Below the pieces are notes generated by a model. The model did not search any database and had not been told where the DNA came from. It saw only the letters and a list, made by a program, of their open reading frames with translations. A program made the translations under genes and the position numbers. Of a stretch of DNA of 64,000 nucleotides, positions 1-64,000 are shown one piece after another. The DNA lies in assembly GCA_002999035.1 (NCBI GenBank), contig CP027241.1, positions 2,049,001 through 2,113,000 on the forward strand, read 5' to 3'. The stretch's first letter is position 1; each line of letters begins with the position of its first letter. The DNA comes from Lachnospiraceae bacterium oral taxon 500 (GTDB lineage Bacteria; Bacillota; Clostridia; Lachnospirales; Vallitaleaceae).

Positions 1-25
1 CCCTCAGAGTTCGTGGCTCTGAGGG
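1..25. terminator. Perfect stem-loop at window start
   Basis: A perfect 9-bp stem (CCCTCAGAG paired with CTCTGAGGG) encloses a 7-base loop. The + strand downstream is only moderately T-rich. It could end a gene to the left of the window, or lie in the leader of the leftward transcript from the promoter at 67-95. The direction cannot be decided because the window starts here. Confidence 0.45.
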
Positions 26-66
26 ATTTCTATTGTTTGGAAATCGTTTCTTTCTTGGTTGCTTTT

Positions 67-95
67 ATTATATCATAGGTGCCTATTGGAAGCAA
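67..95 (-). promoter_or_regulatory. Leftward sigma-A promoter
   Basis: On the minus strand TTGCTT (90-95) and TATAAT (67-72) are separated by 17 bases, with a TG just upstream of the -10 box. It points out of the window to the left, so a divergent gene probably begins there, and the hairpin at 1-25 would lie in its leader. Confidence 0.5.
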
Positions 96-130
96 GGGGA
101 ATTTCGATAATTTTTTATCGGGAAATTTGG

Positions 131-159
131 TTTGCAGGCTGAGGGAAATATGCTACTAT
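131..159 (+). promoter_or_regulatory. Possible nrdA promoter
   Basis: TTTGCA and TACTAT are 17 bases apart, with TG before the -10 box (extended -10). It lies 60 bases before the nrdA start. No NrdR-type box was recognised. The -35 match is poor. Confidence 0.3.
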
Positions 160-218
160 AAATTTAAGTTTCCAGAAAAAGAGAATGAAATTTTAGGTCA
201 GGAGATAGCAAGGAAGAA

Positions 219-2759
219 ATGGAAAAAATAAAGAAAATCAAAAAAAGAGACGGCAGTGTGGTTGATTTTGAGGCAAAAAAAATCGAAACTGCCATGGATA
301 AAGCATTTCATTCGGTGGGCGAGTCCGTTTCTGCGGAAGAGTTGACCGCTTTGACGGACGCGGTGACGGAATTGATCTGGCAGCGCTTTGGAACAGAAGG
401 AGTTCCCGGTGTGGAAGAAGTGCAGGATTTGGTTGAGTTGACGCTGATTGACCGCAAATATTATTCGGCAGTCAAGGCATTTATTTTGTACCGGTCAGCT
501 CACAATGACAAACGTCGAAAAATAGACGGATTTAAAGCATATATTCAGGATCCGGATACGCTGGCACTGATTAAGGGGATTGCCAAGGAGTTCAGCGCTG
601 AAGAATATGATTTGAAATATTTGCTGGCCAAGTTGGAGAGTTTTGCTAAAAAGGAGATGACGGAAGAGGATTATTTGAAAGCACTGATTCGGGGAGCGGC
701 GGAACTGACAGCCAAAGAAGCGCCGGATTGGGAGTTTATTGCCGGCCGTTTTCTGCGCCTTGGCCTGCAAAATGAAATTGATCAGGAAAATGCCCGGCAC
801 GGAGTGTTCAGCTTGCCGGAAAAAATCAAAAAATGGGAACAAATGGGACTATACGGCGCTTATATCAGGAAGAATTACAGCAATGATGAAATCAGCCAGC
901 TGGAAAGCTATCTGGTACCGGAAAGAGATGCCTTATTTACCTATTCGGCACTGGATCTACTGATGAAGCGCTATTTGATCAAAGATACTGACGGCCGTAT
1001 TCTGGAAACTCCGCAGGAGATGTTTATGGGCATTGCCATGCACCTGGCGCTGCCGGAGGGCGAAAATCGGGTTAAGTGGGCGAAAAAGATTTACGATATT
1101 TTAAGTAAATTGCAGGTAACGATGGCAACGCCGACTTTATCCAATGCCCGCAAGCCTTTTCATCAGCTTTCGTCCTGCTTTATCGACACGGTGCCGGATT
1201 CGCTGGAAGGCATTTACCGGTCGCTGGATAATTTTGCTCAGGTCAGCAAACATGGCGGCGGCATGGGGATGTATTACGGCAAGGTCAGAGCGGCGGGCTC
1301 GGATATCCGCGGCTTTAAGGGCGTGGCCGGCGGTGTTATTCGCTGGGTGCGGCTGGCTAACGATACTGCGGTGGCGGTTGACCAGCTGGGCGTACGCCAG
1401 GGCAGCGTGGCGGTTTATTTGGATGTCTGGCATAAGGACGTACCGGAGTTTTTGCAGCTGCGGACGAACAACGGTGACGACCGGATGAAGGCGCATGATG
1501 TTTTTCCGGGAATTTGCTATCCCGACCTGTTTTGGCGGCTGGCCAAGGAAAATATTGATGCCGTATGGTATATGATGTGTCCGCATGAGATTAAAACAGA
1601 AATGGGCTATGCCTTGGAGGATTTTTACGGCCAGCAGTGGGAGGAAAAATATTGGGAATGTGTTAAAAACCCCCGAATTTCCAAGCGAACGATGGCGGTT
1701 AAGGAGATGGTCAGACTGATTATTCGGAGTGTGATTGAAACGGGAACGCCGTTTGCTTTTAACCGCGATACGGTCAATCGCTTAAACCCGAATAAGCATC
1801 AGGGTATGGTTTATTCCTCGAACTTGTGTACGGAAATTATGCAGAATATGAAAGAGATTCGTTCGCTGGAGACGGAGATTGTAACGGATGGCGGGGAAAG
1901 CATCGTGCAGACGAAAACAGCGGCCGGGGATTTTGTGGTTTGTAATCTGGCTTCTCTGGTGCTGGGCAATCTCAATTTGGATTCGGCGCAGGAACTGGAG
2001 GAAGTGGTCACCACTGCTGTTCGGGCGCTGGATAATGTCATAGATTTGAATTATTATCCGCTGCCCTATGCCGAAATTACCAATCAAAAATACCGGGCAA
2101 TCGGCCTGGGTACCAGCGGTTATCATCATGCTTTGGCGCAGCGGGGGATTGCTTTCAGCTCGGAGGCACATTTGCGCTATATGGACGAGGTTTATGAAAA
2201 AATTAATTATTATGCAATTAAAGCCAGTTCCGATTTGGCAGCCGAAAAAGGGAGCTATGCTTATTTTACCGGCAGTGAGTGGCAGGATGGCCGGTATTTT
2301 GAGCGGCGCGGCTATGTTTCGGAAAAATGGCAGGCTTTAAAAGGCAAGGTGGCGGAGCAGGGACTGCGTAACGGCTATTTACTGGCGGTGGCGCCGACCG
2401 GATCGACTTCGATTATCGCCGGAACGACGGCCGGGGTTGACCCGGTTATGAGCCGGTATTTTCTGGAAGAAAAGAAAGGAGCAATCATTCCGCGGGTGGC
2501 GCCGGGACTGAACGCCGAGACTTTTTGGCTGTATGAAAACGCGCATGATATTGACCAAAACTGGGTTGTTCGTTCGGCGGGCATGCGCCAGCGCCATATC
2601 GACCAAGGGCAATCGGTTAATTTTTATATTACCAATGATTTTACGATGAAGCGAATCTTAAACCTCTATCTGCGGGCCTGGGAAGAAGGCGTAAAAAGCA
2701 TTTATTATGTCCGCAGCAAATCGCTGGAGGTTGAGCAGTGTGACAGTTGTTCCGCGTAG
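219..2759 (+). CDS. nrdA: Ribonucleoside-diphosphate reductase, large (alpha) subunit, class I
   Basis: This is the catalytic subunit of class I ribonucleotide reductase, which makes deoxyribonucleotides for DNA synthesis. At 846 aa it carries an N-terminal ATP-cone (about residues 3-95), the allosteric on/off domain, and then the ten-stranded barrel. The redox and radical residues are all visible: C320 (LSSCF), C537 with E539 (NLCTE), C575 (VVCNLAS), the tyrosine pair Y829-Y830, and the C-terminal C841-x-x-C844 that is re-reduced by thioredoxin or glutaredoxin. The start is supported by AAGGAAG just upstream. The beta subunit follows 137 bases downstream, so the two are probably cotranscribed. 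Confidence 0.95.
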   Translation: MEKIKKIKKRDGSVVDFEAKKIETAMDKAFHSVGESVSAEELTALTDAVTELIWQRFGTEGVPGVEEVQDLVELTLIDRKYYSAVKAFILYRSAHNDKRRKIDGFKAYIQDPDTLALIKGIAKEFSAEEYDLKYLLAKLESFAKKEMTEEDYLKALIRGAAELTAKEAPDWEFIAGRFLRLGLQNEIDQENARHGVFSLPEKIKKWEQMGLYGAYIRKNYSNDEISQLESYLVPERDALFTYSALDLLMKRYLIKDTDGRILETPQEMFMGIAMHLALPEGENRVKWAKKIYDILSKLQVTMATPTLSNARKPFHQLSSCFIDTVPDSLEGIYRSLDNFAQVSKHGGGMGMYYGKVRAAGSDIRGFKGVAGGVIRWVRLANDTAVAVDQLGVRQGSVAVYLDVWHKDVPEFLQLRTNNGDDRMKAHDVFPGICYPDLFWRLAKENIDAVWYMMCPHEIKTEMGYALEDFYGQQWEEKYWECVKNPRISKRTMAVKEMVRLIIRSVIETGTPFAFNRDTVNRLNPNKHQGMVYSSNLCTEIMQNMKEIRSLETEIVTDGGESIVQTKTAAGDFVVCNLASLVLGNLNLDSAQELEEVVTTAVRALDNVIDLNYYPLPYAEITNQKYRAIGLGTSGYHHALAQRGIAFSSEAHLRYMDEVYEKINYYAIKASSDLAAEKGSYAYFTGSEWQDGRYFERRGYVSEKWQALKGKVAEQGLRNGYLLAVAPTGSTSIIAGTTAGVDPVMSRYFLEEKKGAIIPRVAPGLNAETFWLYENAHDIDQNWVVRSAGMRQRHIDQGQSVNFYITNDFTMKRILNLYLRAWEEGVKSIYYVRSKSLEVEQCDSCSA

Positions 2760-2896
2760 CAGGATAAAAATACCTCAGCTTTTCTCCCGCAGGCCACAGA
2801 GCGCAAAGCGTTGTGCGGGACAGGGCATACGCCCGGTTTAAACAGACTGTGTTGTTAAGCGGGGAAAGAGGAGAACATAAGGAAAGGAGATCATCT

Positions 2897-3943
2897 ATGG
2901 ATAATAAAATTACTAGAAAAGCGTTGTTTAATGAAAAGGGTGATATTGAGCTGAGCAAACGGCGGCTGATTAACGGCAATACCACCAATTTAAATGATTT
3001 TAACAATATCAAATATAGCTGGACGAGCGATTGGTATCGGCAGGCGATGAATAATTTTTGGATTCCGGAAGAAATCAATATGAGCCAGGATGTCAAGGAT
3101 TACCGGCTGCTGGATGAGGCGGAAAAGACAGCGTATGATAAAATTTTATCATTTCTGATTTTTTTAGACAGTATTCAAACGGCCAATTTGCCCAATATCA
3201 GTGAATATATTACCGCCAATGAGGTCAATTTATGTTTAAATATTCAGACCTTTCAGGAAGCGGTGCATTCGCAAAGCTACGGCTATATTTTAGACAGTAT
3301 CTGCTCGCCGGAGGAAAGAACGGAGATTCTTTATCAGTGGCGGGATGATCCGCACTTGCTGGCCAGAAATAAGTTTATCGGCGACCTGTACAATGAGTTT
3401 TATGAGGAAAAATCGCCGTGGCTTTTGGCCAAAACCATGATTGCCAACTATATTTTGGAAGGAATTTATTTTTATTCGGGCTTTATGTTCTTTTATAATT
3501 TGGGCAGAATGGGCAAAATGCCCGGCACCGTGCAGGAAATCCGCTATATCAACCGGGATGAAAACACGCATTTGTGGCTGTTCCGGTCAATGCTGCTGGA
3601 GTTGAAAAAAGAAGAGCCGGAGCTGTTTACCGAGGAAAAGGTGGCGGTGTACAAGGCGATGATAAAGGAAGGGGCGGAGCAGGAAATCCGCTGGGGTCAG
3701 TATGTGCTGGATAACAAGATTCCGGGGCTGACCAATCAGATGGTGGAGGCCTATATCAAGTATTTGGGTAATCAGCGCAGTATGGCGCTGGGATTTGGCC
3801 CGATTTATGATGAGTATCAAACCGAGCCGGATGCGATGAGCTGGGTTAGCGAGTACTCCGATCCCAATCAAATCAAGACGGATTTCTTTGAAGGCAAGCC
3901 AAGTGCTTATTCCAAGGCGGCAGTGATTGAGGATGATTTGTAG
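2897..3943 (+). CDS. nrdB: Ribonucleoside-diphosphate reductase, small (beta) subunit
   Basis: This is the metal-radical subunit that partners NrdA. The iron or manganese ligands and radical tyrosine are recognisable: D in FLDSIQ, E and H in EAVHSQSY (with the tyrosine at the usual position four after the H), E in ILEGIYFY, and E and H in RDENTHLW. The start at 2897 is chosen because AAAGGAG lies 7 bases before this ATG. A longer reading from 2813 would add 28 residues with no ribosome binding site or similarity to the family. The length of 348 aa is typical. The stop is followed by a 466-base non-coding stretch. Confidence 0.93.
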   Translation: MDNKITRKALFNEKGDIELSKRRLINGNTTNLNDFNNIKYSWTSDWYRQAMNNFWIPEEINMSQDVKDYRLLDEAEKTAYDKILSFLIFLDSIQTANLPNISEYITANEVNLCLNIQTFQEAVHSQSYGYILDSICSPEERTEILYQWRDDPHLLARNKFIGDLYNEFYEEKSPWLLAKTMIANYILEGIYFYSGFMFFYNLGRMGKMPGTVQEIRYINRDENTHLWLFRSMLLELKKEEPELFTEEKVAVYKAMIKEGAEQEIRWGQYVLDNKIPGLTNQMVEAYIKYLGNQRSMALGFGPIYDEYQTEPDAMSWVSEYSDPNQIKTDFFEGKPSAYSKAAVIEDDL

Positions 3944-3986
3944 ATGACAGTTTAGGCGAGTATAGATATATATTTTACAGCAGACA

Positions 3987-4056
3987 AGCAGATATTTGAG
4001 CTGATGCGACCGGAAAGCAAGGTTTTCACGGAAAGTGTTCGGCATAAATATCTGCT
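3987..4056. other. Long inverted repeat between nrdB and the ABC locus
   Basis: AGCAGATATTT at 3987-3997 is perfectly complementary to 4046-4056, across a 48-base interior that can form further pairs. There is no clear T-run after it, so it is a weak terminator at best; a structured RNA or an operator is possible. The rest of 3944-4409 is AT-rich. It holds no gene I can support and only weak promoter-like matches around 4240-4320. Confidence 0.3.
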
Positions 4057-4409
4057 CGTTTGATGTCCGCCGGAATAATCGCTGAGATATTGAACTTTTG
4101 AATTGATATTATTTGCCTGATAAACCGAGAAAAAAGGGGAATTTAACAGCAATATGCCCGATTTTCTTTTACGAACAGAAACAAACTGAAAAAAACAACT
4201 GATAAAACCTAAAATTTTAAACATAATTCCTGATATATTGCCTTTACTTATCATCGAAAATTGATAAAATAAAAATATACAAGGTTTTCTTGGTTTCCTG
4301 TTTCTGGCAACTTGACTTTGACTTAGTTTAAAGACAGAAAAAGGTGCATTTAAGATGAAACAAAGAAAACCGGAAACCGGCAGTCAGCAATTTAACAGGA
4401 GGGTAGGAT

Positions 4410-5882
4410 ATGAAGCCACGGGCAATTTTAAAACTGATCGCAGCAGTAATGTGTATAACATTCCTTTTGGGCGGATGTTCAGGGCAAAGCAGCGGAGATA
4501 AGAAAACAGAGGAGACAGCTAAAGAGGCAACGGGGGATAAGACCGGCACAACCGGACAAACAGACGCGGCCGATCAGCAGAAAGAAAAATCGGAGCAGAC
4601 CAAAACGGTTATTAATATTTGGTCCAAAGACCGGCATGATGCTAAGTATGTGCAGGCCAAGGTTGATGAATACAATCAAAAACATCAGGATGTCGAGGTC
4701 GTTTATACTTTATACACGGATAATTATCTGCAGGCGGTTGATTTAGCCGCTCAAAACGGAGAGCTGCCGGATGTCCTGGTGTTTCAGGAAATGGTATTTG
4801 AAAAATATTTAGCACAGGGACAATGGCTGGATCTGTATCCTTATATGGATGATGACATGAAGAAATATTTTGCCGACGTAATATTTGAAGGCTTAAATGA
4901 ATTGGACGGCAAGCTATATTTTATTCCAACCACCGGTACGACTTGCCGCTTGTTCTACAATAAGGAAATTTTAGAGCGGGCCGGAATTGCCCAGCCGCCG
5001 AAAACGATGGAAGAGGTTTTAGAGGACGCGCGCAAGATCACCGCCCAGCTGAAGGGCGAGGGGATCTATGGCTTTGCTGCCAATATGAAAAGCGCCGCTT
5101 CGGCATTAAACCGTTCCATGCTGATTGGCCTGCAAAGAGAAACCGGCACGGTCAATGGCTATAATTTTAAGGAAGGAAAATACGATTTCTCGGTGTGGAA
5201 AGATGAGCTTTTACTGTGGAAAGAGTTGCTGAAAGAGGATTCAGCTATGCCGGGCTGTGAGTCTTTGGATATTGATCCCCTTCGGACACAATTCGCTGCC
5301 GGAAAAATCGGCATGTATTTTTCTTATTCTCATGCCGAGCCGGGAGTTTACGCTAATCAATTCCCGATGGATTCGGCTAAATGGGATGCGGTTCCGATTC
5401 CGACAATTGGCGGCAAAGAAGTAGGCAAACAAAACTTTGGAGCGACCTCCGCTTATTTGATCAATGCCAAGAGCGCTAATGTGGAAAAGGCTTTTCAGGT
5501 TTATAAGGAACTATTTACTTCGGAGGACTATCTGCGGGGATATTATGAAAGCGGCTGCGGTGTCAGCATTATTCCGGCGATTGTCGCCAGTGCCAATCCC
5601 AGTGATGATTTTAAAAATAAGGAATGGCTGCGCATCAACCCGGATATAGACGCGATTATGCCGAAAGATCCAAGTCGGGCTTTTGCATCGGGAGTGATTG
5701 TTGAAGGCGAAGATATGTTTAAAGTGGCTGAGTCTGTTTATTACGGTGACGCCGATGTTGATCAGGCTTTGGCTGATTTAACCGAGCGCTATAACAAGGC
5801 TTATCAGGAGGCGGTTAAAAACGGCAGTGCACATGAAATTAAATGGCCGGATTATGATCCGATGAAACCAACTCTGAAATAA
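4410..5882 (+). CDS. ABC sugar importer, lipoprotein substrate-binding protein
   Basis: This is an extracellular solute-binding protein of family 1 (MalE/UgpB type). It captures an oligosaccharide outside the cell for the permeases at 5987 and 6962. Residues 1-22 form a signal peptide ending in the lipobox LLGGC, with C23 as the lipidated cysteine. A lysine/threonine/glutamine-rich linker follows, then the binding fold (from about VINIWSKDRHD). The length of 490 aa is normal for the family, and the start has a strong AGGAGGGT site. No ATPase gene is adjacent, which is usual when a shared MsmX-type ATPase serves several importers. The heparinase-like lyase downstream suggests a uronate-containing glycan as substrate, which is inference. 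Confidence 0.85.
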   Translation: MKPRAILKLIAAVMCITFLLGGCSGQSSGDKKTEETAKEATGDKTGTTGQTDAADQQKEKSEQTKTVINIWSKDRHDAKYVQAKVDEYNQKHQDVEVVYTLYTDNYLQAVDLAAQNGELPDVLVFQEMVFEKYLAQGQWLDLYPYMDDDMKKYFADVIFEGLNELDGKLYFIPTTGTTCRLFYNKEILERAGIAQPPKTMEEVLEDARKITAQLKGEGIYGFAANMKSAASALNRSMLIGLQRETGTVNGYNFKEGKYDFSVWKDELLLWKELLKEDSAMPGCESLDIDPLRTQFAAGKIGMYFSYSHAEPGVYANQFPMDSAKWDAVPIPTIGGKEVGKQNFGATSAYLINAKSANVEKAFQVYKELFTSEDYLRGYYESGCGVSIIPAIVASANPSDDFKNKEWLRINPDIDAIMPKDPSRAFASGVIVEGEDMFKVAESVYYGDADVDQALADLTERYNKAYQEAVKNGSAHEIKWPDYDPMKPTLK

Positions 5883-5894
5883 AAAGTTAGGGAA

Positions 5895-5971
5895 CTGCCG
5901 CGTTCTGTCATAATTTCAGCTCTGAGTCAGGCTCAGTACAGACGCTGAAATCGGGACGCGGCAGCCTTTTT
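5895..5971 (+). terminator. Nested long hairpin with T-run between binding protein and permease
   Basis: Three stems nest in one structure: CTGCCGCGT/ACGCGGCAG (outer), ATTTCAGC/GCTGAAAT (middle) and CTGAG/CTCAG (inner), followed by CCTTTTT. It lies between the binding protein and permease genes. There it can act as a partial terminator and 3'-end protector, allowing more binding protein than permease to be made. Confidence 0.75.
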
Positions 5972-5986
5972 AGAAGGAGACAGCAT

Positions 5987-6952
5987 ATGAAGGCTCAAAA
6001 ACGAAAATTGCGGCCTGCCAAAAGCCGGAATCTTGTTGGCAAACAAGCAAGCAAAAAAATCAGGGAAAATATTGATTCCTATGTATTTATGCTGCCCAAT
6101 TTGATTTTATTTATTTCCTGCTCGCTGTATCCGGTTTTGTGGGCGCTGAAATATGTATTTTATCAATATGGCGGCTATGGCAGCGGCGAGATTCGATTTG
6201 TCGGTTTGGCTAATTTGGAACGAATTTTTCGGGACAAAGTTTATTGGGAAAGTCTTGGCCGGACATTTATTTATGGCTTTGGCAAGGTGGGCATCATTAT
6301 TCCGCTGGCTTTTCTGCTGGCTTATTTTTTAAATGAAAACAAAAAGTTTCATACAGCGGCGCAAAGCATTATTTTTTTACCGACCATCATGAGTTCGGCG
6401 GTGATGGGGCTGGTTTTTTACCTGCTGTTTAACGCCTATAACGGTGAGATTAATAAAATGCTGATGACCGGCGGCATTATCAATCAACCGATTAACTGGC
6501 TGGGCAAGCGCCATGCCATGAAAACTTTGGTTTTAACCGCAATTTGGGGAGGTCTGGGCAATTACATGGTTTATTTTATTGCCGGGATTCAGCAGGTATC
6601 GACAGAAGTAATCGAAAGTGCTAAAATAGACGGAGCAGGCCGGATAAAAACCATCTGGTATATCCTTTTGCCGATGCTGGGGCCGGTGCTTAAAATTATT
6701 TTAATGCTGGCGATTACGTCGGCCTTCAGCGATATTTCCAATGTTATGGTTTTGACCGAGGGTGGGCCGAACAATCAAACGATGGTGTCATCTTTGTATA
6801 ATTACCGTTATTTTTTTCCGGTGTCAGCAACTGAATCAACGGTTCCCCAATACGGCTACGGTGCGGCTGTCAGTGTGATGACTGCGTTTGTGGCGGGGCT
6901 GGTAACTTTGCTTTATCTGAAAATTGCCCGTAAATTGGATGACATTTATTAG
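5987..6952 (+). CDS. ABC sugar importer permease 1
   Basis: This is an integral membrane subunit of the MalF/UgpA type. A positively charged N-terminus (about 30 residues) precedes hydrophobic helices starting at SYVFMLPNLILFISCSLYP. The EAA loop that docks onto the ATPase is visible as ESAKIDGAGRIKTIWYILLP. At 321 aa the length is typical. AGAAGGAG is spaced correctly before the ATG. It is separated from the next permease by 9 bases, so the two are translationally coupled members of one operon. Confidence 0.85.
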   Translation: MKAQKRKLRPAKSRNLVGKQASKKIRENIDSYVFMLPNLILFISCSLYPVLWALKYVFYQYGGYGSGEIRFVGLANLERIFRDKVYWESLGRTFIYGFGKVGIIIPLAFLLAYFLNENKKFHTAAQSIIFLPTIMSSAVMGLVFYLLFNAYNGEINKMLMTGGIINQPINWLGKRHAMKTLVLTAIWGGLGNYMVYFIAGIQQVSTEVIESAKIDGAGRIKTIWYILLPMLGPVLKIILMLAITSAFSDISNVMVLTEGGPNNQTMVSSLYNYRYFFPVSATESTVPQYGYGAAVSVMTAFVAGLVTLLYLKIARKLDDIY

Positions 6953-6961
6953 GAGCAGCCG

Positions 6962-7834
6962 ATGGAAAAAATTAGACCAAAACAGAAAAAGGTTTTCCGG
7001 CCGGGAAAAATAGCAGCGGCGGGAGTCCGGTATGCTTTTGTGCTGGCGATGATGGCGTTTACTCTTTATCCGGTGATTTATACTCTGGTCGGTTCGTTTA
7101 AGACAAACGCGGAGCTGACGCAGGGAGTCAGTTTTTTCCCCAGTGAGTGGCAGCTTCAGAATTATTATCACGCTTTTGTGGAGGCGGATTTTCTTCGCTA
7201 TTCCGTTAACAGCTTGATTGTATCCGGCTCTGTTATGGCTTTGGCGATGCTGACTTCCTCGTTGGCGGGTTTTGCTATGGCCAGATGCAGTTTCGCCGGA
7301 AAAAAACTTTGGCTGGCGCTTTACTTATCGATGATGTTTGTTTCGCTGGGGTCGATTACTTTGTATCCGATTTATGGGATTATGCGCGCCTTCAATTTGC
7401 ATAAAAGTTTGTTGGGCTTAATCTTAACAATGACCGGCGGGCAAGCGGCCAATGTTTTTTTGATTATGGGCTTTATTAAGTCGATTCCCCGCCAGCTTGA
7501 TGAGGCGGCAATCATTGACGGCTGTTCGGTTTATCAGGTCTATGGCCGGATCATACTGCCGTTAATTAAGCCGATTTTAGGTGTAGTAGCTTTATTTTCT
7601 TTTCGCAATACCTGGAATGATTATATTACCGGTTTGATCATGACCATCGGCGCACCGCAGCTGAAAACCCTGACGGTGGCGGTGGTTCAGCTGAAGTATT
7701 CGGTCAATGCAGCGGCTGAATGGCATATTATGCTGGCGGGAGCTTCGATTGCAATCATTCCCATTCTACTGGTCTATTTGCTGGCCAGCCGCAGTTTTAT
7801 TGCCGGGCTGACAGCCGGAGCTATGAAGGGATAG
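6962..7834 (+). CDS. ABC sugar importer permease 2
   Basis: This is the MalG/AraQ-type second permease of the importer. The hydrophobic helix near FVLAMMAFTLYPVIYTL is followed by the usual large periplasm-facing loop, and the EAA motif is DEAAIIDGCSVYQVYGRIILP. The length of 290 aa is standard. It forms a heterodimer with the product of 5987-6952. A 97-base gap separates it from the sensor kinase. Confidence 0.85.
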   Translation: MEKIRPKQKKVFRPGKIAAAGVRYAFVLAMMAFTLYPVIYTLVGSFKTNAELTQGVSFFPSEWQLQNYYHAFVEADFLRYSVNSLIVSGSVMALAMLTSSLAGFAMARCSFAGKKLWLALYLSMMFVSLGSITLYPIYGIMRAFNLHKSLLGLILTMTGGQAANVFLIMGFIKSIPRQLDEAAIIDGCSVYQVYGRIILPLIKPILGVVALFSFRNTWNDYITGLIMTIGAPQLKTLTVAVVQLKYSVNAAAEWHIMLAGASIAIIPILLVYLLASRSFIAGLTAGAMKG

Positions 7835-7931
7835 ATCGCGCGGTGACAGAGGGCTGCAAAATTCCGACCCAGTGCCGAAAAGACAGTTCATGGACATCTT
7901 GGGGAGAACATCAATGCGGACAGGAGAGAAA

Positions 7932-9743
7932 ATGAAAGTTCAGATCAGAAACCTAAAGTTCCGAAATCAAATATTGCTGATATTTATGATGGTTTTTATC
8001 CTGATTGCAGCCGGCAGCGGCTTGGCGTTTTATCATTTGGCGGCGGCCAGCAGTATTGAAACGTTTTCTCTTAGCGCGGAGAGCAGTCTTGCGCAAATGG
8101 AAGATACTTTAAATACCCGGCTGCAATTCATTGCCCAAAGAGCGGAAACGATGCTGATTAATTCCAACTTTCATCTGGCCCTGGAAAATTATGTGGCAGA
8201 TAAGGATTTGGCCTCGCGGATTCGGGCGCAAGATGCGATTAGTATGTATTTAAAGGATTTTGAACAGGGTGAGCCTTTGATTTCGTCATCTTATCTATAT
8301 ACCAGCAATGGGGCAATCGATACTTATATTCATTTTAGGCGCATGGAGTTTGACTTTTTAAGTTCACTGTTTCCGGCGGCTTATCAAACGGGACAAGAAT
8401 CAGCAGTTCAGTATCTGGCCCCGATGCAGGATATTATTTTTCAGGGGGAAAGACAGGTGCTGCCCTGTATTCGGCGATTTACTTTGCAAAACAGCTCTAA
8501 ATGGCAATATTTTATTTATCAGCTGGATATAGAGAACTTAAAAGCCTTGGTGATGGGCAAGGACCATTTTTTTGATGAGGTTCTGATTTTGGATGACCAA
8601 GGGCGGATTCTATGGGGTGAGTTTCCGCTGAAAGAGGAAACGGCGGTGCTTCTCTCCCGGGGAGAGGAACAGGATATTATCTGGAATGGCAAAGAATATT
8701 TAGTCAAGTATGCCGAATTGTCAAAAAATCGGTGGCGGGTTTATGGTCTAAAGTCGAAAGCAGAACTGCTGGCTAATCTGAAAAACTTACGTGCCAATAT
8801 TTTGATGACACTGCTGTTTTTATTTGCTTTGATTTTACCGGTACTTTATTGGCTGGTGTATCGGCTGACCGACGCGCTCAGCAGTTTGCAAAGCAAGATG
8901 AATGAGGTGGAAAAAGGCGATTTATCCGTTCGTTTTTATTATCCTTATGAAAATGAAGTTGGGAATTTGGTCAGAAGCTTTAATTATATGCTGGATGAAA
9001 TTCAAAGAATGGTGGGTAAGCAGGAAATAATGATTGATTCCCTGCGCCGGGAAAAAGAACGGATTACCCAGATTCAAAGCCAAAAAAGAAAATCGGAATT
9101 GCAGGCGCTGCAAGCGCAGATTAATCCTCATTTTTTATATAATACATTAAATACGATTACCTGGCAGCTGGCGGATAAGGGCGATGCGGAAGGCAGCCGG
9201 ATAGCCAGTGAGTTGGGAAAGTTTTTTCGGCTTAGTTTAAGCCGGGGAGCGGAGCGGGTCAGTCTGGCGGATGAACTGGAGCATGTTCGCTCTTATTTGT
9301 GGATTCAAAGCATTCGCTATCAGGATAAGCTGAATTACCGGATAGAGGCGGCACCGGAGCTTTTAAACGGCATGGTTTTAAAGTTGATTTTACAGCCGCT
9401 GGTGGAAAATTCGATTTATCATGGGATTAAGGAAAAAGAAGGCAAGGGTGAAATTGTTGTGACCGCGTCCGCCTTTTGGCGCAGGTCAAGAAAAATGCTT
9501 TGTTTACAGGTAACGGATAACGGCATCGGAATAGAAGCAAACAGACTGGCGGACATAAATCATCGCTTGCGCTGCGGAGAACGCGGCGCGCAAAAGGGAT
9601 ATGGAATTTATAATGTAAATGAAAGGATTCGCTTGTTTTACGGTGATCTGTTTGGTTTGTCCTATGAAAGCCCGGCCAAGGGAGGTCTTAAGGCGACGAT
9701 TATCATTCCGTGGCATTTACCGGAGGAAAAAGAAAATGTATAA
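7932..9743 (+). CDS. Sensor histidine kinase, YesM/LytS type
   Basis: This is a membrane kinase that probably senses the imported glycan and phosphorylates the response regulator encoded next. It has a first membrane helix (about residues 12-35), an extracellular sensing domain, a second helix near NILMTLLFLFALILPVLYW, and a HAMP linker. The His_kinase domain carries the phospho-acceptor H400 in QINPHFLYNTL, and the ATPase shows N-box LVENSIYHGI and G-box DNGIG. The start at 7932 is chosen because AGGAGAG sits just before it; an upstream in-frame ATG at 7872 has no such site. The gene overlaps the regulator by 8 bases. Confidence 0.85.
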   Translation: MKVQIRNLKFRNQILLIFMMVFILIAAGSGLAFYHLAAASSIETFSLSAESSLAQMEDTLNTRLQFIAQRAETMLINSNFHLALENYVADKDLASRIRAQDAISMYLKDFEQGEPLISSSYLYTSNGAIDTYIHFRRMEFDFLSSLFPAAYQTGQESAVQYLAPMQDIIFQGERQVLPCIRRFTLQNSSKWQYFIYQLDIENLKALVMGKDHFFDEVLILDDQGRILWGEFPLKEETAVLLSRGEEQDIIWNGKEYLVKYAELSKNRWRVYGLKSKAELLANLKNLRANILMTLLFLFALILPVLYWLVYRLTDALSSLQSKMNEVEKGDLSVRFYYPYENEVGNLVRSFNYMLDEIQRMVGKQEIMIDSLRREKERITQIQSQKRKSELQALQAQINPHFLYNTLNTITWQLADKGDAEGSRIASELGKFFRLSLSRGAERVSLADELEHVRSYLWIQSIRYQDKLNYRIEAAPELLNGMVLKLILQPLVENSIYHGIKEKEGKGEIVVTASAFWRRSRKMLCLQVTDNGIGIEANRLADINHRLRCGERGAQKGYGIYNVNERIRLFYGDLFGLSYESPAKGGLKATIIIPWHLPEEKENV

Positions 9744-10530
9744 GGTTTTACTTGCCGATGATGAAGGATTGGTCAGGGAACTGCTGAAAAAGAACCTAGA
9801 ATTAAGCGGCTTGCCGGTTCGGGTGGTGGCAACGGCCGGAAATGGCCGGGAAGCGCTGCAAAAAGCGGAGGAATTAAGACCGGATATTGTAATTGCTGAC
9901 ATTGTCATGCCGTTTATGAATGGCTTAGAATTTTTGGGCCAGTTGCAAAAGAAAAATTTAGCGGTTAAAACATTGATTATCAGCGGTTATGATGAGTTTG
10001 AATATGCCCAGAAAGCAATTTCGCTGGGAGTAAGTGAATATTTGCTCAAGCCCTTTTTGCCGCAGGAGTTGTTTGCCGCCGTGCGTAAAATTATTGACCG
10101 GTTGGAGCAGAAAGAGGAAATGACGGCGAATCCGGACGCGGAAACCGCAAACGGCCAAGAAACGGGGCAAACGGAAACAGCCGACAGGAAAGACCGGCAG
10201 GCAGTCAGAGCGGTTCGGGCGGCGCAGGCTTATATCAAGGAGCATTTGCAGGACGGACGGCTGTCAATTGATGAGACGGCGGAAGTAGTGCACTTCAGTG
10301 TCAGTTATTTAAGGCAGATTTTCAAGGAAGTAACCGGCGATAATTTTAATGAGTACCTGATTCGGCAAAGAATGGAGAAAGCGGCAGAGCTTTTAGGCAC
10401 AACTTCACTTAAAATTCAGGAAATTGCGGAGGCGTGCGGCTACGATGACCAGCGCTATTTTGCCAGCAGCTTTAAAAAACAGTATGGCTGTACGCCGACA
10501 AAGTTTAAAACAGACCGGAGGAATGAATAA
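9736..10530 (+). CDS. Response regulator, YesN type with AraC DNA-binding domain
   Basis: This is the transcription factor of the two-component pair. Residues 1-120 form a receiver with the acidic pocket D8-D9 and phospho-acceptor D55 (IADIVMP), and the switch lysine is in LLKPF. After a charged linker, two helix-turn-helix units of AraC type follow (from about RAAQAYIKEHLQ to GCTPTKFK). The start at 9736, inside the kinase 3' end, is preceded by CGGAGG and gives a normal receiver start (MYKVLLADDE); longer readings add unrelated residues. It probably activates the flanking transport and lyase genes, as is known for YesN-like regulators. Confidence 0.87.
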   Translation: MYKVLLADDEGLVRELLKKNLELSGLPVRVVATAGNGREALQKAEELRPDIVIADIVMPFMNGLEFLGQLQKKNLAVKTLIISGYDEFEYAQKAISLGVSEYLLKPFLPQELFAAVRKIIDRLEQKEEMTANPDAETANGQETGQTETADRKDRQAVRAVRAAQAYIKEHLQDGRLSIDETAEVVHFSVSYLRQIFKEVTGDNFNEYLIRQRMEKAAELLGTTSLKIQEIAEACGYDDQRYFASSFKKQYGCTPTKFKTDRRNE

Positions 10531-12567
10531 ATGTTTCAATTTACCGAATTACAACAAGCAGAACTGCGGCAGCGGCAGATGCGGTTTCCGCAGGCGATGG
10601 CTGAAAGCCGGGCGGCGGCAGAGGCTTTTTGCCGGCAGGAGTTATTGATTCCGGCATCGGGAATTGCCAATTGGACTTTATATTATTATTGCCCGGATTG
10701 CTCCGTGCAGCTGCACTTTGATCGAAACCGGCCGCAGGCACATACCTGCCCCAGCTGCGGAAAAGTTTACCGGGGGGAGCCATATGACAGCGCCTGGTGG
10801 GGACTGGTAAATGATGAAAACCGGCGGGCGGCGTATCATCTGGCAATTACTTGGTTGCTGACCGCAGAGCCGCACTATGCCGAAAGAGCAAAACAAATCT
10901 TGCTGGGCTATGCCGAAAATTATGCTGATTATCAGGTGCATGGCGATATTCCCTATAATGGGCCGGGGCGGGTTGGCGCGCAGACTTTGGATGAGGCTAA
11001 TTTTCAAAGGACGATGGCAATGGCGTATGATATTGTGCAGACAGTGATGACAGAGGCGGAAAGAGACTGTGTCAGAGAACAACTGCTTTTGCCGGCGGCT
11101 GATTTTTTGCGGCAGCACCGGACGCCGCAGCTGCATAATCATGAAGTTATCATTGATTCGGCGATGGCGGTGATTGGTATTTTATTTCAAAAGGAAGAAT
11201 ATATTTTACCGGCCTTGTATGGGAAATATGGATTGTACGACCAGCTGGAGAAGGGTGTGCTGGCTAACGGAATGTGGTTTGAAGGGGCGTTTAGCTATCA
11301 TTTTTACGCACTGGCCAGTTTTTTTGAATATGAAAAGTTTGCTCTAAATACGAAGTACAGCGGGATTACGCACCCCAATTATCGTAAAATGATTGAGATG
11401 CCGGCGCCATATTGGCAGGCGGGGCAAGGCTTTCCGCTGCTTAATGATGCCAATTTCGGCCATGAAAAGCAATGGCAGGCCTTGTATGAGTTTGCTTATG
11501 CTAAGCTGGGCGGGGAAGCGGCGGCTTTTTTACTGCAAACATGCTATCAGCAGAAAGAAAGGGATAATCTGGAGGCGCTTTTATATGGAGCGGAGGTGCT
11601 TCCGCCTGTAAAAAAAGAATGGGGTAATTTTCATTTGCCGGCCGGCAGCAGCGGGCATACTGTTTTGCGGGCAAAAGACGGACGTTATTTGCTGTTTAAG
11701 CATGATTGTTACGGCGGAGAACATGATCATTATGACCGGCTGGGAATCAGTTATTGGGCGTTTGGCCGGCAAGTATCGGCGGATTTGGGAACGACGGGCT
11801 ATGGGGCTAAACTTCACTATGATTACTATAAAAATACGGGCAGCCATAATACGGTGATGATTGGCGAGCAGAATCAGGCGCCGGTGAATGCGGTTTTGAC
11901 CCGATATGAGGAAAAGGACGGTGCAGTTTATGCCGAAGCGGCGGCAGATTGGGAAAAACCTTATCAGATGCCGGACAGCTTTACTATTCGGCAGTGGTCG
12001 GAAGAGGATTATCAAAATGTCAAAATGAAGCGGCAGCTGATTTGGATGGAGGATTATTTTATTGAAGTTTTTTGGGTCTGGGATATTCCGGCGGGAAAGA
12101 GTGCCGACTGGATTATGCATTTTAACGGTGAGCGAATGAACGCGGCCGAGGGTGTGCCGGCGGAAAAAGGGTATTTCCGGGCCAGACCGTTTCAGCATCT
12201 GAAACGGATAGAATTAACGCAGCCGCAAGCTGGCACCTATGTTCGGGAGTATTGCGGAGGCGGGATTAAAAGCCGGGTTTTTGGACTTGCCAATGGACAG
12301 CAGGTTTTTGATGCCTATGGACCGGATAATCCATCGGTCAAAGAGGCCGCTTATTTAATTGAGCGCCGCTTCGGCAGCAGGATGTTGGCGGCACATGTGA
12401 TTGAAAGCTGGCGGGAGAAGGCAAAAATAAAGGAGGTCAGTTTTCATAACGAAAATGACTTGTTAAAAGTAGAGGTTGTTATGGGGGAAAGCAAACGCTG
12501 TTTCGAGTTTGGTCTGGCAGAGGGGAGCGGTGGCTTGACAGCCGGGAAGCCGGATTTTATTGTTTGA
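10531..12567 (+). CDS. Heparinase II/III-family polysaccharide lyase
   Basis: The gene begins immediately after the regulator stop. The 678-aa product has an (alpha/alpha) toroid N-terminal half and a beta-sandwich C-terminal half typical of heparinase II/III and alginate lyases. Signature stretches are LHNHEVIIDS, WFEGAFSYHFYAL, GGEHDHYDRLGISYWAFG and the SHNTVMIGEQNQ region with its conserved histidine. Residues about 50-80 form a CxxC...CxxC zinc ribbon (CPDCS and CPSCG). No signal peptide is visible, so it probably acts inside the cell on imported oligosaccharides, cleaving uronic acid linkages by beta-elimination. The exact substrate (heparin/heparan, alginate or another uronan) cannot be read from the sequence. 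Confidence 0.8.
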   Translation: MFQFTELQQAELRQRQMRFPQAMAESRAAAEAFCRQELLIPASGIANWTLYYYCPDCSVQLHFDRNRPQAHTCPSCGKVYRGEPYDSAWWGLVNDENRRAAYHLAITWLLTAEPHYAERAKQILLGYAENYADYQVHGDIPYNGPGRVGAQTLDEANFQRTMAMAYDIVQTVMTEAERDCVREQLLLPAADFLRQHRTPQLHNHEVIIDSAMAVIGILFQKEEYILPALYGKYGLYDQLEKGVLANGMWFEGAFSYHFYALASFFEYEKFALNTKYSGITHPNYRKMIEMPAPYWQAGQGFPLLNDANFGHEKQWQALYEFAYAKLGGEAAAFLLQTCYQQKERDNLEALLYGAEVLPPVKKEWGNFHLPAGSSGHTVLRAKDGRYLLFKHDCYGGEHDHYDRLGISYWAFGRQVSADLGTTGYGAKLHYDYYKNTGSHNTVMIGEQNQAPVNAVLTRYEEKDGAVYAEAAADWEKPYQMPDSFTIRQWSEEDYQNVKMKRQLIWMEDYFIEVFWVWDIPAGKSADWIMHFNGERMNAAEGVPAEKGYFRARPFQHLKRIELTQPQAGTYVREYCGGGIKSRVFGLANGQQVFDAYGPDNPSVKEAAYLIERRFGSRMLAAHVIESWREKAKIKEVSFHNENDLLKVEVVMGESKRCFEFGLAEGSGGLTAGKPDFIV

Positions 12568-12592
12568 GAAAATTTATTTAAATTTAGCTAAA

Positions 12593-12621
12593 TTGACAAT
12601 TCCTGTTTTGTATACTATAAT
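12593..12621 (+). promoter_or_regulatory. Consensus sigma-A promoter
   Basis: TTGACA (12593-12598) and TATAAT (12616-12621) are separated by exactly 17 bases, a perfect match to the housekeeping consensus. It drives the membrane kinase gene at 12683 and marks the end of the preceding operon. Confidence 0.85.
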
Positions 12622-12682
12622 TGCAGCAAGTGGGGAAGTGTTTTTTCGGGTTACAAAAAAGGCTTAGGATTTGGAGTGAATC

Positions 12683-14128
12683 ATGCGAAATTGGCTGGCC
12701 TTGGGCTATTCTTTCGGCTATGTATTTTTGGTTTTGGTGCTGGCTGAGATCGTGGGCAGGAAAATAAAAAGCAAGCAAATCAGTCGGAAAATCATACATA
12801 TCTTATGCGGCAACTGGATTGTGATTGCATTTACCTGTTTTGACAGTTTGTGGGCGGCGGTGATTCCACCGATTAGTTTTATTTTTATCAATTATATGTC
12901 TTATCGCAAAGACCTGTTTCAGGCAATGGAAGGGAAAAAGTCAATGGGAACGGTTTATTACGCCGTATCGCTTTTGGTGCTGACGGTTTCCGGCTGGCTT
13001 TTAAAGTTTCCGGCCATGGCCTATACCGGTATTTTGAGTATGGCTTACGGCGACGGGCTGGCGGCGGTTTTAGGAGAAAAGTTCGGCAGCTGGAAATGGA
13101 ACAGCGGACGTGATTCCAAAAGTTATATCGGCAGCGCGGCTGTTTTTGTGCTGAGTGCGGGAGCGGCGCTTGGGGTCAGTATATTTTTTGATTTGCCGCA
13201 GGCTTTGCCGATTGCGCTGCTGTGCGGGGCGTTTGCGTTATATGTGGAGCTCTATGGTCACAACGGCTGCGATAATCTGTCTTTGCCGATTGGTACGGCT
13301 ACGCTTTATTACTATTTTCATATTTTGCGGATCAGAGGGGAACAAAATGAATTTTGGCTGATTGCCGGAATTACGCTGATTATTTTAGTCGCGGCTTTGT
13401 CGCGGGATTCGATTACGGAAAACGGAGCCGGAGTGGCTTTTTTGGTGGGGATATTGGTTTTTGCCGGAGGCGGGTTTGGGCTTTACGGCGGATTGATTTT
13501 GTTTTTTATCATTGGTTCGGTGACCAGTAAGTTTAAAAAGCAAAAGAAAAAGGATAACGAAAAGCTTCAGCAAAGAACCGGAGCCCGCAGCTGGGTTCAG
13601 GTGCTGGCCAATTCGGCGGCCATTATAGCGGTGCTGTGGCTGGGACAGCTTTCGAATGAGCAGCGGGTGGCTTTTTTGTCCGCTTTTTCCGTTTTGGCAG
13701 CAGCGGCGGCCGATACCGTTTCTTCTGATTTGGGAATGCTGACCAGGGGCAAAACTTTTTCGATTTTGACCGGAAAACCGGTGACCAAAGGCTTATCCGG
13801 CGGGGTTTCCGTTAAGGGCTTGGTTTCCGGCTTTTTGGCAGCAGTGGCCTTGGCACTGCCTTTGATGGTGAGATATCACTGGCGGGAAGTACTGGCGGTG
13901 ATTGGCTGCGGCTTTTTAGGGACAATTGTTGACAGTATTTTGGGTGATCGGTTACAGGTCAAATATCAGGCGGAAGACGGGACTTTAACGGAGGTACGGC
14001 TGGCCGGGGACGGAAGAGAACGTCCGAAAATCAGAGGCTTTCGCTGGATCAATAACGACGCGGTCAATCTGATTACTTTGTTTTTTGTTGCCCTGGTGTC
14101 ATTTTGGCTGTTTACTGAAATTTTGTAG
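12683..14128 (+). CDS. Fusion of a SEC59/VTE5-like prenol kinase and a DUF92 (VTE6-like) domain
   Basis: This is a polytopic membrane protein of 481 aa. The N-terminal half (about 1-210) has features of CTP-dependent dolichol/phytol kinases: RKIIHILCGNW, MAYGDGLAAVLG and KSYIGS. The C-terminal half (about 225-481) matches DUF92: a DTVSSDLG motif, TGKPVTKGLSGGVSVKG, VDSILGDRLQ and WINNDAVNL. In plants VTE5 phosphorylates phytol and VTE6 phosphorylates phytyl phosphate, so the fusion could make isoprenyl diphosphate from a free isoprenoid alcohol in two steps in one protein. That activity is inferred. The start has GGAGTGA upstream and its own consensus promoter. Confidence 0.75.
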   Translation: MRNWLALGYSFGYVFLVLVLAEIVGRKIKSKQISRKIIHILCGNWIVIAFTCFDSLWAAVIPPISFIFINYMSYRKDLFQAMEGKKSMGTVYYAVSLLVLTVSGWLLKFPAMAYTGILSMAYGDGLAAVLGEKFGSWKWNSGRDSKSYIGSAAVFVLSAGAALGVSIFFDLPQALPIALLCGAFALYVELYGHNGCDNLSLPIGTATLYYYFHILRIRGEQNEFWLIAGITLIILVAALSRDSITENGAGVAFLVGILVFAGGGFGLYGGLILFFIIGSVTSKFKKQKKKDNEKLQQRTGARSWVQVLANSAAIIAVLWLGQLSNEQRVAFLSAFSVLAAAAADTVSSDLGMLTRGKTFSILTGKPVTKGLSGGVSVKGLVSGFLAAVALALPLMVRYHWREVLAVIGCGFLGTIVDSILGDRLQVKYQAEDGTLTEVRLAGDGRERPKIRGFRWINNDAVNLITLFFVALVSFWLFTEIL

Positions 14129-14276
14129 AGTCGGGCAGAAATACAGGAATTGTCCGGCAGGGCTCAGATTGGGAAATATTTAGGAAAAAAGGAATCACAC
14201 GGAAAAGTATCTTTTCGCTTGGGAATTTGCTCAATTGGTTGGGAAAACAGCTTCAATCGTGCAGAAAGGAGATTCT

Positions 14277-15491
14277 ATGAGAGTTGCATTATTTACCGAA
14301 ACTTATCTTCCGCAGATTAACGGAGCAGTGACACATATTAAGATGCTCAAGGACGGCTTGAACGCGCTGGGTCATCAGGCGATTGTGGTTGCGCCCAAAG
14401 CTGTCAAGGAATATTCTTTGACGGATGACGAACTGATTTGCCCGGGATTGCCGCTGAAAAAGCTGTATAATAATAATTTGGCGGCACCGTACAGCCGAAA
14501 ACGAGAGGAGTATATCCGCCGCTTTAAGCCGGATGTGATTCATATCCACAATGAGTTCGGCATGGGCTTTTCGGCGTTGAAAATGGCTAAAAAGCTAAAT
14601 GTTCCGCTGATTTATACTTTGCATTCGGAATATAATAAATATTTATTTTATATTGCTTTTCCGGGAGCACAGCATTTGGCGGAAAAGCTGTCGCATAAGT
14701 ATATGGCTCATTTTGCCAAAAATGCCGATGCGATGATCAGTCCGTCGGCGAAAGCACAGGAATATTTGAAAGAGATTGGCGTTGACCGTGAGGTGATTGT
14801 CATTCCCAACAATGCCGATGTTGATACTTTTTCGGCCGATCACCGGGATGAGAAAAAACGGAATGAGCTGCGGGACAGTTTGGGCACACCGCATTCCGCT
14901 CTGGTTTTCTGCTTTGTCGGCCGGATTGGCAAGGAAAAGAGCATTGATGATTTGATTGATTTTTGGGCAGCGGCTGAAATCCCGACCGGCCGGGCGGAGC
15001 TGTGGATTATCGGTGACGGGCCGCAGCTGGAAGAACTCCGGTCAAAGGTAAAAGCGGATGGTTTGGACAGTTCGGTTCGCTTTTTAGGCAGCATGGAGCA
15101 TGGGCAGATTCCGCAGTACTTATGGGCGGCGGATTTTTACGCGACAGCGTCGCTGTCGGAAATGCACTCGGTTTCCATGCTGGAAGCAATGGCGGCCGGA
15201 CTGCCGGTCTTGCAGAGATTGGATGAGCAAAATCTGTCGCAGATTAAAGAAGGGGTTAATGGTCATATTTATAAAGATGGTGCGGATTTTAAAGCAAAAG
15301 TTCAGCACCTTTTAACCATGTCCGATGCGGAAATCAAGGAGTTTCAAAAGCGGACGGCCGATTCGATGAGGGCGCACGGCAAAGAGGAATTGGCGCGCAA
15401 GGTACTGGAAGTTTATGAAACGGCCATCCAAAATAAAAAGCGGGAAAAGAAGAAAAACGGCAAAAGTTTTTGGGACAGATGGCGGCGATGA
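14277..15491 (+). CDS. Glycosyltransferase family 4 (GT-B)
   Basis: This is a cytoplasmic or membrane-associated retaining glycosyltransferase. The N-terminal Rossmann half begins at MRVALFTETYLPQINGAVTH, with HIHNEFGMG as the typical acceptor-side motif. The C-terminal half has FVGRIGKEKS, the GDGPQLEEL stretch and the E-x7-E sugar-nucleotide motif (SEMHSVSMLEAMAAG). It resembles enzymes that glucosylate diacylglycerol for glycolipid synthesis, but the acceptor is not provable from sequence. The ATG at 14277 is chosen for its AAAGGAG site and because the family starts at this sequence. The C-terminus is lysine/arginine-rich. Confidence 0.8.
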   Translation: MRVALFTETYLPQINGAVTHIKMLKDGLNALGHQAIVVAPKAVKEYSLTDDELICPGLPLKKLYNNNLAAPYSRKREEYIRRFKPDVIHIHNEFGMGFSALKMAKKLNVPLIYTLHSEYNKYLFYIAFPGAQHLAEKLSHKYMAHFAKNADAMISPSAKAQEYLKEIGVDREVIVIPNNADVDTFSADHRDEKKRNELRDSLGTPHSALVFCFVGRIGKEKSIDDLIDFWAAAEIPTGRAELWIIGDGPQLEELRSKVKADGLDSSVRFLGSMEHGQIPQYLWAADFYATASLSEMHSVSMLEAMAAGLPVLQRLDEQNLSQIKEGVNGHIYKDGADFKAKVQHLLTMSDAEIKEFQKRTADSMRAHGKEELARKVLEVYETAIQNKKREKKKNGKSFWDRWRR

Positions 15492-16123
15492 AAAAATATA
15501 TTGCGGATTTGCATTTTGGGCATGAAAAGGTAATTGCCTTTGACGGCCGTCCTTTTGAAAATGCGGCGCAGATGGATGAGGAAATGATCCGGCGTTGGAA
15601 TCAGGCGGTCGAAAAAAAGGATGAGGTTTATATTTTAGGCGATTTTGCCTATCGGAGTGAGCATGATTATGTTTGGTATCTAAGTCGCCTAAACGGCAAA
15701 AAACATTTAATTTTGGGCAATCATGATTACCGGATTTTAAAGGATGAGGCGGCGCAAAGTTACTTTCAGTCAATTCATCATATGCTGAGTGTGCGCGATG
15801 AAAATAGGGAGTTGATACTTTGCCATTATCCGATGTTGGAATGGCGCGGCTATTTTCGGGGAAGCCTGCATATTTTTGGCCATATTCATGAGGCCTGTCA
15901 TGCCATGTACGAACATATCTGCCGGCAGCCCAATATGCTCAATGCCGGCGCCAGTGTGATTGGCTATCAGCCGGCGACTTTGCCGGAGCTGATTCAGTAT
16001 AATATCGGTTACAAAAGTCGTTTGGCTGCTGCCTTGGCGGAAAAGCATGGAATTCGCCGGGAGAGCGACAGCACTTCGGCAGAGGAGATAACGGCACAAG
16101 CGGAAGAAGATGCAGAAAAATAG
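15488..16123 (+). CDS. Calcineurin-like metallophosphoesterase
   Basis: The ATG overlaps the preceding stop (ATGA), so translation is coupled to the glycosyltransferase. The metal-binding motifs of the family appear in order: DLHFGH, LGDFA, LGNHD, ILCHYPM and FGHIHE. The protein is about 211 aa, with a poorly conserved charged tail after about residue 170. It belongs to the small intracellular phosphoesterases whose substrate is unknown in most members. A terminator lies 26 bases after the stop. Confidence 0.8.
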   Translation: MKKYIADLHFGHEKVIAFDGRPFENAAQMDEEMIRRWNQAVEKKDEVYILGDFAYRSEHDYVWYLSRLNGKKHLILGNHDYRILKDEAAQSYFQSIHHMLSVRDENRELILCHYPMLEWRGYFRGSLHIFGHIHEACHAMYEHICRQPNMLNAGASVIGYQPATLPELIQYNIGYKSRLAAALAEKHGIRRESDSTSAEEITAQAEEDAEK

Positions 16124-16148
16124 GCTATTAAAAGGAAAAACAAGAAAA

Positions 16149-16178
16149 AGTACGCGGGGTTGGTCTGCGTGCTTTTTT
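16149..16178 (+). terminator. Rho-independent terminator
   Basis: A roughly 10-bp stem with some G-T pairs (AGTACGCGG against CTGCGTGCT) has a short loop and runs into TTTTTT. It ends the glycosyltransferase and phosphoesterase transcript. Confidence 0.75.
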
Positions 16179-16306
16179 GATATGAGGATTTAGATTGTAT
16201 TATCATAAAACAGAATAGAAAGTTTTGTAAGAATTTCATAAATAGGCTTCGCTTTTTTAGGGAAAAATTTATTAGTAAACCGAAATGAGTGAAAAAAATT
16301 TCAAAA

Positions 16307-16377
16307 TTGAAAACTCCATATACAAATGTTCTAAAATTTGCTAGAATAGAGTTGATGAATCATCTGCAGATAATTCA
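16307..16377 (+). promoter_or_regulatory. Probable ula operon promoter with palindromic operator
   Basis: TTGAAA (16307) and TCTAAA (16330) are 17 bases apart, and an alternative -10 TAGAAT lies at 16342. Just downstream, 16356-16377 is a near-perfect 22-base palindrome (TGAAT, one base, ATCTGCAGAT, one base, ATTCA). Its position at the likely transcription start suggests an operator, perhaps for the SorC-type regulator at 22677. The promoter boxes are only fair matches. Confidence 0.35.
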
Positions 16378-16387
16378 GCCGAGGATT

Positions 16388-16552
16388 AGCGGCAGTTTTG
16401 CCGCTTAATGAGTAGCATACAGCCATAAGAGCAGGGATTGCTTTATGGCCATGTTTGGCGTGAAGAAGCGTTAAGCAACAATCAACAAAAACCAAGCAAA
16501 GCTTCCGGGTCTCTGATTGAGATTTCAGCCTGCCGCAGGGCAAAAGGCAGGG
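16388..16552 (+). other. Structured leader upstream of PTS IIC
   Basis: Three separate hairpins occur in the presumed 5' leader: AGCGGCA/TGCCGCT (16388-16405), GCCATAA.../TTATGGC (16422-16449) and CCTGCC/GGCAGG (16530-16552). No T-run follows the last one. The leader does not match a riboswitch class that I can recognise. Confidence 0.3.
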
Positions 16553-16579
16553 GAAGCGGAGGAAGAAAAGGAGAATAGT

Positions 16580-18043
16580 ATGGTAGTGGAGCTATTTAGG
16601 GAGTTTGTCAATAAGTTTTTAGGACAGGCTCCTTTGATGTTGGGATTTGTGGTATTCATCGGATACTTGTTATTGAAAAAAGAATGGTATGTAGCCTTGT
16701 CCGGTTTTATTAAAACCTTTGTCGGCTTTAAGATTCTGCAGGTTGGTACCGGTGGTCTGGTATCGACCTTTAAACCGATTATTGAAAAGCTTTCTGCTAC
16801 CTATGGTTTTTCTGCTAAGGTGATTGACCCTTACTTTGGGCAGGCTTCGGGCGAAAAGATATTGGACGCGGTCGGTTCGCTGACCAATGTCGGCTATGTG
16901 ATGCTGATTGCCTTTGCTTGGAATATTTTGCTGGTTGCGTTTCGCAAGCAGACCAAAATTCGGACTTTATTTATTACCGGGCATATCATGTATCAGCAAT
17001 CGGTTGTGCTGCTGTGGGCTTTGTACTGGGTAATTGAAGGTGCCACCGGTGCGCCGGTGTCGATGATGCTGACAGTGGTAACCGGCTTTTTGCTGGGAAC
17101 TTACTGGTCGGTGATGAGCAACCTGATTATTGAACCGACGCAGGAAGTAACCGACGGCGGCGGATTTACCATTGGCCATCAGCAAATGCTGGGTGCGTGG
17201 TTTGCTTACCGGCTGGGCAAGTATGTCGGTGACAAGAAGCATAATGTTGACCATACCGAAGCGCCGGGATTTTTCTCGATTTTTAATGACAACGTTGTGG
17301 CGAATGCCTTAATTATGACGGCCTTTGTTGGAACGATTATGGTTATTTTAGGCAAGGACGCTTTTACCGGAGTCAATGCCGAGGGCGTAAAATACGGCTA
17401 TGATCAGTCAAAATACTGGTTCGGCACGTATATTTGGGAAACGACCGCTTACTTTGCCGTATACATTACGGTAGTACTGACCGGTGTGCGTATGTTTGTA
17501 GCGGAACTGACCACTTCGTTCCAGGGCATTTCCGACCGGCTGCTGAAAGGTTCGGTACCGGCGGTTGACTGTGCGGTTACTTTCGGTTTTTCGCCGCAGG
17601 GGCCGACTTATGGCTTTATTTTTGGCTTTATTGGGCAATTACTGGCGATTTTGACGCTGGCCTTTGTAGTCAAAGGGAATGTATTGATTATTGCCGGTTT
17701 TATCTGCCTGTTCTTTGATAACGGTACTTTGGCAGTTTTTGCCAATAAATCCGGCGGTCGTCGGGCGGCAATGATTATTCCGTTTATTTCCGGCATTATT
17801 CAAGTATTCGGTTCCGCGCTGGTCTTGTCCTTCCTGCTGCCGGCTGCCGAGCCGATGAACAGTCTGGTTGTCGGCTGGATGGGTATGTTTGACTGGGCAA
17901 CGCTGTGGGCCGGGACAACAATCTTATCCAAATGGGTCGGTATTGTTTTGCCGATTGCGCTGATTCCTCTGATGCTGATTATTCCGCAGCTGCAGTATAA
18001 ACGGCATAAGGACACCTATTTTACGACCATGAGAGATGAATAA
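16580..18043 (+). CDS. ulaA: PTS ascorbate-specific EIIC permease
   Basis: This is the membrane channel of the L-ascorbate phosphotransferase system, which transports vitamin C and delivers it as L-ascorbate 6-phosphate. At 487 aa and highly hydrophobic, it has the UlaA-type features of a long repeat-containing permease, with stretches such as NPFFD-free loops, GFSPQGPTYGF and GLVSTFKPIIEKL. The ATG at 16580 is chosen for its AAAAGGAG site; the upstream in-frame extension has no support. Separate IIA (18110) and IIB (19972) genes complete the transporter. A hairpin directly after the stop may lower expression of the downstream genes. Confidence 0.88.
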   Translation: MVVELFREFVNKFLGQAPLMLGFVVFIGYLLLKKEWYVALSGFIKTFVGFKILQVGTGGLVSTFKPIIEKLSATYGFSAKVIDPYFGQASGEKILDAVGSLTNVGYVMLIAFAWNILLVAFRKQTKIRTLFITGHIMYQQSVVLLWALYWVIEGATGAPVSMMLTVVTGFLLGTYWSVMSNLIIEPTQEVTDGGGFTIGHQQMLGAWFAYRLGKYVGDKKHNVDHTEAPGFFSIFNDNVVANALIMTAFVGTIMVILGKDAFTGVNAEGVKYGYDQSKYWFGTYIWETTAYFAVYITVVLTGVRMFVAELTTSFQGISDRLLKGSVPAVDCAVTFGFSPQGPTYGFIFGFIGQLLAILTLAFVVKGNVLIIAGFICLFFDNGTLAVFANKSGGRRAAMIIPFISGIIQVFGSALVLSFLLPAAEPMNSLVVGWMGMFDWATLWAGTTILSKWVGIVLPIALIPLMLIIPQLQYKRHKDTYFTTMRDE

Positions 18044-18047
18044 AGAC

Positions 18048-18070
18048 AAAGGGGCAGGTATGCCCCTTTT
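18048..18070 (+). terminator. Intra-operon hairpin after ulaA
   Basis: A 9-bp perfect stem (AAAGGGGCA/TGCCCCTTT) with a GGTA loop is followed by a short T-run. It is probably a partial terminator that sets the ratio of EIIC to the soluble proteins encoded downstream. Confidence 0.7.
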
Positions 18071-18109
18071 CTTGAATGAAATAAAGCACACCGAAAAGAG
18101 GAGGGAAAA

Positions 18110-18556
18110 ATGGAAGGATTTGAATTAACCACACAATTAGTTCGATTTGAAAAATCGGCCAAAGATTGGGAAGATGCGATTCGGATCGCAACAAAGGACT
18201 TACTGGCGGGCGGTTATATTAAAGAATCTTATGTAGACGGCATCATTGATTGCGTCAAAGAGTTCGGGCCGTATATTGTAATTGCGCCGGATATCGCTCT
18301 GCCGCATGCCCGTCCGGAAAAAGGGGCGATCAAACCCGGTTACAGCGTGACCCGGTTTGAAGAACCGGTGGCTTTTGAGGCGGACGGTTCAGCCAATGCC
18401 CGATTGTTCATTTCTCTTTCCTGCGTGGAAAGCGATACGCATATTTTGGTGCTGCAGGAGATTGTCGGCATTTTATCGGATGAGGAAAAAAAGAATATGC
18501 TGTTTGAAACGGATGATGCGGCAGAAATCGTGAAGGCTTTTCACCCGCAGAATTAA
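18110..18556 (+). CDS. ulaC: PTS EIIA component, ascorbate type
   Basis: This soluble phosphocarrier takes phosphate from HPr and passes it to EIIB. It is a 148-aa protein of the mannitol/fructose-type EIIA fold, with the active histidine in ALPHARPEKG. The GAGGAGGG ribosome binding site is strong. It lies between the EIIC and lactonase genes in the ascorbate locus, which supports ascorbate specificity over mannitol. Confidence 0.85.
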   Translation: MEGFELTTQLVRFEKSAKDWEDAIRIATKDLLAGGYIKESYVDGIIDCVKEFGPYIVIAPDIALPHARPEKGAIKPGYSVTRFEEPVAFEADGSANARLFISLSCVESDTHILVLQEIVGILSDEEKKNMLFETDDAAEIVKAFHPQN

Positions 18557-18715
18557 AGGGAAAAGTTGGCTTGGGCTGATTATAAATAGCCATTGCTTAA
18601 CGCCCGCATCTGTAATTTGACGGCATGTCAATGAATGGCTTAGCTGAGCGGTAACTTTGTTAGCCAAAAAGCGAAACTGTCAACTCAGTAAATTGATGAA
18701 TGAAAGGAAGTAAGA

Positions 18716-19780
18716 ATGAGTAAAATTGATACAATTACAAGAGAAAGCTGGATTTTAAGCGTATTTCCCGAATGGGGAACCTGGCTGAATGAAGAGATTG
18801 AAGAAGAAGTCGTAGCACCGGGTACCTTTGCCATGTGGTGGCTGGGCTGTGTCGGCCTGTGGGTTAAAACCGAAAACAATACCAATTTGTGTATTGACTT
18901 ATGGGTTAAAACCGGCAAAAGGACAAGAAAAAATAAATTGATGGCCGAGCAGCACCAGCATCAGAGAATGATTGGCTGCGTGGCTTTGCAGCCGAATCTG
19001 CGGAATGTACCGGTAGTGATTGATCCGTTTGCCATTCGGCAGGTTGATGCCATCATGGCAACGCATGATCACGGCGACCATATTGATGAAAATGTGGCGG
19101 CGGCGGTAATTCAAAACTGTGACGCATCGGTTAAGTTTATCGGCCCGAAAACCTGTGTTGATTTGTGGACGGGCTGGGGAGTTCCGGCTGACCGCTGTAT
19201 CGTGGCGAAACCGGGGGATGTCATTACGGTTAAGGACACAAAGATTTCGGTGGTGGAAGCATTTGACCGGACAGAACTGGTGACGGCCCCCAAGGGCGTG
19301 ATTTTAAAGGATAAAATGCCGCAGGATATGGATGAAAGGGCGGTTAATTATGTGATTGAAACGCCGGGCGGTACGATTTATCACAGCGGCGACTCGCATC
19401 ATTCCAATTATTTTGCCAAACATGGCAATGATTTTAATATTGATGTGGCGCTGGGCGCTTACGGCGAAAATCCGAGAGCAATGACGGATAAGATTACGGC
19501 TGAGGATATCCTGAGAATGGCGGAAAACCTGAAATGTAAGGTAATTATTCCGGTGCATCACGATATTTGGACGAACTTCTTAGCCGACCCGAGGCTGATT
19601 TTAGAGATTTGGAACTTTAAGAAAAACCGGTTGAAATATCAGTTTAAGCCGTATATTTGGCAGGTTGGCGGCAAGTTTGTCTGGCCGCGGGATAAGGACG
19701 ACTTAGAGTTTATGTTTGATCGCGGCTTCCATGATGCCTTTACGATTGAACCGGATTTGCCGTTTAAGTCGTTGCTGTAA
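18716..19780 (+). CDS. ulaG: L-ascorbate-6-phosphate lactonase
   Basis: This metallo-beta-lactamase-fold hydrolase opens the lactone ring of L-ascorbate 6-phosphate to give 3-keto-L-gulonate 6-phosphate. The metal-binding signature [10 protein letters not shown] is clear, with further ligands in [10 protein letters not shown] and IIPVHHDIW. The length of 354 aa equals that of the enterobacterial enzyme. The start has AAAGGAAG upstream. Its position inside the PTS locus differs from E. coli, where ulaG is a separate divergent unit. Confidence 0.9.
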
Positions 19781-19971
19781 TTGGCAGATTGCGGGGTAAA
19801 GCGGGCCTTAACTGTTGTGTGTCAAGGCGGATAGGCGGCCTGCATCGCATGAAAATGAGAAATCGGAAACATTAAATAAAAAACAAGCGGACAAGGCGCG
19901 GCCTGCCGGGGCAGGGCGCGCTTCACCGCGCAGAAAATGAATGAATCGGAAGAGTATGAAGGAGGATTCAA

Positions 19972-20250
19972 ATGTTAAAAGTATTAGCGGCTTGCGGTAA
20001 TGGTATGGGTTCCAGTATGATTATTAAAATGAAGATTGAAAAGATATTAAAGGAAATGGGCAAGGATTGCAGTGTCCACCATGCCAGCGTGGGCGAAGCC
20101 AAGACGCAGGCCAAAGATTTTGATGTGGTGATGGTGTCGCATATGTTTGCCAAGGATTTCAGCGTACCGGCGAATGTAAAGGTAATCGGTCTGATTAATT
20201 TATTGGATGAAAAAGAAATTCGCACCAAATTGGAAGAAGCGTTAAGTTAG
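19972..20250 (+). CDS. ulaB: PTS EIIB component, ascorbate type
   Basis: This small EIIB of lactose/ascorbate type carries the phospho-cysteine C8 in LAACGNGMGSS and hands phosphate to ascorbate during transport through UlaA. At 92 aa it is standard size, with a GAAGGAGGA ribosome binding site. The 191 bases before it are GC-rich and contain a small hairpin (CCTGCC/GGCAGG) but no gene. Confidence 0.88.
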   Translation: MLKVLAACGNGMGSSMIIKMKIEKILKEMGKDCSVHHASVGEAKTQAKDFDVVMVSHMFAKDFSVPANVKVIGLINLLDEKEIRTKLEEALS

Positions 20251-20258
20251 GAGGCAAT

Positions 20259-20912
20259 ATGAAACCAAAATTACAGGTAGCTTTGGATAATACTTCGTTA
20301 CAAGACGGACTGGCAGCGATTCGTGAGATTGGTGATGTGATTGACGTGATTGAAGTGGGCACGATTTTGCATGTTGCGGCTGGGCTAGAACCGGTGCGCT
20401 GCCTGCGGGCGTTGTACCCGGATAAGATTATTTTAGCTGATATCAAGGGCGCGGATGCCGGCAGCCTTTTGGCCAAGCAATGCTACGGCGCGGGCGCGAC
20501 GTGGATGACGGCGATTTGCTGTGCAGAGCTGGCAACAATGAAGGGTATGCTGGAAGTGGCGAAAAGTATGGACGGCGAGCGCGATGTTCAAATCGAACTG
20601 TACGGAGACTGGACCTATGAGCAGGCCCAGGGCTGGCTGGACGCCGGACTGAAACAGGTGGTTTACCATCGCTCCCGGGATGCGCAGGCAGCCGGTAAAA
20701 ACTGGGGCGAGGCCGATTTGCAAAAGATTGGCAAGCTGTGCGATATGGGCTTTTTGGTCACGGTGACCGGCGGCTTAAATGTAGAAGATATTGAACTGTT
20801 TAAGGATTACCCGATTTACTGCTTTATTGCCGGCCGGGGAATTCGGGATGCGCAGTGTCCGCGCAAGGCTGCGGAAGAGTTCCAGGCCACGATTGCCAAA
20901 TACTGGAGTTAG
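20259..20912 (+). CDS. ulaD: 3-keto-L-gulonate-6-phosphate decarboxylase
   Basis: This orotidine monophosphate decarboxylase-superfamily barrel enzyme converts 3-keto-L-gulonate 6-phosphate to L-xylulose 5-phosphate and CO2. The magnesium-binding ADIKGADAG motif and the phosphate-binding TVTGGL and FIAGRGIRDA segments are seen. The length of 217 aa matches the family. It starts 8 bases after ulaB, with TTAGGAGG overlapping the ulaB stop. Confidence 0.9.
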   Translation: MKPKLQVALDNTSLQDGLAAIREIGDVIDVIEVGTILHVAAGLEPVRCLRALYPDKIILADIKGADAGSLLAKQCYGAGATWMTAICCAELATMKGMLEVAKSMDGERDVQIELYGDWTYEQAQGWLDAGLKQVVYHRSRDAQAAGKNWGEADLQKIGKLCDMGFLVTVTGGLNVEDIELFKDYPIYCFIAGRGIRDAQCPRKAAEEFQATIAKYWS

Positions 20913-20913
20913 T

Positions 20914-21762
20914 ATGAAAAAGAATCCGATTGGAATTTATGAAAAGGCGATTCCCAATTGCTTTGATTGGGCGGATAAGATACGAATAGCCAAGGAGGCC
21001 GGTTTTGACTTTATTGAGATTTCAATTGATGAGTCGGACGAGCGGCTGGCCAGACTGAAATGGAGCAGGGAAACCAGGAAATACTTAAGGGAACTCTTGG
21101 CTGAGCAGGATTTTGAAATTCGGTCAATGTGTTTAAGTGCTCATCGTCGTTTTCCGTATGGCAGCAAAGAGGAGGGGGGTCGGCAAAAAGCGTATGAAAT
21201 TATGACGCAGGCAATTCGTCTGGCTCAGGATTTAGGCATTCGCAATATTCAGTTGGCCGGTTATGATGTTTATTATGAACCGGCAGATGCCGAAACCAAG
21301 GCCAGATTTAAGGACGGATTAAGGCAGGCGGCCAAGGAAGCGGCGGCGGCCAATGTTATGCTGTCGATTGAAATTATGGATACGGAGTTTATTGGCACGA
21401 TCAGCCGTTGTCTGGAGTATATTGATGAGATTGCTTCGCCGTGGCTGAAGATTTATCCTGACCTTGGCAATTTATCGCGGTGGACGGAGGATCCGGTCAG
21501 TGAATTAAAGCTGGGCTGGCAGCACATTGTAGCCATTCATTTAAAGGATACGCAGCCGAATGTGTTTAAATGTGTGCCGTTTGGCGAGGGAACGGTTGAT
21601 TTTGCCGGCTTGCTGGCTCAGATTAAGGAATGGGAGTATACAGGACCGTTTTTAATTGAAATGTGGGCCGATAACCAAAAAGAAGTCAGCCGGGCAGAAG
21701 CGGCCGAGCAGATTAGGGCAGCAAAAGCATGGCTGAGTCAAAAGGCAGGAGGAATGTTTTAA
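20914..21762 (+). CDS. ulaE: L-xylulose-5-phosphate 3-epimerase
   Basis: This TIM-barrel epimerase of the UlaE/SgaU family converts L-xylulose 5-phosphate to L-ribulose 5-phosphate. Conserved blocks include the NPIGIYEKAIP start, FIEISIDESDERLARL, SAHRRFPYGS, SIEIMDTEFIGT and HLKDTQPNVFK with metal-binding acidic residues and histidines. The ATG at 20914 follows the ulaD stop by one base and matches the family N-terminus. It has 282 aa and overlaps ulaF by one base. Confidence 0.9.
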   Translation: MKKNPIGIYEKAIPNCFDWADKIRIAKEAGFDFIEISIDESDERLARLKWSRETRKYLRELLAEQDFEIRSMCLSAHRRFPYGSKEEGGRQKAYEIMTQAIRLAQDLGIRNIQLAGYDVYYEPADAETKARFKDGLRQAAKEAAAANVMLSIEIMDTEFIGTISRCLEYIDEIASPWLKIYPDLGNLSRWTEDPVSELKLGWQHIVAIHLKDTQPNVFKCVPFGEGTVDFAGLLAQIKEWEYTGPFLIEMWADNQKEVSRAEAAEQIRAAKAWLSQKAGGMF

Positions 21763-22457
21763 TGCTGGAAAAATTAAAGGAAGAAGTGCTGCTGGCGAAT
21801 CTGGAGTTAAAAAAGCAAAATCTGGTTATTTTTACCTGGGGCAATGCCAGTGCGATTGATGATAAAACGCAATATGTGGTGATTAAACCCAGCGGAGTTG
21901 GCTATGATGAGATGAAAGCCGAGGATATGGTGGTGCTTGATTTGGACGGCAATGTCATTGAGGGGCGCTACCGGCCGTCGTCGGATACGCCGACGCATTT
22001 GGTGCTGTATAAAAAATATCCGGAAATAAAGGGTATTGTTCATACCCACTCGGAATGGGCGACCTCATGGGCGCAGGCCGGTCGGGATATTCCCTGCTAC
22101 GGTACGACGCATGCGGATTATTTTTATGGGGCGGTGCCCTGCTGCCGGCTGCTGACGAAAGCAGAGATTAACTCGGCTTATGAGAAGGAAACCGGCAATG
22201 TGATAGTTGAAACCTTAACCGAAAGAAATATTAAGCCGCTGGAAGTACCGGGTGTGATTCTGACCGGACACGGGCCGTTTACCTGGGGTAAGAACGCAGC
22301 GGAAGCAGTGCATAATGCCAGAGTCTTAGACGAGATAGCCAAAATGGCGCTGCGCACCGAAGCCATCAACCCGAACATCAAACCGCTGCCGCAGGAACTG
22401 CTGGATAAGCATTATCTGAGAAAACACGGCAAAAACGCCTACTACGGGCAGATATGA
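21762..22457 (+). CDS. ulaF: L-ribulose-5-phosphate 4-epimerase
   Basis: This class II aldolase-like, metal-dependent enzyme makes D-xylulose 5-phosphate, which enters the pentose phosphate pathway and closes the ascorbate route. The zinc ligands are in HTHSEWATSWAQ, the GNASAID and KPSGVGYDEM substrate loops are present, and a third ligand histidine is in LTGHGPFTWG. It has 231 aa. The start at 21762 shares a base with the ulaE stop and has AGGAGGAA upstream. Confidence 0.9.
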   Translation: MLEKLKEEVLLANLELKKQNLVIFTWGNASAIDDKTQYVVIKPSGVGYDEMKAEDMVVLDLDGNVIEGRYRPSSDTPTHLVLYKKYPEIKGIVHTHSEWATSWAQAGRDIPCYGTTHADYFYGAVPCCRLLTKAEINSAYEKETGNVIVETLTERNIKPLEVPGVILTGHGPFTWGKNAAEAVHNARVLDEIAKMALRTEAINPNIKPLPQELLDKHYLRKHGKNAYYGQI

Positions 22458-22480
22458 TATTTTAGCTTCGCTAAAATATC
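22456..22480 (+). terminator. Perfect hairpin at the end of ulaF
   Basis: An 11-bp perfect stem (GATATTTTAGC/GCTAAAATATC) with a TTC loop spans the ulaF stop region. No T-run follows it. It is also the first unit of the 57-bp repeat described separately, so it may belong to a repeat rather than act as a terminator. Confidence 0.4.
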
Positions 22481-22580
22481 AGGCGACGTAGGATTTGCGA
22501 AGCAAATTCAGTCGCCAATTAGCTTTGCCAAAATCTCAGGCGACATAGGATTTGCGGAGCGAAGCCAAAATCTCCGGCTG
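22463..22580. repeat. Imperfect 57-bp tandem repeat with palindromes
   Basis: Two copies of a block beginning AGCTTCGCTAAAAT and AGCTTTGCCAAAAT, each running into TCAGGCGAC and GGATTTGCG, are spaced 57 bases apart (22463 and 22520). A third partial copy starts near 22559. Each contains a small palindrome such as ATTTGCGAAGCAAAT. It lies between ulaF and the regulator gene. Confidence 0.6.
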
Positions 22581-22676
22581 CAGTGTTTGCGGCGTAAATT
22601 TAATCGCCATGTAAGGGGTGAAATAAGCCTTGAAACGGCGGAACGGTAAAATGGGATAGACAGAGTAGAGGGACTT

Positions 22677-23624
22677 ATGAGCAAAAACGACGAGCAACAG
22701 CTGCTGATTGATGTGGCGGAAATGTATTATTTAGAGGATAAGACCCAGAGCGAGATTGCAAGGAGCCTTTATCTTTCCCGGCCAAAGGTGTCCCGGCTGC
22801 TGAAAAAGGCCAGAGAAAGAAAAATCGTGGAGATTATCATTCATTATGGCGATGATCCGTATCAGCAGCTGAGCCGTCGGCTGCGGCAGGCCTTTCGGGT
22901 GGATAAGGTAGTGATTACCAAAAGCTATGATGATGAGGAAAAGACGATTCGTGACTGCGGCCGGGCGGCGGCCGGAGAGCTGGCCAAGATTTTAAAAGAC
23001 GATATGGTGCTGGGGATTTCCTGGGGCCGGAATATCAAGGCAATGGCCAAATATACGCCAAAGTCAAATCATCGGGATATCAAAGTGGTGGAGCTGTTTG
23101 GTGATATTCAGTCCGGGAGCGACCCGGAAAATGTCCGGCATGCAGGGCTCTTGCTGGCACAAAATCTAGGGGCGGAGTTGTATGGGCTGCATTGCCCTTT
23201 ATACATCAATGACCCCAAAGCCAGAGAAGCGGTTAAGAATACACCGATTGTCCGCAACACGCTGAATATGATTCAAAACTGCGATGTGATTATCAGCGGA
23301 ATTGGTCATATCGGCAATGCCACTTCGCTGGCAATTTGGGATAATTATATTGATTCCGATATCCAGTCGCAGATTATCAAAGCCAATGGCGTCGGTTTTT
23401 TATGCGCTCATTTTTTTGACCAAAACGGCGAGTTTTTGGATTTGCCGATTAATCGGGAAGTGATAGGCGTGGATATTGAAACGATGAAAGCCAAGCAAAA
23501 TATTTTGGTGGCCGGCGGCCGGTATAAGACCCGGGCGATTCTGGCTCTATTGCAGGCAGGCGGCATCAATACCCTGATTACCGATGAAGAAAATGTAAAA
23601 GAAATACTGGCTGCAATTCAGTAA
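22677..23624 (+). CDS. SorC-family sugar-responsive transcriptional regulator
   Basis: This 315-aa protein has an N-terminal helix-turn-helix (about residues 18-45: KTQSEIARSLYLSRPKVSRLL) and a C-terminal SorC-type sugar-phosphate binding domain (about 55-315). In the latter, GISWGRNIKAM, ISGIGHIGNATSL and IGVDIETMKAKQ are recognisable. It lies in the same direction directly after ulaF and most likely controls the ascorbate operon. This differs from the E. coli regulator UlaR, which is a DeoR-family repressor. The effector is not known from sequence. Confidence 0.85.
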   Translation: MSKNDEQQLLIDVAEMYYLEDKTQSEIARSLYLSRPKVSRLLKKARERKIVEIIIHYGDDPYQQLSRRLRQAFRVDKVVITKSYDDEEKTIRDCGRAAAGELAKILKDDMVLGISWGRNIKAMAKYTPKSNHRDIKVVELFGDIQSGSDPENVRHAGLLLAQNLGAELYGLHCPLYINDPKAREAVKNTPIVRNTLNMIQNCDVIISGIGHIGNATSLAIWDNYIDSDIQSQIIKANGVGFLCAHFFDQNGEFLDLPINREVIGVDIETMKAKQNILVAGGRYKTRAILALLQAGGINTLITDEENVKEILAAIQ

Positions 23625-23687
23625 GGCCATATGTAATGCCTGAAATATTGATAAATTACTTGTGTACTGCGCCAATAGATATTTATG

Positions 23688-23735
23688 CCGGATACGACCG
23701 AAAATTTTGTTTTTATGGGAAGTATCCGGTATAAT
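23688..23735 (+). promoter_or_regulatory. tct operon promoter with inverted repeat
   Basis: TTGTTT (23707-23712) and TATAAT (23730-23735) are 17 bases apart. CCGGATAC at 23688-23695 is exactly complementary to GTATCCGG at 23722-23729, so one half-site lies inside the promoter spacer. This is a typical arrangement for a repressor operator. A hairpin terminator for the upstream regulator gene is a less likely reading. Confidence 0.55.
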
Positions 23736-23741
23736 TATTTA

Positions 23742-23880
23742 TTTGTCTAAACAGCAACAATATTGGGAGAGGCCGAAAAAAGAAGCTGGCAACCGGTAGC
23801 CCGCACCGCAGCAGTGAAAGAAATCAGAGAGAATGACCGGCGCTTTAAAGAAAAACGGAATAAAATCACAGCAAGAGACA
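23742..23880 (+). ncRNA. Unidentified leader RNA before tctC
   Basis: About 140 bases between the promoter and a clear terminator hold no ORF with a ribosome binding site. They can form several short stems, such as CTGG/CCGG near 23790 and GGCC/GGCGC-containing pairings. The arrangement of promoter, structured leader, terminator and then transporter gene is that of a riboswitch or attenuator. No known class could be matched by eye. Confidence 0.35.
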
Positions 23881-23917
23881 AATAAGGGTTTGCAGAGGAT
23901 AATCCTTATTTTTTATT
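23881..23917 (+). terminator. Leader terminator upstream of tctC
   Basis: AATAAGG pairs perfectly with CCTTATT across a 16-base loop and runs into TTTTATT. It lies about 110 bases before the tctC start and after the promoter, so it can stop transcription before the structural genes. Confidence 0.7.
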
Positions 23918-24025
23918 GTGCCGGAAGAAAAAAGGATTGACGAAGTTTCAATTAAATGGTATTTTTTGAAAGGAAATATGCAAAGTTTTGACAGAACATT
24001 TCGTAATAGGAGAGAGCACCAAGAA

Positions 24026-25048
24026 ATGAAAAAAGGAATTGTATGGCTATTATGTGCGGCACTGCTGGTGGGAATAACGGCGTGTCAAAACAGCGGAGAT
24101 TCAGGAGCAGGCTATCCGAAAAAGGAAATTACAATGATTATTCCTTACGGAGCCGGCGGAACGACGGATGTGACCGGCCGGCAATTTGCTTTGGCGCTGG
24201 AAAAGCAGTTGGGCCAATCGATTGTCATTATCAATCAGTCGGGTGCGTCCGGTTCGGTCGGTACCAAAACGGTGCTGGATGCGAAACCGGACGGTTATAC
24301 CGTTCTTTATACGGCGGATTCTTTGGGGACGCAAAAGGTAATGGGGATTTCGGATTACAGTTATGCTGATTTTTCACCGATTATGGCGGTGGTCGATGAT
24401 CCCAAGGTAATTGTAGTAAATAAAAATTCAAATTACAACAGTTTAGAGGACTTAATCAATGACATGAAAGCGCGGCCGGGGAAAGTTAAAATGTCGTATA
24501 CCGGCCCCGGTGGTTCCGGTCATGTTCAGGCGCTGATTTATAATCAGTTGGGACTGGAGATGGCTTTGACGGCGTATGCCAGTGGAGCGGAATGTATTAC
24601 TGCTGTTTTGGGCGATCAGGTTGATTTTACCAATTCCAATTATTCAACGGTAACCGGTTATCTGGAAAGCGGCGATTTAAAACTGCTGGGTGTTTCAGCC
24701 AAAGAGCGTCTGGTGCAGCATCCGGATGTGCCGGCTTTGACTGAGGTGATGCCGGAAGCGGAAAAACATTTATCGATGCCGTTTACACCGCTGAGTCTGG
24801 TGGTGGATAAGGACTGCCCGGAAGAAGTAAAAGAGGTGCTTCGAAAAGCAGCTTTGGAAGCGGTTAAGGATAGCAAGTGGCAGGAATTTGTCAAGCAAAA
24901 TAATCTGAAAGAACTCTATGTAGACTATCCGGAAATAGCCGACATTGAAAGCTTTTATCAAAGCTGGGAATCTTTAGTTTGCTGGCTGCTGTGGGACGCG
25001 GGTGCTGCTAAGAACGATCCGGCTCAGTATAATATTCCCCGGCCGTAA
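24026..25048 (+). CDS. tctC: Tripartite tricarboxylate-type transporter, substrate-binding lipoprotein
   Basis: This is an extracytoplasmic receptor of the TctC/Bug family (340 aa), which binds a carboxylate and delivers it to TctAB. The signal peptide ends in the lipobox ITAC with C20 lipidated. The family signature then follows: YPKKEITMIIPYGAGGTTD, ASGSVGTK, TADSLGTQKV and a PALTEVMP segment. The start at 24026 is chosen because it begins the signal peptide; earlier in-frame starts would bury it. The substrate (citrate-like or another organic acid) is not evident. Confidence 0.88.
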   Translation: MKKGIVWLLCAALLVGITACQNSGDSGAGYPKKEITMIIPYGAGGTTDVTGRQFALALEKQLGQSIVIINQSGASGSVGTKTVLDAKPDGYTVLYTADSLGTQKVMGISDYSYADFSPIMAVVDDPKVIVVNKNSNYNSLEDLINDMKARPGKVKMSYTGPGGSGHVQALIYNQLGLEMALTAYASGAECITAVLGDQVDFTNSNYSTVTGYLESGDLKLLGVSAKERLVQHPDVPALTEVMPEAEKHLSMPFTPLSLVVDKDCPEEVKEVLRKAALEAVKDSKWQEFVKQNNLKELYVDYPEIADIESFYQSWESLVCWLLWDAGAAKNDPAQYNIPRP

Positions 25049-25175
25049 AAAATAGTTTGGTGCACCATTGGACCGATACTCCAAAATCGTTACGGTGCGG
25101 GCAAGCCGCTTGTAATTTGCCGATACTGTGCTGTATTACGAGCGGGGCGCTGAACAAGCAGATAGGGGGAGCAAT

Positions 25176-25649
25176 ATGAAAACTTTGAAAAATGAAAACT
25201 TGAAAAAAGAAGGAGTTCAATGTCTTTTGTTTTTCGCAATAGGAGCCGGTTTGCTGGTTTATTCACTTTATCAGCATAGCCGCTTTAACATTGATTGGGC
25301 CATGTCGCCGTATTTGTTTCCGCTGCTGATTTCAATTTTTTTGCTGCTGCTGGCGGTTGGCTTGGTGGCTGAAACGATTGGCAAGACTAAGGCGGAAACC
25401 GGCCAGGAGGAAACAAAAAGTAGCGGAAGCGCTTACCGGGGTAAGCTCCTGCTGTCTGTGGCCGGGATACTGGTCTATTATCTGGCTATGCCGTATCTTG
25501 GCTTTGTTTTTTCCAGCCTGCTGTTTTTGGCGGCAATGTTTTGGCTGCTGGGCGAAAGACGCTGGCAGTTGATTCTGCTGCTTTCGGCCGGAACTACTTT
25601 TATACTTTACGGCATCTTTCATGGACTTTTGCATGTCATGCTGCCGTAG
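25176..25649 (+). CDS. tctB: Tripartite tricarboxylate-type transporter, small membrane subunit
   Basis: This is the 157-aa TctB-type four-helix subunit, with helices near LLFFAIGAGLLVYSLYQ, YLFPLLISIFLLLLAVGL, LLLSVAGILVYYLAMPYLGF and LILLLSAGTTFILYGIF. The start has GATAGGGGG upstream. Its stop lies 13 bases before tctA, which suggests cotranslation. Confidence 0.85.
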   Translation: MKTLKNENLKKEGVQCLLFFAIGAGLLVYSLYQHSRFNIDWAMSPYLFPLLISIFLLLLAVGLVAETIGKTKAETGQEETKSSGSAYRGKLLLSVAGILVYYLAMPYLGFVFSSLLFLAAMFWLLGERRWQLILLLSAGTTFILYGIFHGLLHVMLP

Positions 25650-25662
25650 AAAGGAGGAGGAA

Positions 25663-27147
25663 ATGGGGATTTTAGATGTTTTAATGTATTTTGTCAATCC
25701 GCAGTTTATCCTCTTTGTTTTTTTGGGAGCTTTAACCGGTCTTTTGGTTGGGGCGATTCCGGGGCTGTCAGTCACGATGGCAACGGCGCTGCTGGTATCG
25801 GTGACCTACACATGGAATACATCAAATGCCATGGCGATGATCATGGGCGTTTATGTGGTCGGTGTTTTTTCCGGAGCCATACCGGCGATTTTAATTAATA
25901 TTCCGGGAGCGCCGTCATCGGTGGTAACAACGCTGGACGGCTATCCGCTGGCAAAGCAGGGGAAAGCTTATACGGCTTTAAAATATGCGACGGTTTATTC
26001 TTTTGTCGGCAGTGTTTTCAGTTTTATTTTGCTGTGGCTGATGGCCCGACCGATTGCGGCGATTGCTCTGCGCTTCACGCCGATGGATTATTTTCTGCTG
26101 GCTTTGTTCGGACTGACAACGGTTGGTTCTCTGACGGCCAAAAGTTTTTCCAAGGGGCTGATCAGCGCGGCGGTTGGACTGATTATCAGTATGATCGGTA
26201 TGGATTCGGTTATGGGGATTCCGAAGCTGACATTTGGCATTGCCGATTTGCGCTCGGGTGTATCAATCGTTCCGGTGCTGGTCGGTTTATTCGGTTTGTC
26301 GGAGGTACTGACGGTCATTGCTGAGGGAGATTCCGGTCAGATTTTAAAGATCAAAAAAGAAATTGTCAAGACACGGGATGTGTTAAAGCATTTAGGAATG
26401 TCGATGTATTACTGCCTGATTGGAACTTTAATCGGTGCGCTGCCCGGTGCAGGCGGGCCGGTGGCTTCTTTTATTGCTTACAGTCAGGCGACCAAACTGG
26501 TGAAGAAGCCGTCGGTACCATTTGGCGAGGGAGCGGTTGAAGGGATCGTGGCTAGTGAATCAGCCAATAATGCCGTCATCGGCGGAGCACTGATTCCGCT
26601 GCTGACTTTGGCGATTCCGGGCGATGCGGTTACAGCCGTTATCTTATCGGTTTTTTATGTGCATGGCTTACAGCCGGGGCCAATGTTTATTAAGACCAAT
26701 CCGGCGATGTTTGCGGCGATTTTAGCGGGCGGGCTGATGGCCTGTGTTTTTTTGCTGCTGTTGGGTTTGGGACTGGGGCCGCGACTCAGCCGTTTGATTT
26801 CGATTCCCAAGAAAATCCTTCTGCCGATTGTAATTGTGCTGTGTGTCATCGGTTCTTTTGCCGGAAATAACCGGCTGTTTGATGTGCTGCTGATGTTTGT
26901 CTTTGGCCTGCTTGGTTTTTTTATGCGCAAGTACGGGTATTCGATTGCATCGATGACGTTGGCGGTGGTGCTGGGTGGCATGATGGATTCCAATTTCCGG
27001 CGGGCGGTTTCACTGGCCGTGTCGGAAGAAAATAAGCTGCTGGCTTTGTTTGGACGGCCGATTTCGATGGTGTTATTCGTTGTGACGGTTTTAACAATTG
27101 CTATGAATATTCCGGCGGTGAAAAGAAAGCGGCAGCGCAAAGGCTGA
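25663..27147 (+). CDS. tctA: Tripartite tricarboxylate-type transporter, large membrane subunit
   Basis: This is the 494-aa TctA permease. Family features include LTGLLVGAIPGLSVTMATALL, GVFSGAIPAILINIPGAPS near the N-terminus, the repeated GALPGAGGPVASFIAYSQA, and GVASESANNA-like VASESANNAVIGGALIP with LAIPGDAVTAV. The start at 25663 has AAAGGAGGAGG directly upstream. Together with TctB and the TctC receptor it forms a cation-coupled secondary importer. Confidence 0.9.
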   Translation: MGILDVLMYFVNPQFILFVFLGALTGLLVGAIPGLSVTMATALLVSVTYTWNTSNAMAMIMGVYVVGVFSGAIPAILINIPGAPSSVVTTLDGYPLAKQGKAYTALKYATVYSFVGSVFSFILLWLMARPIAAIALRFTPMDYFLLALFGLTTVGSLTAKSFSKGLISAAVGLIISMIGMDSVMGIPKLTFGIADLRSGVSIVPVLVGLFGLSEVLTVIAEGDSGQILKIKKEIVKTRDVLKHLGMSMYYCLIGTLIGALPGAGGPVASFIAYSQATKLVKKPSVPFGEGAVEGIVASESANNAVIGGALIPLLTLAIPGDAVTAVILSVFYVHGLQPGPMFIKTNPAMFAAILAGGLMACVFLLLLGLGLGPRLSRLISIPKKILLPIVIVLCVIGSFAGNNRLFDVLLMFVFGLLGFFMRKYGYSIASMTLAVVLGGMMDSNFRRAVSLAVSEENKLLALFGRPISMVLFVVTVLTIAMNIPAVKRKRQRKG

Positions 27148-27313
27148 TTCCCTGAAATGCATTTTGCAAAGGATAAAGATTTCTTGTTTCGGCGAATTGC
27201 AAAAGCTGCCAAAACTGCAGCAGAAAATTGGAGCGATCAAGGCTGTCCGAACAGGGTAAAACGGCATTAAAAGCAGAGGATGCAAAAGCAACCAGTTTAC
27301 GGAAAGGGGGCTT

Positions 27314-28195
27314 ATGGAGGTAATTCAATTAGCGGAAAAGCAAAAGGAACCCATTTTATACGAGGACGACAATTTTTCCCGGGGCAGATTCGAGGATGAT
27401 GAATCTTTATATTTGGTGGACAGGGAAAAGCAAATAGCTTATCGACTGCCTGATAAGTATAAGGATACGCCTTGTTATGAGGGTGGCTATCAGGACGGCT
27501 TGATCAAAGTCAGCTTAATGGGTAAGATATCGCTTTCCTATTATCGGATATTTGGTGAACACGGCGGATTATGGGGCTGGATTGATATGCAGGGCGAAGA
27601 AGTCATAAAGCCGCAATATGCCTATGCCAGCGATTTTGAAAATGGGATAGCGATTGTCTGTCAGGCGGATTCCTGGTATGAGGATGAGCGGGGAAGGTAC
27701 TGGTGCGATCATGAAAAATGGGGAGCGATCAACCGAAAGGGAGAGGAAGTAATTTCCTGTCAATACGATGAACTTCGGTTTATGGACAACATTTTTTATG
27801 ATGAGGACGGCACCAAATATCTGTTGGCACATGCCGGCGGCTGGGAAAACGGAACGGATTATATTCTGAATGCATCAGGAGAAGTGTTTTTAGAGCTGGA
27901 TTTTGAATTAGAAAGAAATTGGACTTATCCATATCATTTTTACTATGAGGAATTCATTATTTTGGAAACACTTGATTTTAGTATTGAAGATGAGGATATT
28001 GTCGAGTATGAGGAAAACGGGGAACAGTTTTGCAATAATGAGAGAATTTATATTTACGATATAAAAAATCGGGAATGGATTGCCTATTATGATAATTATA
28101 AGCTGCGGGAAAGCGGCGACAAGAAGCAGATCATTCGCTTACGGAACGGCGAGGAGAAGTTTATGCTGGAGATGCCCGAGGAGTATTTGCGGTAG
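27314..28195 (+). CDS. WG-repeat protein
   Basis: This 293-aa soluble protein is rich in tyrosine and acidic residues. At least two WG (KWG) repeats are visible, each with a glycine-tryptophan/glycine pair and a following isoleucine/valine-rich strand: GLWGWIDMQGEEVIKPQY and KWGAINRKGEEVISCQY. Such repeats form beta-structures that bind other proteins; no enzymatic role is known. The gene stands alone, with its own GAAAGGGGG site, between two operons. Confidence 0.7.
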   Translation: MEVIQLAEKQKEPILYEDDNFSRGRFEDDESLYLVDREKQIAYRLPDKYKDTPCYEGGYQDGLIKVSLMGKISLSYYRIFGEHGGLWGWIDMQGEEVIKPQYAYASDFENGIAIVCQADSWYEDERGRYWCDHEKWGAINRKGEEVISCQYDELRFMDNIFYDEDGTKYLLAHAGGWENGTDYILNASGEVFLELDFELERNWTYPYHFYYEEFIILETLDFSIEDEDIVEYEENGEQFCNNERIYIYDIKNREWIAYYDNYKLRESGDKKQIIRLRNGEEKFMLEMPEEYLR

Positions 28196-28246
28196 AGCGG
28201 TATCTGTTGTCGAAACGGTATGTTACCGGCAAAGACAGTAAACTTA

Positions 28247-28275
28247 TTGCAAGTTTGGCCGGAATAGGATATATT
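28247..28275 (+). promoter_or_regulatory. Promoter of the CDP-hexose locus
   Basis: TTGCAA (28247-28252) and TATATT (28270-28275) are 17 bases apart, about 90 bases before rfbF. Confidence 0.55.
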
Positions 28276-28362
28276 ACTTTATAGGGAGCTTTTTAAAACG
28301 GCGGTTTGAGGAAATGATACTTGAACAGAAGAGCAAGGAAAGCATATTTTAGGGAGGAAGGT

Positions 28363-29136
28363 ATGAAGGTAGTAATCCTGGCCGGGGGATTCGGCACGCG
28401 AATCAGTGAGGAATCACATTTAAAGCCGAAACCGATGATTGAAATCGGGGAAATGCCAATCTTATGGCATATTATGAAATCTTATTCGCATTATGGGTAT
28501 TATGATTTTATCATTTGCTGCGGATACAAAGGCTATGTTATCAAAGAATATTTTGCCGATTATTATTTGCATAATTCCGATGTGACTTTTGACTTTTCCC
28601 GGAACAATGAAATGACGATCCATAACAATATCGCTGAGCCGTGGCGGGTAACGCTGGTTGATACCGGCTTAAATACCATGACCGGCGGCCGGGTAAAGCG
28701 AATTCAAAAATATATCGGTGAGGAGCCTTTTATGCTGACCTATGGCGATGGTGTCTGTGATATTGATATCCGGAAGCTGGAGCAGTTTCATCATGCTCAC
28801 GGGAAAACGGCGACTATTACGGCAGTTCAGCCGGGCGGCCGGTTTGGGGCACTGAATATTGAAAGTACCGGCCTGATTCAGTCGTTTACCGAAAAGAAAA
28901 AGGAAGACGGCGGCTGGATTAACGGCGGTTATATGGTTTTTAACCCGGAAATCTTTGACCGGTTGGCAGGAGACAGCACGGTTTTGGAGCGAGGGCCGCT
29001 GGAGGGATTGGCGGAGGCCGGGCAGTTAATGGCTTATCAATACGATGGCTTTTGGCAGTGCATGGATACACTTCGGGATAAGCTGTATTTAGAGGAGTTG
29101 TTGACACAGAAGAAAGCACCGTGGAAGGTATGGTAA
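28363..29136 (+). CDS. rfbF: Glucose-1-phosphate cytidylyltransferase
   Basis: This enzyme makes CDP-glucose from CTP and glucose 1-phosphate, the first step to CDP-linked 6-deoxy and 3,6-dideoxyhexoses. The nucleotidyltransferase signature VVILAGGFGTRISEESHLKP is at the N-terminus, followed by GYKGYVIKEYF, TYGDGVCDID and GGYMVFNPEIFD. At 257 aa it is the usual size. The ATG at 28363 has GGGAGGAAG upstream; the longer in-frame reading is not supported. Confidence 0.92.
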   Translation: MKVVILAGGFGTRISEESHLKPKPMIEIGEMPILWHIMKSYSHYGYYDFIICCGYKGYVIKEYFADYYLHNSDVTFDFSRNNEMTIHNNIAEPWRVTLVDTGLNTMTGGRVKRIQKYIGEEPFMLTYGDGVCDIDIRKLEQFHHAHGKTATITAVQPGGRFGALNIESTGLIQSFTEKKKEDGGWINGGYMVFNPEIFDRLAGDSTVLERGPLEGLAEAGQLMAYQYDGFWQCMDTLRDKLYLEELLTQKKAPWKVW

Positions 29137-30206
29137 TGGAAGAATTAAGAAGTTTTTATCAGGGGAAGAAAGTTTTTATTACCGGCCATACCGGCTTTAA
29201 GGGGGCATGGCTGTGCCGGATCTTATATGATTTCGGGGCGGATATCTGCGGCTATGCGCTGGCAGCGGAGGAGCAATCGCTATATCGGATATTGAAACTG
29301 GACTCAAAAGTAAAAAACATCACCGGTGATATTCGTAATCTGGAGCAATTAAGCCAGGCGGTAGTCGATTATGAGCCGGAGATTGTGATCCATCTGGCGG
29401 CACAGCCGCTGGTGATTGATTCGTATGAGCGGCCGGTCTATACTTATGAAACGAATGTGATGGGGACGGTTAATATTTTAGAAACGCTGCGCCAGAGCAG
29501 GGGCGTCCGTTCCTTTTTAAATGTGACGACCGATAAGGTCTATGAAAACAAAGAATGGCTGTGGGGCTACCGGGAAAATGAAAATCTGTGCGGCTATGAT
29601 CCGTATTCCAATTCCAAATCTTGCAGCGAGCTGGTTACTTACAGTTATAAAAGTTCATTTTTTCAAAACAGCGGCCCGGCAATTTCAACGGCTCGGTCGG
29701 GTAATGTGATCGGCGGCGGCGATTTTGCTGCGAACCGGATTATCCCGGATTGCGTTCGTTCGGCTTTAAAGGGCGAAGATATCTTAGTTCGCAATCCCCA
29801 CTCGGTCAGACCCTATCAGCATGTGCTGGAATGTTTATCCGGATATTTGCTGATTGCCATGAAGCAGTATCAAAAAAAGGAGTATGAAGGCAGCTACAAC
29901 TTTGGCCCGAATGAGAAAAGCTGCGTGACGACAGGTGAGCTGGCTGATATTTTTTGCCGGGCTTGGAACGAAGGCGAAACCGGGGAAGGAATCACTTGGT
30001 ACACAGAAAATCAAAACGGCCCGCATGAGGCCAATTTCCTGAAACTGGACTGTTCCAAAGCCAAGACGGTCTTGGGCTGGCAGCCGAAGTGGGATATTAA
30101 AAAAAGTTTGGAAGAAACCATTTTCTGGAGCAAAGCTTACCGCGATCAGCAGGAGATGGACCAGGTGATAGGCCGGCAGATAACGGAGTATTTTGGGGAA
30201 AAGTGA
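29136..30206 (+). CDS. rfbG: CDP-glucose 4,6-dehydratase
   Basis: This short-chain dehydrogenase-type enzyme converts CDP-glucose to CDP-4-keto-6-deoxyglucose. The NAD-binding motif is GHTGFKGAWL and the catalytic motif is YDPYSNSKSCSEL, with the tyrosine and lysine of YxxxK. HLAAQPLVIDSYERPVYTYE is characteristic. It has 356 aa and starts by a one-base overlap with the rfbF stop. Confidence 0.92.
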   Translation: MEELRSFYQGKKVFITGHTGFKGAWLCRILYDFGADICGYALAAEEQSLYRILKLDSKVKNITGDIRNLEQLSQAVVDYEPEIVIHLAAQPLVIDSYERPVYTYETNVMGTVNILETLRQSRGVRSFLNVTTDKVYENKEWLWGYRENENLCGYDPYSNSKSCSELVTYSYKSSFFQNSGPAISTARSGNVIGGGDFAANRIIPDCVRSALKGEDILVRNPHSVRPYQHVLECLSGYLLIAMKQYQKKEYEGSYNFGPNEKSCVTTGELADIFCRAWNEGETGEGITWYTENQNGPHEANFLKLDCSKAKTVLGWQPKWDIKKSLEETIFWSKAYRDQQEMDQVIGRQITEYFGEK

Positions 30207-31138
30207 TGAGAAAAAAAGTATTAGTAGCTGGCGGGACGGGATTTATTGGCCGGAATCTGATTGATATGCTGTTAAGCAATGACTATGAAATTAGCTTAAT
30301 TGTCCGGGAAAAGAAGGCGGAAACTTATTATAATGGCGAGCAATACAAGGATTTAAAAGTTATTACGGTTAAAGAACTGTTTGACCAGGCAAGGGAGTTT
30401 CCACCCTTTGACGGCTGCTTTAATTTAGCGGCTTACGGCGTAGCCCAGGGACAGGAAGAAATTGACGGACTAATTGATGGGAATTTAGTTTTTCCGCTTA
30501 AATTATTGGAGTTTTGTCAAAAAAATAAAACGAAAAAGTTTATTAACACCGGTTCCTGCTTTGAATATGGCCGAGCGCCCGAAAATGAAAAACTAAAAGA
30601 AACCGGCAGTATCGCACCACTGTCACTTTATGGCGCAGCTAAGGCAGCCAATACAATGCTGCTGAAAATCTATGCTCAAAATCATCAAATCCCCTTTTTA
30701 ACCCTCAGGCCATTCGGAACTTATGGGAAATATGAAGCGCCGTACCGGCTGACCAGTCAAATTTTAAAGACAATTAAGGAAAAAGTGCCGCTGGCTTTGA
30801 CCGGCGGTGAACAGATTCGGGATTATTTATATGCCGGCGATGTGGCGGCGGCCTTTTTGTCGGCATTAGAAGAGGAATTACCGCTCTATCAGGAATATAA
30901 TGTCTGTTCGGGTCAAGGAATCCGTATCCGGGATTTTATTATGGAGTTTATCATCGTCAGCGGCGCAGATCCGGCACTGTTTCATTTTGGCGAGTTGACT
31001 TATCGGAGTAATGAACAAATGTATTATGTGGGGGACAACAGTAAGCTGGTGAAATATTCCGGCTGGCGGCCGCAGACAGCGCTGCGGGATGGAATCAAAA
31101 TGGTACTTGACTGGAACGGAGAGAAAATAATTGGATAA
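30206..31138 (+). CDS. NAD-dependent epimerase/reductase of a CDP-deoxyhexose
   Basis: This extended short-chain dehydrogenase of 310 aa has the nucleotide motif [10 protein letters not shown], a serine/threonine in TGSCFEYG, and the catalytic YGAAK. It probably reduces a CDP-4-keto-(3,)6-(di)deoxyhexose at C4, as CDP-paratose or CDP-abequose synthases do. Which epimer is produced cannot be told. The ATG at 30206 overlaps the rfbG stop by one base; a GTG at 30203 would add one residue. It overlaps the next gene by 8 bases. Confidence 0.75.
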
Positions 31139-32459
31139 GTTAAGACAGGAGATTCTGGAGAAGGTAAAGCAATATTATCAGGAATATCATCGGCCAAAGA
31201 ATGAAGGGTTTATGCCCGGCAAGGATTTGGTTACTTTTGCCGGCAGGATTTATGATGAAGAAGAAATGATGAATCTGGTTGATGCGTCGCTGGACTTTTG
31301 GCTGACAACCGGGCGGTACGCCAAAGAGTTTGAAACGGAGTTTGCCAAGTATATGCAGAGCCGGTACTGCCTGCTGACCACTTCCGGCTCCTCGGCTAAT
31401 TTGCTGGCACTGACGGCGCTGACATCGCCGCTTTTGGGTGAAAGACGGTTAAAAAAGGGCGATGAAGTAATCACGGTAGCGGCCGGGTTTCCGACGACAG
31501 TCAATCCGATTGTTCAAAACGGTTTGATTCCGGTCTTTGTTGATGTCGAGATGGGCACTTATAATATAAAAATCGAAGAAATGAAAAAGGCGCTGTCGGA
31601 TAAGACCAGGGCGGTGATGATAGCGCATACCTTGGGCAATCCCTTTGATTTAGAGGCAGTAACGGCCTTTGCCCGGGAAAACGATTTGTTTTTGATCGAG
31701 GATTGCTGCGATGCGGTTGGCAGCTTATACGACGGCCAGATGGTGGGCTCGTTTGGCGATATTGCGACTGTCAGCTTTTATCCGGCGCATCATATTACCA
31801 TGGGCGAGGGCGGTGCGGTTTTGACCGGTAATCCGGTACTGGAAAGAGTCATTCGGTCTTTTCGGGACTGGGGGAGAGACTGTTACTGCGAGCCGGGTGA
31901 AAACAATAGCTGCGGTAAACGTTTTCGCCAGCAGTATGGAACGCTGCCGCCGGGCTATGACCATAAATATGTCTATTCCCATATCGGCTATAACCTAAAA
32001 ATAACGGATATGCAGGCGGCGGTTGGCTTAGCCCAGCTAAAGAAGTTGCCGGACTTTGTCGAAAAAAGAAAAGAAAACTTTCGGAAGTTAAAGGAAGGTT
32101 TAAAACGCTGGGAAGATTATCTAATCTTGCCGGAGGCAACGCCGAAGTCAGAACCGGCGTGGTTTGCTTTTCCGATTACGGTCAGGGCAAATGAGCGGTT
32201 CGGCCAAAAAGATATCGTCGGATACTTAGAGAAAAATAAAGTCTTAACAAGGCAGCTATTTGCCGGAAATATCACGCGACAGCCCGCGTATCAGGACATT
32301 GTCTGCCGAACGGTTGGTGAACTGGCGACTACCGATGAGATTATGAACAACACCTTTTTTATCGGAGTTTATCCGGGAATTGACGAGCCGAAAATGGACT
32401 ATATTTTAAGTAAGTTTGCGGATTTTTTTGCGGAGAAAACTAATAATGGCAAGGCGTGA
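31131..32459 (+). CDS. rfbH: CDP-4-keto-6-deoxy-glucose 3-dehydrase (E1)
   Basis: This PMP-dependent, iron-sulfur dehydrase removes the C3 hydroxyl on the route to 3,6-dideoxyhexoses. It has an aminotransferase fold, but the usual PLP lysine is replaced by histidine (H220-H221 in [12 protein letters not shown]), the hallmark of this enzyme. Candidate [2Fe-2S] cysteines are C192/C193, C251 and C253, with C261 as a possible fourth. It starts with TTG preceded by GGAGAG and has 442 aa, as expected. The partner reductase DdhD (E3) is not in the window. Confidence 0.88.
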
Positions 32460-32532
32460 AGAGCAGTAAAGAAAAAAATAATGGCTGGCAGTTAATTGGA
32501 TAACTGGCATTTTAGTTAGAAAGGACGATGCG

Positions 32533-34401
32533 ATGGAAATGAAGAGGGCAGAGCAGGAGATTCTGACAGACAAGGTGCGGGTGCTGTTTTTTAAATTGTT
32601 TGAAGCGGCGCAGTATCAGAAGGCGTTTGTTTTTTTGCATAAGTACAGTCAAACGCAGCCATTGCCGCAGGATATCATTGATTTTATTATGGCGGCGTTT
32701 GTCGAGCCGAACCTGGTGGAAATAAAAGGCAATGTCGCAGCCAATGGTCATTTGCTGGAACGTCCGGTTGGCGCCGAAGGATTAAACTATTATATTCTAC
32801 CGTCGGAGGCCGGGTTTAATTTTATATTGGATTTGGCCCTCAGAAGACTGATTGAGATTAAAAATGAATTTACGGATGAAATAAATGCAATAGTTCAAAG
32901 TGCGGATAAGTTTTCGGATTATTCTGTGTTGCTTAAAGGAAAGGAAAATATTATCAATTTCTTTTCCTTAGCACAGGAATTGAAAAAAATCAATCGAAAT
33001 TTGTATGTCGTAATAGGATCGGAATGGGAAGCACTTTTACAGATGAAAAAATACAGCCAAGAAGAAGTGGATAATATCAGGTTGTTCCCTGATCTTTTTG
33101 ATTTTGAAAAGCACTTTCTTAATACGGAGGATTATTTTCCCAGAAATATTATCAAATATGACGACAGCCCGGTTAATCAACTGGCGGAAGTAAGGGAGCG
33201 GATTCATGCGTACCGGCTGGCTCACAAATGCGGGAAAAGGCCGTTGCTGTCGATTGGCATTCCGTCGGCGGAACGGGGAATGTTTGCTCTCAGTAATATT
33301 TTGCATACGTTGAAAGCACCGTTTGATTATGAAATCGAGGTGGTTTTATCGGATAATGCTTCGACGACCCTGCCGGAATACTATGAACTGATCAAAACTA
33401 TGCCCGACAGCCGACTGGTTTATCACAGGAACGACAGTAATCTGGGCTATCACGGCAATGTAAAAAAGTTGATTGAATTGGCGCGAGCCAAGTATCTGCT
33501 GTTTAACTGTGATACCGATGTTTTAAAGTTGGATAGATTAGATGAGATCCTGATGATCATCAGAGATGCCGGTCAGGAATATTCGCAGATCAAAACGGAT
33601 TTTGAGAATCAATGGGGCGGCAATTATGTGGAATCCGCTTATGATACGATCAAGCTGTTTTCGTTTCAGTCCAACTATTTGTTTGGTAACATTTTTAATA
33701 TTGATTTGGTCAAAAACGGCGGTTTTCTTAACTATTTGGATGAGCAGGCACAAAACAGTGAATTTATCCTCAATTATTATCATATGGCGATTGATTTGTT
33801 TTTGGAAGGTTTTGGCCGCACTTATGTGATTAAGGATATGGTAGTTGATGAATACCAGGGTGAAACGCCGTACTTAGTCGGCCGGAAGTTTATCTATGCA
33901 GAGCAGGATGAATTTGAGGATTTTGAAAACTTTACACAGAAATATAATTCGGAATATATGACGACCGGACTGTCGAAAAGACAGCGGATCAATGGGTATA
34001 AAATTGGCCGAAATAAAGTTCAAAATCTTCACCGGGCTTATACCATTGCCGGCCGGACAGCTCAGCATATATCCTGTGCCAAACTGCTGAGGGATATTTT
34101 CTATAATGATGAACGCATAGAGGAATTTAGCATTGCTTATGTTAAACTTTATCGAAAAACTTTGGTGATGATTGCATTAAATACAGATTGCAATTATGCG
34201 GAAACAGATTTGGAAAATACAGAAATCATTCAAAAAATCAGGCAGGCAATGGCTTATATCGAAAAAGAAAACGAACAGTTTTATCAAATGCTGGAAGGAC
34301 TGGGCGGCATCGATTTAAAATCACTGAAAGAAAGTATGCGGGAAATATATGATCATTTTGAGAGGAAAGTAAATTTAGTGCTAACGGAAAGATTTGCTTG
34401 A
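32533..34401 (+). CDS. Glycosyltransferase family 2 with N- and C-terminal extensions
   Basis: This 622-aa protein has a central GT-A domain (about residues 235-420). The nucleotide-sugar site is seen as VVLSDNAS and the metal-binding DxD as NCDTDVL (about 326-328). The first 220 residues are not recognised. The C-terminal 200 residues are helical and charged. It probably transfers the deoxyhexose made by the preceding enzymes onto a cell-surface polymer. It is the last gene of the locus, and the guaA promoter begins at its stop codon. Confidence 0.7.
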   Translation: MEMKRAEQEILTDKVRVLFFKLFEAAQYQKAFVFLHKYSQTQPLPQDIIDFIMAAFVEPNLVEIKGNVAANGHLLERPVGAEGLNYYILPSEAGFNFILDLALRRLIEIKNEFTDEINAIVQSADKFSDYSVLLKGKENIINFFSLAQELKKINRNLYVVIGSEWEALLQMKKYSQEEVDNIRLFPDLFDFEKHFLNTEDYFPRNIIKYDDSPVNQLAEVRERIHAYRLAHKCGKRPLLSIGIPSAERGMFALSNILHTLKAPFDYEIEVVLSDNASTTLPEYYELIKTMPDSRLVYHRNDSNLGYHGNVKKLIELARAKYLLFNCDTDVLKLDRLDEILMIIRDAGQEYSQIKTDFENQWGGNYVESAYDTIKLFSFQSNYLFGNIFNIDLVKNGGFLNYLDEQAQNSEFILNYYHMAIDLFLEGFGRTYVIKDMVVDEYQGETPYLVGRKFIYAEQDEFEDFENFTQKYNSEYMTTGLSKRQRINGYKIGRNKVQNLHRAYTIAGRTAQHISCAKLLRDIFYNDERIEEFSIAYVKLYRKTLVMIALNTDCNYAETDLENTEIIQKIRQAMAYIEKENEQFYQMLEGLGGIDLKSLKESMREIYDHFERKVNLVLTERFA

Positions 34402-34427
34402 CGACCGGAAAGAGTTTTAGTTATAAT
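34398..34427 (+). promoter_or_regulatory. guaA promoter
   Basis: TTGACG (overlapping the upstream stop codon) and TATAAT at 34422-34427 are separated by 18 bases. The leader before guaA is short, and no purine riboswitch is recognisable. Confidence 0.6.
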
Positions 34428-34500
34428 GAAAAGATAGGAAGGAAGCCGCTTATGTTGCAGAGGGTTTCCTGCTATGTGCAAGGATAAGAGAGGAGCAGTC

Positions 34501-36039
34501 ATGAAACATGAATTAATTATTGTATTGGACTTTGGCGGGCAATACAATCAGCTGATTGCCAGAAGAGTGCGGGATGCCGGGGTTTACTGCGAGGTGTTGC
34601 CTTATGATACACCGGTGCAAGAACTAATCGGCCGCAGGCCAAAGGGGATTATTTTTACCGGCGGGCCGAATGTAGTGACGGCAGCGGATGCGCCCAAAGT
34701 GGAAAAGGAAATTTTTGAAGCGGGAATCCCGATTTTGGGGATTTGCTACGGCTGCCAGCTGATGAGTTATGTGCTGGGCGGGCAGGTGCAAAAGGCGGCG
34801 CAGCGTGAGTACGGAAAAGCGGATTTGCGGATTACAAAGCCGGGCAGCGCTTTGTTTGAGAAAGTGAGTGCAAATACCGGCAGCTGGATGAGTCATACAT
34901 ATTATGTCAATCAGGCGCCGGCAGGCTTTGAAATAACGGCTGAGACCGATACCTGTCCGGTTGGTGCCATGGAAGATACGAGCCGTAAGCTCTATGGCGT
35001 GCAATTCCACCCGGAAGTGGCACATACGCCGGAGGGACAGAAGATGCTGGAAAACTTTTTGTTCCGGATATGCGGCTGTATCGGCGACTGGACGATGAAA
35101 GAGATTGCGGTGGAGCAGATTGAAAAATTAAGAGCCAAAATCGGGGATAAGAAGGTGCTGCTGGCTTTATCCGGCGGTGTTGATTCCTCGGTTGCCGGGG
35201 TACTGCTGCATAAGGCGGTCGGCCGGCAGCTGACTTGTATTTTTGTTGATCATGGTTTGATGCGCAAAAATGAGGGCGACGAGGTTGAAAGGGTTTTTAA
35301 ACAACAGTTTGATATGAATATGATTCGGGTCAACGCCGAAGACCGCTTCTTAGGGCGCCTTGCCGGGGTAACCGATCCGGAAACCAAGCGGAAAATCATT
35401 GGCGAGGAATTTATTCGTGTCTTTGAAGAAGAAGCCAAGAAAATCGGCACGGTTGATTTTTTGGCGCAGGGCACGATTTATCCGGATATTATCGAAAGCG
35501 GCACCAAGGATGCAGCGGTGATAAAATCGCATCACAATGTAGGCGGCCTGCCTGACCATGTGGATTTTAAGGAAATTGTTGAGCCGCTGCGCGATTTGTT
35601 TAAGGATGAGGTTCGAAATCTTGGCCGCGAACTGGGGATTCCGGAGTTTTTGGTCTCGCGTCAGCCTTTCCCGGGGCCGGGTCTGGCAGTACGGGTGATT
35701 GGCGAGGTAACGAAGCATAAGCTGGATATCCTTAGAGATGCTGATTTCATCTTCCGGGAAGAACTTGAAAAATCGGAGCTTAAAGGTACCGTCGGACAAT
35801 ACTTTGCAGTATTAACCAATCTCCGTAGCGTGGGTGTCATGGGGGATGAAAGAACTTATAATTATACTCTGGCACTGCGGGCGGTCGATACCTCCGATTT
35901 CATGACGGCAGACTGGACGCGGATCCCGCATGACATCTTGGCGAGAGTGAGCAACCGAATTGTGAATGAAGTCAAAGAGGTCAATCGGGTCGTGTATGAT
36001 ATCACCAGTAAGCCACCGGCAACGATTGAGTGGGAATAA
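34501..36039 (+). CDS. guaA: GMP synthase (glutamine-hydrolysing)
   Basis: This enzyme converts XMP to GMP using glutamine and ATP. The N-terminal class I amidotransferase has the nucleophile in GICYGCQLM and the His-Glu pair in FHPEVAHT. The ATP pyrophosphatase domain has the [11 protein letters not shown] loop, and the C-terminal dimerisation domain ends in PPATIEWE. The 512-aa length is standard and AGAGGAGC precedes the start. The 3' end of guaA is a known chromosomal integration target, and the mobile island begins right after it. Confidence 0.97.
36025..36039 (+). other. Candidate attachment site at the guaA 3' end
   Basis: The last codons of guaA (ATTGAGTGGGAATAA) match the region known as an integration target for guaA-specific islands. 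Base composition changes sharply just after it, and an excisionase and integrase remnant lie 2.5 kb downstream. I did not find a second copy of this sequence within the window, so the right boundary is unproven. Confidence 0.35.
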
Positions 36040-36193
36040 CAGTAACAAACATATTTCTGCTGCATAACAGTTGAAAACAGTGCGTTTTGATGGTTGAATC
36101 TTGCTAAAAACTCCTGAGTGATACTGTTTTGATACTAAAAAGCTGAAATAGTAGGTTCAAAAGGGAGTTGTTGAATTTAGGTGAATTGTTTAT

Positions 36194-36226
36194 AAAAGCC
36201 TCCCATCGTTTTGGAGGGAGGCTTTT
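36194..36226. terminator. Strong terminator downstream of guaA
   Basis: AAAAGCCTCCC pairs perfectly with GGGAGGCTTTT around an 11-base loop, which works in both directions. It separates guaA from the AT-rich gene at 36277. Confidence 0.85.
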
Positions 36227-36276
36227 GTGGAAACAGTAGATTATAATGTATCCAAGTATTTTGTAGGTGAAGATAA

Positions 36277-37710
36277 ATGTGTGAGAATAAAATTGTTGAA
36301 AGTAGTGGGAATTTAGTTGAGCAAGTCACGAAATTTGAATTAATGTTAAATAATTTGGGATTACCTTCTGAAAATATAATTGCTTCAGTAAATGAACGTG
36401 AAAACATAATGAAAATGCTGCCGCAATTAATGAATTCTATTCCAGAAATTCAAAAAAGAGATGCAACATATTTGTCAAGATTTGTTGCAGGTGCAGCTAT
36501 AGGACTTTTTGATGCTTCGTTAAATTATGTTTGGAATGAAGTAGTTATAAGTTTACGACAAAAAATAATCTATTTTGGTATTGATACATTTTTTGATAAT
36601 GCAGTTGCAGATAAAGTAAGAGATCAATACAAAAATGAAGATGACCTTCCTGGAATTAAAGATAAAACAATGTTGGAAACTCTCAGAAAGTTAGAATGGA
36701 TATCAAATGTTGTATACGTAAAATTATGTCACATATTGGATATGAGAAATCAGATAGGTGCATCTCATCCAAATTCATATGATATTAATTCTTTTGAATT
36801 ATTAGGATGGTTAAAAACATGTGTAACAGAAGTAATAAATGATAAGCCTTCTAGTTCAGCTGTACATATAAGAGAAATTGTGGAACAAATAAAAAAGAGT
36901 ACTAGTCCGTTGGATGATATAACGATTGAAACAATAGGAAAGGGAGTCGAAAAATTTTCTTCAGTTATGTCAGGTACTTTATTGCGTGCATTATTCGGTA
37001 TATTTATTGTAGAAAGTACAAGTGTTGAAGCAAGAGGGAATGTTCTTAAACTATCAAAGGAAATTTGGAAATACTGTAAAGATGATATCAAATATGATAT
37101 AGGTGAAAAGAAGCTTTTTTTTCGTAACAATCTTCAAAAGAATAAAGAGGACTTAACTTATAAGTTTTTGGAGTACTGTGATGGTTTACCTTATTTGTCG
37201 TTGACAGAGCGAAGTCTTGAAATAAGTAGTTTATGTGATGATCTGCAGGCTGCTCACAATGGATGGGATAATTACTACTATGAACCACCAATAGCAAGAA
37301 AAATTATGGAGTATATTTCTCTGTCATCAGATATTCCTGATGACAGAGAAGGAAAACTGATTAAAACTTTTTTGGAGTGCAGAATTGGTAGAGAAGTATC
37401 TTATTGTCAAGGTGTATCCCCGGGAGCAGTTAAGTATTATGATTCTTTATTTAAGATATTAACCGAAGAACAAATAATAATTGCTTTGACCGAAATAAAA
37501 TATCAAATGGAATCAATATCTAGTGGGACTTCTGTACGAGCGAAGAATACTAGAAAGATTATCGATATTTTTTCGCGAGATGATATTAGTGATAGATTAA
37601 AAGAAATACTGGAATACATTGTTGAATTTGATGAAAAAAATATAATTAATAATGTATATAAAGATAAAGGTTTTAAAGATCTTTCAAAGGGGATTTTGAA
37701 ATTTGATTAA
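36277..37710 (+). CDS. Hypothetical protein with HEPN-like motif
   Basis: I do not recognise the full 477-aa protein. It is mostly helical and very AT-rich in codon use compared with guaA. Two segments suggest a HEPN-type ribonuclease. Helix DASLNYVWNEVVISLR (about 79-94) resembles the first HEPN helix. DMRNQIGASHPN (about 155-166) fits the R-x(4-6)-H active-site pattern, with R157-N158 and H164. HEPN proteins often act as toxins or abortive-infection effectors. No antitoxin is adjacent on the same strand; the next gene is convergent. The start has GGTGAAG upstream. The family call is inference. Confidence 0.5.
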   Translation: MCENKIVESSGNLVEQVTKFELMLNNLGLPSENIIASVNERENIMKMLPQLMNSIPEIQKRDATYLSRFVAGAAIGLFDASLNYVWNEVVISLRQKIIYFGIDTFFDNAVADKVRDQYKNEDDLPGIKDKTMLETLRKLEWISNVVYVKLCHILDMRNQIGASHPNSYDINSFELLGWLKTCVTEVINDKPSSSAVHIREIVEQIKKSTSPLDDITIETIGKGVEKFSSVMSGTLLRALFGIFIVESTSVEARGNVLKLSKEIWKYCKDDIKYDIGEKKLFFRNNLQKNKEDLTYKFLEYCDGLPYLSLTERSLEISSLCDDLQAAHNGWDNYYYEPPIARKIMEYISLSSDIPDDREGKLIKTFLECRIGREVSYCQGVSPGAVKYYDSLFKILTEEQIIIALTEIKYQMESISSGTSVRAKNTRKIIDIFSRDDISDRLKEILEYIVEFDEKNIINNVYKDKGFKDLSKGILKFD

Positions 37711-37759
37711 ATTCAAATATAAATCTAATAGTTTGTTTGAATTATTTAAAACTTAAAAC

Positions 37760-37808
37760 AAAGCGCATAACTTTAAGACTTAAAAATCTTTCAGCTATGT
37801 GCTTTTTT
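37760..37808. terminator. Terminator between convergent genes
   Basis: AAAGCGCATA pairs with TATGTGCTTT (one G-T pair) and is followed by a T-run on the + strand and a T-rich stretch on the minus strand. It therefore can serve both the gene ending at 37710 and the one ending at 37813. Confidence 0.65.
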
Positions 37809-37812
37809 GTGT

Positions 37813-38349
37813 TTATTTTATTTCCGGTGGGACTTTGACTGACATGGCGTTATTAAAGCGTTTGAGATTACTTTCCTCAAAAGGAACATAATCTTTTTTC
37901 AGGCTGTCAGGATAGTTTGCCTTCCAATCCTGCAAGGCTTCTTTAGTGATTTCATTATTCTCATATTTTTCTTTCATTTCCTGCCACTGTTCAAGCATAT
38001 TGCGGATTCTGAGAATAGCTTCGCTACCGAAATATATACCTGTGGTAGTGTATTCGGGATCTTCATCATTTAGAATAACAGGACGTATTTTCACTTCAAT
38101 GCTGTCGTCCAGCTTAAACAAAAATCTCATCAAATCATGTTCCGTGTAGGGATAATCAGGTTCTTTTAAATACTCTTTATTTACATGGAGTGCAGTAGAT
38201 ATATTTTCCAAAACATCCTCTTTGGGAGTGCGAATATCAAGCTCATATTGTCTGATTCTAACATCATCTAAATGCGTTCTGTCTCCTAATGCTTTTTGAG
38301 TGATTCTCCGTAGTTCACGGAATTTTTTTATCAATTTACCTAAACTCAA
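37813..38349 (-). CDS. XRE-family repressor of a mobile element
   Basis: The N-terminal helix-turn-helix (about residues 5-60; RELRRITQKALGDRTHLDDV) belongs to the Cro/CI type. The C-terminal 110 residues are element-specific and unknown. The start is taken as TTG at 38349 because AAGGAGGTGA lies 8 bases upstream of it; a GTG at 38358 would overlap that ribosome binding site. The gene is divergent from the excisionase. Palindromic operators downstream of each promoter suggest it represses both itself and the excisionase/integrase operon, as in integrative elements. Confidence 0.75.
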   Translation of the reverse strand: MSLGKLIKKFRELRRITQKALGDRTHLDDVRIRQYELDIRTPKEDVLENISTALHVNKEYLKEPDYPYTEHDLMRFLFKLDDSIEVKIRPVILNDEDPEYTTTGIYFGSEAILRIRNMLEQWQEMKEKYENNEITKEALQDWKANYPDSLKKDYVPFEESNLKRFNNAMSVKVPPEIK

Positions 38350-38364
38350 TTTTATCACCTCCTT

Positions 38365-38382
38365 AGGAACAAATTTGTTTCT
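38365..38382. promoter_or_regulatory. Operator copy 1 (repressor side)
   Basis: GGAACAAATTTGTTTC is an almost perfect palindrome located just downstream of the leftward promoter and beside the repressor ribosome binding site. It matches the operator at 38486-38503 in both half-sites. Confidence 0.6.
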
Positions 38383-38388
38383 TTTATT

Positions 38389-38417
38389 ACTATAATCGAA
38401 AACAAGAAAAAATTCAA
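38389..38417 (-). promoter_or_regulatory. Repressor gene promoter
   Basis: On the minus strand TTGAAT (38412-38417) and TATAGT (38389-38394) are 17 bases apart, pointing toward the XRE gene. The operator at 38365-38382 is at its transcription start. Confidence 0.55.
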
Positions 38418-38443
38418 TAGAAAAATTAAAAATAAAAAAGGAC

Positions 38444-38472
38444 TTGACAGAAACAAAAAAGCTACTTATAAT
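38444..38472 (+). promoter_or_regulatory. Excisionase/integrase promoter
   Basis: TTGACA (38444-38449), 17 bases, then TATAAT (38467-38472): an exact consensus. A half operator (AGAAACAAA) lies in its spacer, and the full operator follows at 38486. Confidence 0.85.
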
Positions 38473-38485
38473 CTAGAATAGAAGC

Positions 38486-38503
38486 AGAAACAAATATGTT
38501 TCT
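38486..38503. promoter_or_regulatory. Operator copy 2 (excisionase side)
   Basis: AGAAACAAATATGTTTCT is a perfect 18-base palindrome just after the consensus promoter. With copy 1 and the half-site in the promoter spacer it forms a repressor switch. Confidence 0.7.
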
Positions 38504-38526
38504 AAAAAAGAAAGGAGGAAAGTACG

Positions 38527-38712
38527 ATGGAGAAATTATTTCTTACTTCAAATGAAGTTGCCGATTTATTAAATATATCGCAGCAACAAGCTTATAAAAT
38601 CATACGAGATATGAATAAGCAGCTTGCTGAACACGGCTTTCTTGTCCTTAGGGGAAGAATCAATAAGAAATATTTTATGGAACAAATCTACAAAGCAAAG
38701 GAGGGAGACTAA
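38527..38712 (+). CDS. Excisionase-type small helix-turn-helix protein
   Basis: This 61-aa MerR/excisionase-like DNA-binding protein (LTSNEVADLLNISQQQAYKII) is of the type usually encoded immediately before a tyrosine integrase in integrative elements of Bacillota. The AAAGGAGG site is strong. Its stop overlaps the start of the integrase remnant by one base, as expected for an intact xis-int pair. Confidence 0.7.
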   Translation: MEKLFLTSNEVADLLNISQQQAYKIIRDMNKQLAEHGFLVLRGRINKKYFMEQIYKAKEGD

Positions 38713-38750
38713 TGCCTGCATATAAGGACGAAAAAAGCGGAAAAATGTGA
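38712..38750 (+). pseudogene. Integrase gene, first 12 codons only
   Basis: The reading MPAYKDEKSGKM then stop starts like the tyrosine integrases that follow such excisionases (MPAYKDEKSGK followed by W in those). The similarity ends exactly where the IS3-type element begins near 38747. The catalytic domain is not found anywhere in the window, so the element cannot excise by itself. Confidence 0.6.
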
Positions 38751-38751
38751 A

Positions 38752-39668
38752 CTATAGTCAAGTAAGTAGACACAAAAAAGTGAAAAATATCTAGGAGCAG
38801 ACTATGGGTTCTGCTCCCAGAATAAAGCTTCCGCTTCGTTTGGAGCAAGCATATTAAGCGTAGAATGAGGCCTTTTTGAATTGCAAAAGCCTTCAATATA
38901 TTCAAATATAGAAAGCTGTAACTCATGCATGGAGTGGTAGAGTTTGCGGTTCGTTTCCTCCTTCTTAAGATATTAAAAAAAGCATTCACAGCAGGCATTG
39001 TCAAAAGGATAAGATTTCTTTGAAAAAGACTGCACAACATTTAGAGAATCCAGAAGCTGTCGAAAAGAAAAGGCGGTGTACTGGGTTCCCCGGTCAGAAT
39101 GGAAAATTAAGCCATAAGGAGCTTTTCGTTTCTCATAAGCCTTTCTAAAGGTAGCGATAACAAGTTCAATATCGGCGTTGGTGGAAATATGCCATGAAAT
39201 GATTTTTCTGGAATATAGATCCATTACAATGCAAAGATAATGCCATTTGTTGCCCGCTTTGATATAGGTTATGTCACTGACCCAAACCAGATTGGGAGCT
39301 CTCTGAATAAAGTTTTGTTTCAAGTGATTGAGACAGTCAGAGTTTTCTAACTGATTTAAATATGAGGTTTTCCTCCTCCAACTGGGCATTGCGTTTTTGA
39401 AGCTCCTTTACCTGCTTTGCCGTAAGGACTTCGCCATCATCAATTTCGACAGTAGAGTATTGTTTTACCCATTTGCCGAGTGCGGACTGTGAAATACCAT
39501 ATTCTTTGCAGAGTTGAGTCTGGTTTTTTCCGTTTTGGTGGAGAGAGACGAGAGATTTTTTGAAATCCTCATCATACCTGTTGTATTTGTAGCCATGATA
39601 ATCCTCCTTCTTTGTGTTTAGTTTATTGTACTGGATTGTACATATATGTGTCTACTTTTATAGTATAG
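38752..39668 (-). mobile_element. Decayed IS3-family (IS150-like) element
   Basis: Imperfect terminal repeats of about 21 bases frame it: ...AAGTAGACAC near 38752-38773 and its complement GTGTCTACTTTTATAG near 39648-39668. It is about 0.9 kb, shorter than the roughly 1.3 kb of complete relatives. An internal hairpin GGAGCAG/CTGCTCC lies near the end of orfB. It sits in the integrase gene. Confidence 0.75.
38803..39596 (-). pseudogene. IS3-type transposase remnant (orfA and orfB, three lesions)
   Basis: OrfA starts at 39596 (MAT), but a missing base near codon 4 puts the rest in another frame, where YDEDFKKSLVSLHQNGK and the helix-turn-helix WVKQYSTVEID are readable. A deletion near 39355 removes the N-terminal part of orfB. 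The integrase core continues as VWVSDITYI (first catalytic Asp), DRGTQY (second) and a third acidic region NACCECFF. There a second frameshift near 38973 moves the C-terminus (YLKKEETNR, RPHSTLNMLAPNEAEALFWEQ) to another frame. It cannot make a working transposase. Confidence 0.8.
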
Positions 39669-39713
39669 ATCCAATTAAAGAAATCGGGGAAGAAGATCGG
39701 GAAAGAAAGTTAC

Positions 39714-40673
39714 CTAAAAATTGCCGGTTTCACTGTTAGACTCGAAAAGCTCATGCTTTGAAAATTCAGTTCCCCGATCCGTAAGCAGAAGAGAGAAAAT
39801 CTTCTGGAAGTCATTCTTGCCAAGTCTATCTTGCAACATATCCAGAGTGCTTGCCATAGATACGCTTCTCTTTTCCTTATGTAGGAAGCCTATCATAACC
39901 GGTGCATTTTCAAAGAGAAAGGTCTGAATGTAGGGTCCCTCAGGAGCATTCCATACGGTGTCCATTTCCGTGGTAGGAACGTTCCGGTTTGCAGCCTTGA
40001 ACTCTAAGTAATCCTCATACCGGAAACCATCGTAGCATACCGGTTCTTTTCTTGGTTTAAGAGGTTTTCTCTTTCTCATAGAAACTTGCCTTCGTAGGGA
40101 GAAGTTATCGATCCCTTGTGTGGAGAAGACACCAGACTCAATGTAGGTATAAAGACTCTTTACACAAAGACCTATCTCCGGATGATTTTTAACGATTTGA
40201 TAAATCGACTGCCCTTTTTTTAAGAGTGGTCCGATGATTTCGGCTATCATAATCATTCTGGTAGAAGTCATGTTCACCCCCTCTCTGCTGTCAGAAAGGG
40301 TCTTTAAGTAGATTTCATGGGCTTTTGCAGCATGATAGTAGTATTTATCCAGTCCACACTTTTGGTTGTCCGGGCAGCGGTTACAGACACCAATTTTCTT
40401 GCGTCGTTTGCATTAACGTTTCTTAAAGTTTTCGCATTCTTTCTTGCAGCCAAAACATTGTTTGAGCGTACCGGCATTTTCGCAGAAATACCGAGTGCCT
40501 CTGCCGTAGGCACTTGCTACCTTGAAAGGCCTATGTTTTTTAACTTCCTTAGATACTGTGGAAGGAGACTTGCCAAGCTCTCGTGCTATTTTTGCTTTAC
40601 TAAATCCTTCTTCAAGACCGTGCTGAATAAATTTGCGTTCCTCTAACGTTAGATGAGTTCCTTTCATTTTCAT
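39714..40673 (-). pseudogene. IS30-family transposase, nonsense and 3'-truncated
   Basis: The N-terminal region (HLTLEERKFIQHGL, then KAKIARELGKSPSTVSKEV) is the IS30 helix-turn-helix. A TAA at about 40410-40412 interrupts the frame after CENFKKR, and the same frame continues with CKRRKKIGVCNRC and the catalytic core (TEMDTVWN, LLLTDRGTEF). The protein ends early near 39714, without the final catalytic glutamate segment. The start near 40673 has AAGGAGG upstream. Inverted sequences around 40709-40751 (AGAAGTTAA...TTAACTTCT) may be its terminal repeat. Confidence 0.8.
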
Positions 40674-40863
40674 CCTCCTTGTCCGTTCCGGAACCCCCAA
40701 TTAGATCATAAAACAGAGAAGTTAAACTTACAATAACTTTATGTAAGATTAACTTCTCCATTCTTAATTACAATCGTGAACTTACTTTTTCATTTACCCC
40801 CCCCCAGCCTGTCCAAAAACTTGATTTTCAGACATAAATTTAGCCCTTTTCTTCAATCTGTGT

Positions 40864-42703
40864 CATTGAAAACTGAATAAAATACACAGGATTAAGAAAG
40901 AGGCTTATGCCTGTTCCATTAATTCCATCATTTTATGAAATCCCAGAAGATTTTTCGCTCTTTCTAGGTTATATCCCAGGCAAAAGAGCGCAAACTCCCC
41001 AGCCACTTTTTGCATTCCTTTTAGAAGAAAATAAGTGGCTCCCATACCACGCTTTATAGTTCCGAATGGATGCTCTGACAGGCACATCCTCTGGTTTGTT
41101 TTCTCCCTGTCTGGTTTCAGAAAGAACTTTACAACCTGCCTCTTTTCGTAATGCCATTTTTCTTTTGGCTTTGTTTCTTCTGGTGTATTTCCTTCTGATT
41201 TCAGCCAGTCTTTACATGGTTTCTCCAGCTGATCTTTTGTAAAATCAATTTCTTTCCATTCACCTTTTCCCTTGTAACATTTATTCCGATTCGGGCAATG
41301 CTTACACGCATTTTTGTTTGCATAACGGATATTCCCATTTTTCTTTATGCATTTCTGCCTCAGGATCTTTCCTGCCGGACAGTATACCAGATTTCGCTCC
41401 GGATCTCTGACAAAATAACCTGTTTCTGCCTTTCTCAACATTTCTTCTGGACTTCCATATACACCACTTTTTGCCGGCTTTTCATCTACTACTTTCCGGC
41501 GCACAGTCTCTACCTTTATATCCTGTATTACTGACGCATAAGCTTCCGGTATCTGTCCTGCATGCAGTGCTTTCTTTAATTCCTCCGGATCTGTGCTGGT
41601 AAGATCAGCTTCCGATTTTTCATAAGGTATTTCAATTTCATAACCATCTTTTCCGTCATCTGTTATGACATGGGGAATAATACCATTTTCCAGGCAGCCT
41701 GCCATATCTTCCGTATCCTCATAGCCTTTATCAGCCACTACCTTTACGATTTTTCCCGGCTCCGCTTTCTTCACTTCCTCCATGGTGCTTTCTAACAGTC
41801 CGTGATCAGTTACCTGATTTGTCATCTGGAAATCCCGGATCAGATGAGTCTCTGAATCCACTGCTGTCTGAGGATTATATGCTACCGCAAACCCATTCTT
41901 ATTCTTCATAAGTTTTGCGTCTGCATCTGTGATTGACAGCTGTGATGCTCCTGTCTCTTCCATCAGTTTCTGATATCCTTCATACCTTGCAAGCCGTTCC
42001 TTCGCCTCTTCTAATTTAGCCTCAAGTTCCTCTCTGGTTAATTCACCCGGTATTTCATCGTATTCTTCCTGCCGATCCATTTCATTAAGTATCCGCAGAT
42101 ATTCATCTGTATATCCATTCAGCCACTTAATTCTGTCATCCAGTTTATTTTTTGTGAAGTTGTTGTCTTTCGAATTATTAGTCTGGATCTTCGTTCCATC
42201 TACAGATGAAAACCCCCATTCTACCGCACCAGAAATTCTCCTGTTAAATTCATGAAAGATTTCTTTCAGACTGTCTATGTTGTTTTTTCTAAGATCTGCA
42301 ATCGTTCGGAAATCAGGTGCTACTCCACCAGTCATCCATTTCACTTCAAGATTCACTTTGCAACTCTCTGCGAGTTTCCGTGAAGAACGGATTCCTTTTC
42401 TACTTCCATAGATATAGAGCTTGTAAAGACTTTTCGGATCGTATGATGGGCGACCTTCAATTGCTACAGTCTTTACTCCCAGTTTCTTTATATCAAGATG
42501 CTCTACAAATGCATCTATTATCCTCGCAATACTTTCTTCATCTACTAATACATCCCATGAACAGCACATCAACTGGTCACGGTCAAAACCTGAAACATAT
42601 GGCATCTCATCACACCTCAAAACGGAATATTTTCTCTGGTTTTATTACACTATATTTGAACCATCGCTGCATGATTTCTGCGTACGTTATTCAGTTTTCA
42701 ATG
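40864..42703 (-). mobile_element. IS1182-family insertion sequence
   Basis: Exact 17-base inverted repeats (CATTGAAAACTGAATAA at 40864-40880 and its complement at 42687-42703) flank a single transposase gene. The length of about 1.84 kb fits the family. No obvious target duplication was identified. Confidence 0.85.
40905..42605 (-). CDS. IS1182-family transposase
   Basis: This long DDE transposase, about 566 aa, has the N-terminal DUF772-type domain (VAIEGRPSYDPKSLYKLYIYG), then FSSVDGTKIQTNNSK with the first catalytic Asp, VVADKGYEDTED with the second, and a zinc-binding-like CKHCPNRNKCYKG. The C-terminus has HPFGTIKRGMGATYFLLKG with the catalytic Glu region. The start MPYVSGFDRDQ at 42605 is chosen for its GAGGTG site. 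It reads through without stops, so it may still be active. Confidence 0.9.
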   Translation of the reverse strand: MPYVSGFDRDQLMCCSWDVLVDEESIARIIDAFVEHLDIKKLGVKTVAIEGRPSYDPKSLYKLYIYGSRKGIRSSRKLAESCKVNLEVKWMTGGVAPDFRTIADLRKNNIDSLKEIFHEFNRRISGAVEWGFSSVDGTKIQTNNSKDNNFTKNKLDDRIKWLNGYTDEYLRILNEMDRQEEYDEIPGELTREELEAKLEEAKERLARYEGYQKLMEETGASQLSITDADAKLMKNKNGFAVAYNPQTAVDSETHLIRDFQMTNQVTDHGLLESTMEEVKKAEPGKIVKVVADKGYEDTEDMAGCLENGIIPHVITDDGKDGYEIEIPYEKSEADLTSTDPEELKKALHAGQIPEAYASVIQDIKVETVRRKVVDEKPAKSGVYGSPEEMLRKAETGYFVRDPERNLVYCPAGKILRQKCIKKNGNIRYANKNACKHCPNRNKCYKGKGEWKEIDFTKDQLEKPCKDWLKSEGNTPEETKPKEKWHYEKRQVVKFFLKPDREKTNQRMCLSEHPFGTIKRGMGATYFLLKGMQKVAGEFALFCLGYNLERAKNLLGFHKMMELMEQA

Positions 42704-42848
42704 TACATTTTTTATTCATATTGAACACTCATGTGAGTGAATCAACCTTAATTTCAGTGAAGACACATCCTAGTTTTCGGACAGTCTTCCCCTAAAAATC
42801 GATGTATTGAAAGATAAAATCGAGATTTCATTTTTAACAAAAAAATGT

Positions 42849-42874
42849 TATAATAAAACATAGAAATTCTATGT
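42849..42874 (+). promoter_or_regulatory. Promoter -10 box plus 17-base perfect palindrome
   Basis: TATAAT at 42849-42854 is followed after 3 bases by ACATAGAAATTCTATGT (42858-42874), a perfect palindrome at the transcription start. It precedes the small XRE gene and is the expected place for autorepression by a restriction-modification controller protein. The -35 box is poor. Confidence 0.6.
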
Positions 42875-42898
42875 GAATGAATAGAGAAGAGGAATATT

Positions 42899-43114
42899 AT
42901 GAAATTCTCATATAACAAGTTATGGAAGTTGTTAATCGACAGAAATATGAATAAAGGCGATTTGCAGAAATTAATAGAAACCGGTCCGTCCACCATTTCA
43001 AGAATGGGACGAAACGAGCCTGTAAGACTTGAAATCTTAGGAAGAATATGTGAGAGATTGAATTGTAACATTGAAGATATCATTGAGTATGAAAGAGGAA
43101 AACAAGATGTATAA
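42899..43114 (+). CDS. XRE-family regulator linked to a methyltransferase
   Basis: This 71-aa helix-turn-helix protein ([21 protein letters not shown] to [17 protein letters not shown]) is of the type found directly before C5-cytosine methyltransferases in restriction-modification loci. It overlaps the methyltransferase start by 8 bases. It probably binds the palindrome at 42858-42874. The partner genes downstream are broken, so it is an orphan. Confidence 0.75.
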
Positions 43115-43397
43115 ATCAATTGATTTGTTTGCCGGAATCGGAGGGATCAGGCTTGGATTTGACCAGGCATTCGGAAATAATATCAAGACTGTTTTTATAA
43201 GCGAATGGGATGAAAAAGCGGTAGAAACTTATAAAGCAAATTTTAATGACAGTATCGATGTAGTCGGAGATATTATAAAAGTTGATGAAAAAGACATTCC
43301 CAATCACGATATATTGCTTGCAGGCTTTCCTTGTCAGGCGTTTTCCCTTGCAGGACATAAAAGAGGGTTCGAGGATGGTGAATTAAGTGAAAACTAA
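43107..43397 (+). pseudogene. DNA (cytosine-5) methyltransferase, N-terminal fragment
   Basis: The start at 43107 gives [20 protein letters not shown], motif I (AdoMet site) of C5 methyltransferases. [20 protein letters not shown] is motif IV with the catalytic Cys. The protein stops after 96 residues. Motifs VI-X and the target recognition domain, over 200 residues, are missing because a deletion joins it to the vsr fragment. Confidence 0.85.
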
Positions 43398-43753
43398 TAT
43401 GGAATAAGGGGTTCAGATATAGATTAAACTATAAGGAGTTGCCCGGAAGTCCTGATTTATATATTCCCAAATACTGGGTTGCTATTTTTGTAAACGGTTG
43501 CTTTTGGCACATGCATGAAAATTGCAGGTATTCATCCATTCCTAAAAACAATCATGATTTTTGGAAAAACAAACTTGAAGGGAATGTTGAAAGAGATAAG
43601 CAAAACTACATCAAACTTGAAAACAGGGGCTTTAAAGTGATAGTGGTTTGGGAATGTGAAATTAAAAAGGTGATGAAAGATGAAGTAATTTCAAAGCAGT
43701 ATATGGATACAATTTTATACGAAATTACAAACAGTATGAAGTGTAAGAATTGA
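43391..43753 (+). pseudogene. vsr: Very short patch repair (Vsr) endonuclease, 5'-truncated
   Basis: Readable from about 43391 without a normal start: NKGFRYRLNYKELPGSPDLYIPK, then the Vsr signature VAIFVNGCFWHMHENC, and KQNYIKLENRGFKVIVVWECE. The first half of the protein is absent. In intact loci the methyltransferase makes 5-methylcytosine and Vsr nicks the T:G mismatches from its deamination. Here the deletion removed the ends of both genes, and with them any restriction enzyme gene between. Confidence 0.8.
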
Positions 43754-43779
43754 TAAGAGGAACGATACATTTTTGGTTT

Positions 43780-44055
43780 ATGGTCAAGTGAGTAAATATA
43801 AATAGTGAAGAAATTTAAGACTAATTCCGAAAGAGTTTTTCAAATCCTTTAGGTGCTGGCATTTTAAAAGAACCATACGTTCTTACTATGTTTTGGAAGC
43901 CGTCTGTATACTCAAATAAAGATTTTTAAGTTCTTGTAAAGAGTAGTATATTCTTTGATTAGTCTTTTTTTAATACTTAAATAAAAGTTTACAGCAGGCA
44001 TTATCATAAGGATATTCTTTTTGAGAAAATGACTGCACAATATTTGATTAAGAAA
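43780..44055 (-). mobile_element. Second, older IS3-type remnant
   Basis: Segments align with the end of the IS3-type element at 38752-39040 but are strongly diverged: TGGTCAAGTGAGTAA resembles its terminal repeat, and ACAGCAGGCATT, AAGGATA and GACTGCACAA follow in the same order and spacing. It therefore carries only the last part of orfB plus the end. It abuts the 5' end of the giant STAND gene. Confidence 0.55.
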
Positions 44056-44091
44056 TAATATTCAATGAATAATAAGATGGCGGTGAAAATT

Positions 44092-47000
44092 ATGGGATAT
44101 TCAGCAAAAACAAAACCGGGAATGGCAGATCCTTATTGGTATGAATGGTCTGTGGGGCAGAAATATATCGTAGAAATGCTTAATCCGGATAGCCATATTC
44201 AGTATGTTGAATTACAGGCAGATGTTCAATTAGGTTTAGATGATGTAGTAATCACATATGATGATGGCAAAACGAAATTTATTCAAGTAAAGCATACTAG
44301 AGTTGATGATACGATAACTTTTGGGGATCTTGTTTCTGTTGATAAATCTAAAAAGGATACTAAGTCTCAATGTTCACTATTAAGAGAACTTGCAAGGTCA
44401 TGGAAATTGGAAAAAGACTTGTATACAGATTCGGAAGTATATATCTTTACAAATAGAAAAGCAGGGAATAGGGAATCATTGGCTGGAAAAGGAAGAAACG
44501 TTAAAAGACCATCTTTAAATAAGTTTTTGGAAGAATTACAAGAAAAAGTAAGTAAAGTAGAGCAGTTTTCAGATTTAGTTTTTCCTGATAATAAAGAAGC
44601 GTGGAAAGAATGGTGCAGTCAACTTCAAGATATCGAAATGGATGAGGACAAGCTTACTTTTTTGCAGAATCTACATATCAAAACAGATCAGGAAAGTTTA
44701 GAAGAGTTAGGAAATTCTATAAAAAATAAACTGCAGATTTATTTTTCGGTCTCTGAGGAAATGTCAGATATCTTACTTGGAAAACTTGATCATGCACTGA
44801 GAGAGTGGACTACATCGGGACGAGAAAGTTCAAAAGTAACAATTGAAAAACTGTATTCCGCATTATCTGTAAAAGAGGAGGTTATAAATTACAATCATGA
44901 TTTAATTCCTGTGAATCCTTTTTTTGATAGTAGGCAGGAATTAGTCACTCAAATCGAAGCTGATTTGTTAGTAGGTGAGGAAAAAGTTTTTTATGTATCA
45001 GGTGTACCTGGAACGGGGAAAACTAACATTATTAGCAAATTATGTAGTAAAAAAGATAGTATAGTTGATATTCGTTATTATGCATATGAGCCTATTGACC
45101 CGGCAAAAGAGTATTTACCGGCAGATGTTTCTGAAAGAGTGAAAAGAGAGGTGTTTTGGAATACATTACTGAACCAATTAAGAGAACTATTGGTTGGTAG
45201 GCTATATAAATACAAGGTGCCTGTGTCTAATAGTTATCTAAAGCTCGAGGAAAAGAAAAAGGAATTTTTTAGAATAGCTTCAGAATTTGCAAAAGATAGA
45301 GATCGTGTATTTATACTTGCGGTTGATGGACTAGATCATGCTGCTAGAGCAGGTGTGGTAGAGGAAACATTTCTACCAACACTGCCTAATCCGGAATATA
45401 TTCCAAGTAATGTGAAAATTATTCTTGCAGGTCAACCAAAGGAAGATTATAAAAATTACCCAGATTGGTTGTATACAGGTTCTAAGCAAATTAAGGAATA
45501 TTTAGTTCCAAATATTCAGCCAAGTGATATTGAAGAACTTGTAAATGAAAGATGTACTAACTACAGCTCATCTAACAAAAAAATCGTTACTAATATTGTT
45601 TGTAAATATGCGGGTGGTAATACATTGGCCGCAATTTTTGCTGTACACGAAGCTTTGAGTTGCGATAATCCTGCGTCACTTGATGCTAAACTTAAGTCTA
45701 GAAAATTGAGCGGTAACATTCAAGAGTATTATCGGACGATATGGGAAGATACGAAAAAGAAGATGCAGATTCCGTTTGTGGATTATAAGATGGCTGGAAT
45801 ATTTGCATTTTTTAACGAGCCTGTTAGTGGAGAAAATCTTAGCCTGATTTTCAAAGAAGAAGGAATTAGCTCTTCTTCATGGAATAACGTTCTGAAGGCG
45901 TTGAGTCCGCTTTTGCTAGAAAGAAAGGGTGCATATACCATACTTCACAATGATGTGCGTGTGTATCTTTCAGGAATTATTGGAAGGGATCAAGAGCATG
46001 TAAAGGAAGTGTACTCCGGTTTAGCAGATTACTATCTTGCACAAAACGAGAAGACTATCGGTTTTTACCGAGATGTTATTAGACTTTTGGTGTCAGCAGG
46101 AAGAATACAAGAATTTCCAATAATATATACTCCGGAATATGTGCTAAATGCCTATGTTAATGGAATTGAATTGTCAGAACTATCTCATATTACAGGGGGA
46201 TTAATGCGCTTTGTTATTAACGAGGATTACCTTGATTGGAATAAACTTCTGAGTGTGACATTGGGATATTTAACCATTGAACAGATACAAAAAACCTCAT
46301 ATGAGATAGAGGGCTTATCTTTCCGGTCAAGTGTTAAAACTATAAGTGTTCATCCTTATGAATGCTATGTTGTATCATCCGATAAGTGGAATTCTAGAAT
46401 ACTATCAGAAGTGCTACAGTTAATTGATGATTTGTTTGAAAATGGAGAGGAATACCGTGGAAAAACTCTATTTTTAAATTGGTTTACTGATATTAAGTTT
46501 TCAGAAATACAAAAAAATATAGATGATGAAAATGATGACTTCCGACCGGGTGATGATAGAAATATCGCTGAATTACTAAGTAAAGCTTGTGTTAATACAG
46601 AACATTTTGAAATTCTAGATGGTATTTCTGAACTTGAAGGTGACAAATTTTTAATAAATACTGTTGAACATGTTATAGGTGAAATTATTGAAAATCTTCA
46701 CGCAGAAAAGCTGGAAAAGGCTCTTGGGTCTCTTGATCTAATTTTAATAGATCCTCTTGTAGTTGGAATAAAAAAACTAATTGAGCAAAATCGTTATGAA
46801 GATCTGAAAATTCTAAAAAAGTCGATTCAAAAACGAAAAATTTCTAACTCCATGAGTATGATGATATTCTCTTTTCTAAAAATTGTGACAGGAGACGTTG
46901 ATTGGGATGATAATAAAGCTGGTGTTGTTTGGGGTGAAATTGAATCAGTGGAGATGCCGGATGATAAGATTGAAAACTTAATGACCTACTATACTATTTA

Positions 47001-49968
47001 TGCAATCGTAGCATCATATATACAGAAAAAAAGTAGAGCAACAGTAGCCCAAGAAATCACCGATAAATATATTAATGCTCATAAATATAACAAATCAAAG
47101 TATTTTTTGTTGTATTTTAATGCTGTCACTTATTTAGGAAAATGGCTTAAAGCGAGAAATGAGAAAAAAGTTTTTTTTGAATCGAAGATGGATCTTAAGG
47201 TTATAATAGAAAATCTATTCTGTAAGCCTTGGAATACGAATGAAAGAGATTTTGAAACTTTCTATCTCCGAGCTTATATCTTAAAGGTATATATTATGCT
47301 TTCTGAAAAGGAGAATAATCAATTTCAAAATGACATTGAAGAATCATTAAAAAAGGTATTCGCTGAGAATCCGATCAATCAGTTGCTTGACCCGGGAATG
47401 CTATATTACAGAACCAATCCTGAAAGAATGCAGCAATGGATTGATGAATGGCTGGATGACAATGGAAAAGTATGGTCAGAACCTATTGGTGATAGGAACA
47501 GTATAATAAAGAAATTCACAGAAGCGAAAGAAAAATATGATAAGAACAATCATCTTAATCTTCGAGGTGCTGCGGATAGAGTTAAATGGTCTGTTATCGG
47601 ATTTGCATCACATAAGGAATACAGTGTAGACTATTTGTTAAATTGGTATAATAATCTTGTTGACAGATTTCCTGAGTATATTTCCAAGTATGGAGAAGTG
47701 GTTAAAGACATTTCTGATAAAATTGAGGTGCTTGGAGATAATAGGATAGAATATATATTAAACAGTAAAATCTATTCTGACTTTGGAAGCGAAGGGGCTA
47801 TTCGGATTCAAAGTATATTGGACAATAAAGTATTATTTGGTCAATGTATTGCTCAACCATCATATATAGTAGATATATTGATTGGATACCTCAAAGATCG
47901 TAAATTTGATAAGAAACAACTTCTTACAATTTGGGCGATAGGAATAGGTTTACTTGATTGGAGAAATGACGGGGATTATGATGCTATTTCTGCATTACAA
48001 AGATCAATTGAAATTTGTGCAACAAAAAATGGAATACTTGATATAAAAAAAGATTTGTCAAAGCTTGGACCTGCATATATTGATTTTTTGACGGATCCGG
48101 GGAGATATATTATTCCAGGCAGATGGTGTGATAATAAAAATAATGTTAAAGAATTTGATAATGCAGAAGAGATATTGACATCATATATTACAAATAGCGA
48201 TGAAGATTTACCAGAATATTCTGATGTTATTAAGGCACTAAAGTCTCTTTATACTGATAATAAGTTAAGTGAAACTCAAGTTAATCAAGTGCTTGCTGTT
48301 GAGCTAAGCAAAGACAATTATGGCATTAATCAAAATAGTATCTTAGAATTTATATTTGGTATTGCAAAAGATAATGATATAGATGAATTCTTAAGGCAAT
48401 ACATTAGAAAGGCTATTGATAATAATAGATTCTATCCATATTTAGATCTACCATATATTATTGGTTGGAGACTTAAATATAAAAAAGAAGATTATATTGT
48501 TGAATGTCTTGAAAAATTAATTGAAACTTTCAAATGTTGGATTACAGCCTCCAATCATATTAAAGAACCTGAGTTGAAAGAGGAATATGATTATTCTAAA
48601 TATGTAGATTTTGAGTCAGAAGATTTATTGGATAACTTAATTGAAGTTCTGTTGTTAGTGATTATATCGGATGATGCTGATGCTGCAAGAGTAGCTATTG
48701 GAGGTATAGCGGCTATATTACGTGTAAATATTGATTATATTTCTAAAATAGAGAAACATTGGAATAGATTACATTATCGTGCAAAAGAATGGATTCTAAT
48801 GGTATATGAATTCGTTTATGAATTATGTCCTGAACATAGAGAAAAGATTTATGAATATTTAGTTCTTCATTCAAAAGATGATGATTTTAATTCGGCTCTG
48901 TACTCAAAACTACTTTGTGAGAATATTAATCCTGAATATTCAGAAGTGTATTGTGTTGAAAAAAAAGACTGCTTTTCTTCAATTCCTACGAATGGTCAAA
49001 AACTATTTATAAAAACAAATCGAAATAGCTCTTGGATTAATGGATATGAATGCGTGTTGGAGCAAAAATCATTAATAGAGGAACGTTTATACATTGATTT
49101 GATGGATATTGAAAGACGTACGGCAGATTATTTGGAGAATATAGCAGTTCCACTCGCGTTATTACCTCTTTTCAGAAGCAAAGTCGGAGGGTGTAGAGTT
49201 GTATGCGATAAAGTGAATTTAGCTTTTTTCCGTGTCTTATACAAGGATTGGTATTACGGAAGGTGGGATGGCGTAGAGGCTGAATTGGCGAGAGTTATAC
49301 TTTCTGCTTCTGAACCATTCACATTATTATTGTCTCCCTATAAATGGAAATGGAATGGTGGGAGATTATTCGACAATCTGAAGGACGTGATTTCACTATC
49401 TGAAAAAGAAAGAAATTCTAGTATAGACGAACTGTTTAATACGGGTATCAATTCTGATGATATTGTACTGGCGGGTGCGATTGAGGACTATACATATAGT
49501 CAGCAACTTTTTGGTTATATTTTAGGGTATTTAGACGTGCCGGAAATGAATGAACAATATGCGCTTCCAGAAGTTGAAAGAAATGCACGTTTATTTTTAA
49601 TGAAGAGAGAAGACTATATTGAATATCAAAGTCCAAATGTAACAATACATCAGAATGGAATTGAGAGTTTTAAGCAAAGTAATATTATGTGTGGATTTAG
49701 AAAAATAATACTTTCAGCATTAGGGTGGGAAACGAGATTTGATTCGGATGGCTTGGGAATTGTAAATTCAAACGATGAAATAGTAGGAAGATTAGAGTGT
49801 TTTTACGGATTAAGAACAGGCATAGGAAATAGATTTCTGTCGAATCAACCGTATGTACAGAGGTGGGTTGTAAAGAAAGATTCTTTGAAGAAAGCACTTG
49901 AAGAATCAGGATGTCCATTTCAAATAAAAACAGTAATAGGATCTTTGATACTAGACGATGAAGAATGA
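44092..49968 (+). CDS. Giant STAND NTPase with Cap4/DUF4297-like nuclease domain (Avs-like)
   Basis: A predicted antiviral sensor-effector of about 1958 aa. Residues 1-150 look like a PD-(D/E)xK nuclease of the Cap4/DUF4297 kind: E18 in YEWSVGQ, D50-D51 in LGLDDVVI and the QVK motif (65-67, FIQVKHT). A P-loop follows at 304-311 (GVPGTGKT), with Walker B FILAVDGLDHA around 408-417, the STAND pattern. The remaining 1400 residues are helical, as in sensor regions of Avs proteins. The start at 44092 is preferred because GGCGGTGA lies 5 bases upstream; ATG at 44065 has no such site. Codons are very AT-rich. Binding of a phage protein and DNA cutting are inferred from the family. Confidence 0.75.
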   Translation: MGYSAKTKPGMADPYWYEWSVGQKYIVEMLNPDSHIQYVELQADVQLGLDDVVITYDDGKTKFIQVKHTRVDDTITFGDLVSVDKSKKDTKSQCSLLRELARSWKLEKDLYTDSEVYIFTNRKAGNRESLAGKGRNVKRPSLNKFLEELQEKVSKVEQFSDLVFPDNKEAWKEWCSQLQDIEMDEDKLTFLQNLHIKTDQESLEELGNSIKNKLQIYFSVSEEMSDILLGKLDHALREWTTSGRESSKVTIEKLYSALSVKEEVINYNHDLIPVNPFFDSRQELVTQIEADLLVGEEKVFYVSGVPGTGKTNIISKLCSKKDSIVDIRYYAYEPIDPAKEYLPADVSERVKREVFWNTLLNQLRELLVGRLYKYKVPVSNSYLKLEEKKKEFFRIASEFAKDRDRVFILAVDGLDHAARAGVVEETFLPTLPNPEYIPSNVKIILAGQPKEDYKNYPDWLYTGSKQIKEYLVPNIQPSDIEELVNERCTNYSSSNKKIVTNIVCKYAGGNTLAAIFAVHEALSCDNPASLDAKLKSRKLSGNIQEYYRTIWEDTKKKMQIPFVDYKMAGIFAFFNEPVSGENLSLIFKEEGISSSSWNNVLKALSPLLLERKGAYTILHNDVRVYLSGIIGRDQEHVKEVYSGLADYYLAQNEKTIGFYRDVIRLLVSAGRIQEFPIIYTPEYVLNAYVNGIELSELSHITGGLMRFVINEDYLDWNKLLSVTLGYLTIEQIQKTSYEIEGLSFRSSVKTISVHPYECYVVSSDKWNSRILSEVLQLIDDLFENGEEYRGKTLFLNWFTDIKFSEIQKNIDDENDDFRPGDDRNIAELLSKACVNTEHFEILDGISELEGDKFLINTVEHVIGEIIENLHAEKLEKALGSLDLILIDPLVVGIKKLIEQNRYEDLKILKKSIQKRKISNSMSMMIFSFLKIVTGDVDWDDNKAGVVWGEIESVEMPDDKIENLMTYYTIYAIVASYIQKKSRATVAQEITDKYINAHKYNKSKYFLLYFNAVTYLGKWLKARNEKKVFFESKMDLKVIIENLFCKPWNTNERDFETFYLRAYILKVYIMLSEKENNQFQNDIEESLKKVFAENPINQLLDPGMLYYRTNPERMQQWIDEWLDDNGKVWSEPIGDRNSIIKKFTEAKEKYDKNNHLNLRGAADRVKWSVIGFASHKEYSVDYLLNWYNNLVDRFPEYISKYGEVVKDISDKIEVLGDNRIEYILNSKIYSDFGSEGAIRIQSILDNKVLFGQCIAQPSYIVDILIGYLKDRKFDKKQLLTIWAIGIGLLDWRNDGDYDAISALQRSIEICATKNGILDIKKDLSKLGPAYIDFLTDPGRYIIPGRWCDNKNNVKEFDNAEEILTSYITNSDEDLPEYSDVIKALKSLYTDNKLSETQVNQVLAVELSKDNYGINQNSILEFIFGIAKDNDIDEFLRQYIRKAIDNNRFYPYLDLPYIIGWRLKYKKEDYIVECLEKLIETFKCWITASNHIKEPELKEEYDYSKYVDFESEDLLDNLIEVLLLVIISDDADAARVAIGGIAAILRVNIDYISKIEKHWNRLHYRAKEWILMVYEFVYELCPEHREKIYEYLVLHSKDDDFNSALYSKLLCENINPEYSEVYCVEKKDCFSSIPTNGQKLFIKTNRNSSWINGYECVLEQKSLIEERLYIDLMDIERRTADYLENIAVPLALLPLFRSKVGGCRVVCDKVNLAFFRVLYKDWYYGRWDGVEAELARVILSASEPFTLLLSPYKWKWNGGRLFDNLKDVISLSEKERNSSIDELFNTGINSDDIVLAGAIEDYTYSQQLFGYILGYLDVPEMNEQYALPEVERNARLFLMKREDYIEYQSPNVTIHQNGIESFKQSNIMCGFRKIILSALGWETRFDSDGLGIVNSNDEIVGRLECFYGLRTGIGNRFLSNQPYVQRWVVKKDSLKKALEESGCPFQIKTVIGSLILDDEE

Positions 49969-50828
49969 ATAAAAAACTAAAAATTGTTTCTGAAATCCTT
50001 TAACTTATAGTCGATAATACTAAGGAAAAAAGCAATACTTGAAAGATATTTTATAAAAATATAACCTTTATGTTGTTGAAGTATTTTCTGAAAAGTAATA
50101 AATAGAAAAGACTTAATATAATTTAGGTTGGTATATTTGAAAAGAAAACAAGAGAGGATAAATAAGGAATATAGGTTTTTAAAATGTTGCTTAATGAAAA
50201 ATGATATTTTAATTTCGTAGGTAAGGATGAATGCTCAAGGATAAATTAAAGTTTTGTGCTTGCAATATGCTTGCAAAAAATCAGATAAACAGAAATAAAA
50301 TGGATAATAAGGCTAAAATCGATAACAAAACCATTGATTTTATCCAGATTATATAAAATGAACTCAATGGACATATTGAGTTGGAGTAGATAAAAACAAC
50401 ACCACACCCCCAGTAAATACAAGGGGTTGTGGCGGTTTTATATGTATTGAGTACAGAATGAAAAATATTATAATCATTTTTTAGGAATGCTGCTGACTGA
50501 ATTTGCAGCACGCTTTTCATTTGGTGCTGGTGTGGTATAGTAACGTAGTATAAGGCTTGCGAATAGAAAACAAATAGAAAAGAATCGAAAATACAAAGAG
50601 TAGCGTTAAATTATCTTTTGTAGGAATACTGAGTGCTACAAAAAAGTAGCCGAGATAACTTGGAAGATAAGCATCGTTTGCTGACTCAATTTCAAGAATA
50701 TTGCCATTTATGCAGTTGTTCGATAGAAGATAGCTAAGTTTTATACAAATTATTGAGTTCGTCTAGCCAAAAACATTGGAGACTATTTAAACATTTGAAT
50801 TTTTCGTACAAGCAAGAAGGGGGAAGAA
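49969..50828. other. Long AT-rich intergenic region
   Basis: No gene is supported in these 860 bases. Visible elements are a 9-base direct repeat TGCTTGCAA-TA-TGCTTGCAA near 50260, a perfect hairpin AACTCAAT/ATTGAGTT near 50363-50385, and the stem at 50401-50440. The rest is low-complexity AT-rich sequence. It may be the scar of a lost gene or an old element end. Confidence 0.4.
50401..50440 (+). terminator. GC-rich stem-loop in the intergenic region
   Basis: CCACACCCCC pairs with GGGGTTGTGG (one mismatch) around AGTAAATACAA and is followed by CGGTTTTAT. It stands out in an AT-rich stretch. It could be a terminator for the giant gene, although it lies over 400 bases after its stop. Confidence 0.4.
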
Positions 50829-51164
50829 GTGGAAGATAATGTATGCCGAATCATAAAAATAAGTAAGGAAGCCTTGTTGGAATTTATATATGAAAATTTC
50901 ATAAATCAGGAAGAAAAGCTCTTTGATTTAGACACGAAAGTCGGTATCAGCAATTATTTTGATATAAATTGGGAGACAGGTGAGTTTCTATTTTTAGCAC
51001 ATAATGGTGAAGATGCAGAGGAAAATACTATCCCATTTCCTAAGGACATAGATATCAAAAAAGTTATGGGCAAATTGCCTGATACGACGGATTCTGTTTT
51101 GAATTCAGCTAAGAATTATAAGGAATTAACTTTCGAAGAATTAAGAAGCTTAAGCAATGATTGA
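50829..51164 (+). CDS. Small acidic hypothetical protein
   Basis: I do not recognise this 111-aa protein. It is acidic, begins MEDNVCRIIKISKEALLEFIYENF and contains no motif that I know. It starts with GTG after GGGGGAAG and is the first of a run of small, single-domain, co-directional genes. Its size, acidity and neighbourhood resemble immunity proteins of polymorphic toxin systems. Confidence 0.55.
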   Translation: MEDNVCRIIKISKEALLEFIYENFINQEEKLFDLDTKVGISNYFDINWETGEFLFLAHNGEDAEENTIPFPKDIDIKKVMGKLPDTTDSVLNSAKNYKELTFEELRSLSND

Positions 51165-51182
51165 ATCTGTGAGGAAATGAAA

Positions 51183-51689
51183 ATGGGAATAATAGCCAAT
51201 TATCAATATTTAAGTGACAAAAATTTAAAAGAGCTTAAAGCTTTTTATGCGAAAGAAGATGAGATTTTTGAAGAAGTTGAAGAGCGGAGTAAAGAGGCGG
51301 ATATACTTTTTGATTTAGACAAGATGTGGGATGCACTTCATTTTGTGCTTACAGGAGTAAGCAGTCTCGAACCGGTAAAAAATGATCCTCTCAGTGAAGC
51401 TGTTGCGGGACGGGTTCCTATTGAAGATGTGGAAGAATATCTAGCTTACACAGAAAAATCAAGGATTAAAGATATCGTTTTTGCTCTTGAGCATTTTGAC
51501 ATAGAGGAGGCTATGGAAAATTTCAGTATGAAAGAATGTAAAAAAGCAGACTTATATCCAAACATTTGGGATTATGAGGAAGAAGTGGATGAAATAAAAG
51601 AAGAACTAATGGACTGCTTTCAAAAGCTGAAAGATTTCTATAAAAAAATATTAGAAGTGAATGGTAATGTAATGGTCACTATTTGCTGA
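51183..51689 (+). CDS. DUF1877 (YfbM-like) protein
   Basis: MGIIANYQYLSDKNLKEL and FDLDKMWDALHFVLTG, then the long acidic helices in the second half, fit the DUF1877 family of small cytoplasmic proteins. These are often found among immunity genes. The second ATG (51183) is preferred since family members start MG, and GAGG is 8 bases upstream of it. No enzymatic role is known. Confidence 0.7.
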   Translation: MGIIANYQYLSDKNLKELKAFYAKEDEIFEEVEERSKEADILFDLDKMWDALHFVLTGVSSLEPVKNDPLSEAVAGRVPIEDVEEYLAYTEKSRIKDIVFALEHFDIEEAMENFSMKECKKADLYPNIWDYEEEVDEIKEELMDCFQKLKDFYKKILEVNGNVMVTIC

Positions 51690-51801
51690 AATAATATTGG
51701 AGAGATTTTTAATTGGATGGTGAGGTGAGAATATGGGAGGATGCGGACTAAAATAATTTTAACAGTGATAATTAGAGGACGAATACGAGGAGATAATTGA
51801 A

Positions 51802-52035
51802 ATGGAAAACTTAGAGGTTTTTGAAAACGCATGTAGATACTTCTTGGAGAATATCAGTGAGTTTAAGGATCTCTTATCTGAAAAAGTACCTGCATTAAAA
51901 AATTCGGATTGGTTATATAATAAGGGAAGTACCAAAACCTGCAAAGCAGATGACACCGGTAAGAAAAAGAAGTGCAAAGTCGGACTGGAATATACCTCAA
52001 ATTTCTATTTTAGGATTTATCTCTGCAAGATATAA
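51802..52035 (+). CDS. Small hypothetical protein
   Basis: This 77-aa product is preceded by CGAGGAGA. The first 45 residues look like a normal small helical domain. The end (lysine-rich CKADDTGKKKKCKVG, then ending in FRIYLCKI) looks like a truncated or frameshifted tail, so this may be a shortened immunity-type gene. No family is recognised. Confidence 0.45.
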   Translation: MENLEVFENACRYFLENISEFKDLLSEKVPALKNSDWLYNKGSTKTCKADDTGKKKKCKVGLEYTSNFYFRIYLCKI

Positions 52036-52121
52036 GAATAGTGATTTTTAATAGGCATGCGTTACGAAGTATAAAAATTGCAGAAATATTATAAAAAATT
52101 CAAATAATTCAAGGAGAAAAA

Positions 52122-52988
52122 ATGGCATATACACAAGAGAATTTTCAGGAATGGATATTTCACATATCCGATAAAATGGATGAATTTACAGATGAGTTCG
52201 CCAAAGAGAATCATTTAATTCTGGATTATACGCTGGCTTCTTTGGATGACTTGGAAAAATGGATCTTGGAGCATTATTCCGATGCACATGAATTAATAGC
52301 GGACGCCAAGATTTTAGACCGATTGGGCATTTATATCGGGGAGACTTATAGAAAATATCTCGGCGGCAAGTGGGTCATAGATTTGAAAAATAAAAAAAAT
52401 GTTTATTACGCTATGCCGGCTGTGTCGGATCCATATTATCAAGATAAGTTATGTATTTCTCCTATGCCTGATGCAACTGCTTGTATCAGTAGGAATAGAG
52501 GGAATTATATCAGCCGGATTCTAATAAATCGTATATCAGAAAGAACAAAGACAATCGACAAGTTGGTGGAATTTATGGAAAATGAGTGTTATGCCATGGA
52601 TTCATTTTCCGTCGAGAAATATCAGATTACGGAAGATTTGTTTTTAGACAGGGATGGCGAAGACTATGTCTTCGGATATTCGGAAAAAGGCAATAGACAT
52701 GTAGAAAAGCGCTTTGAAAATCAACAAGATGCCGTTAAGTATGTGTTTAAACAAATTTATGAATGCCGGTTAGATGATTCTCATCTGGTGGCATGGACAT
52801 GGGATAGTAAAGAGATTGAAGCAGCGGAAAAAGAATTGCAGCAGATGTTTATTTCTTTTAAACGAAATGACATTCCAGGCTTTGACTTAGACGGAAGAAC
52901 CGCATATAGAATCTATGCATTCGGAAAGAATATAAAGTATCTGGATGATTTTCAAAAGAAGTACAGAAGGGACTTGTCAAATAGTTGA
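52122..52988 (+). CDS. Hypothetical protein, immunity-like
   Basis: This 288-aa acidic protein has a strong CAAGGAGAA site. The N-terminal 110 residues (MAYTQENFQEWIFHISDKMDE; LGIYIGETYRKYLGGKWVID) resemble single-domain immunity or DUF-type proteins that share the pattern GxYxGE...GxxW. The second part (YQITEDLFLDRDGEDYVFGY, VAWTWDSKEIEAAEKEL) is a separate domain. The fusion of two small domains would suit a polyimmunity protein. The function is not established. Confidence 0.5.
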   Translation: MAYTQENFQEWIFHISDKMDEFTDEFAKENHLILDYTLASLDDLEKWILEHYSDAHELIADAKILDRLGIYIGETYRKYLGGKWVIDLKNKKNVYYAMPAVSDPYYQDKLCISPMPDATACISRNRGNYISRILINRISERTKTIDKLVEFMENECYAMDSFSVEKYQITEDLFLDRDGEDYVFGYSEKGNRHVEKRFENQQDAVKYVFKQIYECRLDDSHLVAWTWDSKEIEAAEKELQQMFISFKRNDIPGFDLDGRTAYRIYAFGKNIKYLDDFQKKYRRDLSNS

Positions 52989-53067
52989 TAAATCCTGCTT
53001 TGTAGATATATTAGGATTTTAATATTCAAGGTGAAATAATAAATCAATAGCAGGAGGGATTATTTCA

Positions 53068-53484
53068 ATGGGTGAAAATATCGTAATTGATTTGAAGCAA
53101 TATTTGATTGAATTAATAGAACATCTATGCAATGAAAATGTTATTGCTCCTATGAGAGTAGATGATTTAGATAGTCAAACTTTTAACAGTCTTGTTATTT
53201 TATTAAGGGATTCACTCAAAGAAGAATATCCAAAAACAAAGCTGAAACGAACTATGAAAAGCATTCATTATGCAAACGGATTCCGTGACTTGCCTTTAAA
53301 AGAAAGTGCTTTTTTACTTGATGAGATTGAACAGTATCTCAGTATCAATAAATTTCTTGATCATGATAAATCGGTTGAATACTTTAATACGCGGATTACA
53401 TCTGACGGATTTGAAATAAACCCGGAAAGTTTAGTTTTGGTTATGATAGAAAGCTTGCTTTATTGTAAGAAGAAATCTAAATGA
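53068..53484 (+). CDS. Small hypothetical protein
   Basis: This 138-aa helical acidic protein is unrecognised. GCAGGAGGG lies 11 bases before the ATG. It is co-directional with the neighbouring small genes, and nothing in the sequence reveals a catalytic site. Confidence 0.5.
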   Translation: MGENIVIDLKQYLIELIEHLCNENVIAPMRVDDLDSQTFNSLVILLRDSLKEEYPKTKLKRTMKSIHYANGFRDLPLKESAFLLDEIEQYLSINKFLDHDKSVEYFNTRITSDGFEINPESLVLVMIESLLYCKKKSK

Positions 53485-53528
53485 TACATGTATGAATTGA
53501 GATTTGCAAGGCTGGGATTGGTATAAGT

Positions 53529-53948
53529 ATGTATATAGATAAAATAGTCATAGAGAATAAAAAAATCAATAAAGATCAATTTTTTACAACAGGTTATTGT
53601 CCCGAGATAAAGAAACATTTGCTGTGTGTTCATATTTCTTGGGTTGCTGGATATGACAGATATTATAAAATGGATGAAGGAGATTTAGCACTTTATGAAG
53701 CCGAGCAGGAGAAATTTTGCAAAAAATATGAAAAAGAAATCAACGCATATAGAACAGAGAGATTGATTGGTGCAGGGGCATTAAGAGATTATGATTTTAG
53801 ATATTTGCCTGATGAAGTACTGAAGACTTTGGACAAGTATCCTCCGTTTGAAGGATATTGTTATAAAGACGGACTTCTTTATGCAAGAATAAAGATAGGA
53901 AATATCATTTTTAGCATTCCGCCAGTTCAAGATGAAAAACAGATGTAA
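53529..53948 (+). CDS. Small hypothetical protein
   Basis: The 139-aa product starts MYIDKIVIENKKI and contains alternating beta strands and an acidic helix (MDEGDLALYEAEQEKFCKKYEKE). It resembles small immunity-type proteins by size and composition but matches no family I can name. The ribosome binding site is weak. Confidence 0.45.
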   Translation: MYIDKIVIENKKINKDQFFTTGYCPEIKKHLLCVHISWVAGYDRYYKMDEGDLALYEAEQEKFCKKYEKEINAYRTERLIGAGALRDYDFRYLPDEVLKTLDKYPPFEGYCYKDGLLYARIKIGNIIFSIPPVQDEKQM

Positions 53949-53969
53949 CGTTTAGTATAAGAGTAGAAA

Positions 53970-54173
53970 TTGATAAATCTAGGTTTGAATAAAACGGAAA
54001 AGAGAGTAATAGAGATTTTGATAGAAAATTCGAGTGTAACATCCGTTGAACTGGCAGAACAAATAGGAGTAACAAAGAGGACTATCGAAAGAACATTTAA
54101 GACTTTACAGGAAAAGAAGAGGATAGAAAGGATCGGATCAAAGCGTGATGGGAATTGGATTGTGGTGAGATAA
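53970..54173 (+). CDS. Stand-alone winged helix-turn-helix, probably a gene remnant
   Basis: The 67 residues (LNKTEKRVIEILIENSSVTS, LAEQIGVTKRTIERTFKTL, IGSKRDGNWIV) form one winged helix. The same sequence pattern is the usual C-terminal end of AlbA_2-type ATP-binding regulators. Together with its TTG start and lack of a good ribosome binding site, this suggests the surviving 3' end of such a gene. A genuine small DNA-binding protein is the alternative. Confidence 0.45.
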   Translation: MINLGLNKTEKRVIEILIENSSVTSVELAEQIGVTKRTIERTFKTLQEKKRIERIGSKRDGNWIVVR

Positions 54174-54418
54174 ATAAACAAAAATGAAAAAAATCAAACA
54201 ATTATTTGGAAATGTGTTATGATTTCCGTTAAGCTGATAGAAAATATAATTAAGAGGAGATTTTATCGATTTTAATGAGTTGGTTAATACAATGCATAAA
54301 ATATTTGTAAGGGAAGAAGATAATATGAGGCCCCATATTTTGGAGTGAAAAACAGATTAAAAGAGTCATAGAGAGTATTAGTGAAGATTTAGTAACTATA
54401 TACATGGAGGTGTGAGTA
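54174..54418 (+). other. Intergenic stretch with coding fragments
   Basis: Two short open stretches in different frames can be read: one around 54265-54350 (DFIDFNELVNTMHKIFVRE) and one around 54343-54418 (WSEKQIKRVIESISEDLV). They look like the C-terminal piece of a decayed small gene. The last bases provide GGAGGTG for the gene at 54419. Confidence 0.3.
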
Positions 54419-57400
54419 TTGAATAATGTAAATCTTATTCAAAGAGCAATCATCCAATTGGAGGGAGGGGCCTTTCAAAAATTGTTTGATGTGTATCTGT
54501 ATAAAAAATATAAGTTTAAAAATATTCAAACATTAGGCGTTCAGACGGGCACTAATAAACCTACAAAGGGCACACCTGATTCCTATGTCTTAACTGATGA
54601 TGGAAGTTATATTTTAATAAACTACGGAACTGTGAGCTCACAGTCAGCAAAGAAAATACGTGATGATATTTTATCATGTTTTGATGAGTCGAAACTTTTG
54701 CTGCCTAAGAATAAAATAACAAAAATCATTTGCGGTCACTGTTCCACGAACATTCATATAGAACAGTTTAATAGTATTATGGAATCTATTGAAGGTGTTG
54801 AAATTGAACTTATCGGAATAGATACGCTTTCACATGATTTGGCATTGCTTTATCCACATATTGCAAAAGATGAACTTGGCATTACAATAGATACAAATCA
54901 ATTTTTTGAGGTAGAGGATTTTATTAAAGCCTACGATTCTAATGGTATAAATGCACCTATTAATTGTGATTTTTATCACAGAGAGTCAGAGATTACTGAG
55001 ACATGCAATAGTATACGTAATACTAAAGTTACCATATTGACAGGACCATCAGGAATCGGAAAGACTAGATTGGCCGTAGAAGCGTGTCGAAAACAAGATG
55101 ATGGAATAACAAAAGTTCTCTGTGTCAAAAGCAATGGAAATCTCTTATATGAGGATATTAAGTATTACATTTCTGATCCAGGAAGATATTTGGTTTTCTT
55201 CGACGATGCTAACATGGTTGTAAGCCTAGATAATGTGCTTGGTACTATTTTGACATTGTCAACAGATTTTGATATTAAGGTACTTATTTCGGTAAGAGAC
55301 TATGCCAAAGATAGAGTAATAAAGGCGGTATCGCGGTACGCAACACCGAGCATCATTGAAATTGGACGATTTAAGGATGATGAAATAAGGGATATTTTGA
55401 AGTCTGATTTAGGAATAGTGAATTCGGATTATCTTAAGAAGATTGTTGAAATTGCGAATGGAAACATAAGGCTTGCTTTTCTTGCTGGTATGAGGTTAAT
55501 AGATGATGGATATCGGGCAATACGTAATGCTGAGGATATTTTTAAAAATTACTATGGAAGAATTATTGATGAAGCGAAACTGACAAAAGAAGATATTCTT
55601 ATGTTGTTCTTCATTGCTATAGCTGGCCCGGTAAAGAATAATGAAAACCAGTTGTATAGTGATATGAAGAAATTGTATGGTGCGGAAATTGTTGAGGATA
55701 ATATAATTGAACATTTGTATTCTTTGGAATTAGTAGATTGGTTTAAAAATGAGATTACAAAAATTGCAGATCAGAGTCTCGGTAATTATATATTATACTA
55801 TGTGTTATTTGAGAAAAGGTGGGTAAGTGTAGAAAGTTTGATTTCCATTGGATTTCCTAGATTTCGTAATAAGATTGTATATGCATTGAATACGGTGATG
55901 GAAATATTCAACTCGCAAGAGTGTGCAAAATATATGAAAGATTCAATAATTGCTGCTTGGGAGAATGCGCCTGTTGGACAGGGAAAGGAATATCTCGAAT
56001 CATTTTGCCAGGTTAATCCTGATAAAGCCTTATCTATAATAAAGAATCACATTGATCAAGAAGCACCTGTGAATTTTGACTTATGTAGTTTTGATATTAA
56101 CTCTAAGAAAAACTATCACAATATTATGACTAAGGAAATAGAAATATTAGGCGGTTATAAGTACACGGAGAACTATGAGGATGCAGTTGATCTTCTGATG
56201 CGGTACTTTAAAAAAAGACCGGATCTGATAATGGATTTTTATCTTGTACTAAGTGAGCGATTCTTATATGACGAGCATTCATATAAGTATAAATATAATC
56301 ATGAAACACGCCTAATAGATAAGTTGTGGTGCTATACAGAAAAGGGAAAAAATTACAATAACAGTATATTATATTTACAAATTGCGGAAAGTGCATTAAA
56401 AACAGAACTATCCTTCACTGAAGAGGTTAGAAATAGTAGAGCGATAAATTTCGTAAGAATGACAATCGGGTTCACTGAAGAAATAGCTGATATGAGAACT
56501 CACATATGGAAGAATCTAGCTATTTTACGAAAGAATGAAGAGTATCATTATGTTATTAATGGTATTCTTTTAGGAGTGCACTTTAATGGATTGAATAAAG
56601 AGGACTCCAAGAAATATCTATATTCAGATTTTAATACAATATATGAATATATAATTGACAAAAATACACCAGATTTTTTTGATGCGAGGTTTGTGGCAAG
56701 ATACAAAGAGATAGCGGAGCAAATCGGCATAAAGCCAGACCGACGATTCATGATTGCTGAACGAAATCCAGAATTCAGAATATATAAAATGTTGACTCGT
56801 GAGCATGTAATTGGTAGAACAATAAATGAAGAGGAGCGATTACGTAAAGAGTCTATCTCAAAAGAAATAAGCGCATATGATTTGAAAGATTTCCGTGAAT
56901 TGTTTAGGGTATGTAACTTTTTGAAAAAGACAGTCGATGATAGAGAGCAATGGCCTTTAAATAGGGGCTTAGATTATATTTTTGAAATCATAGAAGACGA
57001 TAGTAAGCTGTATTTGAAGGTACTCGAAGAGTATTTTAATGCAAATGCACCATTCAGGCTAAATGGATATCGCCAGATAAAATATATGCTTGATCATATT
57101 GGATACGAAGCAACGTATTGTTTTGTAAATAATTCTGTGTTTGATAAGAAAGATGTTTGGTTGTCGTTAATTTGGGAGTGCGTACCGGAAGAAAATATAG
57201 ATGAAAAGATAGTTAATGACTATAAAACATTTGTACTAAATAATTTAACGAAAGATAATCCTATAATTCCTGCAGTTCAAGTTGTGATACGTTATGGTGA
57301 ACGAGACAGTGAACTCAAAGCGGAAGTAATCAAGGCGATAGTGGGTAATCCAGAACTTTCGGCAAGCTTTTTGGGCTATGCCTATTATGATGACGATATT

Positions 57401-58123
57401 GAGGAAATTTTTAATTTTTTTAGAAATGATATTAATGCATTGACGTGTATTTATATAAGCGCTTTAACAGTTGGTTGCCATGTTGATTACGATGGGAAGC
57501 TTTTTGTAAAGATATTTGAACAGCAGCCTGCTATTTGGAATGAATATGTAGATTGGGTTAAGATTAAAGATAATATGCGCGGAGATGGTAATGAACATAA
57601 AATTTTTGAATTAATATGGAATGTCGATCAGTGGCGTGAATGCGTGGAATATGCATTTAAGGTTTTTATAGATGATGACAAGTTTTTTTGTATAAAAGAA
57701 CCAGAGGGGTTACTGTTTGTTAAAGCAACTGATGCAACCATATTTGAACGAAAAAAATCGTGGTTGATTGAAAAGTTACGAGAAAACAGCTTAGACATTG
57801 AAAGATGTAAAAAACTCATTGATGTGGTTGTAAATTTTCTTCCGGATTGGAAAATGGCATATATTCTCGAATTTTTGAAAGCCAACAAGAAGCTGGAAGA
57901 TTTCAAGAAAATACACTTATTTCCTTCAACATGGTCATGGTCAGGAAGTGAGATTCCACTTATTATGGAAAAAATAGACTTCCTCAGATTATTGAAGGAC
58001 AACCTTAAGGGAATTGATTATATTGACCATAGAAAATATATTGAAGATTATCGTATGGATCTTGAGAAGTATAAAGAGAAAGTGGAATTAAGAGAATATC
58101 TTGAAAATGCCGATTACGCATAA
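54419..58123 (+). CDS. Large STAND-type NTPase with PD-(D/E)xK-like N-terminus
   Basis: A second large sensor-type protein, 1234 aa, starting with TTG after an excellent GGAGGTG. Residues 1-100 resemble restriction-endonuclease-like domains at the head of some Avs/STAND proteins: E15 in LEGGAFQKLFD and D54 in KGTPDSYV, followed by ILINYGT (65-71), where the usual lysine is replaced, so catalytic ability is uncertain. The P-loop is GPSGIGKT (209-216) and Walker B is YLVFFDDANM (257-266). Helical repeats occupy residues 330-1234. It is AT-rich like its neighbours. Phage defence is the most probable role, by family and location only. Confidence 0.7.
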   Translation: MNNVNLIQRAIIQLEGGAFQKLFDVYLYKKYKFKNIQTLGVQTGTNKPTKGTPDSYVLTDDGSYILINYGTVSSQSAKKIRDDILSCFDESKLLLPKNKITKIICGHCSTNIHIEQFNSIMESIEGVEIELIGIDTLSHDLALLYPHIAKDELGITIDTNQFFEVEDFIKAYDSNGINAPINCDFYHRESEITETCNSIRNTKVTILTGPSGIGKTRLAVEACRKQDDGITKVLCVKSNGNLLYEDIKYYISDPGRYLVFFDDANMVVSLDNVLGTILTLSTDFDIKVLISVRDYAKDRVIKAVSRYATPSIIEIGRFKDDEIRDILKSDLGIVNSDYLKKIVEIANGNIRLAFLAGMRLIDDGYRAIRNAEDIFKNYYGRIIDEAKLTKEDILMLFFIAIAGPVKNNENQLYSDMKKLYGAEIVEDNIIEHLYSLELVDWFKNEITKIADQSLGNYILYYVLFEKRWVSVESLISIGFPRFRNKIVYALNTVMEIFNSQECAKYMKDSIIAAWENAPVGQGKEYLESFCQVNPDKALSIIKNHIDQEAPVNFDLCSFDINSKKNYHNIMTKEIEILGGYKYTENYEDAVDLLMRYFKKRPDLIMDFYLVLSERFLYDEHSYKYKYNHETRLIDKLWCYTEKGKNYNNSILYLQIAESALKTELSFTEEVRNSRAINFVRMTIGFTEEIADMRTHIWKNLAILRKNEEYHYVINGILLGVHFNGLNKEDSKKYLYSDFNTIYEYIIDKNTPDFFDARFVARYKEIAEQIGIKPDRRFMIAERNPEFRIYKMLTREHVIGRTINEEERLRKESISKEISAYDLKDFRELFRVCNFLKKTVDDREQWPLNRGLDYIFEIIEDDSKLYLKVLEEYFNANAPFRLNGYRQIKYMLDHIGYEATYCFVNNSVFDKKDVWLSLIWECVPEENIDEKIVNDYKTFVLNNLTKDNPIIPAVQVVIRYGERDSELKAEVIKAIVGNPELSASFLGYAYYDDDIEEIFNFFRNDINALTCIYISALTVGCHVDYDGKLFVKIFEQQPAIWNEYVDWVKIKDNMRGDGNEHKIFELIWNVDQWRECVEYAFKVFIDDDKFFCIKEPEGLLFVKATDATIFERKKSWLIEKLRENSLDIERCKKLIDVVVNFLPDWKMAYILEFLKANKKLEDFKKIHLFPSTWSWSGSEIPLIMEKIDFLRLLKDNLKGIDYIDHRKYIEDYRMDLEKYKEKVELREYLENADYA

Positions 58124-58264
58124 TGAAAATGTAAACTGTAGGTTTGTCAAACATATGTTACACCATGATGTAAAAAATTAAATAAGTTTTCTTGGGGAAA
58201 GACTCATTTAAGAAGGCGAATCGGGAAGCCATTATATCGTCTGTTATGTGCAATTAATTGTTTT

Positions 58265-58780
58265 TTAAATAAAAGGTATGAGAGGCATAAAAGTATTCAT
58301 TGTCTTTTCGGTGAGAATGTTCCACCTTCCCATTATGTCGGGGAGTAAACTGCCGGATTTTCTGTGGTGGATACCATAGTCGGCTAATTTTTCTTCAAAT
58401 AGAGTAAGGTTGGATTCAGTTGAAGTCTTCCTGAAGCGTTTTGTAAACTCAAACCTATTATCTGCTTGCACGCACTCGACCGGGAAAGGAAACGCTTTTC
58501 GGACATGATCTAAAAAAGCTAGAAGAGTAGGTACTGGCTTTTTCAAAAGGTTTTACGAAGCGATAGCGGGGAAAACTCATCAATGGCAGTATATTGATAG
58601 AATTTAGAGGATGCAGCCTCTCCTGTTAAGCAAGAAGAAGGCGCGTGTTTCACATTGATTTGAATGCATTGTCCCAGATAAGTCCTTACACTTATGGGTA
58701 ACGGAACTTACAGGTATGACTAAAGAAGAAATCGAAAATAGCAGCAACAATCCGAACTTGTAGAAATTAGCAATGTCGTC
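58265..58780 (-). pseudogene. Degraded integrase-core transposase
   Basis: On the minus strand frames must be switched to read it: GQCIQIDVKHAPSSCLTGEA, then FYQYTAIDEFS, then the better kept FPFPVECVQADNRFEFTKRF with the second catalytic Asp in ADNRFEF. Stops and frame changes near 58550 and 58590 destroy it. It resembles the IS481-like transposases common in Clostridia. The sequence TGTAAACTGTAGGTTTGTCAAA at about 58130 may be one terminus, with no gene in 58124-58264. Confidence 0.65.
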
Positions 58781-58786
58781 TGGTTG

Positions 58787-58920
58787 TTCACCGGCAGACC
58801 AAATGCTTTGCATTTGCCGCACTTCGTGCTCTTTATCTGCCGGTGAAGCGCCGCAAAATGAATATGCCCGCTACGCGGTCGCATTCATTTATGCTTGCGC
58901 GCTTCAAATTGAAAGTTGAC
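58787..58920. repeat. Cluster of nested palindromes
   Basis: TTCACCGGCAGA (58787-58798) pairs perfectly with TCTGCCGGTGAA (58836-58847). Inside is a perfect hairpin CAAATGC/GCATTTG. The next 60 bases contain AATGAATATGC paired with GCATTCATT around a GC-rich core. The region is GC-rich against AT-rich flanks and resembles mobile intergenic repeats. Confidence 0.5.
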
Positions 58921-58937
58921 GATGATTGGAGTTGAGA

Positions 58938-59333
58938 ATGTCTGTAACAAGCTTTATTCATCTAAAAGAAGCAGAAAATAGGGATTTTGATATAAAAAAA
59001 TTTAATAGAGATATTGAGGAAAAATATCCGGGTACAAGTACAGAGCAGAGTAATAATCAGTCACTGTCATACGATATTTGTTGGGAAAAATATTCGGCTC
59101 GATATCAATTTGAGTTAAGAATAGATAGAAAACGATGCACGTTTGCAATAGAGTATTTTAATTCAAAGGATAGGATTTGGGACTACGCAAATTTTATTCT
59201 GTGGATAAGGATGTATTTTCCAAAAGAAAAAGAAGTGGTTTTAGTTGATGAAAATTATGAGGATCAAATGCCGCTTTCACCAAATGAGTCAATAGAGGAT
59301 ATCAAAAAGTGGTTAGAGAGAGTTGGTATATAG
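58938..59333 (+). CDS. Small hypothetical protein, immunity-like
   Basis: This 131-aa acidic protein is unrecognised: MSVTSFIHLKEAENRDFDIKK start, tryptophan- and tyrosine-rich middle, acidic end. The ATG at 58938 is chosen because GGAG is 6 bases upstream; a TTG at 58926 is less likely. By context it belongs to the same class of orphan immunity-type genes. Confidence 0.5.
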   Translation: MSVTSFIHLKEAENRDFDIKKFNRDIEEKYPGTSTEQSNNQSLSYDICWEKYSARYQFELRIDRKRCTFAIEYFNSKDRIWDYANFILWIRMYFPKEKEVVLVDENYEDQMPLSPNESIEDIKKWLERVGI

Positions 59334-59437
59334 ATACCAAAGAATACCTTGTAAAAGACGGCTCGCTTTGTGGTTATTTGTTCCGTTATCTGCACTGTGG
59401 AACATCCATGGGTAGATGCTAAAGGGAAGGGGAAAAT

Positions 59438-59839
59438 ATGAAAACTTATTATGTATGGATCGGAACGCTTGAAGAGAGCGATTTTGAGCAATACTGGGAT
59501 AATGAGCCTTATGAAAATGAAAGGGAACTATGGAAGAAAGGACAGAGAGCTAAACCGAGTGAGAACTTAAAGTGTGGATTTTGCAGGGAAATGGGCTTAG
59601 AAGAATTGGACAAAAAAGATTTTTGGTTTTCTGTTAGGGCTTCTTTATGTAATGTACGAGAATTGGCCAAAGACTATATTGCAGATTTAGGTGAATTTGA
59701 GAGAAAATGTAAGGAGAAAGGGATTTCAGAGGGAAACGTAATCTGGGGTGCCGCAGTGAAAGATTTTCCTGATTTAGAGCCGGAAGCTTGTAATAGTATG
59801 TATTATGTTGGGACGATAGAGGTGTTATTTTTCAGATGA
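59438..59839 (+). CDS. Probable immunity protein, Imm22-like
   Basis: This 133-aa protein starts YYVWIGTLEESDFEQYW, with a later FCREMGLEELDKKDFWFS and an ending VGTIEVLFF. The VWxG...F..Y start and the C-x-E-x-G...DxDF block fit the Imm22 family, whose members protect against polymorphic toxin domains. The ribosome binding site AAGGGGA is good. No toxin gene is present nearby. Confidence 0.5.
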   Translation: MKTYYVWIGTLEESDFEQYWDNEPYENERELWKKGQRAKPSENLKCGFCREMGLEELDKKDFWFSVRASLCNVRELAKDYIADLGEFERKCKEKGISEGNVIWGAAVKDFPDLEPEACNSMYYVGTIEVLFFR

Positions 59840-60050
59840 AATCTATTATGATCCTTGTGATGAAGAAGCTCCGTTTGGGAGTGATGAAGGGCATGATGCA
59901 TTGATCGAATTACAAGATTTGCTCAGAAAAAATCCTCAGGCAATGGAACGAATGTATCGCCTTATTTGGGGATGGGAGGATGAACAAAGCCCTTATCATA
60001 TCGGTAGAATGAGAGAAGATTTAAACAAATTTGTGAAAGAAATAGGTTAA
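59835..60050 (+). pseudogene. C-terminal fragment of a small gene
   Basis: A 71-residue open stretch ends in IWGWEDEQSPYHIGRMREDLNKFVKEIG and starts within the end of the Imm22-like gene in a different frame, with no start codon or ribosome binding site at its beginning. It is probably the remainder of a longer gene after a deletion. If translated at all it would begin at an internal ATG. Confidence 0.4.
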
Positions 60051-60069
60051 GCTGATATAGAAAGGAAGA

Positions 60070-60097
60070 TGTGATAATCCGTTTTATAATTATCACA
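60070..60097. promoter_or_regulatory. Inverted repeat before the deoxyribosyltransferase-like gene
   Basis: TGTGATAAT pairs perfectly with ATTATCACA across 10 bases, ending 10 bases before the next start codon. An operator or an RNA hairpin that limits translation is possible; no T-run follows. Confidence 0.35.
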
Positions 60098-60107
60098 CAA
60101 GAAAAAT

Positions 60108-60443
60108 ATGGTTGGAAAGTATCCGGTGGTTACATTATGCGGTAGTACCCGTTTTAAAGATGAGTTTTTGGAAGTTCAGAAAAAGCTTACACTGGAAGGC
60201 AATATTGTTATTAGCGTAGGCCTTTTTGGCCATTCGGGCGACTCTGAGGTTTGGGAAAATATGGATGAAGGGACATTAACTAAAACCAAGGAAATGCTGG
60301 ATGATATGCATAAACGTAAGATAGATATGGCAGACGAGATATTCGTGATAAATGTTGGGGGTTATATTGGGGATAGTACAAAGTCTGAGATTAAATATGC
60401 TAAAGAGCATGGAAAAACCGTAAGGTATTTAGAAGAGGCATAA
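60108..60443 (+). CDS. Nucleoside 2-deoxyribosyltransferase-like (DUF4406-type) protein
   Basis: This 111-aa Rossmann-like protein begins VVTLCGSTRFKDEFLEVQ and has MADEIFVINVGGYIGDSTKSEI and YAKEHGKTVRYL. The CGSTR start, the central D-E-x-F-V-I-N strand and the G-x-x-G-x-S-T-x-x-E-I loop are typical of this superfamily, which includes nucleoside deoxyribosyltransferases and related NAD-binding folds. No clear ribosome binding site precedes the ATG. Its substrate is unknown. Confidence 0.65.
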   Translation: MVGKYPVVTLCGSTRFKDEFLEVQKKLTLEGNIVISVGLFGHSGDSEVWENMDEGTLTKTKEMLDDMHKRKIDMADEIFVINVGGYIGDSTKSEIKYAKEHGKTVRYLEEA

Positions 60444-60573
60444 GGAGAAGACGTAATCTAAATGGAGGTAATTCTTACTAGAAAAGGATATACAAAATTG
60501 TTTATATTTTAGATAGAAGCGGATCAAGAAGATTACATCAGAAGTGTGGTGAAAAGAAAAGGGGGCGCAAGTA

Positions 60574-61359
60574 ATGTCAATAAAAGGAGCGGTTTTAGGC
60601 GATATATTAGGTTCGCAGTATGAGTATAAGAGGCCAAAGAATTTGGATTGGCAGAACATTCCGCTAATCATAGAGGGTAAGGCAAAATTTACTGATGATT
60701 CGGTTATGATGCTTGCAATAAAAAAGGCGCTTATTCAAGAAGCTGATTTGGTAGAGACTATGGTTGAAGTTGGACAGAAATATCCGTTTTGTGGCTATGG
60801 TTCTAAATTTTTCTGGTGGATAAATGGACAGGACCACGAGCCATATAACAGTTGGGGTAATGGTTCTGCTATGAGAGTGGCTTTTGTGGGGGAGTTTTAC
60901 GAAGACCATGAAGAAATGCAGACTATGGCAGCAAAAACAGCGGAAGTCTCCCATAATCATCCGGAAGGTATTAAAGGGGCAGTTGTAACGGCAACTTGTA
61001 TCTGGATGGCAAAGCATGGTAAATCTAAGCAGGAAATTTATGATTATGTTTTATCGGAATATCCGACAGGAGAATATGAATACAGCATAGGATACAGCTT
61101 AGATGAAATCAGACCACGTTATAAATGGAATGAAAGCTGTCAGGGCTCAGTTCCGGTTGCTATGCGATGCTTTTATGAAAGCAGTAATTATGAATCATTT
61201 ATTAGAAATATCTACAGCTTGCTGTGTGACAGTGATACTTTTGGGGCAATTGCCGGCAGTGTAGCAGAGGAATTTTATCATGGATTTGGAGATATAGATG
61301 CTGATGGTATATTAAAGAATCATTTGACAGAGGATTTATATGAGATCCTTGTAATGTAA
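60574..61359 (+). CDS. ADP-ribosylglycohydrolase family protein (DraG-like)
   Basis: This 261-aa protein starts IKGAVLGDILGSQYEY, then FTDDSVMMLAIKKAL (acidic metal ligands), HNHPEGIKGAVVTAT, and the C-terminal DSDTFGAIAGSVAEEF with the second metal-binding Asp pair. These are the hallmarks of dimetal hydrolases that remove ADP-ribose from proteins, DNA or small molecules. The length is close to that of typical DraG proteins (about 290). It lies in the same direction, 130 bases after the deoxyribosyltransferase-like gene. Confidence 0.82.
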   Translation: MSIKGAVLGDILGSQYEYKRPKNLDWQNIPLIIEGKAKFTDDSVMMLAIKKALIQEADLVETMVEVGQKYPFCGYGSKFFWWINGQDHEPYNSWGNGSAMRVAFVGEFYEDHEEMQTMAAKTAEVSHNHPEGIKGAVVTATCIWMAKHGKSKQEIYDYVLSEYPTGEYEYSIGYSLDEIRPRYKWNESCQGSVPVAMRCFYESSNYESFIRNIYSLLCDSDTFGAIAGSVAEEFYHGFGDIDADGILKNHLTEDLYEILVM

Positions 61360-61411
61360 AAATACATATGCTCATTCCAGGGACGGCTGTGATAGAACGT
61401 GCTGGCAGGAA

Positions 61412-61456
61412 GGCTTTGACTCTCCAATTTCTTGTTTGAGAGCCGGAGCCTTTTTT
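61412..61456 (+). terminator. Terminator after the ADP-ribosylglycohydrolase
   Basis: GGCT and CTCTC pair with GAGAG and AGCC around a CAATTTCTTGTTT loop, and TTTTTT follows. The remainder of 61360-61597 holds no supported gene. Confidence 0.65.
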
Positions 61457-61597
61457 ATGGCTTTTAAGCATGGCTTTGGGTTCTTGCAGTCAACGCATTA
61501 TATCACCCGGACTCGGTTAATGCGTGTAGGGCGCATTTTCGAAAAATATAAAAGAGCGCAATTTTAATGAAAAATGCATTTATATGAATAGATTATC

Positions 61598-61957
61598 ATG
61601 AAGATATTTTTGCGAAAAAATAAAAATCTGACAGAAGCTTTAGTTGAATATGGCAAAGAAATTGCAGAGATCCTATTTGACGAAAATGCCTATATGATTT
61701 ATAAAAACCGATATTTATATTGGAATGAGGATTTAAACAAAGGCTGGGAGTCATCGCATAAAAATCGGGAAGAATTGTTTGAGAATATGGGTGAGAAGGG
61801 AGCGATGGATTTAGAGAAAATGTATTTTATAAAGTCAATTATTCATAGCCTGATAGAGAGGCTCTTTCAGGAAGGCTGGAATAAGGAACAGTTTATAGAA
61901 AAATATATGAAACATTTGAGTTGGATTGAGAAAGGGATAAATTATGGCAATCGTTGA
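61598..61957 (+). CDS. Hypothetical protein
   Basis: This 119-aa charged helical protein is unrecognised (ALVEYGKEIAEILFDENAY near the start). No good ribosome binding site precedes the ATG. It overlaps the next gene by 14 bases, so the two are probably cotranslated. Confidence 0.45.
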   Translation: MKIFLRKNKNLTEALVEYGKEIAEILFDENAYMIYKNRYLYWNEDLNKGWESSHKNREELFENMGEKGAMDLEKMYFIKSIIHSLIERLFQEGWNKEQFIEKYMKHLSWIEKGINYGNR

Positions 61958-63026
61958 AAGCATATTTGATATTGCATATTTAAGCATAGTTTTATCATTG
62001 GGTATAAGACTGCTGTTGGAGAAGTCGAAGGAAGCGAAACTGTTTGGAGTGATGGCGATAATTTTGGGCTTAGGGGATTCGTTTCACTTACTTACAAGAG
62101 TTATATCACATCTGAGCTATGGGGGCTTTGAAGCTAACGCTCCCGCTCTTTCGTGGGGCAAGTTTATAACCAGTATAACCATGACAATTTTTTATGTTTT
62201 GTTCTACTACTATTACAGAAGTCAAAGCCAGGATGACAGCACATTGAAAAGGAACATCATATATGCTTTGGCATTGATTAGAATTGTGTTAACGGTTCTT
62301 CCGCAAAATAACTGGGGTACGATGTCTGAAAATTATATGTTCGGGATATACAGAAACATTCCCTTTGCGATAATGGGAGCCTTGTTGATTTATTGGTCTT
62401 ACAAGGAAAGGGCCAAACCCGGGCTGAAAAATATGAGCTTATATATTTTGCTGAGCTTTGCATTTTATGTTTCGGTGGTGCTTTGGGCGGATAAATATCC
62501 TATGATAGGGGCTCTTATGATGCCGAAAACTATGGCATATTTAATCATCGTTGTTTTGGGATATCGCCATTTCATCACCGGATTTGAAAAGAAAAACATA
62601 TTAGGGTTATCCTACACATCCTTAATTATGGGATTGATCGGCGGTGTTTTTTACAGAGAATTCACAAAGTTTTATGGCTATCAAGCCGAAAATCATCTTT
62701 CAAAGCTGCATGTCCATGTTTTAGTCCTTGGATTTTTATTAATGTTGATCCTTTATATGATATCTAAAGAATATGAGGCTAAGAGAATGGTATCTCTGAA
62801 AAAACCGATTTATGTGTTTATGTCAGGATTTACCTTTACCATAGTAAATATGACGCTCTTAGGAATTTATGAGGTCGTTAGTGAAGGAAAAGATATAGTA
62901 AGCAAACCTGCTCTGGAAGGGCTTTCCGGCCTTGGACATATTGTTTTGGCAATAGGGCTTGTCCAGATAGTTCTAAAAGTTTTTCAACATGAAACGGTTA
63001 GCGGTTTTAAGCAGACAGAAGCATAA
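61944..63026 (+). CDS. Polytopic membrane protein with DUF2871-like C-terminus
   Basis: This 360-aa protein has about eleven hydrophobic helices. The first 210 residues form a seven-helix-like module (SIFDIAYLSIVLSLGIRL to MAYLIIVVLGYRHF). The last 150 (SLIMGLIGGVFYREFTKF, LSKLHVHVLVLGFLLMLIL) match DUF2871, which usually occurs as a separate small protein. The conserved histidines in KLHVHVL might bind a metal or haem. The function is unknown. A terminator follows at 63065. Confidence 0.6.
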   Translation: MAIVESIFDIAYLSIVLSLGIRLLLEKSKEAKLFGVMAIILGLGDSFHLLTRVISHLSYGGFEANAPALSWGKFITSITMTIFYVLFYYYYRSQSQDDSTLKRNIIYALALIRIVLTVLPQNNWGTMSENYMFGIYRNIPFAIMGALLIYWSYKERAKPGLKNMSLYILLSFAFYVSVVLWADKYPMIGALMMPKTMAYLIIVVLGYRHFITGFEKKNILGLSYTSLIMGLIGGVFYREFTKFYGYQAENHLSKLHVHVLVLGFLLMLILYMISKEYEAKRMVSLKKPIYVFMSGFTFTIVNMTLLGIYEVVSEGKDIVSKPALEGLSGLGHIVLAIGLVQIVLKVFQHETVSGFKQTEA

Positions 63027-63064
63027 TAAGTGTTTGCTGATTAAATAATTTCAAAGCGATTTAT

Positions 63065-63108
63065 GCCCTTGTTTCCCTTCCTTTCGGGTTCGGAATGAGG
63101 GCTTTTTT
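63065..63108 (+). terminator. Terminator after the DUF2871-like gene
   Basis: GCCCT pairs with AGGGC and inner TTTCC with GGAA, and TTTTTT follows. The next 120 bases contain TATAAT at 63186, with only a weak -35, just before the repeat region. Confidence 0.7.
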
Positions 63109-63227
63109 ACATGCTTTTGCAGCAAAAACCTTCGCCTGTATCGGGGAGCCAAAAGATTTAGCTACAAGTAAAAAACTTTCTGTGGTATAATATACGCGAA
63201 TATACTGTGAGTGCAGCTTCCTGCGAA

Positions 63228-63568
63228 AACAGGCGTAAAACGCTTGCGTTTTAAAGCCCGCTTTCGCAGGAAGCTATATGAGCGGTAACGCGAATCGAAA
63301 AATGGTTTCATTTTTCGATTGCCCTGACAGCTTAATGGTGGAGTATATGCGAATCGTTTCCTGAGAAACAGGCGTAAAACGCTTGCGTTTTAAAGCCCGC
63401 TTTCGCAGGAAGCTATATGAGCGGTAACGCGAATCGAAAAATGGTTTCATTTTTCGATTGCCCTGACAGCTTAATGGTGGAGTATATGCGAATCGTTTCC
63501 GGAGGAACAGGCGTAAAACGCTTGCGTTTTAAAGCCTGCTTTCGCAGGAAGCTATATGAGCGGTAACG
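63228..63568. repeat. 139-bp tandem repeat made of hairpins, two and a half copies
   Basis: Units start at 63228, 63367 and 63506 with AACAGGCGTAAAACGC, exactly 139 bases apart; the third stops after 63 bases. Each holds TAAAACGC/GCGTTTTA (8-bp stem, TT loop). The complete units also hold AATCGAAAAATG/CATTTTTCGATT (12-bp perfect stem, GTTT loop). In the first copy GCTTCCTGCGAAA pairs with TTTCGCAGGAAGC, closing a larger structure. The two complete units are nearly identical, so the duplication is recent or maintained. No coding frame is evident. Confidence 0.85.
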
Positions 63569-63607
63569 AAGGAGAGCCGCAAGAGAGCCGCATGTGGAGG
63601 ATGATTT

Positions 63608-63970
63608 ATGAATGAGGAAAGGATAGAAAAGAATCGAAGGGATGAAATACAGCTCGTCTCCCGGATGATTGAACTTTATTGTCGTAAAAAACACAAAAAC
63701 TTATATAATACCACGGTATGCGATGATTGTAAAAAATTGCTGGAGTATGCTTGTTCAAGAAGTGAACGCTGTCCGTTTATGGAAAATAAGACGTTTTGCA
63801 GCAACTGTAAGGTTCACTGCTATTCCCCGACAATGCGAAAGAAGATAAAGGAGGTGATGCGTTATAGCGCTTCAAGAATGCTCCTGTATCATCCGGTTAT
63901 GTGCATCCGGCATGCAGTGGTAAGTTTAAAAGGAAAATTTAAAAGGGAAAGTAAGATGCGGAAACGATAG
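63608..63970 (+). CDS. ygbA: YgbA-type nitrous oxide-stimulated promoter family protein
   Basis: This 120-aa basic protein has eight cysteines, mostly in CDDCKKLLEYACSRSERCPF and FCSNCKVHCYSPTMR, followed by IKEVMRYSASRMLLYHPVMCIRH. This cysteine pattern and length fit the YgbA_NO family, which in enterobacteria is controlled by nitrosative stress. The ribosome binding site GTGGAGGATG is strong. The hairpin repeat ends 40 bases upstream. Confidence 0.8.
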   Translation: MNEERIEKNRRDEIQLVSRMIELYCRKKHKNLYNTTVCDDCKKLLEYACSRSERCPFMENKTFCSNCKVHCYSPTMRKKIKEVMRYSASRMLLYHPVMCIRHAVVSLKGKFKRESKMRKR

Positions 63971-64000
63971 GCAAATTGATACGCCAATTCCTTTCGGAAA

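What the first reader, a model, noticed from the sequence alone, without database searches (positions are those of the whole stretch)
54419..58123. Second STAND protein whose nuclease-like head lacks the usual catalytic lysine
E15 and D54 are in the right places, but ILINYGT replaces the xxK strand. This may be a diverged active site or a dead nuclease used as a sensor or scaffold. Two different giant STAND genes within 14 kb suggest cooperation or serial capture.
Basis: partly seen in the sequence, partly recalled or inferred. Interest (0 to 1): 0.65.

Follow-up and report, generated by a model that had tools for sequence, protein, structure and literature searches.

The report
Avs4-like STAND protein, rewired nuclease head
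This gene encodes a large bacterial immune-type sensor whose DNA-cutter-shaped front end lacks the usual catalytic lysine, as do its sampled relatives, but keeps another lysine and an acid on the next helix, so it is more likely a rebuilt cutter than a decaying one, although activity is untested.

Summary
The ORF is real (54419-58123, + strand, 1234 aa). It belongs to an unnamed STAND family: PD-(D/E)xK-fold head, STAND ATPase, long helical sensor. Avs4 is the best VIA-align match of the head and the best Foldseek match of the remainder; no NCBIfam or Pfam model reaches its cut-off and PADLOC gives no match.

The usual lysine is indeed missing, but this is a family trait: position 70 is Thr, Ser or Gly in 63 of 63 non-redundant heads. 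Heads fall into two groups: 41 keep the motif III acid (E68, with T/S70); 22, the window's among them, have Met or Asn there, always with G70. A tree of 36 rows built without the head gives the same two sides. K79 and D83, one turn apart on the next helix, occur in 63 of 63; K78 and E15 are not conserved. The acid-less heads are at least as conserved as the others, so decay is unlikely.

Best reading: an Avs-like single-gene antiphage effector whose active site (D54 plus helix K79/D83) has partly moved to motif IV. A conserved pseudo-nuclease is a strong rival. Nothing supports cooperation with the neighbouring STAND gene. Catalysis and spatial geometry are untested.

The parts
54419..58123 (+). 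STAND protein, 1234 aa (finding)
   Evidence: ORF; no internal stops; full-length relatives
54406..54410 (+). ggagg, ribosome-binding-like, eight bases between it and the TTG start
   Evidence: read directly
54419..54943 (+). head, residues 1-175, PD-(D/E)xK fold
   Evidence: AF2 of residues 1-185, mean pLDDT 80.5; VIA-align best match Avs4 8dgf_B Z 11.7, rmsd 3.1, 137 aligned
54461..54463 (+).
   Evidence: D 25, N 23, E 19, G 6 of 76
54578..54580 (+). D54, motif II aspartate (GTPD)
   Evidence: 63 of 63 (biased by the search pattern); 12 of 12 pattern-free heads
54620..54628 (+). N68-Y69-G70, place of the (D/E)xK motif III
   Evidence: position 68 E 41, M 14, N 8; position 70 T 35, G 22, S 6 of 63
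54653..54655 (+). K79, invariant lysine on the helix after strand 3 (motif IV position)
   Evidence: 63 of 63; helix 76-86 in the model
54665..54667 (+). D83, invariant aspartate one turn after K79
   Evidence: 63 of 63
55043..55066 (+). Walker A GPSGIGKT, residues 209-216
   Evidence: G212, G214, K215 invariant in 36 of 36 full-length rows
55202..55213 (+). Walker B region DDAN, residues 262-265
   Evidence: D262, D263, N265 invariant in 36 of 36
55859..58120 (+). C-terminal helical region, residues 481-1234, presumed sensor
   Evidence: AF2 of residues 172-1234, mean pLDDT 86, almost all helix there; least conserved part of the protein
44065..49968 (+). other giant STAND gene, different family, Cap4/LmuA-like head
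   Evidence: weak library matches; no homologue beside or in genomes of the relatives tested
34474..36039 (+). guaA, at the left edge of the low-GC stretch
   Evidence: GC 0.44-0.48 before, 0.31-0.41 after; gene name recalled from reading the translation, from no library call

Best explanation
A single-gene, Avs4-like STAND immune protein. Inferred mechanism: the long helical C-terminus binds an invader protein, the STAND ATPase switches and oligomerises, and clustered PD-(D/E)xK-fold heads attack nucleic acid. The active site is a variant. In the sampled family the motif III lysine (position 70) is gone and an invariant lysine on the next helix (K79, motif IV) takes its place. In the window's group the motif III acid is gone too (N68/M68, always with G70), leaving D54 (motif II) plus K79 and D83 on the helix as the likely metal-binding and catalytic set. 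Shown here: architecture, predicted fold, the split into two groups, and conservation of D54, K79 and D83 under purifying selection. Inferred: catalysis, the spatial meeting of D54 with K79/D83, antiphage function, and oligomerisation.
For: Avs4 is the best VIA-align match of the head and the best Foldseek match of the remainder. STAND motifs intact in 36 of 36. K79 and D83 in 63 of 63, position 70 never Lys; KxxxD, after a loop one residue longer, also follows GTPD...QYTT in a head joined to a NACHT protein. Avs4-type heads (one over the Avs4 cut-off, three weaker relatives) have Gln, not an acid, at the motif III acid position (QxK in 4 of 4), so loss of the acid alone does not mean death. 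Precedents: DUF1626, motif III Lys often Thr with the Lys probably moved to the motif IV helix, and motif IV acid D61 in Hjc, 15 residues after E46 as D83 is 15 after position 68 (PMC1913061, passages); Hantaan K124 (needed for activity) and influenza K134 deployed from a helix (PMC4909276, passages); acid migration to that helix (PMC1189080, passages). At matched ATPase identity acid-less heads are as alike or more alike than acid-bearing ones, e.g. 0.48 v 0.38; head dN/dS 0.06-0.14 in the 4 of 28 pairs with head dS up to 1.0. Type I restriction, HaeIII-type restriction and SIR2-STAND genes beside some relatives (examples, no control).
Against: No coordinates were available, so the distance from K79/D83 to D54 was not measured. 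M68 in 14 of 22 acid-less heads is a poor metal ligand. E68 is strict in the other group (41 of 41), so the acid matters there. K79 and D83 are i,i+4 on a helix and could be a structural salt bridge. No activity data. The helix-1 acid of Avs4-type heads (E22 in L103) aligns with Q20 here. The profile comparison with Avs4-type heads is weak (probability 11.5%) and aligns the Avs4 lysine with N68, not 70. VIA-align does not list Avs4 among its first 50 rows for the remainder, and Foldseek does not put Avs4 first for the head.
Confidence: 0.48

Rival explanations
1. Conserved pseudo-nuclease: in the window's group the head lost catalysis once, by loss of E68 and the T/S70 to G70 change, and now serves as a DNA-binding clamp, oligomerisation surface or regulator of the STAND switch.
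For: E to M/N and T/S to G go together (63 of 63) and map to one change on a tree built without the head (36 rows, SH-aLRT 99); the acid is strictly kept in the other group (41 of 41), which suggests it matters there; RecC is a precedent for an inactivated PD-(D/E)xK domain with a new role (PMC1185551, passages); inactive effector enzymes occur in conflict systems (PMC7159879, passages).
Against: Active-site-type residues D54, K47, K79, D83 stay invariant in 22 of 22 acid-less heads (47 and 54 lay in the search pattern), more than a scaffold would need; position 68 is Gln in Avs4-type and NACHT-linked heads.
Confidence: 0.33
2. Active head, but on RNA, tRNA or another phosphodiester substrate, like the cap-snatching endonucleases that also place their lysine on a helix.
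For: Helix-borne lysine as in Hantaan and influenza endonucleases; weak Pfam matches of 16 of 59 heads to L_protein_N, best E 2.2e-4.
Against: The match is below the gathering score for the window (13 v 27 bits, E 0.1); the leading fold matches are DNA nucleases; viral L proteins appear only at ranks 31 and 47 of the viral structure search, E 0.025 and 0.041.
Confidence: 0.12
3. The head needs a catalytic partner, such as the neighbouring STAND1 or another protein supplied by the locus.
For: STAND1 ends 4.5 kb upstream and keeps a QVK motif in its head (read).
Against: No STAND1 match in 8 of 8 other genomes or in 81 other contexts; no recurring partner gene: after the family itself the commonest clusters are a recombinase (14 of 82 sources) and RhuM (11 of 82), mostly in one closely related acid-bearing group.
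Confidence: 0.05

Closest known systems
Avs4 (AVAST type 4), 8dgf; NCBIfam NF041815
   Same: N-terminal PD-(D/E)xK-fold head, central STAND ATPase, long helical C-terminus; best VIA-align match for the head (Z 11.7) and best Foldseek match for the remainder (E 4e-9); spacing of 14 residues between motif II and motif III (L103).
   Different: No NF041815 match in this genome at E 0.001. Avs4-type heads keep E...QxK with the strand lysine (4 of 4 heads); this family has D54...[E/N/M]x[T/S/G] and a helix K79/D83. 1234 v 1557 aa (L103).
Avs5 (SIR2-STAND), 9jap
   Same: STAND ATPase and helical C-terminus (Foldseek rank 3); both resemble nSTAND3 (below the cut-off here; PMC12931631, passages).
   Different: Avs5 has a SIR2 NADase head, not a nuclease fold.
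DUF1626/DUF506/DUF790 PD-(D/E)xK variants with motif III lysine moved to motif IV
   Same: Thr or another residue at the lysine position and a conserved basic residue on the following helix (PMC1913061, passages).
   Different: None of these names is among the 25 of 46 Pfam families shown for the heads; here the acid is lost too in one group and a KxxxD pair is invariant.
Cap-snatching endonucleases (influenza PA, Hantaan L)
   Same: PD motif, lysine deployed from a helix (PMC4909276, passages).
   Different: Viral polymerase domains with a metal-binding histidine; only weak sequence similarity to a viral L-protein family.

Membership tests
[quoted passage not shown]
   AF2 model; VIA-align Z 10.5-11.7 to five nuclease entries; Foldseek alone weaker, best E 1.5e-3
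PD-(D/E)xK superfamily (fold) | Motif II aspartate | tested here: met
   D54, 63 of 63, 12 of 12 pattern-free
PD-(D/E)xK superfamily (fold) | Classical motif III (D/E)xK | tested here: not met
   N68-Y-G70 in the window; never Lys at 70 in 63 heads. Variants without it are described as members of the superfamily
PD-(D/E)xK superfamily (fold) | Nuclease activity | not testable with these tools
   no bench data
STAND ATPases | Walker A and B and an ATPase core like those of NLR proteins | tested here: met
   invariants; NLRC4, NRC2, NRC3 and RFC/Orc matches of the ATPase region, Z 15-16
STAND ATPases | Curated Pfam nSTAND gathering score | tested here: inconclusive
   window 22.1 bits v 27.2 for nSTAND3; relative L008 27.2 v 27.2 (nSTAND3) and 32.8 v 34 (nSTAND_NTPase5)
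Avs4 (AVAST type 4) | NCBIfam NF041815 curated cut-off, 1500 bits | tested here: not met
   no match in own genome at E 0.001; not among the NCBIfam matches of the protein up to E 1
Avs4 (AVAST type 4) | Same domain order and overall fold | tested here: met
   head and remainder were modelled and compared separately
Avs4 (AVAST type 4) | Recognition of a phage protein and abortive DNA cleavage | not testable with these tools
   no bench data

The most novel reading that the evidence does not exclude
A clade of Avs4-like immune nucleases whose motif III is completely emptied (no acid, no lysine) and whose catalysis runs from motif II D54 together with a lysine and an aspartate both carried by the motif IV helix (KxxxD). 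Each half of this move is known separately; both in one enzyme would be an active-site layout that I have not seen described for the superfamily or for bacterial NLR-like effectors in the passages read.
Probability: 0.38. Interest if true: 0.65.

Novelty: new variant of a known kind. Interest (0 to 1): 0.5.

Why it matters
The protein belongs to an immune-type STAND family, found here in at least seven phyla, that the libraries searched do not name. Its two sister groups differ in whether the motif III acid is present, which makes a natural paired experiment: the same architecture with a switched active site. Testing one member of each would show whether 'dead-looking' effector heads in bacterial NLR-like proteins are really dead, which affects how such proteins are annotated.

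Tried and rejected
Pfam and NCBIfam on the window protein gave only matches below their cut-offs, in the ATPase region apart from one NCBIfam match at 849-911 (E 0.28); PADLOC gave none. The PADLOC mad8 signal in 29 of 36 relatives covers only the P-loop region in the three of four proteins examined that show it, so a MADS link was rejected. The NCBIfam FxSxx_TPR signal in 27 of 36 is 15.2 v 300 bits over residues 182-221 of the window. Sequence search of PDB with the head profile: five matches, best E 0.48, none a nuclease; with the full-length profile: 44 matches, all in the ATPase region.

Partner gene: clustering of flanking ORFs found no obligatory neighbour. HsdR relic upstream of the window gene: no significant match. 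A same-strand repeat of the guaA end as an attachment site: none of 13 bp or more in the window. G230 sensor-like ORFs (L003, L005) are remnants; no head match among ORFs of 100 aa or more in 19 kb around them. A scan with the NACHT-linked head found no relative among viral contigs and, in 13 genomes of its family, only itself and a 99% copy. A scan with the head alignment found one viral contig, L092, whose frame stops after 84 codons.

Papers: searches listed no paper whose title or abstract start describes this family; that is not proof of absence. The 2012 superfamily review and the 2022 Avs paper (both recalled) are not held.

Rows dropped before counts: 7 of 75 fetched loci had matching ORFs under 180 aa and were left out of the head alignment (L035, L086, L087, L089, L090, L091, L092); the other 68, the window and 7 heads from other searches make 76, which became 63 after removal at 93% identity; 36 full-length rows were used for the tree (35 fetched loci, after a length limit and an 85% filter, plus the window). 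The tree tool flagged long branches (L084, L085) and odd composition in 10 rows, the window among them.

Full report
What is there. The ORF at 54419..58123 (+) is intact, 1234 aa, TTG start, with ggagg ending eight bases before the start codon. It lies in a genome of 3.2 Mb, in a stretch whose GC falls from 0.44-0.48 to 0.31-0.41 right after guaA (gene name recalled from the translation). Two relatives, L047 and L056, sit directly after a guaA-like gene.

Relatives. The full protein matched 3 of 398 genomes of the phylum (one of them, G230, only over the C-terminal part) and 8 of 392 of the order, both counts including the window's own genome; 14 plasmid records, 13 of them Leptospira; no phage record. 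An alignment of heads found 74 loci in the genome collection and one viral contig. In the order, a head-only profile found the same 8 genomes and no other. In the phylum it found one distant head, on a NACHT protein.

Fold. The AlphaFold2 head model (59 sequences, mean pLDDT 80.5, pTM 0.72) has the element order of the PD-(D/E)xK core. VIA-align gives Avs4 8dgf_B Z 11.7 (rmsd 3.1, 137 aligned), MspJI 11.5, LlaBIII 10.9, AspBHI 10.6, BspD6I small subunit 10.5. Foldseek alone was weaker: no E under 0.001, first a BspD6I nickase at 1.5e-3. The remainder (residues 172-1234, pLDDT 86, pTM 0.66) has Avs4 as first and second Foldseek match (E 4e-9, 6e-9) and Avs5 as third, with low TM-scores (0.22 or less for these three); VIA-align fills its list with ATPase domains such as RFC, NLRC4 and NRC2, lists Avs5 at rank 47 and does not list Avs4 among its first 50 rows.

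Active site. In 63 non-redundant heads: D54 63, K79 63, D83 63, Q20 61, D24 59; position 68 E 41, M 14, N 8; position 70 T 35, S 6, G 22. Every E68 head has T or S at 70 and every M/N68 head has G70. K78 is not conserved (K 17 of 76) and neither is E15. The locus search pattern covered residues 46 to 55, so conservation there, D54 included, is biased; 12 of 12 heads found without the pattern keep D54. K79 and D83 lie outside the pattern.

Two groups. They were defined by the residue at position 68. A tree of 36 full-length rows built from the columns after the head separates the 13 M/N68 from the 23 E68 rows with one change (SH-aLRT 99, quick search, midpoint drawing only; long branches L084 and L085 and odd composition in 10 rows flagged). 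Of 68 fetched heads, 45 have E68, in six phyla (Bacillota, Bacteroidota, Pseudomonadota, Campylobacterota, Cyanobacteriota, Fusobacteriota); the three Leptospira (Spirochaetota) heads aligned also have E68. The 23 M/N68 heads are 20 Bacillota, one Mollicutes, one Melainabacteria and one unplaced. The NACHT-linked head has Q68 and T70, so G70 is probably the derived state; the root itself is not shown.

Constraint. At matched ATPase identity the M/N68 heads are as alike or more alike than the E68 heads (0.42 v 0.36, 0.48 v 0.38, 0.61 v 0.45, 0.69 v 0.61 and 0.79 v 0.79 in five bins that hold 78 of 78 and 252 of 253 pairs; pairs share rows, so they are not independent). Mean head column entropy is 1.20 v 1.78 bits, though the M/N68 set is taxonomically narrower. 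Head dN/dS is 0.06-0.14 in the 4 of 28 M/N68 pairs with head dS up to 1.0, against 0.08-0.27 in E68 pairs with dS under 1; the other M/N68 pairs have higher or saturated dS. The head is the best conserved domain on average in both groups. This speaks against decay but does not exclude a conserved non-catalytic role.

How it may work. Avs1-4 recognise conserved phage proteins and cleave phage and host DNA (PMC12931631, passages). Here the layout is the same, so target sensing by the helical C-terminus, ATPase switching and head clustering are inferred. The motif IV lysine has precedents: DUF1626 with Thr in motif III (PMC1913061, passages) and Hantaan and influenza endonucleases (PMC4909276, passages). 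Motif IV acids and acid migration to that helix are also known. Avs4-type heads carry Gln at the acid position and keep the strand lysine: QxK in 4 of 4 heads, L103 being over the Avs4 cut-off and L106-L108 weaker relatives. Equal spacing of 14 residues from motif II places that lysine at our position 70; the weak profile alignment places it at 68 instead (probability 11.5%). In neither place does the sampled family have a lysine.

Neighbours. No recurrent partner gene was found among 82 sources. Type I restriction genes (L027, L054, L062), a HaeIII-type restriction-methylation gene (L048) and a SIR2-STAND gene (L043) lie beside relatives; these are chosen examples, not a count with a control. 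STAND1 of the window has no match in the 8 other searched genomes or in the ORFs of 81 other contexts, which reach 6 kb or less to each side, so cooperation is not supported.

Verdict. Real, ordinary in architecture (Avs-like STAND), unusual in its active site, and not filed as Avs4 because the curated model does not match. New variant of a known kind.

Noticed in passing
window 43071-43753: A C5 cytosine methyltransferase cut after its first 108 residues (Pfam E 5e-32) is followed at once by a Vsr endonuclease lacking about its first 45 profile positions: looks like a deletion remnant of one restriction-modification locus.
   Followed up: partly
window 44065-49968: The other giant STAND (1967 aa) has a Cap4/LmuA-like head with a QVK motif and an ATPase distantly like Avs1b (33.8 v 1500 bits).
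   Followed up: partly
window 36000-64000: Low-GC stretch that begins right after guaA, with a transposase gene (40905-42620) and transposase-like fragments near 39-40.7 kb and 58.3 kb (read); relatives L047 and L056 of the finding also sit right after guaA.
   Followed up: partly
L116:2063-5347: A NACHT protein of another family carries the same kind of head (GTPD...FQYTT...KLLRD), so the head module occurs on more than one STAND family.
   Followed up: partly
L043:2527-4593: A SIR2-STAND gene (SIR2_2 plus nSTAND_NTPase5) lies next to a relative of the finding: another pair of STAND genes.
   Followed up: no
window 60574-61359: ADP-ribosylglycohydrolase gene (Pfam E 1.9e-27) near the right end of the window, in the low-GC stretch.
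   Followed up: no
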